A stretch of 64,000 bases of DNA. It comes from Curvibacter delicatus NBRC 14919. Its GTDB lineage: Bacteria > Pseudomonadota > Gammaproteobacteria > Burkholderiales > Burkholderiaceae_C. The translations under genes and the position numbers were made by a program. The stretch spans positions 1 through 64,000 of the forward strand of contig NZ_BCWP01000020.1 in the NCBI RefSeq assembly GCF_001592265.1, in the 5' to 3' direction. Below the pieces are notes generated by a model, which was not told the DNA's origin, did no database searches, and saw nothing but the letters and a program-made list of their open reading frames with translations. Below, one piece after another: positions 1-64,000 of the stretch (position 1 is its first letter; each line of letters opens with the position of its first letter).

Positions 1-1
1 C

Positions 2-565
2 TTCTCCTATGACGCCCAGGCTTGGTTCGGTCGTGACTATGACCGTCTGGTGATCAAGGCTGAGGGTGATCTGCTTGAAGGCAAGGTGCCGGAAGCCCGT
101 ACGGAAGTGTTGTGGGGGCATGCCTTCGCGCCGTTCTGGGACACCCAGTTGGGTCTGCGTAGCGACAGCGGCGGCGGGTCGGAGCGCCGTTGGCTGGCTG
201 TAGGGGTGCAGGGACTGGCGCCTTACTGGTTCGGGGTCGACGCGGTGGCCTACATTGGCGAAGGCGGTCGGACGGCGCTGCGCCTGGGGGCCGAGTATGA
301 AGTCCTGCTGACACAAAAGCTGATTCTCCAGCCACGCGTCGAATTCAACATCTATGGGCAACCGGATGAGGCGCGCGAGATCGGCAGCGGTTTGTCCAAC
401 GGCACGGCCGCGCTGCGCCTGCGCTACGAAATCAATCGTCAGCTTGCTCCTTACATTGGCGTTGAGTGGAAGGGCAAGTACGGCGCCACCGCCGATCTGG
501 CGCGCACCGCCGGCGAGCGCACCGAAGAGTCGCGCTGGGTGGCCGGTGTGCGCTTCTGGTTCTGA
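2..565 (+). CDS. copB: Copper resistance protein B, C-terminal part (CopB), truncated by window edge
   Basis: CopB is an outer-membrane or periplasmic protein of the cop/pco copper-resistance system, thought to bind or sequester copper at the cell surface. The frame is open from base 2, so the true start lies upstream; 187 residues are visible. The visible part has the alternating pattern of an outer-membrane beta-barrel, includes the family-like stretch YDAQAWFGRDYDR near the start, and ends GVRFWF, a typical terminal aromatic residue for outer-membrane insertion. The Met-rich N-terminal region expected of the family is outside the window. It is followed after 62 bp by a cupredoxin gene on the same strand, consistent with one copper operon. 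Confidence 0.88.
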   Translation, partial: FSYDAQAWFGRDYDRLVIKAEGDLLEGKVPEARTEVLWGHAFAPFWDTQLGLRSDSGGGSERRWLAVGVQGLAPYWFGVDAVAYIGEGGRTALRLGAEYEVLLTQKLILQPRVEFNIYGQPDEAREIGSGLSNGTAALRLRYEINRQLAPYIGVEWKGKYGATADLARTAGERTEESRWVAGVRFWF

Positions 566-627
566 ACTTCATCCGCACGTTTCACGTTTTTCATCTTTTT
601 CAACTTCATCAAAAAGGCAGTTTCAAC

Positions 628-1137
628 ATGCAAAAATCTCTTTCCATTCTTCTGCTCGGCGTGGCACCGGTTCTGGCGATCGCCGCGGGCGATCATGGTG
701 GTCATGACATGGGCGCCATGAACGGCAACATGGCCGGCATGCATCAGGGCGAGCACAACTCGGCCGCCGGGCGGGCAGGCGACCCGGCCAAGGTCAGCCG
801 CACCATCGAAGTGACCATGGACGACACCATGCGCTTCAGCCCGAACCAGGTTTCCGTCAAGGCAGGCGAGACGATCCGCTTCTTCGTCAAGAACGCCGGC
901 AAGGTGCCGCACGAGATGGTGATTGGCACGACGAGTGAGCTCAAGGCGCATGCCGAGATGATGCGCCAGATGCCCGGCATGAAGCATGCCGAAGCCAATA
1001 TGGTCAATCTGGCAGCGGGCAAGCGCGGCGGCATCGTCTGGCAGTTCGACAAGGCGGGCGAAGTCGATTTCGCATGTCTGATCCCCGGCCACATGGAAGC
1101 CGGCATGAAAGGCCAGATCAAAGTCGCGGATAACTAA
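628..1137 (+). CDS. copI: Periplasmic cupredoxin-like copper protein (CopI type)
   Basis: A 169-residue exported blue-copper-like protein probably handling periplasmic Cu(I)/Cu(II). The start MQKSLSILLLGVAPVLAIAAG is a clean signal peptide. A His/Met-rich linker follows (GDHGGHDMGAMNGNMAGMHQ), then a plastocyanin/azurin-type domain (about residues 50-169). Its candidate ligands are His in KVPHEMV and Cys, His and Met in CLIPGHMEAGM near the C-terminus. A longer in-frame start exists upstream, but this ATG gives the signal peptide. It lies between copB and a broken DUF411 gene. Assignment to CopI rests on size, domain and neighbours; a generic plastocyanin-like protein is the alternative. Confidence 0.82.
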   Translation: MQKSLSILLLGVAPVLAIAAGDHGGHDMGAMNGNMAGMHQGEHNSAAGRAGDPAKVSRTIEVTMDDTMRFSPNQVSVKAGETIRFFVKNAGKVPHEMVIGTTSELKAHAEMMRQMPGMKHAEANMVNLAAGKRGGIVWQFDKAGEVDFACLIPGHMEAGMKGQIKVADN

Positions 1138-1147
1138 ACAGCCAGCA

Positions 1148-1373
1148 ATGAAGATGGCCATGCACACACCCATTGAATTCAACCGCCGACGCTGATTGGC
1201 GGGGCGCTTGTGCTGCCACTGGCTGGGGCATGGGCAGCACAAGCGCCCCAGCGTCGAGGTCTGGAAAGACCCAGGCTGCGGCTGCTGCAAACAAAGCTGC
1301 CTACAGCGTGTTGCTGCTCAAAAAAGAGGGCAATTCCACGGTTTACCAAATGTATGAAGGAAACAAATCATGA
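1148..1373 (+). pseudogene. Decayed DUF411 metal-binding protein gene
   Basis: Pieces of a DUF411 protein, a small periplasmic metal-binding family common in copper loci, survive in three frames. The N-terminus begins with an ATG at 1148 (MKMAMHTPIEFNRRR) and runs into a TGA. One base later the signal-peptide continuation LIGGALVLPLAGAWAAQA reads in another frame. The signature VEVWKDPGCGCCK (1253-1291) reads in the first frame again. Immediately afterwards a C-terminus-like piece, AYSVLLLKKEGNSTVYQ, reads in the third frame to a TGA at 1371-1373. Most of the domain between the Cys motif and this C-terminus is missing. So there are two single-base frameshifts and one internal deletion. The old stop overlaps the next ATG (ATGA), as in an intact coupled operon. 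Confidence 0.75.
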
Positions 1374-1717
1374 AATCAATGAGGCAACTGCTCATCCTCG
1401 TATCGATCGCGTCGGCCGCGGCCTTCGGCAGTGCTTTCGCGCAGGCCACGATGGACCACAGCAAAATGGGCGGCATGCAGATGGTGGCCAGCAATGAAAT
1501 GACCCAGGGAGAGGTCCGCAAGATCGACAAGGACGCCAAGAAGATCACGATCAGGCATGGCGAGATCAAGAACCTTGAGATGCCTCCCATGACCATGGTG
1601 TTTCAGGTCAGGGATCCGGCTTTGCTGGAGAAGGTCCAGACCGGCGACCAGGTTCAGTTCAAAGCCATGAAGGACAGTGGCTCACTGGTGGTGACCGATC
1701 TCCAGCCTGTCAAGTAA
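1370..1717 (+). CDS. CusF-like periplasmic copper-binding protein
   Basis: A 115-residue protein with a signal peptide (MKSMRQLLILVSIASAAAFG, cleavage near AFAQA) and a CusF_Ec-type small beta-barrel (about residues 40-113). CusF proteins carry Cu(I)/Ag(I) in the periplasm and hand it to a CusCBA-type pump. The family-like core is visible as GEVRKIDKDAKKITIRHGEI followed by MPPMTMVFQV. The His and the two Met residues correspond to CusF metal ligands; the conserved Trp of E. coli CusF is not evident. An N-terminal MDHSKMGGMQM may add binding sites. The start codon overlaps the end of the DUF411 remnant and has a good AAGGAA upstream. No CusCBA pump is in the window. Confidence 0.83.
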   Translation: MKSMRQLLILVSIASAAAFGSAFAQATMDHSKMGGMQMVASNEMTQGEVRKIDKDAKKITIRHGEIKNLEMPPMTMVFQVRDPALLEKVQTGDQVQFKAMKDSGSLVVTDLQPVK

Positions 1718-1831
1718 TAAGTAATGCCGTGATTCCGGCAGGCCGGCAGGTTTCAATGGCCCAGGTGGCGGCGTTGAAGAAGGCAACTCGCGCGCCATGT
1801 GGATCAATTTGAGTTAAAGATTGACGAATAT

Positions 1832-1859
1832 GGGGGCGTAAGAACTTTTGTGTAAACGG
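1832..1859 (+). repeat. Left inverted repeat of the IS256-family element
   Basis: It pairs with 3121-3148. Inner bases TTTTGTGTAAACGG match the complement of the right end perfectly, while the outer half is degenerate (GGGGGCGT against GAGGGTGT). Confidence 0.75.
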
Positions 1860-1903
1860 TCAATTGGCAGGAAACTGCTGCGCTCCCATGGAAATGCAAA
1901 TCA

Positions 1904-3112
1904 ATGACCGTCACGAACGAACTGATCGACAGCCTGCTGGCTGACTACAAAAAACCTGAAGACCTCATCGGTGAGAACGGCCTGCTCAAGCTGCTCACCA
2001 AAAAACTGGTGGAACGCGCCTTGCAAGCCGGGATGGCCGAGCACCTGGGCCACGCCAAGAATAACACGGGGGCCAACCCGGCAACACCCGCAACGGCAAG
2101 AGCAAGAAAACCCTCAAGGGCGACTTTGGTGAGCTGCCCATAGAAATCCCGCGGGATCGGCATGGCAGCTTCGAGCCGCAGATCATCCCCAAGCACCAAA
2201 CCCGTTGGAGCGGCTTTGACGAGAAGATCCTGTCGCTCTACGCCCGCGGCATGACCGTGCGAGAAATCCAGAGCCACCTGGAAGAAATGTACGGTGCCGA
2301 GGTCTCGCCCACGCTGATCTCCTCGGTGACGGATGCCGTGATGGACGAAGCCAAGGCCTGGCAGGCGCGTCCGCTGGACGCGCTGTACCCCAGTCTACCT
2401 GGACTGCATCCATGTCAAAACCCGCGATGCCGAGGCTGTACGGGCCAAAGCCGTGTACCTGGCGCTGGGCATCAGCATGACTGGCGAGAAGGAAATTCTG
2501 GGCCTGTGGATCGCCCAGACCGAGGGTGCCAAGTTCTGGCTGCTGGTGGTCACCGAACTCAGGAACCGGGGCGTGCAAGACATCTTCATTGCCTGCGTGG
2601 ATGGTCTCAAGGGCTTTCCTGATGCCATCGAGGCGGTGTACCCCAAGACGGCCGTGCAGCTGAGCCTGGTGCACATGGTGCGCCACAGCCTGAATTACGT
2701 GAGTTGGAAGCTGCGCAAGGCGGTGGCCGCTGACCTGAAGACCGTCTATGCCGCATCCACCGTGGATGAAGCATCCATCCGACTCAATGAATTCGAGGAC
2801 AAGTGGGGTGCGGACTACCCGACCATCGTCAAATCCTGGCGCAGCAACTGGGCACGCATCACATCGTTCTTCGACTACCCGCCGGAGATACGGCGCATCA
2901 TTTACACGACCAACGCGATTGAGTCAGTGAACATGAGCTTGCGAAAGATCACCAAGAACCGGGGTTCCTTCCCCAGTGACGACGCGCTGCTGAAGTTGTT
3001 CTATCTGGCCCTGGCCAACATCAGCAAGAAATGGACGATGCCGCTGCGGGACTGGAAGGCTGCATTGACCCGGTTTACCATCCAGTTCGAGGAGAGAATG
3101 CCCAAGCCTTAA
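1904..3112 (+). pseudogene. IS256-family transposase, two frameshifts
   Basis: The reading frame starts MTVTNELIDSLL at 1904 and covers about 400 codons, the usual size for this family. It changes frame near 2079 (after [10 protein letters not shown]) and again near 2390-2396 (between DALYP and VYLDC). All expected blocks are present: the zinc-finger-like N-terminal region, [10 protein letters not shown], the first catalytic Asp in [11 protein letters not shown], the second in [13 protein letters not shown], and the Glu in TTNAIESVNM. The family uses a DDE mechanism with a circular intermediate. With two shifts no functional enzyme is made unless both are bypassed, so it is scored as a pseudogene. 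Confidence 0.88.
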
Positions 3113-3120
3113 CACTCGCC

Positions 3121-3148
3121 CCGTTTACACAAAATTCGGGACACCCTC
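3121..3148 (-). repeat. Right inverted repeat of the IS256-family element
   Basis: Complement of the left end; it begins 8 bp after the transposase stop codon. Its outer end, GAGGGTGTCCCG on the minus strand, looks like the less eroded of the two. Confidence 0.78.
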
Positions 3149-3335
3149 TTTGTTACCGCACGTCCGGTCGGCTGCGGCGACAAATTTGATAGCTCTGACC
3201 ATCAGAAAAGCGTAGCAAATAGCGGAGACTTGTGGGGTTTAGATGCGAACCCGCCGTCTATGATGTCCTAATATCTCTCTGGTGATCAGTTATCGCTTTG
3301 AAGACTGTTGTAAGCCAAAGAAGGCGGGGAACTCC

Positions 3336-3644
3336 ATGAATCTTGCACTAACTCCATTGAGCTCAATACAAGCCGTTGTCGGAATGAGCCAACCGCTCGT
3401 TAAGAGCCCGAGTGCTGTTGGCGCCGGATTTGCCGACGCAATATCCCAGGCATTGAAGGACACGAGTGCCCTCCAGAAAGAGTCTGGGCGCCTCACCAAG
3501 GAGTTCACCCTCGAAAACCCAACGGTAAGCCTGGAGCAGACTATGCTGACAGGGGTCAAATCGAATATTTCCTTCCAGGCGAATTTGCAAGTTCGAAACC
3601 GTTTAGTTCAGGCCTACACAGAAATTTCAAATATGCAAATTTGA
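3336..3644 (+). CDS. fliE: Orphan FliE-like flagellar/secretion rod protein
   Basis: A 102-residue protein whose C-terminal half matches FliE, the adaptor between the MS ring and the rod of the flagellar basal body. The visible pattern is FADAISQALKDTSALQKESG, then a short linker and TGVKSNISFQANLQVRNRLVQAYTEISNMQI, the hallmark helix of the family. The ATG at 3336 follows a purine-rich AAGGCGGGGA at good spacing; a longer frame from 3282 is less likely. No other flagellar or type III secretion gene is nearby, and base composition is lower in GC than the flanks, so it was probably carried in with the surrounding mosaic. Whether it is expressed is unknown. Confidence 0.6.
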   Translation: MNLALTPLSSIQAVVGMSQPLVKSPSAVGAGFADAISQALKDTSALQKESGRLTKEFTLENPTVSLEQTMLTGVKSNISFQANLQVRNRLVQAYTEISNMQI

Positions 3645-3787
3645 GCGGTCAGCGTTGAAGATACTTGCTTCTGGAGGTAACTGGTGATCTTCGCTAGCCC
3701 TCTTTCTCCCATGAATATGAGAGACACGCGCGTCCCCAGAGCAACACCTGCGGCTCACACTTATCTGACTGCAGGGTAAGTCGGCGC

Positions 3788-4354
3788 TCAAACGGTGCTA
3801 GCCGTAGGCATGCCGAACTGCGCAATTTTTCGTAGAGCATGGTGATCACCACCGAATTTGCAGATCGCCTCACAATGTTCGCGCAAGTCATCAAACGGTA
3901 AATAGCCGAACTTGCCAGTGTGAGTCAACCCACTAAAAGAGGGGCGCGCAAGATGCGCCATGACCTCCTGCCCTCGCGATTTGGGTGCAGCGATATAACA
4001 ATGACATGCGTCATGGTCCATCCCGGAAACCAAGTCTCTCATTCGCAATATGCCCGAGTAGATGGATGTGCTTTTTTCAACCTCGAATGCCGCTACGATC
4101 CGATTCGAAGTACGGCCCAACCAGAGCACGTCAATCAGTCCAACGGTATCTCGTACTGCGAGGCTACCGCTTAAGACAGGCATCTCCGGGATGGTCATTT
4201 TCGCAAATGAGTCGCCGCAGCACGAACGGTGTCGGTCATTTCTTGCAACGTGGACATCAAGTTCAAGCGTGCGCCCCATGCGAATCAGTATACGGTCACG
4301 CGCCAAGCGCGACTGCTTTAGTGACGACGAGGGAAGGAACGCGCTCCCCGCCGA
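3788..4354 (-). pseudogene. 5'-truncated nuclease-like (PD-(D/E)XK-type) gene remnant
   Basis: An open frame of about 170 codons runs leftward directly after the czcI stop codon and in the same frame. The only possible start is a TTG at 4304-4306 with no obvious ribosome site. The protein contains IDVLWL, then AAFEVEKSTSIYSGILRM, YIAAPKSRG and RPSF. I associate this series with a group of restriction-endonuclease-fold proteins in which D and ExE/K are catalytic. The N-terminal part such proteins normally have is missing. The simplest reading is a 3' fragment joined to czcI by recombination near 4345. Family assignment is from memory of the motif pattern. Confidence 0.5.
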
Positions 4355-4708
4355 TCAGGCGAGGACACGCCACTGCGGGCGTTCTAAGCGTTCGAAAGGT
4401 GGCGACGTAAGACGCGCCCAATAGTCCGCTATGTCTAGGGACGAACTGGACATCGGCGGGAAAGTCACCTCTCCAGGCAGGGCTGATGAACACCCGGCAT
4501 GGCAGGATACGCAATCAGGGTCGCCAGCACCAGTTTTGGCTGGATCGGGTGCTGCTTCTTTTCCATCAGCAGCCTTGTGCTGATGGTCATGATGGCCGAA
4601 GTGCCTGGCCGCCGCACCGGTTTCGTGCTGGCAATACACGCTTACTGCCGCCCAGCTGAGTTGCAGCGGGAGCAGGATCAGCAGAAGGATGGGGAGCCAG
4701 CGGCGCAT
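4355..4708 (-). CDS. czcI: CzcI-like cobalt/zinc/cadmium resistance accessory protein
   Basis: A 117-residue exported protein. The start MRRWLPILLLILLPLQLSWA is a signal peptide. The mature part is His/Cys-rich (FGHHDHQHK; then DPDCVSCHAGCSS) and ends with the family-like FERLERPQWRVLA. CzcI proteins accompany Czc/Cad heavy-metal efflux systems and are thought to be periplasmic metal-responsive accessory proteins; their mechanism is not settled. It lies 151 bp downstream of cadA on the same strand and is followed immediately by a foreign gene fragment, so a czcCBA set that often follows czcI is absent here. Confidence 0.78.
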   Translation of the reverse strand: MRRWLPILLLILLPLQLSWAAVSVYCQHETGAAARHFGHHDHQHKAADGKEAAPDPAKTGAGDPDCVSCHAGCSSALPGEVTFPPMSSSSLDIADYWARLTSPPFERLERPQWRVLA

Positions 4709-4859
4709 GGTCGGCATTCTAGCGGGTCTGGCCCACACCTTGCACAGCCCCTGCACAGCCAGGAGAAAGCTTGGAGTGGCCGAGCTGAAGCAGGTCCGTG
4801 GCGCGGACGGAGCCGGAACCCGTCATCGAGGGTCTGCCGCGGTGTTCCATGATGTTCTT

Positions 4860-7079
4860 TCAGGGTTTGGTCTTCAACAGGCGCAGGCCGTTGAAGACCA
4901 CGATCAAGCTCGCGCCCATGTCGGCGAACACGGCCATCCACATGGTGGCGCTGCCCAGGACGGACAGCACCAGGAAGACCGACTTGATACCCAGGGCCAG
5001 CACGATGTTCTGCCACAGCACCGCGCGCGTGCGCCGTGACAACCGGATGAGTTCCGGGATGCGCCGCAGGTCGTCATTCATGATGACCACGTCGGCCGCC
5101 TCCATGGCCGTGTCCGTGCCCGCTGCACCCATGGCGATGCCAATGTCGGAGCGTGCCAGGGCCGGGGCATCGTTGATGCCGTCGCCTGCCATCGCGGTGG
5201 GGCCGTATCGACCTTGCATGTCCTCGATGGCTATCAGCTTGTCTTCGGGCAGCAGGTTGCCGCGGGCATCGTCGATGCCGGCCTGCCGGGCGATGGTCTG
5301 CGCGGTGGCCGGGTTGTCGCCCGTCAGCATCACCGAGCGCACCCCCAGGGCATGAAGCGCGGCCAGGGCCTCGCGTGAACTCTCCTTGATGGTGTCGGCC
5401 ACGGCAAAAATGGCCAGTACCTGGCTGTCCATGGCCAGCATCGTCACGGTGCGACCTTGGGTCTCGTGTTCCGCCAGCCGTGCTTCGATGGCCGGACTGC
5501 ACAGGCCCTGCTCTTCGATCAGGCGATGGTTGCCCAGGATCAGCGTCTGCCCGTCGTTGCGGGCCTGGATGCCCCGGCCGGGCAAGGCCATGAACTGCTC
5601 CAGTTGTCCATTGCTTCGATCCAGACCTTGCGCGATGGCCTTGGACACGGGGTGATCCGAGTGGGCCGCCAGGTCACCCGCCCAGCGCAGCACCTGTGTT
5701 TCCTGGAGCAGCGAGGGCAGCACCTCGGTGGCCACCAGTTTGGGCTTGCCTTCGGTAATGGTGCCGGTCTTGTCCAGAGCGATAACCTTGATCTTGTGCG
5801 CGCCTTCCAGGTAGACCCCGCCCTTGATGAGGATGCCGCGTCGCGCTGCTGAGGCCAGGCCGCTGACCACCGTGACCGGCGTGGCGATGACCAGGGCACA
5901 GGGGCAGGCAATGACCAGCAGGACCAATGCCTTGTACAGGCCTTCGGTCCAGCTCAATCCCATCAGCCAAGGAGACAAGATGGCCACGGCCACGGCGAAC
6001 GCGAACACCGCCGGCGTGTAGATGGCCGCGAGCTTGTCCACGAACTGCTGAGTTGGCGCGCGGCTACCCTGGGCCTGTTCCACGGCCTGGATGATGCGGG
6101 CCAGCGTGGTGTTGCTGGCGGCGGCGGTCACGCGCACTTCCAGCGCGCCAGTGCCGTTGATGGTGCCTGCGAAGACCAGGTCACCAACCGCCTTGTCGAT
6201 GGGCATGCTTTCGCCTGTCACGGGCGCCTGGTTGACCGCGCTGTTGCCATCGACGACCATACCGTCAAGCGGAATGCGCGCGCCGGGCTTGACCCGCACT
6301 ATGGCATTCAGCGCCACGTCGGCAGCAGCCACCAGTTGCCAGTCGCCGCCGGGCTGGCGAACCTCAGCCGTATCCGGCGTGAGATCCAGCAGGCTTTTGA
6401 TGGCGTTGCGTGCCCGGTCCACGGCCTGCGCCTCGATAAGTTCCGCGATGGCGTAGAGCGCCATCACCATTGCCGCCTCCGGCCACTGGCCGATCAAGAA
6501 GGCGCCTGTAACGGCCACTGTCATCAGCGCGCTGATGTTCAGCCGCCCCTGCCGCAAGGCGGCAAATCCCTTGCGGTAGGTAGAGAAGCCGGCCAGCCAG
6601 ATGGCCGCCGCCGCCAGGGCCATGCCGGCTCCTTTGTAGACAGCTGTCTCAGGCGCGAAGAAGTCCAGCAGCTCGGCCGCGATGGCGAGCAGCAGGGACG
6701 CACCCAAGCGCCACAAGCCTTCGGACATGGGCGCATGCGGGTCGGCCTGCTCCTCCACCGTCACGGGCTGGGGATCGAAGCCGGCTTGGCGTAAGGCCGC
6801 GAGGGCGCGCGGCATGGTCTCAGCCGGCGCATCGATGCGCAGGGTGCGTGCGGCGAGCTGGAAACCAAGACCGCGCACACCGGTGATGCCGGCCAGTGCG
6901 TGCCGGATTTCGCTTTCTTCGGACGCACAGTCCATGGTCGGGATGCGGAACACCGCACCATCTCCGCCAGGCTGCTCAACATTGGCCTTGGATGACGCGG
7001 GCGCCACACTGCAGGCGCTGCTACAAGCACATCCGGGGTTTTTGCCTTGTTCTGGGATTTTCTGAAATTGCATTTCCAC
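4860..7079 (-). CDS. cadA: Cd2+/Zn2+/Pb2+-exporting P1B-type ATPase
   Basis: A 739-residue inner-membrane pump expelling divalent soft metals from the cytoplasm. The order is a Cys-rich N-terminus (CACSSAC at residues 17-23), a heavy-metal-associated domain whose motif is MDCASEE near residue 50 (one Cys instead of CxxC), then membrane helices. The transport motif CPC is at 392-394, the phosphorylated DKTGT at 436-440, the P1B-specific HP in SDHPVSK near 476, and the hinge GDGINDAP at 632-639. It is transcribed divergently from ynfA-cadR, with a MerR-type operator between. A lead-specific PbrA is the close alternative; metal preference cannot be settled from sequence alone. Confidence 0.92.
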   Translation of the reverse strand: MEMQFQKIPEQGKNPGCACSSACSVAPASSKANVEQPGGDGAVFRIPTMDCASEESEIRHALAGITGVRGLGFQLAARTLRIDAPAETMPRALAALRQAGFDPQPVTVEEQADPHAPMSEGLWRLGASLLLAIAAELLDFFAPETAVYKGAGMALAAAAIWLAGFSTYRKGFAALRQGRLNISALMTVAVTGAFLIGQWPEAAMVMALYAIAELIEAQAVDRARNAIKSLLDLTPDTAEVRQPGGDWQLVAAADVALNAIVRVKPGARIPLDGMVVDGNSAVNQAPVTGESMPIDKAVGDLVFAGTINGTGALEVRVTAAASNTTLARIIQAVEQAQGSRAPTQQFVDKLAAIYTPAVFAFAVAVAILSPWLMGLSWTEGLYKALVLLVIACPCALVIATPVTVVSGLASAARRGILIKGGVYLEGAHKIKVIALDKTGTITEGKPKLVATEVLPSLLQETQVLRWAGDLAAHSDHPVSKAIAQGLDRSNGQLEQFMALPGRGIQARNDGQTLILGNHRLIEEQGLCSPAIEARLAEHETQGRTVTMLAMDSQVLAIFAVADTIKESSREALAALHALGVRSVMLTGDNPATAQTIARQAGIDDARGNLLPEDKLIAIEDMQGRYGPTAMAGDGINDAPALARSDIGIAMGAAGTDTAMEAADVVIMNDDLRRIPELIRLSRRTRAVLWQNIVLALGIKSVFLVLSVLGSATMWMAVFADMGASLIVVFNGLRLLKTKP

Positions 7080-7093
7080 TCCTTGTTGGGTTT

Positions 7094-7125
7094 GATTGGG
7101 AACCCTGTAGCGGCTTTAGAGTCAA
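7094..7125 (-). promoter_or_regulatory. CadR/PbrR-type MerR operator-promoter for cadA
   Basis: On the minus strand a TTGACT -35 element (7125-7120) is followed by the dyad ACTCTAAAG-CCG-CTACAGGGT (7122-7102) and a weak -10 about 20 bp downstream. The long spacer and the sequence are typical of MerR-family activators of the CadR/PbrR/ZntR branch, which untwist the spacer when metal binds. A possible rightward promoter (TTGATT at 7092, TAGAGT at 7117) overlaps the same dyad and could serve ynfA-cadR. Confidence 0.78.
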
Positions 7126-7166
7126 GCCCGTAAGATGCAATAATCTTGGTCTGATTCTGCCTTGCC

Positions 7167-7508
7167 ATGCTAGAAGCTTTTCGCGTCTCTTCTTTGTTCA
7201 TCCTCACCGCTTTGGCGGAGATCGTGGGCTGTTACCTGCCCTGGCTGGTGCTGGTCCAGGGCCGCAGCCCTTGGCTGCTGCTGCCTGCGGCGCTGGCACT
7301 GGCGTTTTTTGCCTGGCTGCTCACTCTGCACCCGCAGGCTGCCGGCCGCACCTATGCGGCCTACTGTGGTGTCTATGTGATGATGGCCCTGCTTTGGCTC
7401 TGGCGTGTCGATGGCGTTACGCCCACGCGCTGGGATCTTGCAGGCGGCGCCATCTGCCTGCTGGGCATGGCCCTCATTGCTTTCCAACCCCGCACGGCCG
7501 GAGCCTGA
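7167..7508 (+). CDS. ynfA: YnfA/UPF0060 family small membrane protein
   Basis: A 113-residue inner-membrane protein with four predicted helices, matching the UPF0060 family in length and in landmarks: [15 protein letters not shown] near the N-terminus, [12 protein letters not shown] and the C-terminal [16 protein letters not shown]. YnfA resembles small multidrug-resistance transporters in topology; its substrate here is unknown. It sits 16 bp before cadR and opposite cadA, a frequent place for it in mobile cadmium modules, so a role in metal or cation stress is plausible but not shown. Confidence 0.85.
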
Positions 7509-7524
7509 GATCGGGAGTCGTTAC

Positions 7525-7971
7525 ATGAAGATCGGTGATCTGTCGAAATTGACGCAAACCCAGGTCGAGACCATTCGCTACTACGAGCGCGAAGGCCTGC
7601 TGCCCAAGCCGGCCCGGACCGAGGGAAATTATCGGATTTACGGGCACGGCCATGCCGAACGGCTGGCGTTCATACGGCACTGCCGCGGCTTGGACATGAC
7701 ACTCATCGAAATCCGGCAACTGCTGCATTTCAAGGACGCGCCGCAGGAGAACTGTGGCGAAGTCAACGCTCTGCTGGATGCCCACATCGGCCATGTAGTG
7801 GCTCGCATCCGTGAATTGCGCGCCCTAGAGAAGGAGCTGAAAGCCCTACGTGAGTGTTGCCGCGAAGCCCTGCAGGCAGCAAATTGCGGCATTCTCAGTG
7901 AGCTCTCCCGGCCCCTTGAGCGCAGGGCCGGATCCATTACCGGGCATGTGCACAGAACCCATAGCGGCTGA
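7525..7971 (+). CDS. cadR: Cd(II)/Pb(II)-responsive MerR-family regulator
   Basis: A 148-residue regulator with the MerR winged helix at the N-terminus (MKIGDLSKLTQTQVETIRYYEREGLL), a dimerisation coiled coil, and the metal-site cysteines of the CadR/PbrR branch: one in ENCGEVNALLD and two in RECCREALQAANCGIL. The HCRGLDMTLIEIRQLL segment is diagnostic for this branch. It should bind the dyad upstream of cadA and activate the pump on Cd or Pb stress. The short His-containing tail GHVHRTHSG is usual for CadR. The start at 7525 gives the standard N-terminus. Confidence 0.9.
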   Translation: MKIGDLSKLTQTQVETIRYYEREGLLPKPARTEGNYRIYGHGHAERLAFIRHCRGLDMTLIEIRQLLHFKDAPQENCGEVNALLDAHIGHVVARIRELRALEKELKALRECCREALQAANCGILSELSRPLERRAGSITGHVHRTHSG

Positions 7972-8026
7972 GCTAAGGAATCATCTCAGTGAATCGCGCC
8001 GCATACTACCTGCAACAATCAAAGCC

Positions 8027-9313
8027 ATGAGCAACCTTGATCATTACTTGGTTGCTGCTGAGCGGGAAAATACCCGCCGTAGTTATGACTCGGCCATTCG
8101 GCACTTTGAGGTCGAATGGAAAGGGCTGCTGCCGGCGACAGCCCGCACCTTGGCTGAATACCTCTCCCACTTTGCCAGCACTTTGTCGATCAACACCCTG
8201 CGCCAGCGCCTCGCGGCGCTGTCGCGTTGGCACACCGACAACGGATTCCAAGACCCCACCAAATCGCCGCTAATCCGTCAGGTGCTCAAGGGGATTCGGA
8301 CGTTGCACCCAACGACCGAGAAACGCGCACGCCCCCTGGAGGTGGAAGCCTTGCATCAGATGGACGAATGGCTAGTTTCCTCTATCGGCCATGCCGAATC
8401 CTCGGGCGACCGGTTGGCCTTGATGCAGCACACGCGCAATCGCAGTCTCGTACTCCTCGGATTTTGGCGCGGATTTCGTGCAGATGAATTGGCACGCCTG
8501 CGCGTGAAGGATGTGCAGATCACGCCCGGTGAAGGCATGACCTGCCACCTGTCGCGTAGCAAGGGGGACCGCCAGCTGGCTGGCCGAACCTATCCTTGTC
8601 CGGCCTTGTCGCGACTGTGCCCAGTCACAGCTTACGAAGCCTGGATCCGCCTGTCCGGGATTTCTGACGGGGCGGTCTACCGCAAGATTGACCGATGGGG
8701 AAAGCTGGCCGATGACGGCTTGCATCCCAACAGTCTGATCACGCTCCTGCGCAAAATCCTCCAGTCGGCGGGCATTGCCGCCGCGGATGAATACAGCAGC
8801 CACTCCCTGCGCCGAGGTTTTGCGGGATGGGCCCGTTCCAGCGGGTGGGATTTGAAGGATCTGATGGAGTATGTCGGCTGGAAAGACATCAAATCAGCCA
8901 TGCGCTATCTGGAGGGGGATACCGCATCCCTGCAAGAGCGTTTCGAGCGTGGTTTGGAATCGCTGACGCCGGTAGACAGTTCCCTCACGTCGCCGCAATC
9001 CACCACCCAAGAAAATCCGGTATCCCGCGCCACAGTCCAGGTGACCATGGCCTTGGATCGCTTCACACCGCAGTCCCGCGGCTTGACTCGTGCACGTCGA
9101 CTGATTGAAGAAATCTGCTTTGCCCGCTATGCCATGCAGAGCCTGGATGCGCGGGGAACCCGCTATGAACTGACGGTTCCCTGCCCGAGCCGGGAGGAAT
9201 TGGACGAGTCCATTTATGCCATGCTGGACGAGATGTACCGGATCGCCAATGACAACCAATGCTCACTGGAAGTGTCCCTGCACGAACCGGCGACTGATAC
9301 TTATTGGGATTGA
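8027..9313 (+). CDS. Tyrosine recombinase linked to Tn3-family transposase (TnpI-like)
   Basis: A 428-residue integrase/recombinase that probably resolves transposon cointegrates. The start MSNLDHYLVAAERENTRRSYDSA gives a normal SAM-like core-binding domain (about 1-110). The catalytic domain shows Arg-151 (GFRADEL), His-259 to Arg-262 (HSLRRGFA) and Tyr-294 in SAMRYLEGD. After the catalytic Tyr there are more than 130 further residues, much more than in simple XerC-like enzymes. This tail contains the segment LDRFTPQSRGLTRARRLIEEICFARYAMQSL and has no function I recognise. It lies 47 bp upstream of tnpA on the same strand. Known Tn3 elements with tyrosine resolvases (Tn4430 TnpI, Tn4651 TnpS/TnpT) are organised differently. 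Confidence 0.82.
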   Translation: MSNLDHYLVAAERENTRRSYDSAIRHFEVEWKGLLPATARTLAEYLSHFASTLSINTLRQRLAALSRWHTDNGFQDPTKSPLIRQVLKGIRTLHPTTEKRARPLEVEALHQMDEWLVSSIGHAESSGDRLALMQHTRNRSLVLLGFWRGFRADELARLRVKDVQITPGEGMTCHLSRSKGDRQLAGRTYPCPALSRLCPVTAYEAWIRLSGISDGAVYRKIDRWGKLADDGLHPNSLITLLRKILQSAGIAAADEYSSHSLRRGFAGWARSSGWDLKDLMEYVGWKDIKSAMRYLEGDTASLQERFERGLESLTPVDSSLTSPQSTTQENPVSRATVQVTMALDRFTPQSRGLTRARRLIEEICFARYAMQSLDARGTRYELTVPCPSREELDESIYAMLDEMYRIANDNQCSLEVSLHEPATDTYWD

Positions 9314-9360
9314 AGCCGCGCTGCAAATAGGCATCCGATCCGGCCCAGTCCAGCCCGCCC

Positions 9361-12300
9361 ATGACGACAATCACCGAGACAGCCTATCCATGCCTGAAAT
9401 CCGACCCCACCGAAAGAGAGCTGACCGAGGTCTACACCCCCACTGCGCCTGAAAAATCGTTTGTAGCCAGCATTGCCAAGCGGTCAATACCGCAGGTCGC
9501 TGCTCTGATTTATCTCAAGGTCTTCCAGCGGGCAGGAACCTTCATTCGCCTGGATGAGGTGCCCCCCACAATCCGGGAGCACATCGTCAAGGCCTGTGGC
9601 GTGCTCAGGCCCCCCACTTGGACCGAACTGCGCCGATTCGACGCATCTGGCCCTCGAACGGCCATGATCAAAGCGCTCAGACGGTTTCTGAACGTTCGCC
9701 CCCTCGATGAGGCAGGCAAGGCATGGCTCGAACAGGTGGCGGATCAGGCCGCCGAAACCAAGAACGCAGTCGCCGACATCATCAATGTGATGCTGGAGGA
9801 ACTGGTACATCACCGCTATGAACTGCCGGCGTTCTCCACCTTGGACCGCATGGCATTCCGGGCCCGGGAAGCCAGCAACAACCGCAATTTCTCGGCCATC
9901 GCCAGGCAGCTCACGCCCCAGGCTACAAGGTTGATTGACGGACTGCTCAAGACGGCCCGCGGCGAATCCGTCTCACCTTGGCAGTTGCTCAAACGTGAGC
10001 CCAAACGACCGACCAACAAGGAAACCCGCGAATACATCCAGCATATCCGGCGCCTGCAACACCTGGTGGACCAGTTGCCCAAGCCGGAGGTGCCCATCCC
10101 GAAGCTCCAACAGTTCAAGGATCTGGCTCGTGCGCTGGATGCCTCCGAGATGGCTGAGCTCAAGCCGATGAAGCGGCATGCTTTGGCCGTGATCTTCATC
10201 CGTGCGCAGCACGCCCAGGCATTGGACGATGCGGCGGATCTTTTCATCCGCCTGATGCAGAACCTGGAAAACAACGCGCGGCAAAAGCTCCTGCAGTACC
10301 AGCAGGAGCGGGTCCTGAAAACGGACATGCTGATCGGCCAGCTCAAGGAGATCCTGGGTGCCTATCAACTCCATGGGTCCGACACCCAGCGGGTAGAAGC
10401 TATTGGCTCCACGCTGGTGGCCGAGGTGGAAGATCTCCTGGACGAATGCGAGCAGCATCTGGCCTATGCCGGGCGCAACCATTTCCCGTTCATGGTCCAG
10501 CCCTACAAAATGGTCCGGGCGCAGCTGATCAACTGCATCGAGATCGCAGCCCCGCAGTCCAGCAGCGAGGATCAGGTCATCGTGAAGATGATCTCCGTCC
10601 TGTATGCCTTGCGCAGCAACCGGGCCGACATGGTGTCACTGGAGTCCCTGGGTCTCGACGAGGAGCGGGACTTCCGGTGGATGTCCGCCCAGTGGCGCAA
10701 GCTGGTGCTGGTCAAGCCAGCCGACGGCAAAGGCAAGGCCGCCTGGATACAGCGCCGGTATTTCGAACTCGCGGTCATGCATGCTGTCAAGGACGAGATC
10801 AAATCGGGCGATCTGTTCATCAAGTATGGCGAGCGCTACGACGACTACCGGGAGCAATTGGTCGATGACCAGACCTTTGCCGCGGAGGTGGACGACTACG
10901 GGGCCGTGACGGGAATCGAGACCGATCCTGCAACGTTCGTGGCCAAACTCAAGGCGGCCATGCTCCAGCGTGCGACCGAGGTGGACGCTGCTTTCCCGGA
11001 AAACGCCCATGCCGACATCGTTGACAGCCGACTCATTTTGAGAAAACCCCCGCGCTCGGAGGAGATCGAGGCCGTCAGGGAGGTCGACGCCCTGATCACA
11101 GAGCGGATGGAGCCCGTCAGCATCGTGGACGTGATGATTGACACCGAACGCTGGCTGGATCTGCACAAGCTGTTCCGTCCCTTGGCTGGCACCGACAGCC
11201 GCCTGGAAGATCGGCGCATGCGTGTCATCACCACGCTGTTTTGCTACGGCTGCAATCTGGGCCCGGTGCAGACCGCAAAATCCATCAAAGGCCTGAGCCG
11301 CCGGCAGATCACCTGGCTGAACCTCAAATACGTCACCGATGATCTTCTGGACAAGGCCATCGTGAAGGTGATCAATGCCTACAACAAATTCGAATTACCG
11401 GGGTATTGGGGCACCGGCAAGCATGCATCGGCTGATGGCACCAAGTGGAACCTCTACGAGCAGAACATGCTGTCGGAATACCACATCCGCTACGGCGGGT
11501 ACGGCGGCATCGGCTACTACCATGTGTCCGACAAGTTCATCGCCTTGTTCAGCCATTTCATTTCCTGCGGGACGTACGAGGGCATCTTTATCCTGGACGG
11601 GTTGATGAGCAATCAGTCCGACATCCGGCCGGACACGATTCATGGGGATACCCAGGCACAGAGCTACCCGGTGTTCGCTCTGGCGCATCTTCTGGGCATC
11701 CAGCTCATGCCCCGGATTCGTGGGATTTCTGATCTGAAGTTCTTTCGGCCGCAACGCGGGATCGTCTTCAACAACATCAATGATCTGTTCGGCGATGTGA
11801 TCGACTGGAAGATGATCGAAACCCATCTGCCGGCCATGCTGCGTGTCGCCGTTTCCATCAAGACCGGCAAGATCACGCCATCGGCCATCTTGCGGCGTCT
11901 GGGCACCTACAGCCGAAAGAACAAGCTGTACTTCGCTTTCGTGGAATTGGGCAAAGTCATCCGGACCATGTTCCTGTTGAGCTATATCGGCGACGTCAAC
12001 CTGCGCAAGGTCATTCATGCCGAGACCAACAAGAGCGAGCAGTTCAACAGCTTCGCCGGCTGGTCGTTTTTTGGTGGGGAAGGCATCATCGCGGAAAACA
12101 TCCGCCATGAGCAGCGCAAGGTCGTCAAGTACAACCACCTGGTGGCCAACATGATCATCCTGCACAACGTGGCTGGAATGAGCAGGGTCCTGAAAGAGCT
12201 CCGGGAAGAGGGCACGGAAATCACGCCAGAAGTTTTGGCCGGGCTGGCTCCATTCAGGACAGCCCATATCAACCGGTATGGGGATTACACGCTGGATTTC

Positions 12301-12363
12301 CGCCGAAAGAGCGAGCCACTCGACTTCAGGATGTCGATAATCTCTGACAAATCAATAACTTAG
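9361..12363 (+). CDS. tnpA: Tn3-family transposase TnpA
   Basis: A 1000-residue replicative transposase. The length is standard for the family, and the last third carries the DDE residues: Asp-692 in SADGTKW, Asp-763 in IHGDTQAQSYPV and Glu-893 in NKSEQFNSFAGWSFFGGEG. The last segment is followed by the family-typical RHEQRKVVKYNHLVANMIILHNV. The N-terminal two thirds should contain the terminal-repeat-binding and domain-of-unknown-function segments. The usual HGYTD motif around the second Asp is replaced by HGDTQAQ, which points to a less common subgroup. The stop codon TAG lies within the presumed right terminal repeat, as is usual for these elements. Confidence 0.92.
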   Translation: MTTITETAYPCLKSDPTERELTEVYTPTAPEKSFVASIAKRSIPQVAALIYLKVFQRAGTFIRLDEVPPTIREHIVKACGVLRPPTWTELRRFDASGPRTAMIKALRRFLNVRPLDEAGKAWLEQVADQAAETKNAVADIINVMLEELVHHRYELPAFSTLDRMAFRAREASNNRNFSAIARQLTPQATRLIDGLLKTARGESVSPWQLLKREPKRPTNKETREYIQHIRRLQHLVDQLPKPEVPIPKLQQFKDLARALDASEMAELKPMKRHALAVIFIRAQHAQALDDAADLFIRLMQNLENNARQKLLQYQQERVLKTDMLIGQLKEILGAYQLHGSDTQRVEAIGSTLVAEVEDLLDECEQHLAYAGRNHFPFMVQPYKMVRAQLINCIEIAAPQSSSEDQVIVKMISVLYALRSNRADMVSLESLGLDEERDFRWMSAQWRKLVLVKPADGKGKAAWIQRRYFELAVMHAVKDEIKSGDLFIKYGERYDDYREQLVDDQTFAAEVDDYGAVTGIETDPATFVAKLKAAMLQRATEVDAAFPENAHADIVDSRLILRKPPRSEEIEAVREVDALITERMEPVSIVDVMIDTERWLDLHKLFRPLAGTDSRLEDRRMRVITTLFCYGCNLGPVQTAKSIKGLSRRQITWLNLKYVTDDLLDKAIVKVINAYNKFELPGYWGTGKHASADGTKWNLYEQNMLSEYHIRYGGYGGIGYYHVSDKFIALFSHFISCGTYEGIFILDGLMSNQSDIRPDTIHGDTQAQSYPVFALAHLLGIQLMPRIRGISDLKFFRPQRGIVFNNINDLFGDVIDWKMIETHLPAMLRVAVSIKTGKITPSAILRRLGTYSRKNKLYFAFVELGKVIRTMFLLSYIGDVNLRKVIHAETNKSEQFNSFAGWSFFGGEGIIAENIRHEQRKVVKYNHLVANMIILHNVAGMSRVLKELREEGTEITPEVLAGLAPFRTAHINRYGDYTLDFRRKSEPLDFRMSIISDKSIT

Positions 12364-12396
12364 GTTGTTTTTAGCGGGGATTTACATGAATCCCGG
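12359..12396 (-). repeat. Putative right terminal inverted repeat of the Tn3-family transposon
   Basis: Read outward from the end on the minus strand, the 38 bp begin with a GGG-containing terminus and finish ACAACCTAAG, following the Tn3-family pattern GGG...TAAG. The inner TAAG end overlaps the tnpA stop codon. No matching left repeat was found between 1 and 8 kb, so the assignment rests on position and pattern only. Confidence 0.6.
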
Positions 12397-12455
12397 CCGA
12401 GCCTCTGATTGTGTCACCGCAGGCGCGAACGCGGCCTGAAGCTCCCGCCCGCTTG

Positions 12456-13583
12456 TCAAAGCGGCTTGACCTGCCCCAGGTCCGGCTTGTCCAGCCAGGC
12501 CTGGAATTCGTCGGCCAGTTGCCGGCTCATCTGCACCGCGGTGCCCCAGGCCTTGACGCGGCCGGCCAGGTCGTTGCCGTAGTGTGTGAAGTCATTGCGG
12601 TCGGGCAGCTTGCCGTTGGGCAGGGTCTTGATCCATTCCGGGTCGGGCGCCAGCAGCACCATGGTGTCCAGGTGATGCGTGGCACGGTGGCGCCACTTCA
12701 GCCCTTTGTCGAGCCAGCCCGGCACCACGGCTTGCTGGAAATGCGGGTAAAGCACCAGGCCTTTTGAGCCTCCAGCCCTTTCCTCGTCTGCGCCAGCCGC
12801 TTCCAAATTGATAGCATGATGCGCTGCCGTGTAATTGAGGTGCAGGTGGTAATCGGTGATGCCGCCATCCCAGTAAGCCCCGGCTGGTGCGCCGTTGATG
12901 TGCTGCACGGCACGCAGCACAAAGGGAATGGAACAGCTGGCCTGCAGGGCCGACATGAAGTTGGCTTCGCTCAAGGCGACCCGACGCGTGCGGTAGTCGT
13001 CGGTGGCAAATGGCAACTCGGCCCCCGGCGAGGAGAACACCACGCGCTCCAGCCAGGCCCCCATGGCCTTGCGGTGCACCGTGTTGGCAAGAAAGGCGCC
13101 GAGGTAACCCAGCGGTGTGCGCAGGGCATGTTCCCGCCCCAGCAGATGACGCCCCCGCGAGGTGAGGATGTGCAGGTGGTAGCGCGGGTGGTTCAGTACC
13201 TCCTGGACACGCCCGCCATAAAACGCCTGCAGGTTCTGCCCAAAACGTTCGCTGATGAGCTCGGCCGGTGGGCGCTTCTGCCCCGGCTGCAATTCGTAGT
13301 GCTGACGGATGTAGTCGTGCTCCAGCCGCTCGAAAGCCGCCACCGGCTTGTCCAGACAGGCCGTGGCCATGCGCCAGGCGCCGATTGAGGCGCCCACCAG
13401 ATCCACGGTGTGTGTCGTCGAGGCCAGCCAGTCGCCAAAGATGAAACGGTCGAGCGCACCCAGAATCAACCCCTTGGGTCCGCCAGCTGCTGCCGGAATG
13501 GTGACCACATCACGGGCCTGCAGGCCGCCTTGTTCCAGATGGCGCCGCGCCTGCGGGCCGGCATAGATGCGTAGCGCTTTCAT
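12456..13583 (-). CDS. Patatin-like phospholipase
   Basis: A 375-residue protein with the patatin Ser/Asp dyad: an oxyanion-type GGPKGLIL near residue 40, the nucleophile in GASIGAWR near residue 70, and the partner Asp in YWDGGITDYH. Such enzymes hydrolyse acyl esters of phospholipids; no signal peptide is seen, so it acts in the cytoplasm or at the membrane surface. The ATG at 13583 (MKALRIYAG) is chosen over an upstream in-frame ATG. Between LNYT and GLVLYPHFQ there is an extra segment, roughly 18 residues, that coincides with a repeat-like sequence (12762-12816). It is the first gene right of the transposon. Confidence 0.85.
   Translation of the reverse strand: MKALRIYAGPQARRHLEQGGLQARDVVTIPAAAGGPKGLILGALDRFIFGDWLASTTHTVDLVGASIGAWRMATACLDKPVAAFERLEHDYIRQHYELQPGQKRPPAELISERFGQNLQAFYGGRVQEVLNHPRYHLHILTSRGRHLLGREHALRTPLGYLGAFLANTVHRKAMGAWLERVVFSSPGAELPFATDDYRTRRVALSEANFMSALQASCSIPFVLRAVQHINGAPAGAYWDGGITDYHLHLNYTAAHHAINLEAAGADEERAGGSKGLVLYPHFQQAVVPGWLDKGLKWRHRATHHLDTMVLLAPDPEWIKTLPNGKLPDRNDFTHYGNDLAGRVKAWGTAVQMSRQLADEFQAWLDKPDLGQVKPL
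12762..12816 (-). repeat. Repeat-like insertion inside the patatin gene
   Basis: On the coding strand the segment runs from GCTATCAATTTG through AAGCGGCTGGCGC to GGAGGCTCAAAA and adds in-frame codons. A similar arrangement (GCTATCGAAAG...AAGCGGCTTGCGC) occurs inside aidB at 19416-19473, matching in about 33 of 55 positions. It resembles an interspersed element I associate with Comamonadaceae; that link is from memory. Confidence 0.45.
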
Positions 13584-13627
13584 GTGATCGATCAAAAAGG
13601 CGGTTGTCTGTCAGGCGCGCGTTGAAC

Positions 13628-14434
13628 TCAGGAATAGGCCGACCAGTCGAACGGGTCCTGCTGCAGCACCATGTCGATGTCCAGCCCCAGCACATCCCCC
13701 ACTTCACCGGGAAAGGTAACGGCCATGGCCCGTTCGCTGAGGTTGGCCTCGCGCGCGCGGGCGCGCCAGGTGGCCAGGTGGATGATGCCGGCCAGCGGCT
13801 CGTAGACATGGTTCTCGAACGGTGCGTACTGGTGTTCCAGCGCATCGACGATTGCTTGCGGGAACTGCCGGCGCCGGGCATAGGCGGCCCCGACCTGGGC
13901 ATAGCTGTAGCCGAACTGCTTGAACTCGGCCCGGGCACGTTTGATGTCCAGTGGCGGCACTTCCTTGTCCAACGCCGCAATGTCGACCGCCATGCCGACA
14001 TGCATCACCAGCTCGCCCACGGCGTGAATCAGGCCGCAGGTAAAGGCCGCACCCTGGTTCTGCCGCACCACGCCGGCCAGGGAGCGCGAGAGCTTGGCCA
14101 CATTCAGGCTGTAGGCCCAGAACTGCTGCAGGTTGATGCCCGGCACCGCCTTGAGCGACGCCGCGGTGGCGGCCTCCGCCGCCATGGCCCGGATATGGGA
14201 CAAGCCCAGAATGGCCAGGGCTTCCGGCACGCTGTTGACCTTGCCCGGCAGTTTGAAAAACGGCGTATTGGCCGCCTGCAACAGGCGCGTGGTGAGCGCC
14301 GGGTCGGTGCTGATGAGTTGCGACACCTGGCGCAGGTCGGGCTCCTCGCGGTCCAGCTCTCCCAGCAGCAAGGCGATGACCTTCGGGATGCTGGGCAGGA
14401 CGATGGGCTGCGCCAGCAAGGCGCTCAGCTCCAT
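13628..14434 (-). CDS. HDOD domain signalling protein
   Basis: A 268-residue protein consisting almost wholly of an HDOD domain, an HD-related fold without a full metal site that is used in bacterial signalling and in cell-cycle or stress control. The opening LPSIPKVIALLLGELDREEPDLRQVSQLISTDPALTTRLLQAAN is diagnostic in its pattern, with NSVPEALAILGLSHIRAM following. No EAL, GGDEF or receiver domain is attached, so its partner is unknown. It stands alone between the patatin gene and tex. Confidence 0.85.
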   Translation of the reverse strand: MELSALLAQPIVLPSIPKVIALLLGELDREEPDLRQVSQLISTDPALTTRLLQAANTPFFKLPGKVNSVPEALAILGLSHIRAMAAEAATAASLKAVPGINLQQFWAYSLNVAKLSRSLAGVVRQNQGAAFTCGLIHAVGELVMHVGMAVDIAALDKEVPPLDIKRARAEFKQFGYSYAQVGAAYARRRQFPQAIVDALEHQYAPFENHVYEPLAGIIHLATWRARAREANLSERAMAVTFPGEVGDVLGLDIDMVLQQDPFDWSAYS

Positions 14435-14509
14435 GACGACGGTCTCCGTTGATAGTTCCTGCCCATGGGCTGATTATGGCTTGCCCGACTGTCTGCGCCC
14501 TGACGGCCC

Positions 14510-16837
14510 TCAGCGCTTGAGCTTGGCGAAGGCCGAGGCCATGGCCGACTGCGGTGCCGGCTCGTTGTAGCGACGCGGCTGCTGGCCGCGCCCGGCGCCT
14601 TCGAAACGGTTCTCGCGCGGTCCATCACGCCGCGCCGGTGCCGCATCGAGCTTCATGGTCAGGCTGATGCGCTTGCGTGCCACATCCACTTCCAGCACCT
14701 TGACCTTGACGATGTCGCCGGTCTTCACCACCTCGCGCGCGTCGTTGACGAACTTGTTGCTCAGCTGGCTCACATGCACCAGGCCGTCCTGGTGCACGCC
14801 CAGGTCAACAAAGGCGCCGAACTGGGCCACGTTGCTGACCGTGCCTTCCAGCACCATGCCCTCCTGCAAATCCTTGATGTCGTCCACGCCGTCGTTGAAA
14901 CGCGCGACCTTGAAGTCCGGGCGCGGGTCACGGCCGGGTTTTTCCAGCTCGCCCAGGATGTCCTTGACGGTGATGACGCCAAACTGTTCGTTGGCAAACA
15001 GCTCAGGCTTGAGCGTCTTGAGCATCTCGGCACGGCCCATCAGTTCAGCCACCGGCTTGCCGGTCCTGGCCAGGATCTGTTCCACCACCGGGTAGGTTTC
15101 CGGGTGCACGCCGGTCATGTCCAGCGGGTTGTCGCCGCCACGGATGCGCAGGAAACCAGCGCTTTGTTCAAAGGTCTTGGCGCCCAGGCCGGTGACCTTG
15201 AGCAGGTCCTGCCGGTTGTGGAAGGCGCCGTTGGCCTCGCGCCAGCGCACCACCGCCTTGGCCACACCCGCCGACAGGCCGGAGACACGCGACAGCAGCG
15301 GCACGCTGGCCGTGTTGAGGTCGACACCGACCGAGTTCACGCAGTCTTCCACCACCGCGTCCAGCGTGCGCGCCAGCTCGCTCTGGTTGACATCGTGCTG
15401 GTACTGGCCGACGCCGATCGACTTGGGGTCGATCTTCACCAGCTCGGCCAGCGGGTCCTGCAGACGGCGCGCAATGCTGGCCGCACCGCGAAGGCTCACG
15501 TCCACGTCGGGCATTTCCTGCGATGCGAATTCACTGGCGGAATAGACCGAGGCACCGGCCTCGCTGACCACCACCTTCTCGATCTGGCGCTCGGCCTTGG
15601 CCGCGAGCTTGATCAGGTCGGCCGCCAGCTTGTCGGTCTCGCGGCTGGCAGTGCCGTTGCCAATGGCGATCAGGTTCACGCCATGTTTCTCGACCAGGCG
15701 CGCCAGCGTGTGCAGCGAACCTTCCCAGTCACGCTTGGGTTCGTGCGGGTAGACGGTGGCGGTGTCGACCAGCTTGCCGGTGGCATCGACCACGGCCACC
15801 TTGACGCCAGTGCGGATGCCCGGGTCCAGGCCCATCACCACGCGCGGGCCGGCGGGCGCCGCCAGCAGCAGGTCGCGCAGATTGTCGGCAAAGACCTTGA
15901 TGGCCACTTTCTCGGCGTCTTCACGCAGGCGGGCAAACAGGTCGCGTTCGGTGGACAGGCTGAGCTTGACGCGCCAAGTCCAGCCCACGCACTTGCGCAG
16001 CAGGTCGTCAGCGGGCCGGCCCTGGTGGCTCCAGCCCAGGTGCAGCGCGATCTTGCCCTCGGCCAGCGACGGTTTGCCCGGTTCGGGTTCCACGGGCAGC
16101 ACCAGCTTGGCATCCAGAATGTCCTGCGCCCGGCCGCGGAACACAGCCAGGGCACGGTGCGAGGGCACGCGGCCGATCGGCTCGTCGTAGTCGAAATAGT
16201 CGCGGAACTTGGCCACGTCCGCGTTGTTCTCATCCTTGCCGTCCATCAGACGGCTCTTGAACAGCCCTTCGCTCCACAGCCATTCGCGAAGGCTCTGCAC
16301 CAGCGCGGCATCTTCGGCCCAGCGCTCGGACAGGATGTCGCGCACGCCGTCGAGCACGGCGGCCACGGTGGTGAAATCATCGCCGGCTTCGGTTTTTTGC
16401 GGCAGCACAAAGGCTTGCGCCTCGGCCGCCGGGTCCAGCACCGGATTGGCAAACAGCTTGTCCGCCAAGGGCTCGATGCCGGCTTCGCGCGCGATCTGCC
16501 CTTTGGTACGGCGCTTCGGCTTGTAGGGCAGGTAAAGGTCTTCCAGTTCCTGCTTGGTGGTGGCCGCATGCAGCGCGGCCTGCAATTCTGGGGTGAGTTT
16601 GCCCTGCTCTTCGATGCTCTTGATGATGGCTTCGCGCCGTTCGGTCAGTTCGCGCAGATAACCCAGGCGGTATTCGAGTTCACGCAACTGCGTGTCGTCC
16701 AGCCCCTCGGTGGCTTCCTTGCGGTAACGGGCGATAAAGGGGACGGTGGCACCTCCGTCGAGCAAGGCCACGGCGGCCGCGACCTGTCTGTCCAGTACCC
16801 GGAGTTCCTGCGCGATTTGCGCGATGATTTTCTGCAT
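14510..16837 (-). CDS. tex: Tex, RNA-binding transcriptional accessory protein
   Basis: A 775-residue protein of standard Tex length. Domains in order: the helical Tex N-terminal region (about 1-190, MQKIIAQIAQELRV...RYRKEATEGLDDTQLR), a YqgF/RNase H-like domain around 325-450 (VMGLDPGIRTGVKVAVVD), helix-hairpin-helix repeats around 490-560 (SVGVDLNTASVPLLSRVSGL), and a C-terminal S1 RNA-binding domain (about 650-720, GMVLEGTVSNVAQFGAFVDL). A basic Arg/Gly-rich tail follows. Tex binds nucleic acid and affects transcription and stress or toxin regulation in several bacteria. The long open frame on the opposite strand is a codon-bias shadow. Confidence 0.95.
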   Translation of the reverse strand: MQKIIAQIAQELRVLDRQVAAAVALLDGGATVPFIARYRKEATEGLDDTQLRELEYRLGYLRELTERREAIIKSIEEQGKLTPELQAALHAATTKQELEDLYLPYKPKRRTKGQIAREAGIEPLADKLFANPVLDPAAEAQAFVLPQKTEAGDDFTTVAAVLDGVRDILSERWAEDAALVQSLREWLWSEGLFKSRLMDGKDENNADVAKFRDYFDYDEPIGRVPSHRALAVFRGRAQDILDAKLVLPVEPEPGKPSLAEGKIALHLGWSHQGRPADDLLRKCVGWTWRVKLSLSTERDLFARLREDAEKVAIKVFADNLRDLLLAAPAGPRVVMGLDPGIRTGVKVAVVDATGKLVDTATVYPHEPKRDWEGSLHTLARLVEKHGVNLIAIGNGTASRETDKLAADLIKLAAKAERQIEKVVVSEAGASVYSASEFASQEMPDVDVSLRGAASIARRLQDPLAELVKIDPKSIGVGQYQHDVNQSELARTLDAVVEDCVNSVGVDLNTASVPLLSRVSGLSAGVAKAVVRWREANGAFHNRQDLLKVTGLGAKTFEQSAGFLRIRGGDNPLDMTGVHPETYPVVEQILARTGKPVAELMGRAEMLKTLKPELFANEQFGVITVKDILGELEKPGRDPRPDFKVARFNDGVDDIKDLQEGMVLEGTVSNVAQFGAFVDLGVHQDGLVHVSQLSNKFVNDAREVVKTGDIVKVKVLEVDVARKRISLTMKLDAAPARRDGPRENRFEGAGRGQQPRRYNEPAPQSAMASAFAKLKR

Positions 16838-16935
16838 GACTCTACGAACCGCCGGTCAATGCCGGCCCTTCAAAACGAAACGAAGTTCGCGAGTGTGCCA
16901 CAGAGCGGCGACCCGGTTTTCAGGGCCACCGACCC

Positions 16936-16972
16936 AGACAAAAAGGTAAAAATGGCAACCGGCTATTGCCGG
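16936..16972 (-). terminator. Rho-independent terminator of the leftward gene ending at 16963
   Basis: The stem CCGGC/GCCGG (16959-16963 with 16968-16972, 4-nt loop), extended by a GGCAA/TTGCC pairing option, is followed on the minus strand by a run ATTTTTACCTTTTT. The annotated stop codon of the upstream gene falls inside this hairpin. Confidence 0.6.
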
Positions 16973-17817
16973 GCACGCTCGTCATCCTGACGTCGTCCCG
17001 CCTGCCGCCTGTCCACACCGCTCCAGTGGCGCCGCCGGTCAGCTCCGGGCGCATCACTGCGGCGGTCGCCTGGCACGGCATGGAGTTGCAGCTCCAGAAT
17101 CACATCCTGCTGCTGGCTCGTTTGTCCGCGGCGTTTCGGGACAAATCGAAACGGGGCAAAACCATCCGCACCGTCCGTGGGCGTGTCGCTTGCCCGGGTG
17201 CGGCGGCTTTCGCCCAGGGGCGATGGCCCATGGGCGGCCACGGCCGCAATCCAGGCCTGATCTGCGCGCTGGATGATGTGTGCCAAGGCCGGCTCGCCCT
17301 GCGCCAGCAAGAAATGGTGGTAACCCGTGATGTCGTCTTCCCGGCTCAGGCCTGCTTGGGTGGCCTCTCGCGGGTACATGCGTTCACTCCAGGCTCTGAA
17401 ATTCATGCCTGCCAGCGCCAGACGCGAACGGCTGTCGCTGTGAAGCAGCGGCTTGCAGATGTTCTGGATGAAGGCCTGGTAGGCGTGGTCAAAACTGCGT
17501 CTCACAAGCTCGAGCGCCTGGGCTGGGTCTCCCATGTCGGCGGCCAGCTGGCGACGGGCCGACAGCATCAGGGCGCACATGCCCAAGACCGTGGACGACG
17601 CTGTGTCCGGCCAGGCCGGGTGATGCGCCTCGAACAGCGCCTGTGCGGCCTGACAGACCTCAGACAGCCGTCGATGCACCGCTGGAACGTTCTCCTTCGC
17701 CAGCTCGCTGCCCAGATGGCGCACAAAACTGGCCGCCCAGGCGTTCGCCGTTGAACTCCGGAACGACACCTTGGCCGCGGCAAGCGCTGGCCACTCCTCC
17801 AGGGCAGACGTGCTCAT
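16963..17817 (-). CDS. Protein of unknown function with Arg-rich C-terminal tail
   Basis: A 284-residue cytoplasmic protein I do not recognise. The ATG at 17817 is preceded by GAGAGGA at good spacing; a TTG two codons upstream is less likely. The body (about 1-200) is mainly helical, with conserved-looking NFRAWSERMYPREATQAGLSREDDITGYHHF segments, but no membrane helix or known motif. After FAPFRFVPKR the last ~55 residues become low-complexity and Arg/Asp-rich, and the stop codon lies inside a terminator hairpin. This suggests that the natural C-terminus lay further upstream and a frameshift has added the tail. It is flanked by unrelated genes. Confidence 0.6.
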   Translation of the reverse strand: MSTSALEEWPALAAAKVSFRSSTANAWAASFVRHLGSELAKENVPAVHRRLSEVCQAAQALFEAHHPAWPDTASSTVLGMCALMLSARRQLAADMGDPAQALELVRRSFDHAYQAFIQNICKPLLHSDSRSRLALAGMNFRAWSERMYPREATQAGLSREDDITGYHHFLLAQGEPALAHIIQRADQAWIAAVAAHGPSPLGESRRTRASDTPTDGADGFAPFRFVPKRRGQTSQQQDVILELQLHAVPGDRRSDAPGADRRRHWSGVDRRQAGRRQDDERARQ

Positions 17818-17943
17818 GTGCAATCCTCTCTGTGGCTGTGTTCCCCCGAACGGTTGTCACAGTTTTTTACACATTTCAAATCACGTCGTGGCGACTGTCA
17901 AGATGCGCCGCCCCACGCCCCGGGCCAAGGAAGCCGCGCGCCG

Positions 17944-18849
17944 TCAGACGGACCGCAAGGCGCGGCGCAGATCGACGCCCAGCTCCGGCTTGTGCGCAAA
18001 GGGGTCGGTCGGGTTGCGCGCCTGCATGATGTCTTCCAGCCGCGTCTGTACCGAGCCAAGGGCCTTGGGGTGGCTGTAGATGTAGAACTGGTTGGCGGCG
18101 ATGGCATCGAATACCTTCTGCGCCACCTCGGCTGCCGTCACCTTGCCGGAGTTCACGGCCTTGTCACTCATGGCCTGGCCGATCAGCTGGCTGCGCGTCG
18201 GCTTGGCGGCGGGCAATTCGCCCGGGCGGTTGCGCTCGCTCTGGTTGATGCCGGTGGGCACAAAGTACGGGCACAGCACGGAGGCGCTGACCTGCTCCGT
18301 CACCAGGGCCAGGTCCTGGTACAGGGTTTCGCTCAAACTTACCACCGCGTGTTTGCTCGTGTTGTAGATGCCCATATTGGGCGCATTGAGCAGACCGGCC
18401 ATGCTGGCGGTGTTGACGATATGCCCCCGGTAAGCCGGGTCCTTCTTCGCCGCGTCGAGCATCATGGGCGTGAACAGGCGCACACCGTGGATCACGCCCC
18501 AAAGGTTGACGCCCAGTACCCAATGCCAGTCCTGTACCGTGTTTTCCCACACCAGGCCTCCGGCGCCAACGCCGGCATTGTTGAAGACGAAATGGGGTGC
18601 CCCAAAGCGCTCCTGCACCCGGCGCGCCAGGTGCTCCATCTGCGCCGCATCCGACACGTCCACCTGCTGCGCCAGCACCTCGGCGCCGGCCGCCGTCAGC
18701 TCGGCCGCCGCCTTGTTCAGCGCATCCTGCTGCACATCCGCCAGCACCAGCTTCATGCCACGCTGCGCACCGATGCGGGCGCACTCCAGGCCAAAGCCTG
18801 AACCGGCGCCGGTCAGCACCGCCACCTTGTTCTTGAAATCTGTGATCAT
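17944..18849 (-). CDS. SDR-family NAD(P)-dependent oxidoreductase
   Basis: A 301-residue classical short-chain dehydrogenase. The Rossmann motif GAGSGFG is near residue 14, NNAGVG near 90, the catalytic Ser in NTASMAG, and YNTSK supplies the Tyr-Lys pair. The substrate is not evident; the C-terminal extension with PFAHKPELGVDLRRALRS is typical of a group found beside acyl-CoA dehydrogenases. It lies 18 bp downstream of aidB on the same strand, the last gene of the acyl-CoA cluster, suggesting cotranscription. Confidence 0.88.
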   Translation of the reverse strand: MITDFKNKVAVLTGAGSGFGLECARIGAQRGMKLVLADVQQDALNKAAAELTAAGAEVLAQQVDVSDAAQMEHLARRVQERFGAPHFVFNNAGVGAGGLVWENTVQDWHWVLGVNLWGVIHGVRLFTPMMLDAAKKDPAYRGHIVNTASMAGLLNAPNMGIYNTSKHAVVSLSETLYQDLALVTEQVSASVLCPYFVPTGINQSERNRPGELPAAKPTRSQLIGQAMSDKAVNSGKVTAAEVAQKVFDAIAANQFYIYSHPKALGSVQTRLEDIMQARNPTDPFAHKPELGVDLRRALRSV

Positions 18850-18867
18850 TCCTGTCGTTCTCCGTTG

Positions 18868-20592
18868 TTATGCGGGCATTGCCCGCTGCAAGATCGCATC
18901 AAAAACCGTTCCCGCCCCCAGGCTGCCAAAGGTATGGCCCCAGTTGCCGGCCAGGCGCGAATCGCAGAAGGCAGCAAACACCTCGGCCGGCGCGCTTTGT
19001 GCCAGCAGTGCCGCCTGTACCGCCAGCGCCACGTCCTGTGCCAGCCGGCGTGCCTCCATCTCACTGGCCATGGCTTCGACCCGGTGCGGCAGGCTGTGTG
19101 CCAGCCGGTCCAGCGCCGGGTGCATGCCGCGCGCCGGGGCTAGTTCCTGTTCCAGCGCGCTGGCGACATCACCCTTGCGCAAGGCGCGCAGCAGGTCCAG
19201 CGCCATGATGTTGCCGGCACCTTCCCAGATCGAATTGACCGGCATTTCGCGGTAGATGCGCGCCATGACGCCCTCACCACCCTCTTCCACATAACCACTG
19301 CCGCCCAGGCACTCCATTGCTTCCTGCGCAAAGTAGCTGCCGCGTTTGCAGATCCAGAACTTGGCAATCGGCGTCAGCAGGCGTGCCATGAGCTGCTCAT
19401 GCGCTTCGCCTTGATGGTCAAATGCGCCTGCAAGCCTCATGGATAATGCGCAAGCCGCTTCACTTTCGATAGCAAGATCAGCCAGCACATTGCGCATCAG
19501 ATCGTGTTCGACCAGGCGCTTGCCGAAGGCCTGGCGCTGGCGCGTGTGGTGCAGCGCCAAGGCCAGTGCCTGGCGCATCAGCCCGCTGGTGCCCAGGGCG
19601 CAGTCAAGCCGGGTCATGGTGCCCATCTCCAGGATCTGCGGCACGCCACGCCCTTCCTCGCCCACCAGCCAGGCGCTGGCCTGCACGAACTCGACTTCGG
19701 AGCTCGCATTGGCCTTGTTGCCCAGCTTGTCCTTCAGGCGCTGGATATACAGGGCGTTGAGCGAGCCGTCCGGCAGCACACGCGGCAGGAAGAAGCAGCT
19801 CAGGCCGGCCGGTGCCTGTGCCAGCACCAGGAAGGCGTCGCACATTGGCGCCGAGAAAAACCATTTGTGGCCTGTGAGCCGGTAACGCTGGCCCCAGGCA
19901 TCGCTGCCGTCCAGCACGGCCTGCGTCGTGTTGGCCCGCACGTCCGAACCACCCTGCTTCTCGGTCATCCCCATGCCCATGGTCACACCGAGCTTCTGCG
20001 TATAGGGTTTGAGCACCGGGTCGTAGGCGCGACTGGTCAGGCGTGGCCCCCACTCGGCATAAATCGCCTCATTGCGGCGCAGCGCGGGCGTGGCCGCGTA
20101 GGTCATGGAGATCGGGCACAGGATGGACGGCTCCAGCTCGGTGAAGAGCATGAAACCCGCCGCGCGCAGCACATGTGGCGCCGGCGTGAGCGCCGACGGG
20201 CCGCCCCTAGGCGCGAAGGCCCCCTCGGGGGGCAGCGAGGACACGCCAGTGCCTAGCGTGGGGGCAACATTCCCGGCCCACGGTGTGCCGTGCAGGCCAG
20301 CATCCACCGCCGCAGTCATCAGTGCGTGGTAGCTCGGATGGAACTCGACCTGGTCGATGCGCCGGCCAGAGCGGTCATGGCTGCGCAGCTGCGGCGTGTG
20401 CACATTGGCCAGCCGCGCATGGGTCTGCATCTCTGCCGTCCCGATCTCGGCGCCAAGCCTACGCAGCGGCGCCGTGTCCAGCTGCGGGGCGTTGAACTTC
20501 AACGCATCCTGCAACGGTGGGTTGGTCTCGAACAGGTTGTAGCCCACCAGCGATTCAGGCTGATTGAAGACCTCGTGCGTCATAACACTCAT
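18868..20592 (-). CDS. aidB: AidB-like acyl-CoA dehydrogenase with repeat-derived insertion
   Basis: A 574-residue flavoprotein of the AidB branch of acyl-CoA dehydrogenases; AidB in E. coli (541 residues) binds DNA and is linked to alkylation protection, while many homologues act in acyl-CoA catabolism. Recognisable blocks are MGMGMTEKQGGSDVRANTTQ, HKWFFSAPMCDAFLVLAQ and the C-terminal MECLGGSGYVEEGGEGVMAR. The start has CAGGAGA upstream. About residues 110-134 (TLGTGVSSLPPEGAFAPRGG) interrupt the usual run from PWAG to PHVLRAAGFMLF. They are encoded by an interspersed repeat whose sister copy is in glnD. The inserted peptide is Pro/Gly-rich and probably forms a surface loop, so the enzyme may still work. 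Confidence 0.9.
   Translation of the reverse strand: MSVMTHEVFNQPESLVGYNLFETNPPLQDALKFNAPQLDTAPLRRLGAEIGTAEMQTHARLANVHTPQLRSHDRSGRRIDQVEFHPSYHALMTAAVDAGLHGTPWAGNVAPTLGTGVSSLPPEGAFAPRGGPSALTPAPHVLRAAGFMLFTELEPSILCPISMTYAATPALRRNEAIYAEWGPRLTSRAYDPVLKPYTQKLGVTMGMGMTEKQGGSDVRANTTQAVLDGSDAWGQRYRLTGHKWFFSAPMCDAFLVLAQAPAGLSCFFLPRVLPDGSLNALYIQRLKDKLGNKANASSEVEFVQASAWLVGEEGRGVPQILEMGTMTRLDCALGTSGLMRQALALALHHTRQRQAFGKRLVEHDLMRNVLADLAIESEAACALSMRLAGAFDHQGEAHEQLMARLLTPIAKFWICKRGSYFAQEAMECLGGSGYVEEGGEGVMARIYREMPVNSIWEGAGNIMALDLLRALRKGDVASALEQELAPARGMHPALDRLAHSLPHRVEAMASEMEARRLAQDVALAVQAALLAQSAPAEVFAAFCDSRLAGNWGHTFGSLGAGTVFDAILQRAMPA
20192..20264 (-). repeat. Interspersed repeat copy inserted in frame in aidB
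   Basis: A 73-bp segment, 63 of 73 positions identical to 52064-52136 in glnD and translated in the same frame in both genes. Its core is a CCCCCCGAGGGGGC inverted repeat. It is related to the intergenic copies at 20609, 22210, 38863 and 63871. Confidence 0.88.
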
Positions 20593-20608
20593 GCCGATCT
20601 CCTGTCCA

Positions 20609-20688
20609 GGGCCACCGCGGAACCGGCTATGCCGGGCCGCTGGTGGCGCCCCCTGGTGGGGGTGACGCCGCAGGCGGCGCCGGGGTGG
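20609..20688 (-). repeat. Intergenic copy of the interspersed GC-rich repeat
   Basis: It lies between the MDR oxidoreductase and aidB. It contains GCGGAACCGGCTATGCCGGG, a CCCCCTGGTGGGGG hairpin and a GCCGCAGGCGGC hairpin. It shares the ACCGGC.....GCCGGGCCGCTGG part with the copy at 22210. Confidence 0.75.
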
Positions 20689-20689
20689 T

Positions 20690-21703
20690 TCAAAGTTTGA
20701 CCAGTTGCTTGCCGAAATTCTTGCCCTTGAGCAGGCCCAGGAACGCTTCCGGGGCCGCCTCGATGCCCTGGGCGACCGACTCGCGCGGCCGCAGTTTGCC
20801 AGTGCCGACCAGCGTGCCCAGCTCCTTGAGCGCCTCCGGCCAGACTTCCATGTGCTCGCTGACGATGAAGCCCTGGATCTTGAGCCGGTTGACCAGGATC
20901 AGCGCCGGGTTGGCCAGCGGCAGCGGCTGGCCGTCGTAGCCGGCGATCATGCCGCACACCGCAATGCGGCCGTGCGCGTTCATGCGCAGCAACACGGCGT
21001 CCAGTACCATGCCGCCGACGTTCTCGAAGTAACCGTCGATGCCGTTCGGGCAAGCCTGCTTGAGTGCTTTTGCCAACGAGTAGGCGTCCTTGTGCTCCTT
21101 GTAGTCGATGCAGGCATCGAAGCCGAGTTCATTGACCACATAGTCGCATTTGTCCTTGCCGCCGGCGATGCCGACCACGCGGCAGCCGCGCGCCTTGGCC
21201 AGTGCACCGTAGGCGCTGCCCACGGCACCGGCGGCGGCGCTCACCACCACGGTGTCGCCCGCCTTGGGGTCGATGATCTTCACCAGGCCGTACCAGGCCG
21301 TCACGCCCGGCATGCCAACGGCACCAAGGTAATGGCTCAACGGCACATGGGTGGTGTCGACCTTGCGCAAGGCGCCGGGTTGCGCGGCATCGACCACGCT
21401 GTACTCCTGCCAACCGCCCATGCCGACCACCTTATCACCGGCGCTGAACTTCGGATGGCGGCTTTCCACCACCTCACCCACGGTGCCGCCGATCATCACC
21501 TCGCCCAGCGGCTGCGGCTGCGCGTAGCTCTTGCTTTCGTTCATGCGGCCGCGCATGTAGGGGTCCAGGCTCAGGTAGTGGTGGCGCACCAGCACCTGGC
21601 CGTCCTGCAGCGCAGGCGTCTCGGTGCTGACGAGCTTGAAGTTGCTGACCGTGGCTTCGCCTTGCGGGCGGTTGTCGAGCAGGATCTGGCGATTGGTAGG
21701 CAT
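20690..21703 (-). CDS. NADP-dependent MDR-family oxidoreductase (CurA/PTGR type)
   Basis: A 337-residue zinc-independent medium-chain reductase of the leukotriene B4 dehydrogenase/prostaglandin reductase group, which reduces enone double bonds. The opening RQILLDNRPQGEATVSNF is typical, as are YLSLDPYMRGRM, the nucleotide site VVSAAAGAVGSAYGALAK and the end LLKGKNFGKQLVKL. Its place among acyl-CoA genes suggests reduction of an unsaturated intermediate, but the substrate is not known. It is 19 bp downstream of the thioesterase gene, probably cotranscribed. Confidence 0.88.
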   Translation of the reverse strand: MPTNRQILLDNRPQGEATVSNFKLVSTETPALQDGQVLVRHHYLSLDPYMRGRMNESKSYAQPQPLGEVMIGGTVGEVVESRHPKFSAGDKVVGMGGWQEYSVVDAAQPGALRKVDTTHVPLSHYLGAVGMPGVTAWYGLVKIIDPKAGDTVVVSAAAGAVGSAYGALAKARGCRVVGIAGGKDKCDYVVNELGFDACIDYKEHKDAYSLAKALKQACPNGIDGYFENVGGMVLDAVLLRMNAHGRIAVCGMIAGYDGQPLPLANPALILVNRLKIQGFIVSEHMEVWPEALKELGTLVGTGKLRPRESVAQGIEAAPEAFLGLLKGKNFGKQLVKL

Positions 21704-21721
21704 GGTGTCTCTCTTGATGAA

Positions 21722-22156
21722 TCAGTCGGTGGAAATGACGTTCAATGCGTTGCTGCCCTTGGGGCCGGTGGGCAGGCGCTTGACGTACTTGAAGGTGCCG
21801 GTGGCATGGGCGCAGACCTTGCCCTCGGCGTCATAAATCGTGGCCTCGGTAAAGGCCAGAGTGGCGGTACGGTGGATCAGCCGTCCTTTGCCGGTGAGCT
21901 TGCCACGCGCGGCCTGCATGAAGCTGGTCTTCATCTCGATGGTGACCACGCCCATGTCGGGTTGCACGCTGCGCGCTGCCGTGGCCATGGTGACGTCCAT
22001 CAGCGTCATGCTGGCGCCGCCGTGCGTGACGGCAAAGGAATTCAGATGCTCGGGCTGGGGTTCGTAGTGCAGTTCGGACTGCCCATCCTCAAAGCGCTCC
22101 AGGGTAAAGCCCAGGTGTTCGACAAAAGGAATGCGGACGCCAAAAGGAATACTCAT
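21722..22156 (-). CDS. Hotdog-fold (PaaI/YdiI-type) thioesterase
   Basis: A 144-residue acyl-CoA thioesterase. The hotdog core is visible as LNSFAVTHGGASMTLMDVTMATAAR, where the HGG and the following Asp are active-site positions, and a second half VTIEMKTSFMQAARGKLTGKG. The ATG at 22156 is chosen because the longer upstream reading crosses the intergenic repeat and gives an atypical Pro/Arg-rich leader. It presumably releases CoA from intermediates of the surrounding pathway. Confidence 0.86.
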   Translation of the reverse strand: MSIPFGVRIPFVEHLGFTLERFEDGQSELHYEPQPEHLNSFAVTHGGASMTLMDVTMATAARSVQPDMGVVTIEMKTSFMQAARGKLTGKGRLIHRTATLAFTEATIYDAEGKVCAHATGTFKYVKRLPTGPKGSNALNVISTD

Positions 22157-22209
22157 GTCAATCAATCTCGCTAGCAACCAGAGGAGTGCTTCGCATGTAA
22201 TAACCAAAT

Positions 22210-22302
22210 CGGGAAACGCCGCGGAACCGGCTTCGCCGGGCCGCTGGCGTTGCCCCCTTGAGGGGGGAGGCGGCCACACGCAGTGGGCCCGCAACGGGGG
22301 GG
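22210..22302 (-). repeat. Intergenic copy of the interspersed GC-rich repeat
   Basis: It lies between the SDR at 22312 and the thioesterase. The order GGGAAACGCCG, GGAACCGGCTTCGCCGGGCC, GCGTTGCCCCCTTGAGGGGG, CACACGCAGTG is the reverse complement of the copy at 38863-38968, with few differences. Confidence 0.88.
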
Positions 22303-22311
22303 GAGCATGCT

Positions 22312-23103
22312 CTACCCGCCGGTCACGCAGCTGACACCGCCATCAACGGCGAGCCACTGGCCGGTGATGTGCTTGCCGGCATCCGAGGCAAACAGCACGC
22401 ACAGGCCCTTCAGGTCCTCGTCATCGCCCAGGCGCTGCAGCGGCGCATGCTTCTTCAACTCCTCCTCGCCCCAGGCCTCCAGCGTGCCGGCCGTCATCTT
22501 GCTCGGGAAGAAGCCCGGGCAGATGGCATTGACGTTGATGCCGTACTTGCCCCACTCGGCCGCCAGCGCCCGCGTGAAGTTGATCACCGCCCCCTTGGAG
22601 GTGTTGTAGGCGATGGTGGTCATCTGCGGCGGGTTGCCGCCCAGGCCGGCAATCGAGGCCACGTTGATGATGCGCCCGGATTTGCGCGCAATCATGCTTT
22701 TCTTGCCGATGGCCTGGCTCAACAGGAAATAGCCACGGATGTTGAGGTTCATCACCTTGTCCCAGGCCTCGATCGGGTGGTCTTCCGCTGGCGCACCCCA
22801 GGCGGCACCGGCGTTGTTGACCAGAATGTCCACGTCGCCCAGACGCTGCAGTGTCTCGTCGGCCAGGCGCTGGATGTCGGCCTCCTTGGCACAGTCGGCT
22901 GCGACCCAGCGCGCATCGATGCCGGCAGCCTGCAGTTCGGCCACAGCCACCTCCAGTTCATCGGCCTTGCGGGCGCTGAGCATGATGCGGGCGCCGGCCT
23001 CGCCCAAGGCGTGGGCCATCTGCAGGCCCAGGCCGCGCGAGCCGCCGGTCACCAGGGCGGTCTTGCCCTTGAGGTCGAAAAGTTGCTGAATGGTTCTTGT
23101 CAT
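22312..23103 (-). CDS. SDR-family oxidoreductase
   Basis: A 263-residue classical SDR: GGSRGLG near residue 21, NNAGAAWG near 96, catalytic Ser in NVASIAG, YNTSKGA as the Tyr-Lys motif and the C-terminal ITGQWLAVDGGVS. The pattern resembles gluconate/3-ketoacyl reductase-type enzymes; within this cluster it may act as a 3-hydroxyacyl-CoA dehydrogenase. It is 57 bp downstream of the small membrane protein gene on the same strand. Confidence 0.88.
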   Translation of the reverse strand: MTRTIQQLFDLKGKTALVTGGSRGLGLQMAHALGEAGARIMLSARKADELEVAVAELQAAGIDARWVAADCAKEADIQRLADETLQRLGDVDILVNNAGAAWGAPAEDHPIEAWDKVMNLNIRGYFLLSQAIGKKSMIARKSGRIINVASIAGLGGNPPQMTTIAYNTSKGAVINFTRALAAEWGKYGINVNAICPGFFPSKMTAGTLEAWGEEELKKHAPLQRLGDDEDLKGLCVLFASDAGKHITGQWLAVDGGVSCVTGG

Positions 23104-23160
23104 TTGTCTTCCTTGGAGTGAAGTTGAATCCCTCTGTCTAGGCGAGGGTTGTGATCAGGG

Positions 23161-23370
23161 TCAGGCCTGCGTTGATTCCTTCAGCCGCGATCGCACATAG
23201 ATCAGCAGCACACCAATGGCGACGAAGACGCCGCCCACGCTCTGGATGCCGGTAGCCTGCTCCGGTTCGGCCGCGGCCAGAAACATGCCGAGCACGATGG
23301 CCAGCAAGCCACCATAAATGCAGATCCACACCAGCCGCTGAACCCACATCAGGGTAGCTTTTGAAGCCAT
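23161..23370 (-). CDS. Small two-helix membrane protein
   Basis: A 69-residue protein with two hydrophobic segments, about residues 13-33 (LVWICIYGGLLAIVLGMFLA) and 44-60 (VGGVFVAIGVLLIYV), joined by a short polar loop. The start codon shares one base with the stop of the acyl-CoA dehydrogenase upstream (TGATG), so translation is coupled. No family recognised; a regulatory or accessory role to the acyl-CoA dehydrogenase is a guess from coupling. Confidence 0.75.
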   Translation of the reverse strand: MASKATLMWVQRLVWICIYGGLLAIVLGMFLAAAEPEQATGIQSVGGVFVAIGVLLIYVRSRLKESTQA

Positions 23371-25193
23371 CAGAACGCCTCCTCCGGAAAATCGGCGCAG
23401 GTCATGTCGCGCGCCTGCACCACGTTAAGCCAAGCGTCGATTTTCGGCAATTCGTAACGGAAGAAAAAGCGGGTGGCCAGTAGGCGGCCCTGGTTGGCCG
23501 TGTCGGATGCCGTACCGAGTGCCGCCAGTGCCACATCGAGCCAGATCCAGGCCAGCACCGTGTGGCCGAAGGCCTGCATGTAAGGCACGGCATTGGCCAG
23601 CGCCTCACTCGGCTGGCCGGTGGACCAGGCCGCGCGCGTGGCCGCGCCCACCTGCTGTAGCGCCTGCTCCAGCTGATCGGCGAATTCCGTAAGTTCCGGA
23701 TGCCGGCGGGCCCGGTCGATGGTGTTGCCGATGCGGTCGGCCAACAAAGCCAGACCGGCACCGTTTTCCATCAGCACCTTGCGCCCCAGCAGGTCCAGCG
23801 CCTGGATGCCGTGTGTGCCCTCATGGATCATGTTCAGCCGGTTGTCACGCCAGTACTGTTCCACCGGGAAGTCGCGCGTGTAGCCGTAGCCGCCATGGAT
23901 CTGGATCGCCAGCGAATTGGCCTCCAGACACCACTCGCTGGGCCAGCTCTTGGCAATCGGCGTCAGCACCTCCAGCAGCAGGCGGGCTTCGTCAGCCGCC
24001 TGCGGGCTGCCGGTGTGCTGCTCGTCCACCAGGCGGGCGCAGTACAGCTGCAGCGCCAGCGAACCTTCGCACCAGGCTTTCTGCGCCAGCAGCATGCGCT
24101 TGACGTCGGCGTGCTCGATGATGCGGATCTGTGGCTTGGCCGAATCTTTGCCTGCTGGTCCGATGGGGCGGCCCTGCGGCCGGTTCTTTGCATAGTCAAG
24201 ACTGGCCCGGTAGCCGGCCATGCCCAGCATGGTGGCCGCCATGCCGATGCCGATGCGCGCCTCGTTCATCATGTGGAACATGCAGCGCAAACCGTCACCC
24301 GGCCGTCCCACCAGGTAGCCGATCGCCCCCGCCCCACCCCGCACCGGGTACTTGCCTTCACCAAAGTTGAGCAAGGTGTTGGTGGTGCCGCGCCAGCCGC
24401 ACTTGTGGTTCAGACCGGCCAGTGCCACGTCGTTGCGCTCACCGGTAAGGTGACCTTGCGTGTCGACCAGCTTCTTCGGCACGATGAACAGCGAAATGCC
24501 CCGCGTGCCCGGCACGGGCTTGCCGTCCGGGCCGGGGATCTTGGCCAGCACCAGGTGGATGATGTTCCCGGTCAGTTCATGTTCGCCGGCCGAGATCCAC
24601 ATCTTGTTGCCGGTCAGACGGTAACGCGGGCCGAGCGGATCACCCTCGAAGTCTGTACCGTCCGGCACGGCGCGGGTGGCGATGTCGCTCAGGGAGGAGC
24701 CGGCCTGCGGTTCGGAGAGGCACATGGTGCCGGAGAAACGGCCGGCAAATTCGTTGCGCGCAAACACCTCTTTCTGCAGCGGCGTGCCATGCGCCATCAG
24801 CAGGTTGGCGTTGCCGGAGGTCAGCATGCCGGAGCCGATGCTGATCGAGGCCATGGCAAAAAAGGAGTTGGCCGCAGACTCCACCGTGTACGGCAGCTGC
24901 ATGCCGCCAATCTCATAGTCCTGCGCCGCGCTGAGCATGCCGGACGCGGCATAGGCCTTCTGAGCCTCGTAGGTGGCCTGCGGCAGGATGACTTGCTCAC
25001 CGTCGAAACGCGGTTCCTCGATGTCCACCGTACGGTTGAACGGCGCGTATTTTTCGCGCGCGATACGCTCGCAGGTTTCCAGCACGGCATCAAAGGTCTC
25101 GCGCGAGTGATCGGCGAAACGGGTGCGCTGGTTCAGCGCTTCGGCATCGAGCCATTGGTAAAGCAGGAATTCGAGGGTCTGGCGATAGCTCAT
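23370..25193 (-). CDS. Acyl-CoA dehydrogenase, DmdC-like long form
   Basis: A 607-residue FAD-dependent dehydrogenase of the ~600-residue branch that includes 3-methylmercaptopropionyl-CoA dehydrogenase DmdC. Blocks in order: YELL-type start MSYRQTLEFLLYQWLDAEAL, FSGTMCLSEPQAGSSLSDI, the flavin segment YRLTGNKMWISAGEHEL, GGYGYTRDFPVEQYWRDNR, and HEGTHGIQALDLLGRK, in which the Glu is the likely catalytic base. A C-terminal helical extension typical of this branch follows. The substrate is uncertain. The ATG at 25193 is preferred to an upstream start that overlaps the thioesterase gene. Confidence 0.9.
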   Translation of the reverse strand: MSYRQTLEFLLYQWLDAEALNQRTRFADHSRETFDAVLETCERIAREKYAPFNRTVDIEEPRFDGEQVILPQATYEAQKAYAASGMLSAAQDYEIGGMQLPYTVESAANSFFAMASISIGSGMLTSGNANLLMAHGTPLQKEVFARNEFAGRFSGTMCLSEPQAGSSLSDIATRAVPDGTDFEGDPLGPRYRLTGNKMWISAGEHELTGNIIHLVLAKIPGPDGKPVPGTRGISLFIVPKKLVDTQGHLTGERNDVALAGLNHKCGWRGTTNTLLNFGEGKYPVRGGAGAIGYLVGRPGDGLRCMFHMMNEARIGIGMAATMLGMAGYRASLDYAKNRPQGRPIGPAGKDSAKPQIRIIEHADVKRMLLAQKAWCEGSLALQLYCARLVDEQHTGSPQAADEARLLLEVLTPIAKSWPSEWCLEANSLAIQIHGGYGYTRDFPVEQYWRDNRLNMIHEGTHGIQALDLLGRKVLMENGAGLALLADRIGNTIDRARRHPELTEFADQLEQALQQVGAATRAAWSTGQPSEALANAVPYMQAFGHTVLAWIWLDVALAALGTASDTANQGRLLATRFFFRYELPKIDAWLNVVQARDMTCADFPEEAF

Positions 25194-25197
25194 GTCG

Positions 25198-25659
25198 TTA
25201 TACCGATGGGGCTTGCGGCAAGGCCGTGATGGTGCCTTGCGCCACGGCACAGAGTTTCTCTGCGCCATTCTTCAGCACGAAGACATCGCAGCGGCACACG
25301 GCCTGGCTCTTGCCGTGGTGCACCGCATGGGCGCGCGCGATCAGGCGCTCGCCCACGGCAGGCCGCACGTAATTGATCTTGAATTCGGAGGTCACCACCG
25401 GCACGCGCATGGCGGTACCGCCGGCATAGGTCAACGCGTTGTCGGCCGCGTAGCTGACCACCCCACCGTGCACGAAACCATGCTGCTGGCGAATGGCTTC
25501 GGTCACCGGTACGTGCAACTCGCACTGTCCAGGTGACAGGGCGTGCAGTTCGGCACCGATCAACCGGCTGAAAGGCTGCTGGGCCAGCACCTCACGCCCC
25601 ATCGCCAGGAAGGTTTCGGGTGAAACCTCCGGCGACCAGGGCGCTTGCGAGGTGCTCAT
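25198..25659 (-). CDS. PaaI-family hotdog thioesterase
   Basis: A 153-residue hotdog protein with the motif QQHGFVHGGVVSYAADNALTYAGG, in which HGG and Asp are the active-site positions, followed by TSEFKINYVRPAVGERL. The PaaI group hydrolyses acyl-CoAs that block beta-oxidation or aromatic catabolism. It lies 6 bp after the thiolase stop codon and 4 bp before the acyl-CoA dehydrogenase start, clearly within the operon. Confidence 0.87.
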   Translation of the reverse strand: MSTSQAPWSPEVSPETFLAMGREVLAQQPFSRLIGAELHALSPGQCELHVPVTEAIRQQHGFVHGGVVSYAADNALTYAGGTAMRVPVVTSEFKINYVRPAVGERLIARAHAVHHGKSQAVCRCDVFVLKNGAEKLCAVAQGTITALPQAPSV

Positions 25660-25665
25660 GGCTGA

Positions 25666-26841
25666 TTACAGCACTTCGAACACGCCGGCGGCGCCCATGC
25701 CGCCACCGATGCACATGGTGACCACGACACGCTTGGCGCCGCGGCGCTTGCCTTCGATCAGGGCATGGCCGGTCAGGCGCTGGCCGCTGACGCCATAGGG
25801 GTGGCCCAGGGCAATGGCGCCGCCATTGACATTCAGGCGATCGGCCGGAATGCCCAGCTTGTCGCGGCAGTACAGCACCTGCACGGCAAAGGCCTCATTG
25901 AGTTCCCACAGGTCGATGTCGCCGACCTTCAGGCCCAGCTTGGACAGCACCTTCGGAATGGCGAACACCGGGCCGATGCCCATTTCGTCCGGCTCGCAAC
26001 CCGCCACGGCAAAACCGAGGAAACGGCCCAGCGGCTTCAGGCCGCGCTTGGAAGCCAGTTCTTCGCTCATCACCACGCAGGCGCCGGCGCCGTCGGAGAA
26101 CTGGCTGGCATTGCCGGCCGTGATCAGGCCGCCGGGCAAGGCCGAGCGCAGGCCGCTGATGTTCTCCTTGGTCGTGCCTTCGCGCGTGCCTTCGTCCTTG
26201 GACACCGTCACCTCCTTGGTGATCAGGCCCAGCGTCTTGTCGGCAATGCCGGCGGTGACGGTGATGGGGGCGATTTCGGCATCGAACAGGCCGGCGGCCT
26301 GCGCAGCGCAGGCCTTCTGCTGGCTGGCGGCACCGTATTCGTCCATGGCGTCACGGCCGATGTTGTAGCGCTTGGCCACCATCTCGGCCGTTTCCAGCAT
26401 GGACCAGTAGATCTCGGGTTTGGTCTTGGCCAACGACAGGTCGCGCAGCATGTGCAGGTTCATCTCCTGCTGCACGCAGGAAATGCTCTCCACGCCACCG
26501 GCCACATAGACGTCACCTTCGCCGGCAATGATGCGCTGGGCGGCCAGCGCAATGGTCTGCAGGCCGGAAGAGCAGAAGCGGTTGACCGTCATGCCCGAGA
26601 CGGTGACCGGGCAGCCGGCCTTGAGTGCGATCTGGCGTGCGATGTTGGCGCCAGTCGCGCCCTCGGGGTTGGCGCAGCCCATGATCACATCCTCGACCTC
26701 GGCAGCGTCGATGCCGGCTCTTTGAATCGCGTGCTGCACGGCATGGCCGCCCAGGGTGGCGCCATGGGTCATGTTGAAGGCGCCCTTCCAGCTCTTGGCC
26801 AGGGGGGTGCGTGCGGTGGAAACGATAACGGCGTTCGTCAT
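25666..26841 (-). CDS. Acetyl-CoA acyltransferase (thiolase)
   Basis: A 391-residue thiolase for the last step of beta-oxidation. The active-site Cys is in [12 protein letters not shown] (near residue 90), the His in [15 protein letters not shown] and the second Cys in [12 protein letters not shown], all in the normal places. Length is standard. It lies 23 bp downstream of the bifunctional hydratase/dehydrogenase, the usual fadBA-like pairing. Confidence 0.93.
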
Positions 26842-26864
26842 GTCAAATTCTCCAGGTCTGCGGC

Positions 26865-28967
26865 TCAGCCGTTGAATGTCTTGCCTTCGGCCACGAGACG
26901 GGCCAAGAGCGGTGCGGGTTGCCAGAACTGGGCATCGTCCAGCGGGTTCTTCGCAAAACGCTTCATGCTCTGCGCCACGTTGAACAGGCCCACGGTGTCG
27001 GCGTACTGCATCGGGCCGCCGCGGTGGATCGGGAAGCCGTAGCCGGTCAGGTAGACCATGTCGATGTCGCTGGCACGGGAGGCAATGCCTTCTTCCAGGA
27101 TGTGGGCCGCTTCATTGACCAGCGAGTACACCAGGCGCTGCACGATTTCCTCGTCGGAGATCTTGCGCGGCGTGATGCCCATGTCCTTGCGGTGCTTCTC
27201 GACCATGTCCACCACCAGCTGGCTCGGGATGGCGTCGCGCTTGCCCGGCTTGTAGTCGTACCAGCCGGCCCCGGTCTTCTGGCCGAAGCGGCCCAGCTCG
27301 CACAGCAGGTCCGCTGTCTTGCTGTATTTCATGCCCGGCTTTTCCTGGTAGCGGCGCTTGCGGATGGCCCAGCCGATGTCATTGCCGGCCAGGTCGCCCA
27401 TGCGGAACGGGCCCATGGCAAAGCCGAACTTCTCGATCGCCTTGTCCACCTGGGCCGGGGTGCAGCCCTCTTCCAGCAGGAAGCCGGCCTGGCGGCTGTA
27501 CTGCTCGATCATGCGGTTGCCGATGAAGCCGTCGCAGACACCGGAGACGACCGCGGTCTTCTTGATGGTCTTGGCCACCGCCATGACTGTGGCCAGCACA
27601 TCCTTGGCGGTCTTCTCGCCGCGCACCACTTCCAGCAGCTTCATCACGTTGGCCGGGCTGAAGAAATGCAGGCCGACCACGTCCTGCGGACGCTTGGTGA
27701 AGGAAGCGATCTTGTTGACGTCCAGCGTCGAGGTGTTGGAAGCCAGGATGGCCCCCTTCTTCATCACCTCGTCCAGCTTCTTGAAGACGGCTTCCTTGAC
27801 GCCCATTTCTTCGAACACCGCTTCGATCACGAGATCGGCATCCTTCAGGTCCTCATAGTTGAGCGTGGTGCTCAGCAAGGCCATGCGCTGTTCGTACTTG
27901 TCCTGCTTCAGTTTGCCCTTGCCGACCTGGGCTTCGTAGTTCTTGCGGATGGTGGCAATGCCGCGGTCCAGCGCTTCCTGCTTCATCTCCAGCATCTTGA
28001 CGGGGATGCCGGCATTCAGGAAGTTCATGGTGATGCCGCCACCCATGGTGCCGGCGCCGATCACGGCCACTGACTTGATCTCGCGCTTCGGGGTGTCATC
28101 CGGCACATCCGGAATCTTGGAGGCCGCACGCTCGGCCGCGAAGAGGTGGCGCAGTGCCCGGCACTCGGGCGTCCACATCAGGTTGATGAAGATCTCGCGC
28201 TCGAACACCATGCCGTCGTCGAACTTCTTCTTGGTGGCCGCTTCCACCGCATCGACGCACTTGGCCGGAGCCGGAAAGTTCTTGGCCATGCCCTTGACCA
28301 TATTGCGCGCGAACTGGAAGTAGGCATCACCCTGCGGGTGCTTGGCTGGCAGGTTGCGCACCAGCGGCAGCGGACGCACATCGGCCTTCTCGCGCGCCAA
28401 GGCAATCGCCTCGTCCAACAGGGTTTCGGCGGACTTGGCCATCTTGTCAAACAGTTTCTGGCCCGGCACCATGGCCAGCATTTCGCTGGGCACGGGCTCG
28501 CCGCTGACGATCATGTTGAGCGCCGGCTCCACCCCCAACGCACGCGGCAGGCGTTGCGTACCGCCGGCGCCCGGGATCAGGCCCAGCTTGACCTCCGGCA
28601 GTGCGATCTTGCAGCCCGGGGCAGCAATGCGGTAGTGGCAGCCCAGCGGCAATTCCAGACCGCCGCCCATGGCGATGGTGTGCATGGCCGCCACCACCGG
28701 CTTGTCGGAGTTCTCCACCGCCAGGATGACGCTCAGCAGATTCGGTTCCTGCAAGGCCTTGGGGGTACCGAACTCCTTGATGTCGGCACCACCGGAGAAA
28801 GCCTTGCCGGCACCGGTGATGACGATGGCTTTGACGGCCGCGTCGGCGTTGGCTCGCTCCAGGGCGTCGGTAATGCCTTGCCGGGTGGCAAGACCCAGGC
28901 CGTTGACGGGGGGATTGTTCAGCGTGATCACGGCCACATCGCCGTGTACTTGGTATTCAGCGCTCAT
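26865..28967 (-). CDS. Bifunctional enoyl-CoA hydratase/3-hydroxyacyl-CoA dehydrogenase (FadJ/FadB-like)
   Basis: A 700-residue fusion carrying two beta-oxidation steps. The N-terminal crotonase domain (about 1-180) has [10 protein letters not shown] and [14 protein letters not shown], and a Glu in [13 protein letters not shown]. The central NAD-binding domain begins [21 protein letters not shown] near 300. The C-terminal dehydrogenase domain contains [18 protein letters not shown] and [18 protein letters not shown]. It is transcribed first in the lower half of the catabolic operon. A palindrome lies 29 bp upstream of its start and may be its operator. Confidence 0.93.
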
Positions 28968-28995
28968 GCTTGCGTTCCTCGGGTTTCTAAAAATA

Positions 28996-29007
28996 GAACG
29001 GTCGTTC
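28996..29007. promoter_or_regulatory. Candidate repressor palindrome upstream of the beta-oxidation genes
   Basis: GAACG-GT-CGTTC, a perfect 5+5 dyad, 29-40 bp upstream of the bifunctional fad gene. TetR-family regulators of fatty-acid or leucine catabolism bind sites of this kind; none is encoded in the window. Confidence 0.45.
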
Positions 29008-29083
29008 GATTTTGGATTCTAAGAGCTTTGTGCTGCAGCGCAATGCACACTTGTCGCAGGAGGGACAAACCTGTCGGAACAGG

Positions 29084-29785
29084 TCAGACTTCCAGCCACT
29101 CCTTGCGGGTGTAGGCATCGTTGCGCAGGCTTTCGGGTGTGCCCTCGAACACGATGCAACCATGCCCCATCACCAGCGCGCGGTCGGAAATCGCCATTGC
29201 GATGGTGAGTTTCTGCTCGATCAGCAGCACCGAAATGCCGCGCTCCTTGAGCTTCTTCAGATACTCGCCGACCAGTTCCACGATCTTGGGCGCCAGGCCT
29301 TCGGTCGGCTCGTCGATGATGATCAGGTCCGGGTCGCCCATCAGCGTGCGGCACAGGGTCAGCATCTGCTGCTCACCGCCCGACAGGACGCCCGCCTCAG
29401 TGTGCTGGCGCTCCTTCAGGCGCGGGAACATGGCGTACATGTCGTCCATGCTCCAACGGCCGTTCTTGCCTGCCCGCTTCTGCCCGAGCTGCAGGTTCTG
29501 CTGCACGGTCAGCTTCGGGAAGATGTCGCGGTTCTCGGGCACGTAGCCCAGCCCAAGGTGCGCAATCTCGAAGGTCTTGCGGCCCTGAATGTCCTGTCCC
29601 TGCCACTGGATGCCGCCTTCGCAGTCCACCAGGCCCATGATGGCCTTGGCCGTGGTGGAGCGCCCCGAACCGTTGCGCCCCAACAAGGCCACGATCTCGC
29701 CAGCCTCGACCTCGAAACTCACACCATGCAGCACATGGCTCTTGCCATAGAAGGCGTGCAGATTGTCAACTTTCAGGATGCTCAT
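29084..29785 (-). CDS. livF: Branched-chain amino acid-type ABC transporter, ATPase LivF
   Basis: A 233-residue ABC ATPase of the LivF group. The signature is LSGGEQQMLTLCRTLM, Walker B LIIIDEPTEGLAP. The Walker A reads GRNGSGRSTT, with Arg in place of the usual Lys, a feature I recall from some beta-proteobacterial LivF proteins. The ATG at 29785 shares one base with the livG stop (TGATG). It completes the liv set and is followed 116 bp later by the fad genes. Confidence 0.9.
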   Translation of the reverse strand: MSILKVDNLHAFYGKSHVLHGVSFEVEAGEIVALLGRNGSGRSTTAKAIMGLVDCEGGIQWQGQDIQGRKTFEIAHLGLGYVPENRDIFPKLTVQQNLQLGQKRAGKNGRWSMDDMYAMFPRLKERQHTEAGVLSGGEQQMLTLCRTLMGDPDLIIIDEPTEGLAPKIVELVGEYLKKLKERGISVLLIEQKLTIAMAISDRALVMGHGCIVFEGTPESLRNDAYTRKEWLEV

Positions 29786-30567
29786 CAATGTCCTCCGGCC
29801 TGGGCATCGGCCACGGCCGAGCCGAGATAGGCCTCTTGCACCTTGGCATTGGCGCGCACGGCCTCGGGCGTGTCGAAGGCGATCACCTCGCCATAGACCA
29901 CCACCGCGATCTTGTCGGCCAGGCCGAACACCACCCCCATGTCATGCTCCACCGTCAGCAGGGTCTTGCCTTCGGTGACTTCGCGGATCAGGTGGATGAA
30001 ACGCGCCGTCTCGCTCTTGCTCATGCCGGCGGTCGGCTCGTCGAGCAGGATCACACTGGCGCCACCGGCGATGGTGACGCCGATCTCCAGTGCCCGCTGC
30101 TCGGCGTAGGTCAGGTTCACCGCCAGCACATCCCGCTTCTTGTCGAGCCGGATCATCTCCAGCAGCTGCTCGGTGCGTTCGTTGGCATCTTCCAGGTCGG
30201 CCAGGAACTTGAAGAAGGTGTAGCGGTAGCCCAGGCTCCACAACACCGCGCAGCGCAGGTTCTCGAACACGCTGAGCTTGGGAAAGATGTTGGTGATCTG
30301 GAAGCTGCGAGACAGCCCCATGCGGTTGATCTCGTAGGGCTTCTTGCCATCGATGCGCTGGCCATGCAGCAGCACTTCGCCGCTGCTCGGCCCGAAGCGA
30401 CCGCTGATGAGGTTGAACAGCGTGGACTTGCCGGCCCCGTTCGGGCCGATCACGGCCACCCGCTCGCCGGCCTGGACAGCCAGATTGACGCCGCGGATGA
30501 TTTCGGTCTTGCCGAAACTCTTGCGGACGTCTTTCAACTCCAATGCGCAGGTTTGTGCTTGGCTCAC
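29785..30567 (-). CDS. livG: Branched-chain amino acid-type ABC transporter, ATPase LivG
   Basis: A 260-residue ABC ATPase: Walker A GPNGAGKSTLFN, the LivG-specific RSFQITNIFPKLSVFENLRCA, signature LTYAEQRALEIG and Walker B VILLDEPTAGMSKSE. It starts with GTG overlapping the livM stop by 4 bp (GTGA). The substrate of this transporter is probably an organic acid or aromatic compound rather than an amino acid, given the catabolic neighbours; this is inference. Confidence 0.92.
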   Translation of the reverse strand: MSQAQTCALELKDVRKSFGKTEIIRGVNLAVQAGERVAVIGPNGAGKSTLFNLISGRFGPSSGEVLLHGQRIDGKKPYEINRMGLSRSFQITNIFPKLSVFENLRCAVLWSLGYRYTFFKFLADLEDANERTEQLLEMIRLDKKRDVLAVNLTYAEQRALEIGVTIAGGASVILLDEPTAGMSKSETARFIHLIREVTEGKTLLTVEHDMGVVFGLADKIAVVVYGEVIAFDTPEAVRANAKVQEAYLGSAVADAQAGGH

Positions 30568-31856
30568 AGCGTCTCCCTCCGCTTGATTTCCTTTTCAATC
30601 TCTTCCTGAACTTCACCCCATTCCAGAATGAACTGGCGGCGGCACAGCTCGAACAGGCCCAGGCCGGTCAGCAGCACGAACACCGCACCAAACCAGTGGT
30701 CCAGGCTGCTGGTGTTGAACTCGATGCCGACAAAATTGAGCATCGGCCCCATGGCGGCATTGAGCGGCAGGTGATAGATCATCTCGATCATCACGGCAGC
30801 CCCCAGCAGCACCACCAGGGCGGACACGCCCAGCGCCAGGTAGCTGACCCACAGGCGTCGCAACAGTCCGAAGGACGCTACGCGCAGATTCATCATGATC
30901 AGGCTGGCAATGCCGCCCGGCGCGTACATCACCATGAAGAGGAAGATCAGGCCCAGATAGAGCAGCCAGGCCTTGGTGAACTCCGACAACAGCACAAAGG
31001 CAATCACCATCAGGATGCCGCCCAGGATGGGGCCGAAGAAGAAGGTGGCCCCGCCGAGGAAGGTGAAAAGCAGGTAGGCGCCCGAGCGTCCCGTGCCGAC
31101 CACCTCGGCCGTGACGATCTCGAACAGCAAACTGCCCAGGCCGCCGGCCACACCGGCAAAGAAGCCGGAGATGATGAAGGCCAGGTAGCGCACACGCTGC
31201 GTGCTGTAGCCGATGAACTCCACGCGCTCCGGGTTGTCGCGCACAGCATTCAGGATGCGCCCCAGCGGCGTGCGCGTGAAGGCGAACATCAGTGCCACAC
31301 AGACAAAGGTGTAGACCGCGATCAGGTAATAGATCTGGGTCGCCGGGCCGAAGGTGATGCCAAAGAAGGACTGGCCGGCCACCCGGTTGCCCGATACCCC
31401 GGCTTCGCCCCCGAAGAACTCGGAGAACATCAGCGACATGGCAAACACCAGCTCGGCCATGCCCAGGGTGATCATGGCAAACGGCGTGCCGGACTTGCGC
31501 GTGGTGACATAACCGAACAGCACCGCAAAGGCCAGGCCGGCCAAACCGCCGACAATGGGCAACAGGCTGACCGGGATCGGCAACGCCCCCTGGCTGACCA
31601 TGTTCAGCGCATGGATGGCCATGTAGGAGCCCAGGCCGGAGTACACCGCATGGCCGAAACTCAGCATGCCGCCCTGCCCCAGCAGCATGTTGTAGGACAG
31701 GCAGGCAATGATGGCAATGCCCATCTGCGACAGCATGGTGACGGACAGGCTGCTGGTGAAGACCTTGGGCGCCAGCAGCAGGATCAGGGCGAACAGGCCC
31801 CAGACGATCCAGCGTCCGACGTTGTAGGGTTTGAATTCGTAGTAGTTCTTGGCCAT
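30564..31856 (-). CDS. livM: Branched-chain amino acid-type ABC transporter, permease LivM, extended
   Basis: A 430-residue inner-membrane permease. The family core spans about residues 10-330, with YNMLLGQGGMLSFGHAVYSGLG, TLGMAELVFAMSLMF and TPLGRILNAVRDNPERVEFIG. Beyond the usual end at MYAPGGIASLIMMNLR come about 100 extra residues with two more hydrophobic segments and a charged tail EEIEKEIKRRETL. It starts 4 bp after livH ends and overlaps livG by 4 bp. Confidence 0.92.
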   Translation of the reverse strand: MAKNYYEFKPYNVGRWIVWGLFALILLLAPKVFTSSLSVTMLSQMGIAIIACLSYNMLLGQGGMLSFGHAVYSGLGSYMAIHALNMVSQGALPIPVSLLPIVGGLAGLAFAVLFGYVTTRKSGTPFAMITLGMAELVFAMSLMFSEFFGGEAGVSGNRVAGQSFFGITFGPATQIYYLIAVYTFVCVALMFAFTRTPLGRILNAVRDNPERVEFIGYSTQRVRYLAFIISGFFAGVAGGLGSLLFEIVTAEVVGTGRSGAYLLFTFLGGATFFFGPILGGILMVIAFVLLSEFTKAWLLYLGLIFLFMVMYAPGGIASLIMMNLRVASFGLLRRLWVSYLALGVSALVVLLGAAVMIEMIYHLPLNAAMGPMLNFVGIEFNTSSLDHWFGAVFVLLTGLGLFELCRRQFILEWGEVQEEIEKEIKRRETL

Positions 31857-31860
31857 GGTC

Positions 31861-32895
31861 TTATTCTTCGCGCGTCCCCAGCAATCCCTTGGGCCGGAAG
31901 ATCAGAATCAGGACCAGGAACAGATAAGGCAGGATGGGGGCCACCTGTGACAAGGTGAGCTTGATGACCGAGTTGGCTTTCAGTGTTTCGCTGAGTTCGA
32001 TGTTCAGCTGCTGCGCCAGGGTGATGAAGGAGTAGTCGAAAGCGACGGCAAAGGTCTGGATCACCCCGATCAACACCGATGCCAAAAAGGCGCCCGACAA
32101 GGACCCCAGACCGCCGACCACCACCACCACGAAGATGACGGAGCCGACCGTGGCCGCCATATTGGGTTCGGTCACGAAGGTACTGCCGCCGATCACCCCG
32201 CCCAGCCCGGCCAGGGCGGCACCGGCGCCGAACACCAGCATGAAGACACGCGGCACGTTGTGGCCCAGCGCTTCGGCCATCTCCGGGTGCGTCAGCGCGG
32301 CCTGGATCACCAGGCCAATGCGGCTGCGCGTCAGCAGCAGCCACAAGGCCACCAGCATGCACAGCGCCACCAGCATCATGAAACCGCGCGTGGCCGGGAA
32401 CGGTGAACACACCACCCGGACTGCGGCATCGGCGGCCTGGCACATCTCGGCCGGCACCGTCCCCCAGACCAGGCTCAGGCCTTGCAGGGAGTGATGGATG
32501 AGCGTGAACATCGGCCCCTGCAGCAGCTCGGGCGGCCGAAATTCCAGCGAGGTCCGTCCCCAGATCAGCTGCACCAGCTCCAGGATGATGTAGGACAGGC
32601 CGAAGGTGATCAGCAGTTCAGGCACGTGGCCAAACTTGTGCACCTTGCGCAGGGCCAACCGCTCGAACACGGCTCCCAGCACGCCGACCACCAGCGGTGC
32701 GAGCACCAGGCCGGGCCAGAAGCCGGCCAGGTTGGCCACGGTGTAGCCGATGTAGGCCCCCAGCATGTAGAAGCTGGCATGGGCGAAATTGAGCACACCC
32801 ATCATGCTGAAAATCAGCGTGAGCCCGGAGCTGAGCATGAACAGCAGCAGCCCGTAGCTCAAGCCATTGAGCATGGAGATGATGAAGAACTCCAT
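31861..32895 (-). CDS. livH: Branched-chain amino acid-type ABC transporter, permease LivH
   Basis: A 344-residue permease with about eight membrane helices. Family landmarks are LSSGLTLIFSMMGVLNFAHASFYMLGAY near the N-terminus and VVVVGGLGSLSGAFLASVLIGV later. A loop of about 40 residues (near 130-165, containing VPAEMCQAADAAVRVVCSPF) is longer than in E. coli LivH. It follows livJ after 140 bp that hold a terminator, so livHMGF may be read at a lower level than livJ. Confidence 0.92.
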   Translation of the reverse strand: MEFFIISMLNGLSYGLLLFMLSSGLTLIFSMMGVLNFAHASFYMLGAYIGYTVANLAGFWPGLVLAPLVVGVLGAVFERLALRKVHKFGHVPELLITFGLSYIILELVQLIWGRTSLEFRPPELLQGPMFTLIHHSLQGLSLVWGTVPAEMCQAADAAVRVVCSPFPATRGFMMLVALCMLVALWLLLTRSRIGLVIQAALTHPEMAEALGHNVPRVFMLVFGAGAALAGLGGVIGGSTFVTEPNMAATVGSVIFVVVVVGGLGSLSGAFLASVLIGVIQTFAVAFDYSFITLAQQLNIELSETLKANSVIKLTLSQVAPILPYLFLVLILIFRPKGLLGTREE

Positions 32896-32971
32896 TTGGA
32901 AAAACTTTCTGTGTCTGCAAGGCAGACGTCAATACATGTCCACCGGGAGGGTCAGCGCTTTCCCAGGCAGG

Positions 32972-33012
32972 CAAAAACAAGGGCCCGACCGCCTTGCACC
33001 AATCGGGCCCTT
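32972..33012 (-). terminator. Rho-independent terminator/attenuator between livJ and livH
   Basis: A perfect 10-bp stem AAGGGCCCGA/TCGGGCCCTT (32979-32988 with 33003-33012, 14-nt loop) is followed on the minus strand by TTGTTTTTGC. Its place after the abundant binding-protein gene and before the permeases is a common way to give high livJ and lower livHMGF expression. Confidence 0.75.
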
Positions 33013-33035
33013 CCACTCATCCCGTCAGATCTCTC

Positions 33036-34265
33036 TCAGGGGCGCTTCATCTGGCAGCTGGTCGGCGTGCTGGCGATGTAGGCCGGGTACTCCTTCACAG
33101 GCGCCAGTGTCATGCCGGTGTTCTCCGGGCTGTAGGGGTACTTCTTGTCCGCCTTCTGCCAGACCGTGATGAACAGCGGCTGCTACAACTGGTGGTCGGT
33201 CTTGCGCATTTCGACCTCGCCGTTGTAGTTCATGTACTTGATACCTTCCATGGCCGCTGCCACCTTGACCGGGTCGGTGGACTTGGCCTTGGCCATGGCT
33301 TCCGTCAGTGCCGTGAAGGCCGAGGGAATGGCACCGGTGAACATGTCGTCCTTGTACTTGGCCTTGAAGTCGGCCATCCAGTTGCCCATCTGGCCACCCA
33401 TGTTGTAGTGGCTGTAGGCCGCCTGGAACACGCGGCCGGCGCCACCGGTACCCAATGCGGTCGGGGTGCCCGTCACGCCGGTGTAGTAGGTGAAGAACTT
33501 GCCGGTATAACCGCCTTCGTTGGCCGCCTTGATCAGCAAAGCCAGGTCGGAGCCCCAGTTGCCGGTGATCACGGTGTCAGCGCCGGACGCCTTGATCTTG
33601 GCGATGTAGGGGGCGAAATCACGCACCTGGGCCAGCGGGTGCAGGTCTTCGCCGACGATCTGCACGTCAGGGCGCTTGCTGGCCAGGTTTTCTTTCGCGA
33701 ACTTGGCCACCTGGTGCCCGTGCGAATAGTTCTGGTTGAGCAGATAGACCTTCTTGACGCTCTTGTCATCCTTCATGAAGGTGGTCAAGGCTTCCATTTT
33801 CATGGAGGTGTCGGCATCGAAGCGGAAGTGCCAGTAGCTGCATTTGCTGTTGGTGAAATCCGGGTCCACGGCGGCGTAGTTCAGGAACACAACTTCTTTG
33901 CCGGGGTTGCGCTCGTTGTGCTTGTTGATGGCGTCGATCAATGCCCCCGCCACCGACGAGCCATTGCCCTGGGCGAAATAGCGTATCCCCTGGTCCAGGC
34001 CGGCCTTCAGGGCGTTCAGGCTTTCCGCCGGGCTGAGCTTGTTGTCAAAGGAAATGAACTGGAACTTCACACCAGCAGGATTCTTCTTGCTGAACTCGTC
34101 GGCAAAAAACTGCCAGCTGTTCTTCTGGTTCATCCCCAGTGGCCCCATGAGGCCGCTTTGCGGATCAATCAGTCCGATCTTGACGGTCTCGCCCTTCTGA
34201 GCAAAAGCTGCGCCAGCCAAGGCCAATGCAGCCGAGGCTGCGACGATTTTCATGGTGAACTTCAT
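33036..34265 (-). pseudogene. livJ: LivJ-type substrate-binding protein gene with in-frame amber codon
   Basis: A periplasmic binding protein (Peripla_BP_6 type) for the liv transporter. The signal peptide is MKFTMKIVAASAALALAGAAFA; the mature part has IGLIDPQSGLMGPLG and DADTSMKMEALTTFMK. Codon 361 is TAG (33183-33185). The same frame continues for 48 codons (QPLFITVWQKADKKYPYSPE...) to a TGA at 33036-33038, exactly the C-terminus expected of the family, ending TSCQMKRP. The context HQL-TAG-QP suggests CAG changed to TAG. Either the protein ends at 360 residues and has probably lost function, or the base is a sequencing error, or a suppressor tRNA reads through. A strong GAGGAGA site precedes the start. 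Confidence 0.85.
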
Positions 34266-34323
34266 CTAATGTCTCCTCGTTGTCAAAACAGCTTCAGCGT
34301 ACAGGGATTCGCGCCGCAAGTTG

Positions 34324-34339
34324 CTAGGGATTGCCCTAG
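34324..34339. promoter_or_regulatory. Dyad upstream of livJ
   Basis: CTAGGG-ATTG-CCCTAG, a perfect 6+6 dyad, 59-74 bp upstream of the livJ start and 45 bp beyond the end of the acyl-CoA ligase gene. It could be a regulator site for livJ; there is no T-run after it, so it is less likely to be a terminator. Confidence 0.4.
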
Positions 34340-34383
34340 AACTATCGCGTTTGCGACTCGCGGCCCGAGCCCCGGTACGCTCC

Positions 34384-36024
34384 TCAGGTATTGGGCAGTT
34401 TGTAGTCCTTGAGCACGTCGCGCAGCTTGGTCTTGAGCATCTTGCCGGTGGCGCCCAGGGGAATGGCATCAACAAACACCACATCGTCCGGAATCTGCCA
34501 CTTGGCGGTCTTGCCCTCGTAGAAGGCCAGCAGTTCTTCGCGTGTCACCTCGGCGCCCGGCTTTTTCACCACCACCACCGGGCGCTCGTCCCATTTGGGG
34601 TGCTTGACGCCGATGCAGGCCGCCATGGCCACTGCCGGGTGTGCCACCGCGATGTTCTCGACCTCGATCGAGCTGATCCACTCGCCACCGGACTTGATCA
34701 CGTCCTTGCTGCGGTCGGTGATCTGCATGTAGCCGTCGGCATCAATGGTGGCCACGTCGCCGGTGGGGAACCAGCCATGCCCCTGCTCATCCTTGATCAA
34801 CGGGTCGCCGCCCTCCCCCTTGAAGTACTCGCCCAGGATCCACGGCCCGCGCACCAGCAGGTCGCCATAGGCCTTGCCGTCCCACGGCAGCTCCTGGCCG
34901 TCGCCGTCAACGATCTTCATGTCGACACCGAAGATGGCGCGCCCCTGCTTGAGGCGGATCTTCATCTGTTCTTCCTCCGGCAGCTGCAGGTGCTTGTTCT
35001 TCAGCGTGCACAGCGTGCCCAGCGGCGACATCTCGGTCATGCCCCAGGCGTGCAGCACCTCCACGCCATAGTCTTCTCGGAAGGCGGCGATCATGGCAGG
35101 CGGGCAGGCCGAGCCGCCGATCACGGTGCGCTTCAAGGTGGAGAACTTCAGGTTGTTGGGCTTCATGTGGCCCAGCAGCATCTGCCAGATGGTCGGCACG
35201 CCGGCGGCGTAGCTGACGCCCTCGGCCTCGACCAGTTCGTAGATCGATTTGCCGTCCAGCGCCGGGCCGGGGAAGACCAGCTTGCAGCCGGTCAGCGCGG
35301 CGGAATACGGGATGCCCCAGGCATTGACGTGGAACATCGGCACCACCGGCAGCACCGCATCGCGTGCGCTCATGCACATCACGTCGGGCAGTGCAGCGGC
35401 ATAGGCATGCAGGAGGGTGGAACGGTGGCTGTAGAGCGCGGCCTTCGGGTTGCCCGTGGTGCCGCTGGTGTAGCACATGCTGGAGGCCGTGTTCTCGTCG
35501 AATTCGGGCCAGTGGTACTGCTTGGACTGCGCACCGATCCATGCCTCATAGCTCTGCAGGCCGGGAATGCCGGTGTCTTGGGGCAGCTTGTCGGCATCAC
35601 ACAGCGCCACCCAGTGCTTGACCGTGCCGCACTTGGCGTGCACGGCCTGGATCAGGGGCAGGAAGGTCATGTCGAAACACAGCACCTGGTCTTCGGCGTG
35701 GTTGGCGATCCAGGCAATCTGGTCGGGGTGCAGGCGCGGGTTGATGGTGTGCAGCACACGGCCGGAGCCGCTGACGCCGAAATACAACTCCAGGTGGCGG
35801 TAGCCGTTCCAGGCCAGCGTGGCCACGCGATCGCTGAATTGCAGCTTGCAGGCATCGAGCGCATTGGCCACCTGGCGAGCGCGTGTTGCCACATCGCTCC
35901 AGGTGTAGCGATGGATATCACCCTCCACCCGGCGCGACACGACCTCGGCATCGCCATGGTGTCGATCGGCAAACTCGATCAGGGAAGAAATCAGCAAGGG
36001 CTGGCTCTGCATGAGTCCCAACAT
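34384..36024 (-). CDS. Long/medium-chain acyl-CoA ligase (AMP-forming)
   Basis: A 546-residue ANL-superfamily enzyme activating a carboxylic acid with ATP and CoA. The P-loop motif [18 protein letters not shown] is near residue 180, [13 protein letters not shown] supplies the A5 motif, [17 protein letters not shown] the A7 Asp, and [15 protein letters not shown] the hinge. The catalytic Lys is expected in [14 protein letters not shown] near the end. AGGAG lies 8 nt before the ATG at 36024; a GTG two codons upstream is possible. It is the first gene of the leftward cluster and precedes livJ, which suggests that the transported acid is the one it activates. Confidence 0.92.
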
Positions 36025-36209
36025 GTACACATCTCCTGGTAGTCAAACTCGTTTCCACTTTCGGGAATGGCCCTGCGGGCACATCCCTGGCCCGGAGTAT
36101 CGCTCCGGTAGGGGTGCCAAACTATGGCACCGGCCCAGCTTGCATGCAATCTCTGTCGCCCGGCTGACACCTTCTTGGTAGAAACCCTCAATCCACATGC
36201 CAACTGCAG

Positions 36210-36215
36210 CACAAT
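36210..36215 (+). promoter_or_regulatory. -10-like hexamer 12 nt before the Crp/Fnr start codon
   Basis: CACAAT at 12 nt before the ATG, with no Shine-Dalgarno between; one of seven such arrangements in the window, suggesting leaderless transcription. No convincing -35 was seen. Confidence 0.4.
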
Positions 36216-36221
36216 CGCGGC

Positions 36222-36911
36222 ATGCTTTGCGATGCCCAACTCCTGGCCCGGCACTTTCTGGCCAACCAGCCCTGGTTCACAGCCCTGGACGCCTGCCAGC
36301 AGGCGGCGCTCGCCCAGCGGGTGGAAGTGATCCAGGCCAGCAAGGGGCAAACCGTGCTGAAAGCCGGCGAACCGGTGCAAGGCTGGTATGCCGTGCTGGG
36401 CGGCCTGGTCAAGCTGCAGACCGAAGCAGCCGATGGCCGCCGCTCGGCCTTCATCGGCGTGCCGGACGGCGAATGGTTTGGCGAAGGCTCGGTGCTCAAG
36501 AGCGAGTTGCGTCGTTATGCCGTGGTGGCCCTGCGCGACAGCTGGCTGATGTGCCTGCCGCGCGATGTCTTTACCGAACTGCAACAAGGCAACCTGCGCT
36601 TCAACCAGTACCTGGTGCAGCACCTGAACATGCGGCTGGGCCAGGCCATGACCTTGATTGAGGCCAGCCGCATCCGCGCCCCGGAGCACCGGGTGGCGCT
36701 CTACCTCAGCCGCCTGTTCTGGCGCAGCACGCGCCGGCTCTACCTGACGCAGGAAGAACTCGGCACCCTGGTCGGCCTGTCGCGCCAGACCGTCAACCGT
36801 GTGTTGCGCCAGCTCGCTGAGCGCGGCATCGTCTCCAGCGATCTGGGCCGCGTGGCCATCCTGGACGATGCAGCGCTGGGGCGTTATCTCGAGGAAACGG
36901 CCTCCGCCTGA
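36222..36911 (+). CDS. Crp/Fnr-family transcriptional regulator
   Basis: A 229-residue regulator with an N-terminal cyclic-nucleotide-binding-type beta-roll (about 15-125) and a C-terminal winged helix. Its recognition helix is in LTQEELGTLVGLSRQTVNRVLRQL. No FNR-type Cys cluster is present, and the nucleotide-binding Glu/Arg pair of CRP is not clearly conserved, so the signal is unknown. It is divergent from the acyl-CoA ligase gene with 197 bp between them, so it may control the catabolic cluster. Confidence 0.88.
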   Translation: MLCDAQLLARHFLANQPWFTALDACQQAALAQRVEVIQASKGQTVLKAGEPVQGWYAVLGGLVKLQTEAADGRRSAFIGVPDGEWFGEGSVLKSELRRYAVVALRDSWLMCLPRDVFTELQQGNLRFNQYLVQHLNMRLGQAMTLIEASRIRAPEHRVALYLSRLFWRSTRRLYLTQEELGTLVGLSRQTVNRVLRQLAERGIVSSDLGRVAILDDAALGRYLEETASA

Positions 36912-36959
36912 ACCCTGATGGCGATAGCCCTTCGGGCGGCAGGCCTGAAGCCACTGCGG

Positions 36960-36965
36960 GACAAT
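36960..36965 (+). promoter_or_regulatory. -10-like hexamer 12 nt before the selO start codon
   Basis: GACAAT, 12 nt before the ATG at 36972, with no Shine-Dalgarno in between. Confidence 0.4.
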
Positions 36966-36971
36966 GTCAGC

Positions 36972-38450
36972 ATGACTGTCGACGCCCCTGCTCCGCCGGC
37001 GGCCAACGGCTTGCGCTGGCGCAACCGCTTTGCCGCCCTCGGCCCGGATTTCCATACCCGGCTCATGCCCACACCCCTGCCCGCACCCTACTGGGTCGGG
37101 CGCAGCGCCGCCGTGGCCGGCGAGCTGGGTCTGTCGAGTGACTGGCTCGCGTCCGACGCGGCCCTGGCGGCCTTCACCGGCAACCAAGGGCTGGAAGGCA
37201 GCACCCCGCTGGCCTCGGTCTACAGCGGGCACCAGTTTGGCGTCTGGGCTGGCCAGCTCGGCGATGGGCGCGCCCTGCTGCTGGGTGAGACCGACGGTGG
37301 CCTGGAAGTGCAACTGAAAGGTGCCGGGCGCACCCCCTACTCGCGCATGGGCGACGGCCGCGCCGTGCTGCGCTCCAGCATCCGCGAGTTTCTGGCCAGC
37401 GAGGCCATGCACGCGCTGGGCATCCCGACCACGCGCGCCCTGTGCGTCACCGGCTCGGACGCCCCGATCCGCCGCGAAACGATTGAGACCGCCGCCGTGG
37501 TGACGCGGGTGGCGCCGAGTTTCATCCGCTTCGGCCATTTCGAGCACTTCGCCTACAGCGGCCAGCATGAGCAACTGCGCCAGTTGGCCGACTTCGTCAT
37601 CGACAGCTTCTACCCGGACTGCCGCCATACGGCCAAATTCGCCGGCAACCCCTATGCCGCCCTGCTGGAAGCGGTGAGCGAGCGCACCGCGGCCATGGTG
37701 GCGCAGTGGCAGGCGGTGGGCTTCTGCCACGGCGTGATGAACACCGACAACATGAGCATCCTGGGCCTGACCATCGACTACGGCCCGTTCCAGTTCCTGG
37801 ACGCCTTCAACACGGCCCACATCTGCAACCATTCCGACACCCAGGGCCGCTACGCCTACAACCGGCAGCCCAATATCGCCTACTGGAACCTGTTCTGCCT
37901 GGGGCAGGCGCTGCTGCCGCTGATCGGCGAGCAGGAACTGGCGCTGGCCGCACTCGAGTCCTACAAGACCGTGTTCCCGGCCGAGCTGGAGGCGCGCATG
38001 CGGGCCAAGCTGGGCCTGCTGCAGCCCCAGCCGGGGGATCGCGCCCTGATTGACGGCATCCTCAAGCTGCTGGCGCAGGACCGGGTCGACTACACCATCT
38101 TCTGGCGCCGCCTGAGCCATTTCGCGGCCGATGGCAATGCCAGCCCGGTGCGCGACCTGTTCCTCGACCGTGCCGCTCTGGATGCCTGGCTGCTACAGTA
38201 TTCGGAGCGCCTGGCGCAGTCAGATCAAGGCCAAAGTGCCGATTTGATGCTCAAAACCAACCCCAAGTTCGTGCTGCGCAACCACTTGGGCGAGCTGGCG
38301 ATCCGGCAGGCACGCGAGAAGGACTTTGCCGGTGTCACCAGCCTGCAGGCCTTGCTGGAAAATCCCTTCGACGAACACCCGGGCTTTGAAGCCCAGGCAT
38401 CTTTCCCGCCCGACTGGGCTTCAACGATTGAAATCAGCTGTTCATCATGA
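36972..38450 (+). CDS. selO: Protein adenylyltransferase SelO
   Basis: A 492-residue pseudokinase-fold enzyme that transfers AMP from ATP to protein Ser/Thr/Tyr residues and takes part in oxidative-stress response. Family landmarks are [25 protein letters not shown]-type [60 protein letters not shown] and FVLRNHLGE. The ATG at 36972 is chosen; the frame extends 18 codons upstream without a better site. It overlaps msrB by 4 bp (ATGA), a frequent pairing of two redox-related enzymes. Confidence 0.94.
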
Positions 38451-38854
38451 GCCATCCTGTCCAGAAAACCGAAGCCGAGTGGAAAGCCCTGTTGGCCGAG
38501 AAAGGCGCCGAACCGGCGGCCTTCGAAGTCACGCGCCACGCCGCGACCGAGCGCCCCTTCACCGGCCGCTATGAAGACCACTGGCAGCCCGGCCAGTACC
38601 ACTGCGTCTGCTGCGGTGCCAAGCTGTTCGATTCAAATACCAAGTTCGATGCCGGCTGCGGCTGGCCCAGCTTCTGGCAGGCGGCCCTGCCCGGCGCGAT
38701 CGAGGAACGGCGCGACACCAGCCACGGCATGGTCCGCGTCGAAACCCTGTGCGCCCAGTGCGGCGCTCACCTGGGCCATGTGTTCGAGGACGGCCCGGCG
38801 CCCACCGGCCTGCGCTACTGCATGAACTCGGCTTCCCTTGAGTTCAGGCCCTGA
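38447..38854 (+). CDS. msrB: Peptide-methionine (R)-S-oxide reductase MsrB
   Basis: A 135-residue enzyme repairing oxidised methionine. Zinc-site cysteines are in CVCCGAKLF and [10 protein letters not shown], and the catalytic Cys is in [13 protein letters not shown] near the C-terminus; the substrate-binding GCGWPSFW is present. No signal peptide, so cytoplasmic. Translation is coupled to selO by the ATGA overlap. Confidence 0.95.
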
Positions 38855-38862
38855 AAATTGAA

Positions 38863-38968
38863 CACCCCCAGGCTGCGCGCACTGCGTGTCGCTCCTCCTC
38901 CCCCCTTGCAGGGGGCAACGCTAGTGGCCCGGCGAAGCCGGTTCCACGGCGTTTCCCGCTGGGACACT
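38863..38968 (+). repeat. Intergenic copy of the interspersed GC-rich repeat
   Basis: It begins CACCCCCAGGCTGCGCGCAC 9 bp after the msrB stop, then a CCCCCCTTGCAGGGGG hairpin and a CCGGCGAAGCCGG hairpin, and ends with GGCGTTTCCCGCTGGG. It is in opposite orientation to the copy at 22210 and is the most complete example in the window. The hairpins could act as a transcript end for selO-msrB. Confidence 0.88.
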
Positions 38969-38996
38969 TCATATGCCGTTGCCTGTGTGAACGCCT

Positions 38997-39002
38997 GATA
39001 AT
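38997..39002 (+). promoter_or_regulatory. -10-like hexamer 12 nt before the yciB start codon
   Basis: GATAAT, 12 nt before the ATG at 39009, immediately downstream of the interspersed repeat and with no Shine-Dalgarno. Confidence 0.45.
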
Positions 39003-39008
39003 CACTGC

Positions 39009-39551
39009 ATGAAAATTCTGATCGACTTCTTCCCCATCCTGCTGTTCTTCGGGGCCTACAAGTTTTACGACATCTATGTCGCCACCGGTGTGCTGATGGT
39101 CGCGACCGTCGCTCAGATGGGCCTGATCTATGCCATCGACCGCAAGCTGCAGGCCATGCACAAGATCACGCTGGCGCTGATCCTGGTCTTTGGCGCCATG
39201 ACGCTGCTGCTGCACGACGAACGCTTCATCAAGTGGAAACCCACCGTGCTCTACGCCGCCATGGCGATAGCGCTGGCGGTTGCCTTGTGGGGCATGAAGA
39301 AGAACTTCCTGAAGATCCTGTTGGGCAGCCAGCTGGAGCTCCCGGATGCCGTGTGGATGCGGCTGAACCAGGCCTGGATCGTCTACTGCGTCTTCATGGC
39401 AGCGCTCAACGGCTATGTGGCTGCGTTCTACAGCACCGAAGATTGGGTCAACTTCAAGCTCTGGGGTTACGCCATTCCGCTGCTGTTCATTGTGGCCCAG
39501 GGGTTTTACATTGCGCGCCATCTGCACGGCGGCAAGGGTGACGAAGCATGA
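39009..39551 (+). CDS. yciB: Inner membrane-spanning protein YciB (septation protein A)
   Basis: A 180-residue inner-membrane protein with five hydrophobic segments and the family start [47 protein letters not shown] is also typical. It is linked to cell-envelope synthesis and division. The stop overlaps the bolA start by 4 bp (ATGA). Confidence 0.93.
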
Positions 39552-39820
39552 GCGGCGACCTCTCCCAACTCGCCGAACACATGGCGCAGCAGCTGCGCAA
39601 CACGCTGGCGCCCACGATGCTGGACGTGATCGATGAAAGCGGCGCCCACGCAGGGCATGCCGGCGCCAATGGCACCGGTTTCGGCACCCATTTCCGGGTT
39701 CGCATCGCCTCGCCGCTGTTCGAGGGCAAGACGCGCGTGGCCCGCCACCGCCTTGTGTATGATGCGCTGCAGGATTTCATCGCCCAAGGCGTGCATGCGA
39801 TTGCCATTGAGACCCTGTGA
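39548..39820 (+). CDS. bolA: BolA-family protein
   Basis: A 90-residue BolA domain with the family pattern [43 protein letters not shown] and HAIAIETL at the end; the invariant His follows VAR. BolA proteins work with monothiol glutaredoxins in iron-sulfur trafficking and affect cell shape and stress response. It is translated by coupling from yciB, 68 bp before the parvulin gene. Confidence 0.93.
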
Positions 39821-39888
39821 ACGCATGTGAGCACCCGGCCGACACCCTTGTTTTTTGTTTCCGTTCCTTTCCGTACCTAGTAGGACCC

Positions 39889-40677
39889 ATGATGAAGAAG
39901 CAGATTTTTTCGGCCCTCGCCGCCGCGACCCTGTTGAGCGCCTTGGCCGTGCCGGCCGCAGCGCAGAACGTCGCCATCGTCAACGGCAAGCCGGTGCCGA
40001 CGACGCGCGTTGATGCGCTGGCACAGCAGCTGGCCCGCGCCGGCCGCCCGGTGTCGCCTGAAATGATGGGCCAGATCAAGGATGAGGTCATTGCCCGCGA
40101 ACTGTTCGTGCAGGAAGCGCAAAAGCTCGGCCTGGACGCCAGCGAAGACTTCAAGTCCCAGATGGAACTGACACGCCAGGCCATCCTGATCCGCGAGCTG
40201 TTCGCCACCTTCCAGAAGAACAACCCCGTCACGGACGCCGAGATCAAGGCCGAGTACGACAAGTTCGCTGCCGCCAACAGCGGCAAGGAATACCGTGCCC
40301 GCCACATCCTGGTGGAGAAGGAAGACCAGGCCAAGGCCATCATCGCCTCGCTCAAGAAGGGTGCCAAGTTCGAGGACATCGCCAAGAAGCAGTCCAAGGA
40401 CCCGGGTTCCGGCGCCAACGGTGGCGACCTCGACTGGGCCAGCGCCGGCAGCTATGTGAAGGAATTCTCTGACGCCATGGTCAAGCTGGCCAAGGGCAAG
40501 ATCACCGAGACCCCGGTCAAGAGCCAGTTCGGCTACCACGTAATCCGCTTGGACGACGTGCGCGAAGCGCAACTGCCCAAGCTGGAAGACGTCAAGCCGC
40601 AGATCGCCCAGCAACTGGGTCAGCAAAAGCTGATGAAGTACCAGGAAGACCTGCGCGCCAAGGCCAAGATCGAATAA
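39889..40677 (+). CDS. Periplasmic peptidyl-prolyl cis-trans isomerase (parvulin, PpiC/SurA type)
   Basis: A 262-residue exported foldase. The start MMKKQIFSALAAATLLSALA gives a signal peptide ending at AAAQN. A SurA-like N-terminal helical region (about 25-130) is followed by a rotamase domain (about 140-235) with YRARHILVEKEDQAKAI, QSKDPGSGANGGDLDW and FGYHVIRLDDVR. The upstream in-frame ATG at 39817 would put a non-signal leader in front and is rejected. A strong terminator follows. Confidence 0.93.
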   Translation: MMKKQIFSALAAATLLSALAVPAAAQNVAIVNGKPVPTTRVDALAQQLARAGRPVSPEMMGQIKDEVIARELFVQEAQKLGLDASEDFKSQMELTRQAILIRELFATFQKNNPVTDAEIKAEYDKFAAANSGKEYRARHILVEKEDQAKAIIASLKKGAKFEDIAKKQSKDPGSGANGGDLDWASAGSYVKEFSDAMVKLAKGKITETPVKSQFGYHVIRLDDVREAQLPKLEDVKPQIAQQLGQQKLMKYQEDLRAKAKIE

Positions 40678-40700
40678 GGCCCTGTCGGCATCCCGGAATC

Positions 40701-40724
40701 AACGCGGCCTCGGCCGCGTTTTTT
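40701..40724 (+). terminator. Rho-independent terminator after the parvulin gene
   Basis: A 9-bp stem AACGCGGCC/GGCCGCGTT with a 2-nt loop is followed by a run of six T residues, 23 bp after the stop codon. It ends the yciB-bolA-parvulin operon. Confidence 0.9.
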
Positions 40725-40817
40725 CATGGTGCGTGCACGATGCGGGTCGCCACCCTTGACGCCGGCAGCATGCCTGTGTCCAATCGGCGCTCGACCATCA
40801 TCACTCAAGGAGCCTCC

Positions 40818-41654
40818 ATGACGACCGGCATTTCTTCCCTGTTGAGACCCCTGCTGCTCGGCAGCGCCTTGCTGGCTGCCGCACTCGGCGCCGCCGCACA
40901 GAACGGCAAGACCGAAGTGCTCTGGCTTGGCCAGGCCGCCACCCGCATCACCACCCCCGGCGGCAAGGTCATCGTGGTCGACCCCTGGCTGCGCAGCAAC
41001 CCCAAGACCCCGGCCAATTTCAAGACGTTGGAAGCGCTGGGCAAGGTCGATCTGGTGCTGGTCACCCACGCCCACTTCGACCACTTTGCCGATGCCCCGG
41101 ACCTGGCCAAGATGCACAAGATCCCGATGTACGGCCCGGCCGGCATGAACCAGACCGTGGCCACGCTGGGCATCCTGCCGGTCGAGCAGGCGCCGCGCTT
41201 CGGCAAGGGCGGCACCATCGAGCCCTTCGGCCCCAAAAGCGTGAAGATCACCGCCACCCACGCCGAGCACTCGTCGGAGCTGGCCTGGAAGAACCCGGCC
41301 ACCAACAAGGACGAAGTGCATGTCGGCGGCGAACCGGTGGGCTTCATCATCGAGCTGGAGAACGGCTTCAAGATCTACCACATGGGCGATACCGGCCTGT
41401 TTGGTGACATGAAGTTCATCGGCGAGTACTACAAACCCGACCTGGTGCTGATTCCGATCGGCGGCCATTTCGTCATGAGCCCGGCCGATGCCGCCTATGC
41501 GGTGAAGAACTACCTCAAGCCCCGGTACGCCCTGCCCATCCACTACGGCACCATTCCGCAACTCAAAGGCACAACCGCCGAGTTCTCGGCGGCGCTGGGT
41601 TCCGAGTCCGGCAAGATGCTGGTGGTCAATCCGGGCGAGAAGGTCGAATTCTGA
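40818..41654 (+). CDS. Exported metal-dependent hydrolase, metallo-beta-lactamase fold (UPF0173-like)
   Basis: A 278-residue protein with a signal peptide (SSLLRPLLLGSALLAAALGAA), then the metallo-beta-lactamase motif VTHAHFDHFAD and a second metal region GDTGLFGDMKFIGEYY, ending HYGTIPQLKGTTAEF. This pattern fits the UPF0173 hydrolases, most of which are cytoplasmic; here export is predicted. The substrate is unknown. AAGGAG precedes the ATG at 40818. It stands alone between two hairpins. Confidence 0.87.
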   Translation: MTTGISSLLRPLLLGSALLAAALGAAAQNGKTEVLWLGQAATRITTPGGKVIVVDPWLRSNPKTPANFKTLEALGKVDLVLVTHAHFDHFADAPDLAKMHKIPMYGPAGMNQTVATLGILPVEQAPRFGKGGTIEPFGPKSVKITATHAEHSSELAWKNPATNKDEVHVGGEPVGFIIELENGFKIYHMGDTGLFGDMKFIGEYYKPDLVLIPIGGHFVMSPADAAYAVKNYLKPRYALPIHYGTIPQLKGTTAEFSAALGSESGKMLVVNPGEKVEF

Positions 41655-41660
41655 GCAGGC

Positions 41661-41683
41661 GGCTTGGGGCCACGCCCCGAGCC
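41661..41683 (+). terminator. GC-rich hairpin after the metallo-hydrolase gene
   Basis: The stem GGCTTGGGGC/GCCCCGAGCC with a 3-nt loop, one G-T pair, lies 6 bp after the stop codon. No T-run follows, so termination is only probable. Confidence 0.4.
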
Positions 41684-41705
41684 GGCGCAAAACCGTTCGG
41701 GCTGG

Positions 41706-41711
41706 GATAAT
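41706..41711 (+). promoter_or_regulatory. Extended -10 box 14 nt before the rlhA start codon
   Basis: TGG followed by GATAAT, 14 nt before the ATG, the same arrangement as upstream of map. No Shine-Dalgarno is present. Confidence 0.5.
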
Positions 41712-41719
41712 TAACGGTT

Positions 41720-43723
41720 ATGTCCATGCCCGACCACCAGCTCGAACTCCTGTCGCCCGCACGCAGTGCCGATATCGGCATTGAAGCCATCAACCATGGT
41801 GCGGATGCCGTCTACATCGGCGGCCCGTCCTTCGGTGCGCGTACCAGCGCCGACAATTCGGTGCAGGACATCGCCCGGCTGGTGAAGCATGCCCACCGTT
41901 TCAACAGCCGCATCTTCGTCACGCTCAACACCATCCTGCGCGACGACGAGCTGGAGCCGGCGCGCAAGCTGGCCTGGCAGCTCTTTGATGCCGGGGTCGA
42001 TGCCCTGATCATCCAGGACATGGGCCTGCTGGAGATCGACCTGCCACCGATCCAGCTGCACGCCAGCACCCAGACCGACATCCGCACCCCTGAGAAAGCG
42101 CGTTTCCTGCAGGATGCCGGTCTGTCCCAGATCGTGCTGGCACGCGAACTGACACTGGAGCAGATCAAGGCGATCCGCGCGCAGACCGACTGCACGCTGG
42201 AATTCTTTGTCCACGGCGCACTGTGCGTGGCCTACAGCGGCCAGTGCTATATCAGCCATGCCCACACCGGGCGCAGCGCCAACCGTGGCGACTGCTCGCA
42301 GGCCTGCCGCCTGCCCTACCAGGTCATGGACAGCCAGGGCCGTTTCGTTGCGCACGACAAGCACGTGCTCTCCATGAAGGACAACAACCAGAGCGCCAAC
42401 CTGGCGGCCTTGGTTGATGTCGGCATCCGCAGCTTCAAGATCGAGGGCCGTTACAAGGACCTGGCCTACGTCAAGAACATCACGGCCCACTACCGCAAGC
42501 TGTTTGATGAACTGCTGGAGCAGCGCCCCGATCTGGCCCGCGCCTCCAGCGGCCACACCAGCTTCACTTTCACCCCGGACCCGGACCAGAACTTCAACCG
42601 CGAGTTCACCGACTACTTCGTGCAGGGCCGCAAGGACGACATTGGTGCCTTTGACACCCCGAAGAACCCGGGCCGCCACCTCGGCTACGTCACCAAGGTT
42701 GGCCCGGATTTCGTGGAGTTGACCACAAGCGAGCCCGGCACCGTGCTGCACAACGGCGACGGCCTGTGCTACTACGACCTGCAGAAGGAACTGGTTGGCA
42801 TGGCCATCAACCGTGCCGAGCCGGCCAGTGCATTGGCGGTGGACCAGTGGCGCGTCTACCCCAAAGACCCGATGACCGGCTTCAAGGATTTGCGCAAAGG
42901 CACCGAGCTCAATCGCAACCGCGACATGAACTGGGTGCGCATGCTGGAGAAGAAGTCCAGCGAACGCCGCATCGGTGTCTGGGTCAGGCTGGACGAAACT
43001 GCGGACGGTTTTGCCCTGCAGCTGACCGACGAAGACGGCCACAGCGCCAGCGCACGTGTTCAGGCCACCAAGACGCCGGCAAAGGATGCCGCCCAGGCTG
43101 AGCACACCTTGCGTGAACAGCTGGGGCGCTTTGGGGCAACGCTCTTCGAGCCGATCGACATGACCTTGAACCTGAGCCAGCCCTGGTTCGTTCCGGCTTC
43201 GCTGCTCAATGCCCTGCGCCGCGATGCGGTGGACGCACTGGAAACCGCCCGTGCCGCCGCCTACCAGCGCCCACCCCGTGCCCGCCCCGTGGAGCCGCCG
43301 GTGCCCTACCCGGAAGACACCCTCACCTACCTGGCCAATGTGTACAACGAGAAGGCGCGCGATTTTTACGCCAAACACGGCGTGAAAGTGATTGCCGCAG
43401 CCTACGAGAGCCAGGAAGAGGAAGGCGAAGTCAGCCTGATGATCACCAAGCACTGCGTGCGTTTTTCCTTGAGCCTGTGCCCCAAGCAGGCCAAGGGCGT
43501 GACCGGCGTGCAAGGCACGGTGCGCGCCGAGCCGCTGACGCTGATCAACGGCAAGGAAAAGCTGACACTGCGTTTTGACTGCAAGCCGTGCGAAATGCAT
43601 GTGGTCGGCAAGATCAAGACCTCGGTGCTGAACCAGACCGCCCGCGAAGCGGCGGCAGCGCCATTGAAGTTCTACCGGACGCGTCCCGCCAGACCTGTTC
43701 CGCGTACCGCGACGACCTCATGA
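41720..43723 (+). CDS. rlhA: 23S rRNA C2501 hydroxylase RlhA (peptidase U32 family)
   Basis: A 667-residue U32-family protein of the long YdcP/RlhA type (E. coli 653 residues), rather than the shorter TrhP. Landmarks: LELLSPARSADIGIEAINHGADAVYIGG, HASTQTDIRT, FFVHGALCVAYSGQCYIS, and RSANRGDCSQACRLPY with the clustered Cys that may hold an iron-sulfur centre, then RSFKIEGRYKD. The C-terminal domain ends with FDCKPCEMHVVGK. It hydroxylates a cytidine in 23S rRNA in E. coli. It overlaps the next gene by 4 bp. Confidence 0.9.
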   Translation: MSMPDHQLELLSPARSADIGIEAINHGADAVYIGGPSFGARTSADNSVQDIARLVKHAHRFNSRIFVTLNTILRDDELEPARKLAWQLFDAGVDALIIQDMGLLEIDLPPIQLHASTQTDIRTPEKARFLQDAGLSQIVLARELTLEQIKAIRAQTDCTLEFFVHGALCVAYSGQCYISHAHTGRSANRGDCSQACRLPYQVMDSQGRFVAHDKHVLSMKDNNQSANLAALVDVGIRSFKIEGRYKDLAYVKNITAHYRKLFDELLEQRPDLARASSGHTSFTFTPDPDQNFNREFTDYFVQGRKDDIGAFDTPKNPGRHLGYVTKVGPDFVELTTSEPGTVLHNGDGLCYYDLQKELVGMAINRAEPASALAVDQWRVYPKDPMTGFKDLRKGTELNRNRDMNWVRMLEKKSSERRIGVWVRLDETADGFALQLTDEDGHSASARVQATKTPAKDAAQAEHTLREQLGRFGATLFEPIDMTLNLSQPWFVPASLLNALRRDAVDALETARAAAYQRPPRARPVEPPVPYPEDTLTYLANVYNEKARDFYAKHGVKVIAAAYESQEEEGEVSLMITKHCVRFSLSLCPKQAKGVTGVQGTVRAEPLTLINGKEKLTLRFDCKPCEMHVVGKIKTSVLNQTAREAAAAPLKFYRTRPARPVPRTATTS

Positions 43724-44232
43724 GCTTGCGGCGCGTCATCACCCTGTGCACGCTGCTGGCCGCTTTGACGGCATCTGCCAACGCCCCGCTTGACGGCCTG
43801 CTGTTGGGCAGCAGCGAAGCGGAGTTGCAGGCCCGCTTCGAGTCGCTGGTCCGGATGCGAAAACCTGTGCCGGGCCCGAACGGCTTGCGCGGCCTGTGGG
43901 CGCTGCCCGACACCCCGATCTCAGGCTTGCCGTTCCAGACCACCTTCTATTTCAAGGACAAACGCGTTTCCCGCATTGAGCAACGTTGGACATCCTCCGC
44001 CGACAGCTGTAGCGATGCGTCGGTTTTCACCGCCGTCGTGATCGACATCGGCACAAGATACGGCAACGGCCTCATCGCCCACGATGGCAGGGACGGCGAT
44101 GGGATGCGTCAATCCGTGGTCTGGCAGTCGGAGGCGTTCGATACCATGGCTTACGAATCGCTGTCAGCGAGCGAATGCAGCATTCTAGTGATCTACAAGC
44201 CGCACGTGATCAAAGATGCCTCGGAATTGTGA
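43720..44232 (+). CDS. Exported protein of unknown function
   Basis: A 170-residue protein with a signal peptide (MSLRRVITLCTLLAALTASA). The mature part starts PLDGLLLGSSEAELQARF, reminiscent of small periplasmic proteins with a repeated LG.S..E....F element, then FQTTFYFKDKRVSRIEQRW and two Cys (SSADSC, SASECS) that could form a disulfide. The start is coupled to rlhA by ATGA. No function recognised; it is the last gene before the convergent diguanylate cyclase. Confidence 0.75.
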   Translation: MSLRRVITLCTLLAALTASANAPLDGLLLGSSEAELQARFESLVRMRKPVPGPNGLRGLWALPDTPISGLPFQTTFYFKDKRVSRIEQRWTSSADSCSDASVFTAVVIDIGTRYGNGLIAHDGRDGDGMRQSVVWQSEAFDTMAYESLSASECSILVIYKPHVIKDASEL

Positions 44233-44242
44233 GCGCCGCCGC

Positions 44243-46105
44243 TCAGGCCATGCCCTGCTCGACAACGACACGATTTCGCCCTGTGGCCTTGGCCTCATAA
44301 AGCGCGCCATCGGCACGCTGCAGAACAGCGTCCGGGTTCACGTCAGCCGGATGAAGCAACGCAATGCCGATGCTGGCCGTCAACGCCACTGACTTGCCAT
44401 CAATCTCGACGCTCGATTCAGCCAGTTTCAGGCGCAGGCGTTCGGCGATGCGCTGGGCCGCCTCCAGGCTGGCGCCCGGTAACAGGATGGCGAACTCCTC
44501 GCCGCCCAGGCGGCCGCAGCTGTCGATCGAGCGCAGCTCGGCATGCATCAGGGCTGCAAAATGCTGCAACGCCATGTCACCGCCGGCGTGCCCGTAGGTA
44601 TCGTTGATTTGCTTGAAGTGGTCAATGTCGAGCATGAGCACGCAGGCGCTCTGGGTCATCTTGCGTTGAACACGCTGCTGCTCTTCGGCCAGCCGGGCCA
44701 TGAACTGGCGCCGATTGGGCAAGCCGGTCAGGGCATCCATGCTGGCCAGTGCCTTCAGCTCGGCTTCGAGCCGCTTGCGTTCGGTGATGTCGATGCGGTT
44801 GCTGACGATATAGCCGCTGGGTGTCCGATGCTCGATCACCAGCACCCAACGGCCGTCGGTCAACTCTTGCCCCAAAGGCTGCCCATTGGCTTGTTCGTGG
44901 ATTCGAACGCGTTCAGCCACCCAGGCATCGATCCGATCTTTTGCCTTGACATACAGCCCCCGCTCTGCCGAGAGGCGTGCCAACTCTCTGAAAGTGGTGC
45001 CCGGGTGGACCGTGTCGCGGCAATCGCCGAGCATGTCGAGGTAGGCCTTGTTGTAGATGACCAGTTTGCCCTTCGGGTCAAAAATCGTGAAACCCAGGGA
45101 AATGTTGTCCACGGCTTCATTCATCAGCCGATGCATGATTTCGACCTCTTGCTGCGCTGCCAGTCGGAGCCGTTCCTCCCGGCGCATCCGCAGCAGGAGC
45201 CCCCCCAGCACCAGCAGCAAGATGCAGCCGCCGCCCACCATGTAGAGCACATTCGTGTCCCAGGCACGCAAGGCACTGCGCTCCGCAATCCCGACGACGA
45301 TATAGAAGGGAAACTGCTCCAGCTTGCGAAACGCGTAGATGCGGTATTCGCCATCCGTCACGGCCTTGAAACGCTCACGCCCCTCTGTCTCGCCCGCGTC
45401 GATGCGAGCCTGAATCGGATTGCGCACCGGTGTGTTGATGTCCGAGCCGCGCATGGGGTAGCGGATCACCAGGTTGTGGTTGTCGCTGCGCCGAATGAAC
45501 ACCACGCTGCCCTTGTCCAGCTGCAGCGACTTGAAAGCCTGCTCGAGGTAGGCCAGATTGAGCGTGCCGGAGAGAACGGCTTTCAGCTGACCGGAGGAAT
45601 CTCTCACCGCCATGTAGGCCGCGACTGTCTGCAATCCGGAAACCGTGCCGCGGATGGCATCGGAATAGGCAATGTTGACGGAAGGGTCGTTCTTCAGAAG
45701 CTGGAAACCCGGCCGTTGCGCGATGCTGGCACGTTTTTGCAGCATGGCCGGCGGCACCGAGCCATACAGGCTGTTGCCCTCGGCATCCCAGACATAAAAG
45801 CTCCCCAGCTCCGGGAAATTCTCTGTCAGGGGTATCAGGATCTGCGCCACCCGCTCGCGGTAAGACTCTACCGCGCCAATCTGCAGCGCCTCTTTGGGAA
45901 GTTGGCCTGCGATATTGCTCAGGCTGCCTTCAATCCGGCGGAAAATCGCTCGAATCTGACCATCCAGTGCGAAGGCCAGATTTTCTGCATCGTGATGGGC
46001 CCGGCTCAAGGCCGACTCGTAACCCACCCGCAGTTGGTAACCGAGCATGAGCACCAGCAGCCCCAGCCCCAGCAGCAAGACCCTGAAGACGGAACGATTC
46101 GCCAT
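44243..46105 (-). CDS. Membrane-bound diguanylate cyclase with periplasmic sensor and PAS domain
   Basis: A 620-residue c-di-GMP synthase. A membrane helix near residues 8-22 and a second near 285-305 enclose a periplasmic dCache/PDC-type sensor (about 30-280, SVVFIRRSDNHNLVIRYPMRG). After the second helix comes a PAS domain (about 320-440, ISLGFTIFDPKGKLVIYNKAYLDML), then the GGDEF domain with the active-site GGEEF near 534. An RxxD inhibitory site (RSID) lies exactly five residues upstream, so product inhibition is expected. There is no EAL domain. The gene faces rlhA and its partner convergently. Confidence 0.93.
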   Translation of the reverse strand: MANRSVFRVLLLGLGLLVLMLGYQLRVGYESALSRAHHDAENLAFALDGQIRAIFRRIEGSLSNIAGQLPKEALQIGAVESYRERVAQILIPLTENFPELGSFYVWDAEGNSLYGSVPPAMLQKRASIAQRPGFQLLKNDPSVNIAYSDAIRGTVSGLQTVAAYMAVRDSSGQLKAVLSGTLNLAYLEQAFKSLQLDKGSVVFIRRSDNHNLVIRYPMRGSDINTPVRNPIQARIDAGETEGRERFKAVTDGEYRIYAFRKLEQFPFYIVVGIAERSALRAWDTNVLYMVGGGCILLLVLGGLLLRMRREERLRLAAQQEVEIMHRLMNEAVDNISLGFTIFDPKGKLVIYNKAYLDMLGDCRDTVHPGTTFRELARLSAERGLYVKAKDRIDAWVAERVRIHEQANGQPLGQELTDGRWVLVIEHRTPSGYIVSNRIDITERKRLEAELKALASMDALTGLPNRRQFMARLAEEQQRVQRKMTQSACVLMLDIDHFKQINDTYGHAGGDMALQHFAALMHAELRSIDSCGRLGGEEFAILLPGASLEAAQRIAERLRLKLAESSVEIDGKSVALTASIGIALLHPADVNPDAVLQRADGALYEAKATGRNRVVVEQGMA

Positions 46106-46173
46106 GCTTCGTCGTCAATCCCGCAGCTTCGTGTGCCCGCAATGCCTGCGGGCCTGACGCGGCCTGCCCTTCA

Positions 46174-49100
46174 TCAACCGACCCACTTGCGGGCGTTGCG
46201 CCACACCTGCATCCAAGGGCTGGCAACGCCTGCATCCAGATTGGTCCAGCTCATCTGGATGTTGCGGAACACGCGCTCGGGGTGCGGCATCATGGCGGTG
46301 AAACGGCCGTCCGCGGTGGTGACCGCGGTCAAACCACCGGCACTGCCGTTCGGGTTGAACGGGTAGGTCTCGGTGGCCGCACCGTGGTTGTCAACAAAAC
46401 GCATGGCCGCAATCGCCTTGGCCGCGTTGCCGCGGTAGGCGAAGTTGGCGTAGCCCTCACCGTGTGCCACGGCAATCGGCAGGCGGCTGCCGGCCATGCC
46501 CTGCAGGAACAGCGACGGCGACTCCAGCACCTCCACCATCGACAGGCGCGCCTCGAAGCGCTCGCTGCGGTTGGTGGTGAAGCGCGGCCAGTCTTGTGCG
46601 CCTGGGATGATGTCGGCCAGCTCGGCAAACATCTGGCAGCCGTTGCACACGCCCAGGCCGAAGGTGTCGGTGCGGCCGAAGAAGGCCTTGAACTGTTCGG
46701 CCAGCACCGGATTGAAGGTGATGGAGCGCGCCCAGCCAATGCCGGCGCCCAGCGTGTCACCGTAGGAGAAACCACCGCAGGCGACAACCCCCTTGAAGTC
46801 CTGCAACCTGGCGCGGCCGCTCTGCAGGTCGGTCATGTGCACGTCATGGGCCTCGAAGCCGGCCTCATGGAAGGCGTAGGCCATCTCGACGTGCGAATTG
46901 ACACCCTGCTCGCGCAGCACGGCCACCTTGGGGCGGCTGGTCAGCAAGGCGGGCGCCAGCTGTTGCGCCGGATCGAACGTCAGGTGCACATGCATACCCG
47001 GGTCGTTGGGCGCACCGGCGGCTGCGTGCTCGGCATCGGCACAGGCGGTGTTGTCGCGCTGCTGGCAGATCTTCCAGCTCACGCTGTCCCACACCTGGTG
47101 GAGATCGGCCAGCGAGGCACTGAAGACGGCCTTGGCATCGCGCCAGACCTGGACCTCACCCACCCCGGCCGTGACGGCACCACCGGCGGGCCGGGTCTTG
47201 CCGATGACATGGCTGAATTTGGACAGGCCGTGTTCGCGCAGCACCTGCAGCACCGCATCGCGCTCGGCCGTGCGGACCTGCAGCACCACACCCAGCTCTT
47301 CATTGAACAGGGCCTTGAGCGTCAGTTCTTCGCGCCGGGCCTGAACCTGGGTCGCCCAGTTCTTGCTGTCCCCGGCGTCCATGCGGCTGTCGGAAATGCC
47401 ATCACCCTCGGTGACCAGCAGGTCCACATTGAGCGCCACGCCGACATGGCCGGCAAAGGCCATCTCGGCTGCGGCGGCGAACAGGCCGCCGTCGCTGCGG
47501 TCGTGGTAGGCCAGGATCTTGCCCTGCGCACGCAGCGCATTGACGGCCTTGACCAGGTTGATCAGGTCCTGCGGGTCGTCGAGATCCGGCACTGTGTCGC
47601 CGGACTGGTTGAGCGTCTGCGCCAGGATGGAGCCGGCCATGCGGTTGCGGCCCTTACCCAGGTCGACCAGCAGCAGCGTGCTGTCGGCCTCGCTGGCATC
47701 GAGCTGTGGCGTGAGCGTGCCGCGCACATCAGCCAGCGTGGCGAAGGCACTGACGATCAGCGACACCGGCGAGGTAACCTTCTTTTTCTCGTTGCCGCTA
47801 CCGGAGGGGCTTGCAGGGACTTGCCATTGCGTGCGCATGGACAGGCTGTCCTTGCCGACCGGAATCGACACGCCCAGCGCCGGGCACAGCTCCATGCCGA
47901 CGGCCTGCACGGTGGCGTACAGCGCGGCGTCTTCACCCGGTTCGCCGCAGGCGGCCATCCAGTTGGCTGAGAGCTTGACGCGCGAGAGTTCGATCGGTGC
48001 GGCCAGCAGGTTGGTGATGGCTTCGGCCACCGCCATGCGGCCGGAAGCCGGCGCATCGAGCGCGGCCAGCGGCGTGCGCTCGCCCATGCTCATGGCTTCG
48101 CCGGCAAAACCGGCGTAGTCGGCCAACGTCACGGCCACATCGGCCACCGGCACCTGCCAGGGGCCGACCATCTGGTCGCGGTGCGTCAGGCCGCCCACGG
48201 CGCGGTCGCCGATGGTGATGAGGAAACGCTTGGAGGCCACGGTCGGGTGGCTCAGCACGTCGATCACCGCTTTCTGCAGATCGACACCGGTCAGGTCCAG
48301 CGGCTTGAATTGGCGCGCGATGGTCTTGACATCGCGGTGCATCTTGGGCGGCTTGCCCAGCAGCACGTTCATCGGCATGTCGACCGGGCTCTCGGCCCCC
48401 TCGTCGGCCAGCACCAGCTGGCGCTCTTCGGTGGCCACGCCGACCACGGCAAACGGGCAGCGCTCGCGCTCGCAGAAGGCCTTGAACTGTTCCAGCGATT
48501 CCGGCGCAATCGCCATCACATAACGTTCCTGACTCTCGTTGCACCAGATTTCCTTCGGGGCCAGGCCGGACTCTTCCAGCGGCACGGCACGCAAATCAAA
48601 GCGCGCACCGCGGCCGGCATCGTTGGTCAACTCGGGAAAGGCATTCGACAGGCCGCCGGCACCGACGTCGTGGATGGCCAGGATCGGGTTCTTGTCGCCT
48701 TGGGCCCAGCAGTGGTTGATGACCTCCTGCGCCCGGCGCTCGATCTCCGGGTTGCCGCGCTGCACCGAGTCGAAGTCGAGCTCGGCCGCGTTGGCGCCGG
48801 TGGCCATGGAGCTGGCGGCACCACCGCCCATGCCGATGCGCATGCCCGGGCCGCCAAGCTGGATCAACAGCGTGCCAGCCGGGAATTCGATCTTCTTCGT
48901 CAGCTGGGCATCGATGACACCGACACCACCGGCGATCATGATGGGCTTGTGGTAACCGCGCTGCACCGTGTCGACATCGCTGGTGACAGTCTGCTCGTAC
49001 TCGCGGAAATAACCGGCCAGGTTGGGACGGCCGAATTCGTTGTTGAAGGCCGCGCCACCGAGCGGGCCCTCGATCATGATCTGCAGCGGGCTGGCAATGT

Positions 49101-50205
49101 GCTCGGGCTTGCCGCCGGCCTCATCGGACCAGCCGCCCCACAGCTTGGAGACGGTAAAGCCGCTCAGGCCGGCCTTGGGCTTGGAGCCGCGGCCGGTGGC
49201 ACCCTCGTCGCGGATTTCGCCGCCGGCGCCGGTGGAAGCACCCGGGAATGGCGAGATGGCGGTCGGGTGGTTGTGGGTTTCCACCTTCATCAGCACATGG
49301 TTGAGAGCGCTCTCTTTTTGATAGCTGTCGGCGCTGTAACCGGAAGGGCTGGAGGCCATTTTGGCCACGAAACGCTCAACCGGATTGCCTTCCATGATGG
49401 AGGCGTTGTCGGAATAGGCCACCACCGTGTGCTGCGGGCTGGTCTGGTGGGTGTGGCGGATCATGCCGAACATGCTGCGTTCCTGGCGCACACCGTCGAT
49501 TGTGAAGTCGGCGTTGAAAATCTTGTGGCGGCAGTGTTCGCTATTGGCTTGGGCAAACATCATCAGCTCGACGTCGGTCGGGTTGCGCTTCAGGTCGTTG
49601 AAGGCCTTGACCAGGTAGTCGATCTCGTCGTCGGCCAGCGCCAGGCCGAACTGCACGTTGGCCTTTTCCAGTGCGGCGCGACCGCCACCCAGGATGTCGA
49701 CATGCTCCATTGGCGCCGGGTGCAGCTCGGTGAACAGCTCACAGGCCTGCTCGCGCGTGGTCATGGCGCTTTCCGTCATGCGGTCGTGCAACAGTGCCGC
49801 CACCTGGCCCAACTGCTCCGGCGTCAGGCTGGCCTTGCCCAGCAAGGGGGACTTGAGCGTCAGCCGGTATTCGACGATGCGCTCCACCCGGTGCACGGCC
49901 AGGCCGCAGTTGTGGGCGATGTCGGTGGCTTTGGAGGCCCAGGGCGACACGGTGCCGAAACGCGGCGACACCACGATCAGCGGTCCGTCCGTGGGACCGG
50001 TATAGGGATCGCCATACGTCAGCAAGGCACCAAGCTGGTGCTTCAGGTCGGCATCGGGGGCCGTATCACTGGCCACCAGATGCACGAAGCGCGCGGCAAT
50101 GCCGCTGATCTTGTCGTGGATGGCCTGCAGGCCGGGCAGAAGTTGCTGGACGCGGAAAGCGCTGAGCGCGCTACCGCCTTCGAAAGAGCTGATATGCAGG
50201 GTCAC
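46174..50205 (-). CDS. purL: Phosphoribosylformylglycinamidine synthase
   Basis: A 1343-residue large-type PurL carrying out the fourth step of purine synthesis (FGAR + Gln + ATP to FGAM). The synthase part has [59 protein letters not shown] and [16 protein letters not shown]. The C-terminal glutaminase (about 1060-1343) has the nucleophile in [14 protein letters not shown] and the His in MPHPERVFR. The start codon is GTG at 50203-50205. Around residues 295-310 the coding DNA GCTATCAAAAAGAGAGCGCTCTC resembles a repeat motif seen in other genes here, without clear extra length. Confidence 0.96.
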
Positions 50206-50355
50206 TGTGGTGGCCTTGATGAGGGTGGCGGACGGTGGTCCGTGGAAACCTGTGATTTTAGCTCCGACGTCACAAGCCCTACGGGCAATTGTGAGTCTGC
50301 GCTGAAGTCCTGGCGGACTTTACCGTTCCCGCCTGCGGGAATCCTCGGCCAATGG

Positions 50356-50361
50356 GATAAT
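50356..50361 (+). promoter_or_regulatory. Extended -10 box 14 nt before the map start codon
   Basis: TGG followed by GATAAT, 14 nt before the ATG at 50370; same spacing as rlhA and dapC, no Shine-Dalgarno. Confidence 0.5.
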
Positions 50362-50369
50362 TCACCCCC

Positions 50370-51185
50370 ATGACGATCACCTACAAAGACGAAGCCGGCA
50401 TTGCCGGCATGCGCGTGGCCTGCCGCCTGGCCGCCGAAGTGCTGGATTTCCTCGCCCCCCATGTCAAGCCCGGCGTGACCACCAACGAACTCGACATGCT
50501 GGCCCATGGCTACATCGTGGACGTGCAAGGCGCGATTCCCGCGCCGCTGAACTACGCCCCCTCGGGCTACAACCCCTACCCGAAGTCGATCTGCACCTCG
50601 ATCAACCACCAGGTCTGCCACGGTATCCCGAACGACAAGCCGCTCAAGAAGGGCGACATCGTCAACATCGACATCACCATCATCAAGGACGGCTGGCACG
50701 GCGACACCAGCCGCATGTTCCAGGTCGGCGAGACCTCGATTGCGGCCAAGCGCCTGTGCGCCATGACCTATGACGCCATGTGGCACGGCATCATGCAGGT
50801 CAAACCTGGCGCACACCTGGGCGACATCGGCTGGGCGATCCAGAAATTCGCCGAAAGCAACGGTTTTTCCGTGGTGCGCGAGTTCTGCGGCCACGGCATC
50901 GGCCTGGGATTCCACGAGGAGCCGCAGGTGCTGCACTACGGCAAACCCGGCACGCTGGACGAACTCAAACCCGGCATGACCTTCACCATCGAGCCCATGA
51001 TCAACGCCGGCAAGCGCGACATCAAGGAGCTGGGCGACGGCTGGACCATCGTCACCAAGGACCACTCGCTGTCGGCCCAGTGGGAACACACCATCCTGGT
51101 CACGCCCACCGGCTACGAAGTACTGACGCTGTCGGCCGGCAGCCCGCCGGTACCGGCTTTCGTGACGGCGGCTGCGAAGGCCTGA
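50370..51185 (+). CDS. map: Methionine aminopeptidase type I
   Basis: A 271-residue enzyme removing the initiator Met. The five metal ligands are in place: Asp in [19 protein letters not shown] (two Asp), His in [14 protein letters not shown], Glu in FTIEPMIN and Glu in QWEHTILV. Length is standard. It is followed after 40 bp by glnD, a conserved neighbour in this lineage (in place of the rpsB-map arrangement on the other strand). Confidence 0.95.
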
Positions 51186-51225
51186 CCTTCTTCTCGTCTG
51201 GCCTGATTCCTGCTTCATTTTGGTG

Positions 51226-53901
51226 ATGCAAACCATCCAGACCTTGAGAGACCAGTACCGCGCCCGCAAGGCCGAACTGCTGAAGAATGTCACCGAGAGT
51301 GGCGCCTCCACGCGCCATGTGCGCAGCACGCTGCGCCAGTTGGCCCGCCTGGCCGACAGCACGCTCAAGACCCTGTGGAAGCAGGCTGGCTTCGGCCAGC
51401 CCTTTGCCCTGGTTGGCGTCGGCGGCTTCGGCCGCGGCGAACTGTTCCCACATTCCGATATCGACGTGCTCCTGCTGCTGCCCGAAGGACTGTCTCCCGA
51501 CAGCGACGAGGCCCTGCGCCAGCGCATCGAGTCCTTCATCAGCAGTTGCTGGGACGCCGGCCTGGAAATCGGCTCCAGCGTACGGTCCGTATCTGAATGC
51601 CTGGCCGAGGCGGCCAAGGACGTGACGGTGCAGACGGCGTTGCTGGAATCGCGCCTGATTGCCGGCAACACCGAGCTGTTCAAGACCTTCCGCTGGCAGT
51701 TCCGCCAGAGCCTGGACGCGCGCGCCTTTTTTGTCGCCAAGACACTGGAGATGCAGCAGCGCCACAGCAAGTTCGAGGACACCCCCTACTCGCTCGAGCC
51801 GAACTGCAAGGAATCCCCCGGCGGCCTGCGCGACCTGCAGATCATCCTCTGGGTGGCCCAGGCTGCGAGTTACGGCAAGTCCTGGGACGAACTGGCCAAA
51901 TCCGGCCTGGTCACCCCCTTCGAGGTACGCCAGCTCAAACGCAACGAGGCCATGCTGCAGCTCATCCGCATGCGCCTGCACCTGATTGCCGGCCGGCGTG
52001 AAGACCGGCTGGTGTTCGACCTGCAGACCGCGGTGGCCAACACCTTTGGCTACGGACTGCCGGCCCCCACGCTCGGCACTGACGTCTCCACCCTGCCCCC
52101 CGAGGGGGCTGTTCCGCCTCGGGGCGGCCCGTCGGCGAAACGATCAGACACCAACGATGTCCGGACCAAGGTCCGCGCCAGCGAAGCGCTGATGCGCCAC
52201 TACTACTGGGCCGCCAAGGCGGTGGCGCAGCTCAACCAGATCCTGCTGCTCAACATCGAGGAGCGGCTCAACCCCACCGTGCAGCCGCCGCTGCCGATCA
52301 ACGAGCGCTTTGCCGACAAGGCCGGCCTGATCGAGGTGCGCAGCGATGACCTCTACCAGCGTGAGCCGCATGCCATCCTGGAAACCTTCCTGGTCTACCA
52401 GACCACCGAAGGCGCCAAGGGCCTGTCGGCACGCACGCTGCGTGCGCTGTACAACGCGCGCGGCCTGATGGACAGCCGCTTCCGCAAGGACCCGGCCAAC
52501 CAGCAGACCTTCATGCGCATCCTGCAGCAGCCCCAGGGCATCACGCACGCCATGCGCCTGATGAACCAGACCTCGGTGCTGGGGCGCTACCTCTGGACCT
52601 TCCGCCGCATCGTTGGCCAGATGCAGCACGACCTGTTCCACGTCTACACCGTGGACCAGCACATCCTGATGGTGCTGCGCAATGTGCGGCGCTTCTTCAT
52701 GGCCGAGCATGCGCACGAGTACCCGTTCTGTTCGCAACTGGCCGCTGGCTGGGACAAGCCGTGGATCCTGTATGCGGCAGCGCTGTTCCACGACATCGCC
52801 AAGGGCCGTGGCGGCGATCATTCTTCGCTGGGCGCGGTCGAGGTGCGGCACTTCTGCCGCCAGCATGGCATCGCGCGTGATGATGCCCAGCTCATCGAGT
52901 TCCTGGTCAAGGAACACCTCTCGATGAGCCACATTGCGCAGAAGTCCGACCTGACCGACCCGGATGTGATTGCCGCTTTCGCCAAGCAGGTGGGCAGCGA
53001 GCGTTACCTGACGGCGCTCTACCTGCTGACCGTGGCCGACATCCGGGGCACCAGCCCCAAGGTCTGGAATGCCTGGAAAGGCAAGCTGCTGGAAGACCTG
53101 TACCGCTACACCCTGCGCGCCCTGGGCGGCCTGGTCCCCTCACCCGATGCCGAGGTGGAGGCACGCAAGCGTGAGGCGCTGATCCAGCTGGCGCTGCACT
53201 CGCTGCCCTTCGAAGCGCACAAGCCGCTGTGGGACACGCTGGACGTGAGTTACTTCATGCGCCACGACGCGGCCGACATCGCCTGGCACACGCGGCAGCT
53301 GTCACGCCATGTCGGCTCTGACAAGCCCATCGTGCGGGCCCGCCGCTCCCCGGTGGGCGAAGGGCTGCAGGTGCTGGTCTACGCCAAGGACCAGCCCGAC
53401 CTGTTTGCCCGCATCTGCGGCTATTTCGACCACGCCGGCTTCAGCATCCTCGACGCCCGCATCCACACCGCGCGCAACAACTATGCGCTCGACACCTTCC
53501 AGATCGTCACGTCCGCCATGCCCGACCACTACCGCGAACTGACCAACATGGTGGAGGCAGAACTGGCTCGCACCATCATGGAAGGCGGTCCGCTGCCCGC
53601 ACCCAGCCGTGGCCGCCAGTCGCGACGCGTCAAGAGTTTTCCCTTCATGCCGCGCGTCAGCCTCCGGCCGGACGAAAAAGCCCAACGCTGGCTGCTCAGC
53701 ATCACCGCCAGCGACCAGACCGGCCTGCTGTACAAAGTGGCACGCGTGCTGGCGCAGCACGGGATCAACCTGCAGCTGGCCAAGGTCAACACCCTCGGTG
53801 AACGCGTGGACGACAGCTTCCTGATCTGCGGCCAAGCCCTGCAGAACAACCGGGCGCAGCTGGAAATCGAGACGGAACTGCTGGACGTGCTGTCGTCATA
53901 A
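51226..53901 (+). CDS. glnD: Bifunctional PII uridylyltransferase/uridylyl-removing enzyme GlnD with repeat-derived insertion
   Basis: An 891-residue nitrogen sensor that uridylylates and deuridylylates PII. The nucleotidyltransferase motif [20 protein letters not shown] is near residue 65. A GlnE/GlnD helical linker follows; the HD domain is near 520 ([14 protein letters not shown]), and two ACT domains occupy the C-terminal 180 residues ([20 protein letters not shown]). Between FGYG and [17 protein letters not shown] lies an extra stretch, about residues 281-310, whose first 24 residues ([20 protein letters not shown]) are encoded by a 73-bp interspersed repeat related to that in aidB. The frame is kept and the rest is intact, so the enzyme is probably functional. 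Confidence 0.94.
52064..52136 (+). repeat. Interspersed repeat copy inserted in frame in glnD
   Basis: 73 bp, the same length and reading frame as the copy in aidB (20192-20264), 63 of 73 positions identical. The core inverted repeat CCCCCCGAGGGGGC is unchanged. Confidence 0.88.
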
Positions 53902-53999
53902 AGCACCCGCGCTCCCAATGCGGGTGGTTTGCAGTCCTCCAAGGAGACCCTCGCGACTTGGAATGACCCAGCGGCGCTCAATCGCTCCAAGGCGAGAAC

Positions 54000-54539
54000 T
54001 CAGTCGTCCTGGCCCGCATCCAGACCGGGAAACAGCACCTCGGTGAAACCGAACTGCGTGAAATCGCGCACCCGCATCGGATAGAGCTTGCCAATCAGAT
54101 GGTCGCACTCGTGCTGCACCACGCGGGCGTGAAAACCCTCGACCGTACGGTCGATCGGGTCGCCATACTGATCGAAACCGGTGTAGCGGATGCGTTGCCA
54201 GCGCGGCACCACGGCACGCAGGCCCGGCACCGACAGACAACCTTCCCAGCCCTCTTCCTCAGCCTCACCGATCGGCGTGATGACCGGATTGCACAGCACA
54301 GTGCGCGGCACCACAGGCGCGTCAGGGTAGCGCGGGTTGAACTCGCCACTGCCAAAGATCACCACCTGCAGGTCCACGCCGATCTGCGGCGCCGCCAAGC
54401 CGGCACCGTTGGCCGCCTGCATGGTGTCGAGCAGGTCGGTGATGAGCAGATGCAGCGCGTCGCTGTCGAATTCGGTCACGGGCTGAGCGACGCGCAACAA
54501 GCGCGGGTCGCCCATCTTGAGGATGGTACGGACGGTCAT
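54000..54539 (-). CDS. def: Peptide deformylase
   Basis: A 179-residue metallopeptidase removing the formyl group from nascent proteins. All three motifs are exact: [18 protein letters not shown] and QHECDHLIG. The ATG at 54539 gives the standard N-terminus [15 protein letters not shown]; the longer frame has an unlikely Cys-rich leader. It is divergent from the DUF454 gene. Confidence 0.96.
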
Positions 54540-54579
54540 GGGAATTCGGAATTGGTAGCACTCAAGCATACAAGAGCGG

Positions 54580-54585
54580 CACAAT
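54580..54585 (+). promoter_or_regulatory. -10-like hexamer 12 nt before the DUF454 start codon
   Basis: CACAAT, 12 nt before the ATG at 54592, identical to the arrangement before the Crp/Fnr gene. Confidence 0.4.
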
Positions 54586-54591
54586 CACGCC

Positions 54592-55035
54592 ATGACCCCG
54601 CCCCGCCCATCCGCACCGAGTCCCCAGGTCCTCGCCGTCCCGCTGTCGGCCCTGCTGCGCTGGGTCTATCTGGTGCTGGCGCTGCTGTTCCTGCTGCTGG
54701 GTCTGATCGGCATCTTCCTGCCGGTGCTGCCGACCACGCCCTTCATCCTGCTGTCGGCCTGGGCGGCGGCACGCAGTTCACCCCGCCTGCTGGCCTGGCT
54801 GGAGGAGCACACGGCCTTCGGCCCCATGATCCGCGACTGGCGCCACGGCGGCGTGGTGCGCCGGCGCTCCAAATGGATGGCCACCGGGGTCATGGCGGCC
54901 AGCGGAACCTACCTGCTGCTGAGTTCGCACTCGCGCTGGGCCGCCGGGCTGGCCATCGCCTGCATGACGGCCGTGGCACTGTGGCTGTGGCAGCGCCCGG
55001 AGCATCATGACGACACGCCCCCGCAGCAGGACTGA
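54592..55035 (+). CDS. DUF454 (YbaN-like) inner-membrane protein
   Basis: A 147-residue protein with three or four hydrophobic segments. The family pattern is clear: LGLIGIFLPVLPTTPFILLSAWAAARSSPRLLAWL, then FGPMIRDWRHGGVVRRRSK. The function of YbaN proteins is not established. It ends 6 bp before the ligA stop codon on the other strand, so the two genes converge. Confidence 0.88.
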   Translation: MTPPRPSAPSPQVLAVPLSALLRWVYLVLALLFLLLGLIGIFLPVLPTTPFILLSAWAAARSSPRLLAWLEEHTAFGPMIRDWRHGGVVRRRSKWMATGVMAASGTYLLLSSHSRWAAGLAIACMTAVALWLWQRPEHHDDTPPQQD

Positions 55036-55041
55036 TGCACT

Positions 55042-58166
<3,125 letters not shown>

Positions 58167-58170
58167 CGTG

Positions 58171-61100
58171 TCAGGCCGCCTCTACCATGGAAACCGCGGA
58201 CTCCATGTCCACCGCCACGATGCGCGAGACACCCTGCTCCTGCATGGTCACGCCGATCAGCTGCTCGGCCATCTCCATCGCGATCTTGTTGTGGCTGATG
58301 AAGAGGAACTGCGTACCCTTGCTCATGCTGCTCACCAGCTTGGCATAACGCTCGGTGTTGGCGTCGTCGAGCGGCGCGTCCACCTCGTCCAGCAGACAGA
58401 ACGGTGCCGGGTTGAGCTGGAAGATGGCGAACACCAGCGCGATGGCGGTCAGCGCCTTCTCGCCACCCGACAGCAGGTGGATGGTCTGATTCTTCTTGCC
58501 CGGCGGCTGCGCCATCACCTGCACGCCGGAGTCCAGGATCTCGTCGCCGGTCATGATCAGCTTGGCCTGGCCGCCACCAAACAGCTCGGGGAACATGCGG
58601 CCGAAATGCTCGTTGACGATCTTGAAGGTGCCGCCCAACAGTTCACGCGTCTCGCCGTCAATCTTGCGGATGGCGGCTTCCAGCGTGTTCATGGCATCGG
58701 TCAGGTCCAGCGACTGGGCGTCGAGGAACTGCTTGCGCTCGCGCGCATGGGCCAACTCGTCCAGCGCCGCCAGGTTGACGGCACCGAGCGCCGCGATCTC
58801 GCGGTTCAGGCGGTCAATCTCGCCCTGCAGACCGGTGAGGCGGACATTGCCCTCCGCGATCGACTTGGCCACGGCCTCCAGATCGGCCTGGGCATCGGCC
58901 AGCAACTGGGCGTACTGCTCCAGCCCCAGGCGTGCCGCCTGTTCCTTGAGCTGGAAATCGGTGATGCGCTGGCGCAGCGGCTCCAGCTCGCGTTCGAGCT
59001 GCAGGCGACGCTCGTCACTGGCGCGCAGCTTGGTCGTCAGGTCGTCGTATTCGCTGCGCTTGGCCGCCAGCACCTGCTCGCGCTCCAGCTTCAGGGCCAG
59101 CGCGTTCTGCAGGCCGGCCTGGGCGGCAGCATCGGTCAGGCGTGCCAGCTCGTCACGGGCGCGCTGCTCTTCGGCCACCAGCGAGGTGGCCTGCTGCTCG
59201 GCGGTTTCAATGGCGCGCGACAACTCGGCCTTGCGGGCATCGAGCGTGCGCAACGAGAAGGTGGCCTCTTGCGCCTGGCGCTCCAGGCTGCGCTGCTGTT
59301 CGCGGCAGGCATTCAGCTTGCGCTCGGCTTCCAGCACCTTTTCGTCCAACTGGGCGTGGCGCTCCTGGCTGTCAGCCAATTGCATGTCGAGTTCTTCGAA
59401 GCGCGCTTCGGCCGCCACACGGCGTTCCTGCAGGTCTTCCAGCTGGGCGTCGACTTCGGCCATGTCGCCGGCAATCTGTTCGCTGCGGGCGCGGGTCTGC
59501 TCGGCCAGCTGCGTCAGACGCAGGGTCTCGACCTGCAACTCGTGCGCACGGCTCTGGCTCTCGCTCGCCTCCCGGCGTGCTGTCACCAGGCGCTGCGAGG
59601 CATCGGCGTAGGCTGCTTCGGCGCGGATCAGGGCGCTGCGTGCTTCATCCACGATGAGGGACTGGGCGCGCAGCTGCTTTTCCAGGTTTTCGATTTCCTG
59701 GGCGCGGGCCAGCAGGCCGGCCTGTTCAGAGTCCTGCGCATAGAAGCTGACGCTGTGCGCGCTGACAGCGTGGCCGGTCTTGACGTACAGGGTTTCGCCC
59801 GGCTGCAGCTGGGCGCGTTGCGCCAGCGCGTCCTCGAAGCTCTGCGCCACATAACAGCCTTGCAGCCAGTCGACCAGCACGGCCTTCAGGCCGGCGTCAT
59901 TGACGCGCAGCAGGTCCGACAGGCGCGGCAGGCTGGCCGTTTTCTCCGGCGCACCGGCCTGCGGCGCACTGTAGAAGGCTAGCTTGGCCGGCGGCGCATC
60001 GGCGCCGAAAGCGCGCACCATGTCGAGACGGCTGACCTCCAGCGCGCCCATGCGTTCGCGCAGCGCCGCCTCCAGGGCGTTTTCCCAGCCGGACTCCACG
60101 TGGATCTTGGTCCACAAGGCCTGCAGGTCGGCCAGGCCATGCTTGGCCAACCAGGGTTGCAGCTTGCCGTCAGTCTTGACCTTTTCCTGCAGTGCCTTGA
60201 GCGCTTCCATGCGCGCCGACAGGTCGGCCTGGCGGGCGGATTCGGTGTTGACGGCTTCCTGCTGCGTGCGGCGGGCTTCGTCCAGCTGCGGCACCTGTTC
60301 CTGCAGCTCCTGCAGCCGGGCCTCGTTCACGCTGGCGGCCTCGGTGGCCTCGGCCAGCTGGCTTTGCAGGTTCTGCAGGCGCGCCTCGTCGGGCGCCGCC
60401 AGTGCATTCTTGTCCGCGCTCAGGCGTTCGCGCCGCTGTTGCAACTGGCGCGACTGCTCTTCAATATTGCGCTGCTCGGCGGCCAGCACCTGGATTTGCT
60501 GCTGCACCTGGGCCACGCTGCCGCGCTGCTCGTTGGCGCGGCTTTGCGTCTGCCGCAGGGCCTCTTCCAGATCGGGCAAGGCCAGGGCCTGCTCTTCCAG
60601 CTGGGCGGCCAGCAACTCGTTCTTTTCTTCCCCCATCAGCGCCAGTTCGGCCAGTCGCTCGATCTCGGCGGCAGCATCTTCCTTACGGGTGGCCCACTGG
60701 GTGGTCTGCTCTTTCAGCGTGATCAGGCGTTCCTCGACCCGCTGGCGGCCTTCGACCACGAAGCGGATCTCGGCCTCCAGCCGGCCCACTTCGGTACTGG
60801 CCTCGTACAGCAGGCCCTGGGCCTGGTTGACCTGGTCGCCGGCGGCGTAGTGCGCTTGGCGGATGGTTTCCAGGTCCGCTTCGATGTGGCGCAGGTCGGC
60901 CACACGCGATTCGAGTTCGATGACGGCTTTTTCGCCGTCTTGGCGGATCTTGGCCTGGTCAGCCTCGGCCTCGCTACGGCGCAGGTACCAGAGCTGGTGC
61001 TGCTTGAGCGTGACGTCCGACTGCAGTGCGTTGTACTTCTGCGCCACCTCGGCCTGGCGTTCCAGCTTCTCCAGGTTGGCGTTGAGTTCGCGCAGGATGT

Positions 61101-61686
61101 CCTCAACGCGGGTCAGGTTCTCACGCGTGTCCGAGAGGCGGTTTTCCGTCTCGCGGCGGCGCTCCTTGTACTTGGAAACACCGGCCGCCTCTTCCAGGAA
61201 CAGGCGCAGCTCTTCCGGCTTGGACTCAATGATGCGGCTGATGGTGCCCTGGCCGATGATGGCGTAGGCGCGCGGCCCTAAGCCGGTGCCGAGGAACACG
61301 TCCTGCACGTCGCGCCGGCGCACCGGCTGGTTGTTGATGTAGTAGCTGCTGGTGCCGTCGCGCGTCAGCACGCGCTTGACCGCCACTTCGGCGTACTGGC
61401 CCCACTGGCCGCCGGCGCGGTGGTCGGCGTTGTCGAACACCAGCTCCACGCTGGCGCGACTGGCCGGCTTGCGGTTGTTGGTGCCGTTGAAGATGACGTC
61501 CTGCATGGACTCGCCGCGCAGTTCGCTGGCGCGGCTTTCGCCCAACACCCAGCGCACGGCATCCATGATGTTGGACTTGCCGCAACCGTTGGGGCCGACC
61601 ACACCCACCAATTGGCCCGGCAGCATGAAGTTGGTGGGTTCGGCGAACGACTTGAACCCGGACAGCTTGATGGAGTTAAGACGCAC
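58171..61686 (-). CDS. smc: Chromosome segregation SMC ATPase
   Basis: A 1171-residue condensin-type protein. Walker A GVVGPNGCGKSN is near residue 32. Two long coiled coils (about 165-500 and 680-1010) flank a hinge (about 510-670, LAKHGLADLQALW...GHAVSAHSVSFYAQD). The C-terminal head has the signature IHLLSGGEKALTAIALVFA and Walker B FCLLDEVDAPLDDAN. The start is the GTG at 61686 (MRLNSIKLSGFKSFA), the classic N-terminus; the frame upstream is open but not SMC-like. First gene of smc-zipA-ligA, divergent from dapC. Confidence 0.96.
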   Translation of the reverse strand: MRLNSIKLSGFKSFAEPTNFMLPGQLVGVVGPNGCGKSNIMDAVRWVLGESRASELRGESMQDVIFNGTNNRKPASRASVELVFDNADHRAGGQWGQYAEVAVKRVLTRDGTSSYYINNQPVRRRDVQDVFLGTGLGPRAYAIIGQGTISRIIESKPEELRLFLEEAAGVSKYKERRRETENRLSDTRENLTRVEDILRELNANLEKLERQAEVAQKYNALQSDVTLKQHQLWYLRRSEAEADQAKIRQDGEKAVIELESRVADLRHIEADLETIRQAHYAAGDQVNQAQGLLYEASTEVGRLEAEIRFVVEGRQRVEERLITLKEQTTQWATRKEDAAAEIERLAELALMGEEKNELLAAQLEEQALALPDLEEALRQTQSRANEQRGSVAQVQQQIQVLAAEQRNIEEQSRQLQQRRERLSADKNALAAPDEARLQNLQSQLAEATEAASVNEARLQELQEQVPQLDEARRTQQEAVNTESARQADLSARMEALKALQEKVKTDGKLQPWLAKHGLADLQALWTKIHVESGWENALEAALRERMGALEVSRLDMVRAFGADAPPAKLAFYSAPQAGAPEKTASLPRLSDLLRVNDAGLKAVLVDWLQGCYVAQSFEDALAQRAQLQPGETLYVKTGHAVSAHSVSFYAQDSEQAGLLARAQEIENLEKQLRAQSLIVDEARSALIRAEAAYADASQRLVTARREASESQSRAHELQVETLRLTQLAEQTRARSEQIAGDMAEVDAQLEDLQERRVAAEARFEELDMQLADSQERHAQLDEKVLEAERKLNACREQQRSLERQAQEATFSLRTLDARKAELSRAIETAEQQATSLVAEEQRARDELARLTDAAAQAGLQNALALKLEREQVLAAKRSEYDDLTTKLRASDERRLQLERELEPLRQRITDFQLKEQAARLGLEQYAQLLADAQADLEAVAKSIAEGNVRLTGLQGEIDRLNREIAALGAVNLAALDELAHARERKQFLDAQSLDLTDAMNTLEAAIRKIDGETRELLGGTFKIVNEHFGRMFPELFGGGQAKLIMTGDEILDSGVQVMAQPPGKKNQTIHLLSGGEKALTAIALVFAIFQLNPAPFCLLDEVDAPLDDANTERYAKLVSSMSKGTQFLFISHNKIAMEMAEQLIGVTMQEQGVSRIVAVDMESAVSMVEAA

Positions 61687-61816
61687 AGCGAGTCTAAGTA
61701 ATTGATTGAATTGAACTTTTTCCCGCCAAGGTGAACGGGTGAATGCTTGATGATACCGTGTGCGCAGCGCCCGCTCCCGAATGGCCGTACCCCGGGGCCG
61801 AGGCCGCCATCCACGG

Positions 61817-61822
61817 GATAAT
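61817..61822 (+). promoter_or_regulatory. -10-like hexamer 14 nt before the dapC start codon
   Basis: GATAAT, 14 nt before the ATG at 61831, the same spacing as rlhA and map, no Shine-Dalgarno. Confidence 0.45.
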
Positions 61823-61830
61823 GACACCCC

Positions 61831-63021
61831 ATGAATCCGAATCTTTCCAGGCTACAGCCCTACCCCTTCGAGCGGCTGAAGCAACTCTTCGCCGGCGTTA
61901 CGCCCAACCCCAACTACCGCCCCATCAGCCTGGGCATTGGCGAGCCGCGCCATGCCACGCCCAAGCTGGTGACCGATGCCCTGACCGCCAACCTGGCGGG
62001 CCTGGCCAGCTACCCGGCCACCGCCGGCGAGCCGGCCCTGCGCGAAGCCGCTGCCGGCTGGCTCCAGCGGCGTTATGGCGTGAGCGTCAACCCGGCCACC
62101 CAGGTGCTGCCGGTCAATGGCTCGCGCGAGGCGCTGTTTGCACTGACGCAGACCGTGGTGGACAGCTCCCGGCCGGGTGCCACCGTGCTGTGCCCCAACC
62201 CGTTCTACCAGATCTACGAAGGCGCCACCCTGCTGGCCGGCGCCCAGCCTTATTACGTGCCGAGCGACCCAAAGCGCAACTTCGCGGTCGACTGGGACAG
62301 CGTGCCGGCCGAGGTCTGGGCCCGCACCCAGATGATCTTCACCTGCTCCCCCGGCAACCCGACCGGCGCCGTGATGCCGCTGGACGAATGGAAGAAGCTG
62401 TTTGAGCTGAGCGACCGCTACGGTTTCGTCATTGCCTCCGACGAGTGCTATAGCGAGATCTATTTCCGCGACGAACCGCCGTTGGGTGGGCTGGAAGCGG
62501 CGGTCAAGCTCGGCCGCAGCGACTTCAAGAACCTGATCGCCCTGACCAGCCTGTCCAAGCGCAGCAATGTGCCGGGCATGCGCAGCGGCTTCGTGGCCGG
62601 TGACGCGGCGCTGATCAAGCCCTTCCTGCTCTACCGTACCTACCACGGCGGCGCCATGAGCACGGTGGTGCAGGCCGCCAGCATCGCGGCCTGGAACGAC
62701 GAGTTGCACGTGATCGAAAACCGCAACCTGTACCGCGAGAAATTTGCCCGGGTCACGCCCTTGCTGAGTGCCGTGCTGGACGTGGCCCTGCCGGACGCCG
62801 CCTTCTACCTGTGGGCCGGCGTCAAGGGCAGTGACACCGATTTCGCGCGTGATCTGCTCGCTCTTTACAATGTGACTGTTTTGCCCGGCAGCTACCTCGC
62901 CCGCGAAGCCCACGGCTTCAATCCCGGCGCCGGGCGCATCCGCATGGCACTGGTGGCCGAGACCGCCGAGTGCGTGGAAGCCGCCGAGCGCATTGTCCAG
63001 TTTGTCCAATCCAGAACCTAA
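61831..63021 (+). CDS. dapC: Succinyldiaminopimelate transaminase
   Basis: A 396-residue class I/II aminotransferase of lysine/peptidoglycan precursor synthesis. The N-terminus [22 protein letters not shown] is typical of DapC. PLP-site features are the Tyr in [35 protein letters not shown] and the Lys in [17 protein letters not shown]. It is followed after 16 bp by dapD, the preceding enzyme of the same branch. Confidence 0.94.
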
Positions 63022-63037
63022 AAGCCTGAGAAAAACC

Positions 63038-63862
63038 ATGAGCCAACAACTGCAACAGATCATCGACACCGCGTGGGAAGACCGCGCCAACATCTCCCCG
63101 AAGTCCGCCCCGAAAGAAGTGGCCGACGCGGTTGAGCACGTCATCACCGAACTCAATGGTGGGCGCCTGCGCGTAGCCAGCCGCGCCGGCGTGGGCCAGT
63201 GGACCGTGCATCAGTGGATCAAGAAAGCGGTGCTGCTGTCCTTCCGCCTGAAGGACAACGAGGTCATCAAGGCCGGCGACCTGGGCTTTTACGACAAGGT
63301 GCAGACCAAGTTCGCCCACCTGACGGAAGAAGAGATGAAGGCCAGCGGCGTGCGTGTGGTGCCGCCGGCCGTGGCGCGCCGCGGCAGCTACATTGCCAAG
63401 GGCGCCATCCTGATGCCGTCCTACGTCAACATCGGTGCCTACGTTGATGAAGGCACCATGGTCGATACCTGGGCCACCGTCGGTTCCTGCGCGCAGGTCG
63501 GCAAGAACGTGCACCTGTCCGGCGGCGTCGGCCTGGGCGGCGTGCTGGAGCCGCTGCAAGCCAACCCGACCATCATCGAAGACAACTGCTTCATCGGTGC
63601 GCGCTCCGAGATCGTCGAAGGCGTGATCGTGGAAGAGAACTCGGTCATCTCCATGGGCGTGTACATCGGCCAGAGCACCCCGATCTACGACCGAAGCACC
63701 GGCGAAGTGAGCTACGGCCGCGTGCCGGCCGGCTCGGTGGTGATCAGCGGCAGCCTGCCCAAGGACGGAGGCAAGTACAGCCTGTACGCCGCCATCATCG
63801 TCAAGCGCGTCGATGCACAGACCCGTGCCAAGACCAGCTTGAACGATTTGCTGCGGGATTGA
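63038..63862 (+). CDS. dapD: Tetrahydrodipicolinate N-succinyltransferase
   Basis: A 274-residue trimeric enzyme using succinyl-CoA. A helical N-terminal domain (about 1-100) is followed by left-handed beta-helix hexapeptide repeats (about 105-245: [30 protein letters not shown] and [19 protein letters not shown]). The end [16 protein letters not shown] is standard. The ATG at 63038 gives the usual start [17 protein letters not shown]. Confidence 0.96.
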
Positions 63863-63870
63863 ATGTTGCA

Positions 63871-64000
63871 CACCCCCAGGCTACGCGCACTGCGTGTCGC
63901 TTCGCCAGACAGGCCCGCGCCAGAGGCTGTGGCTCTTCGGCCTGTCCGACCCTGCGCAGGCAGGCTCGGAGCCGCAGGCCTCAGCCCCTTGCAGGGGGCA
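63871..64000 (+). repeat. Intergenic copy of the interspersed repeat, split and cut by the window edge
   Basis: It begins CACCCCCAGGCTACGCGCAC as at 38863. About 75 bp of other GC-rich sequence (with CGGCCTGTC and GCCAGACAGGCC inverted pieces) then separates this from the CCCCTTGCAGGGGGCA part at the window end. It is either a longer variant of the element or one carrying an insertion. Confidence 0.7.

Follow-up and report, generated by a model that had tools for sequence, protein, structure and literature searches.

Short palindromic repeats lying in frame inside genes are best known from the intracellular Rickettsia, whose Rickettsia palindromic elements (RPEs) are said to go back to work by Ogata and colleagues in 2000. 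In the available parts of two sources, RPEs measure 105-146 or about 150 bp and form long stem-loops (PMC2229807, PMC10969869). Intragenic palindromic repeats are also known outside Rickettsia, namely the GTAG/CGTC REPs, hairpins of 20-40 bp with a tetranucleotide tag (Di Nocera et al., 2013; PMC3733652, in part); the available main text of that paper holds none of the terms Polaromonas, Acidovorax, Variovorax, Delftia and Burkholderia. Among MITE-like repeats such as ERIC/RU and NEMIS, terminal inverted repeats are found in most, and target duplications in several (Delihas, 2007, PMC2759123; PMC2229807; both in part). Closest to the present case is the Beta-proteobacterial repeat element, BRE, which the accessible sections of one paper (Hot et al., 2011; PMC3110155) describe as 75-91 bp long (about 90 bp) with 69% G+C. 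BREs occur there in Betaproteobacteria including many Comamonadaceae, with most copies (29) in a Polaromonas strain; they can stand in tandem with none or few bases between them, and some copies lie 'entirely within coding sequences'. According to the same sections they are found in chromosomal DNA only, which is an observation on 12 genomes and not a definition.

The DNA considered here, called the window, is a stretch of 64,000 nucleotides from Curvibacter delicatus NBRC 14919. It holds a repeat that is very probably a BRE, placed in frame within glnD downstream of the nucleotidyltransferase part. The features are as follows.

51226..53901, + strand: glnD, encoding the bifunctional uridylyltransferase / uridylyl-removing enzyme and bearing the insert (open reading frame, Pfam, 80 relatives)
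52055..52141, + strand: insertion of about 87 bp relative to glnD of Curvibacter sp. PD_MW3, 29 residues, about 277-305 (pairwise alignment with the PD_MW3 locus, L022, and protein alignment)
52062..52145, + strand: BRE-like repeat in sense orientation, read in the LPPEG frame (profile match, E 1e-16; frame analysis)
52075..52089, + strand: hairpin A of the repeat, of the type NN-CAC-loop-GTG-T-N'N', partly decayed in this copy (family covariation; position read by hand)
52095..52109, + strand: hairpin B, GCCCCCCGAGGGGGC, strongly conserved (low entropy across 109 copies)
52111..52141, + strand: hairpin C, with arms 52111-52118 and 52134-52141 around a conserved core, 52119-52133 (arms variable, tending to be complementary across the family)
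53903..53978, + strand: probable degenerate copy of the element directly 3' of the glnD stop codon (weak profile match, E 1.4e-4)
20187..20266, - strand: second in-frame copy, within aidB and sense relative to it, read in the LPPEG frame (profile match, E 1.5e-13; aidB is 81 bp longer than its relative's)

GlnD is encoded by a single open reading frame of 891 amino acids from the ATG at 51226, and the frame stays open through the insert. Pfam matches on the segment L001:617-3100 were GlnD_UR_UTase (1.7e-38) and HD (9.9e-7). The closest GlnD, that of Curvibacter sp. PD_MW3, is identical at 93% in one comparison and 95% in another, and pairwise alignment set 191 nt of the window against 104 nt of PD_MW3 across the compared stretch. 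The insert ends at 52055 and 52141 were placed by hand, with an error of a base or two, and the aligned 3' end of the insertion is the end of the 3' hairpin. At the same site the two nearest GlnDs, L022 and L023, read N[T/S]FGYSSDT[T/A]...[A/S]LMR with no insert; by sequence comparison, the glnD segment is an insertion absent from these relatives. In the AlphaFold model of GlnD, residues 280-314 have pLDDT below 50 (30-32 in ten-residue blocks) and are flanked by helices at 264-274 and 318-348, which suggests that the insert, presumably translated, occupies a loop predicted to be disordered. A comparison of GlnD with solved structures returned no chain at E 0.001.

A first-pass annotation of this DNA had reported a repeat in glnD that keeps the reading frame and recurs in aidB. 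All of this was borne out: positions 52063-52137 are an inverted match to 20191-20265 in aidB, 87% identical over 75 nt. Its estimate of 73 bp and about 24 residues, a length not divisible by three, has to be replaced by the 87 bp and 29 residues measured against L022, which is a multiple of three. It had also taken GlnD relatives to lack such a segment; this is true of most GlnDs seen, including L022 and L023, so the segment is not universal in the family, but 5 of 78 relatives do carry the element. The intergenic sequence of the window that it had read as a longer form of the element belongs to a different repeat of related appearance, on whose occurrences at 20615-20662, 22210-22267 and 38901-38958 the element profile had no match at E 0.01. 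This second interspersed type, also partly present at 63860-63906, consists of CCCCCTTGnAGGGGG-like and GGCCCGGCGAAGCCGG hairpins. Intergenic copies of the BRE-like element are present elsewhere in the genome, outside the window.

A search of the whole genome, as that annotation had proposed (3.76 Mb in 108 contigs), found 18 copies of the element at E<0.01, which excludes chance resemblance; three further matches of 17-21 nt are probably due to chance. Nine of the 18 lie inside genes, and all nine host open reading frames have Pfam domains, on which their gene names rest. Besides glnD, we traced the sites of the 17 remaining copies to their orthologous positions in PD_MW3 and aligned them. 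All nine in-gene sites are empty in PD_MW3, and all nine length differences are multiples of three: 87 bp in GlnD, 84 in RibF, 81 in AidB, 99 in MoeA, 69 in UvrA, 90 in an FAD oxidase/CCG protein, and 84 each in an M16 peptidase, an ABC transporter and a rubredoxin-reductase protein. Among the nine remaining copies, L013 is shared with PD_MW3, L018 and part of L006 look shared, and five (L004, L008, L011, L016 and L017) have no such element at their PD_MW3 counterparts. At the last, L007, PD_MW3 carries a different repeat within the same gap, of the second (CCCCCTTGnAGGGGG/GGCCCGGCGAAGCCGG) type, where C. delicatus has the BRE type.

To follow the family further, a profile built from 11 copies of this genome was run on loci fetched from other genomes. 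It gave 155 matches, from which we removed seven duplicates and one edge match to leave a census of 147 copies. A search of 12 genomes, each located by way of a named GlnD record, had returned 218 matches, of which 30 were taken as loci and 78 as stretches with near full-length matches preferred, so that the census is not a complete count. According to a codon model trained on the GlnD genes of the fetched relatives and applied to the flanks only, 43 of the 147 copies lie in frame inside genes. The copy in the rubredoxin-reductase protein (L015, an N-terminal insert in the APSGGS frame) is in-gene by Pfam and by alignment with PD_MW3, and stands outside these 43. All 29 further census host reading frames that were scanned have Pfam matches, although the domain matched in several of them is confined to a single side of the insert (for example L133, L207, L211 and L219); the hosts so identified include FtsY, a Mur ligase, RecG, RecJ, threonine synthase, PEP carboxylase and phosphoglucomutase. 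All 12 genomes match at E 0.01; three from Polaromonas gave 27, 44 and 44 matches, and one from Rhodoferax gave the highest number, 46. Across the order, 20 of 250 genomes match at E 1e-6 (three candidates scored per genome). Seven of 72,556 plasmid records match, some of them very large replicons (two from Variovorax and one each from Acidovorax, Paraburkholderia, Burkholderia, Azoarcus and Rhodoferax), with no Bordetella among the matching records. Tandem copies occur at L254, L257, L260, L261, L164 and L194. The profile match extends over 79-115 positions (mean 84.6), and the mean G+C of full-length copies is 0.72.

On these grounds the family is very probably the BRE and hence not new, the match being one of description (size, composition, hosts, tandem habit); the annotation's statement that it knew of no description for the family, copies in coding sequences included, very probably does not hold. 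Set beside the accessible description of BREs, 75-91 bp compares with a profile mean of 84.6 and site differences of 69-99 bp, and 69% G+C with 72%. Both sets are rich in Polaromonas (29 copies there; 27, 44 and 44 here) and include tandem and in-gene copies (43 of 147 in the census, 9 of 18 in C. delicatus). The two differ in that our highest count, 46, is in Rhodoferax, in that seven plasmid records match here against chromosomal DNA only there, and in that the frame choice, empty-site test and hairpin covariation reported here are absent from the BRE description in those sections.

The comparison with RPEs that the annotation had drawn is apt, since both systems place short palindromic repeats in frame in unrelated conserved genes, but the sequence and the bacterial class are different, and the element here is about 85 bp long with three hairpins and a comamonadacean host. 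With the intragenic REPs, as far as the available text goes, the element shares a place inside genes, many of them for DNA repair (uvrA in both, recG and recJ here); those REPs are the shorter, tagged hairpins. In our element the composition of the left flanks, the end at which we looked, showed no GTAG or CGTC tag. MITE-like repeats are likewise small and non-autonomous, and several are described in the sections available as having open frames fused to genes, whereas target duplications are not general here. An Rfam scan of six loci found nothing on the element and two weak sub-threshold matches elsewhere in L005. The observations extend in-frame palindromic repeats from intracellular Rickettsia to Comamonadaceae with genomes of 3-6 Mb, and supply many separate cases in core enzymes with clean empty sites.

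The reading we favor, at a probability of about 0.82, is that a mobile, structured repeat of BRE type has its gene copies filtered by selection for harmless linkers, and that the glnD copy is one recent insertion. The repeat, which forms three hairpins in about 80-90 bp and encodes no separate gene, would move or be copied to new places in the genome, and would often land at junctions that are AT-rich and ATGG-like. In about 90% or more of copies, four of the six frames contain no stop codon. A carrier with the element inside a gene would survive only when the insertion adds a multiple of three nucleotides and the 25-30 extra residues form a harmless, near-neutral linker rich in Pro, Gly, Ala, Ser and Thr, best placed in an exposed loop; the repeat would in this way act as a portable linker. 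The glnD copy would be a recent insertion of such a linker into a predicted disordered loop between two helices. Movement appears to be active or recent.

As to what moves the element, the copies could be REP-like elements mobilized by a RAYT-like Y1 transposase of these genomes, an idea that we consider somewhat unlikely. All 13 genomes searched contain a match to the Y1 transposase in an open frame of 231-261 amino acids, and the hairpin design would suit such a mover. So would the junctions: a word of at least 6 nt was shared across the element in 10 of 105 copies, within the range of shuffled sequences (mean 6.5, maximum 14), indicating no general target-site duplication. The absence of target duplication is expected of single-strand transposition. 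Unlike REPs that accompany a RAYT, however, no copy of the element lay within 1.5 kb of the 10 RAYT-like Y1 genes fetched (one match is near L243, a different Y1), and the gene is present also where the repeat is nearly absent, in G009 and G012 with a single match each. Acidovorax temperans DSM 7270 (G006) has 37 Y1 matches against 1-6 in the other twelve genomes, most of identical score, as if copies of one insertion sequence. At L146:1480-1600 a single clear direct repeat of 12-13 nt flanks an element, and the outer hairpin arm overlaps the second unit of this repeat.

In-gene copies are read in strongly preferred frames. All 16 sense copies use the LPPEG frame and 23 of the 27 antisense copies the APSGGS frame (three use the second frame and one the third), giving 39 of 43; the exceptions are L010, L038, L044 and L157, two of which are in GlnD. 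The numbers of stop-free frames over 134 copies were 127 (S0), 121 (S1), 75 (S2), 124 (A0), 63 (A1) and 120 (A2). Because the unused S1 and the little-used A2 are nearly as open as the used frames (127 and 124), stop codons do not explain the choice. In a held-out set that leaves out the C. delicatus genome and GlnD, the sources of the frame hypothesis, 10 of 10 sense and 19 of 20 antisense copies (29 of 30) were in the preferred frames, with p = 9e-5 and 4e-7, respectively, against frames weighted by openness; a stricter antisense set (n = 15) gave p = 3e-5. The census cases are not wholly independent, as some host genes recur among the counted copies. For the 93 copies lying elsewhere than in frame within a gene, translation in either of the two used frames would yield the peptides with the fewest basic residues and the highest share of Pro, Gly, Ser, Ala and Thr, and the remaining frames are richer in Arg/Lys or Cys. 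Selection against damaging peptides is the probable cause of the frame choice.

The choice could instead be a product of the insertion mechanism, if the element preferred a target word ATG|G in a fixed codon phase. Left flanks are indeed enriched for A/T and ATGG (58 of 147 copies, those with an exact CCCCCAC anchor), and in an APH-family kinase gene of two genomes (L146 and L265) the element sits behind the same codons, an in-frame Met included, and is read as LPPEG; the corresponding site of the other five genomes examined is empty or holds a shorter stretch. Such an origin is nonetheless quite improbable. By eye, Met directly precedes the element peptide in only 3 of the 16 sense in-frame copies, L024 has its ATG out of phase yet uses the LPPEG frame, and sense and antisense copies place the left junction in different codon phases. 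Under selection for harmless linkers, counting the frames used would show directly which ready-made peptides folded proteins tolerate, an otherwise abstract question of protein evolution. The annotation's suggestion that a repeat can seed new peptide loops stands as sequence history, any usefulness of the loops being hypothetical.

GlnD has received the element repeatedly. We fetched 80 GlnD relatives, of which 78 were readable (L056 and L089 were dropped because the wrong frame had been picked), and the five carriers among them have the element in the same loop as the GlnD of the window, a loop whose length varies naturally across relatives. Three (L024, L029 and L030) have it in the orientation of the window and two, L038 and L044 from Polaromonas, in reverse. 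On a FastTree phylogeny of 73 rows, with the loop columns removed and six further rows dropped, the six carriers (window included) need six changes, and the Polaromonas clade alone contains sense, reversed and empty states, which marks the loop as a tolerant place that has taken the element repeatedly; the disorder predicted by AlphaFold agrees with this. That the segment is instead an ancestral loop lost many times, its likeness to the repeat maintained by DNA exchange between copies (gene conversion), is very improbable despite the variable loop length and the scatter of carriers on the tree, given that the closest relatives L022 and L023 lack it, that both orientations occur within Polaromonas with six changes for six carriers, and that the sites of the eight other in-gene copies are empty too. 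The APH-family kinase gene described above is likewise a place with repeated insertion. In other hosts, the M16 peptidase and methylcrotonyl-CoA carboxylase alpha genes each have an insert at or near one place in two genomes, and UvrA has inserts at three different places in three genomes. Three records titled Pantoea, Desulfovibrionaceae and Alphaproteobacteria (L081, L099 and L100) contain a GlnD 65-67% identical to that of the window and are possibly mislabelled or mixed; the first groups with Comamonas on the tree.

The element has three hairpins, A to C, two of which covary. In the 120 of 147 copies that fit the search pattern for the inner stem of hairpin A, each of the two bases on one side of that stem complements its partner on the other side in 92% and 90% of cases; shuffling the partners lowers these values to 38% and 44%. 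The pair types vary widely (GT/AC 37, GC/GC 17, GG/CC 16, CC/GG 14, CT/AG 8, TT/AA 7). The arms of hairpin C are strongly variable beyond the first position, and their complementarity within copies, 0.88, 0.81, 0.44 and 0.50 in four genomes against shuffle means of 0.59, 0.46, 0.29 and 0.31, exceeds all of 1000 shuffles in each genome. At least seven of the eight pairs form in a fixed register in 52 of 102 copies, and some of the others look paired only with a bulge. Pairing is kept equally in in-gene copies (0.69) and other copies (0.66). Folding energies of six strands from five copies were modestly better than those of shuffled sequences (z from -1.15 to -3.14).

The arms of hairpin C carry some memory and change much faster than the body. 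Three copies in one genome (L024, L173 and L178) are identical over 61 body and core positions, yet L024 departs from L173 and from L178 at four of the eight positions in either arm, with every one of them paired. In well-paired copies the arm difference is 2.5 of 8 positions at 0-1 body differences and about 3.5 from four differences on. Slow compensation, one position at a time, does not easily explain such arms, and copying of one arm from the other would. The stems might be rewritten jointly at or after each move, with new DNA setting one arm of the 3' hairpin and fold-back synthesis copying the other, so that copies with unchanged cores carry different, paired stems; this specific proposal we regard as unlikely. 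Were it true, the element would be a mobile hairpin that adjusts itself and, in addition, provides proteins with near-neutral linkers, and paired but changing stems in any case offer a route into how such repeats move. We also considered whether the outer hairpin arm is target DNA, which by eye fits L010 and perhaps L009 and L012 and does not fit the rest, and we do not claim it. As far as our searches show, both the strong frame choice and the varying yet complementary stems are new for this repeat: the literature search, with subscription papers mostly outside its coverage, returned no report of either.

One further array combines tandem and in-frame placement. At L260:2011-2247, in a genome of the same taxonomic order, three tandem units of the element, 26 residues each, lie in frame inside an AMP-binding (acyl-CoA synthetase-like) open reading frame, and the array is read in the APxGGS frame.
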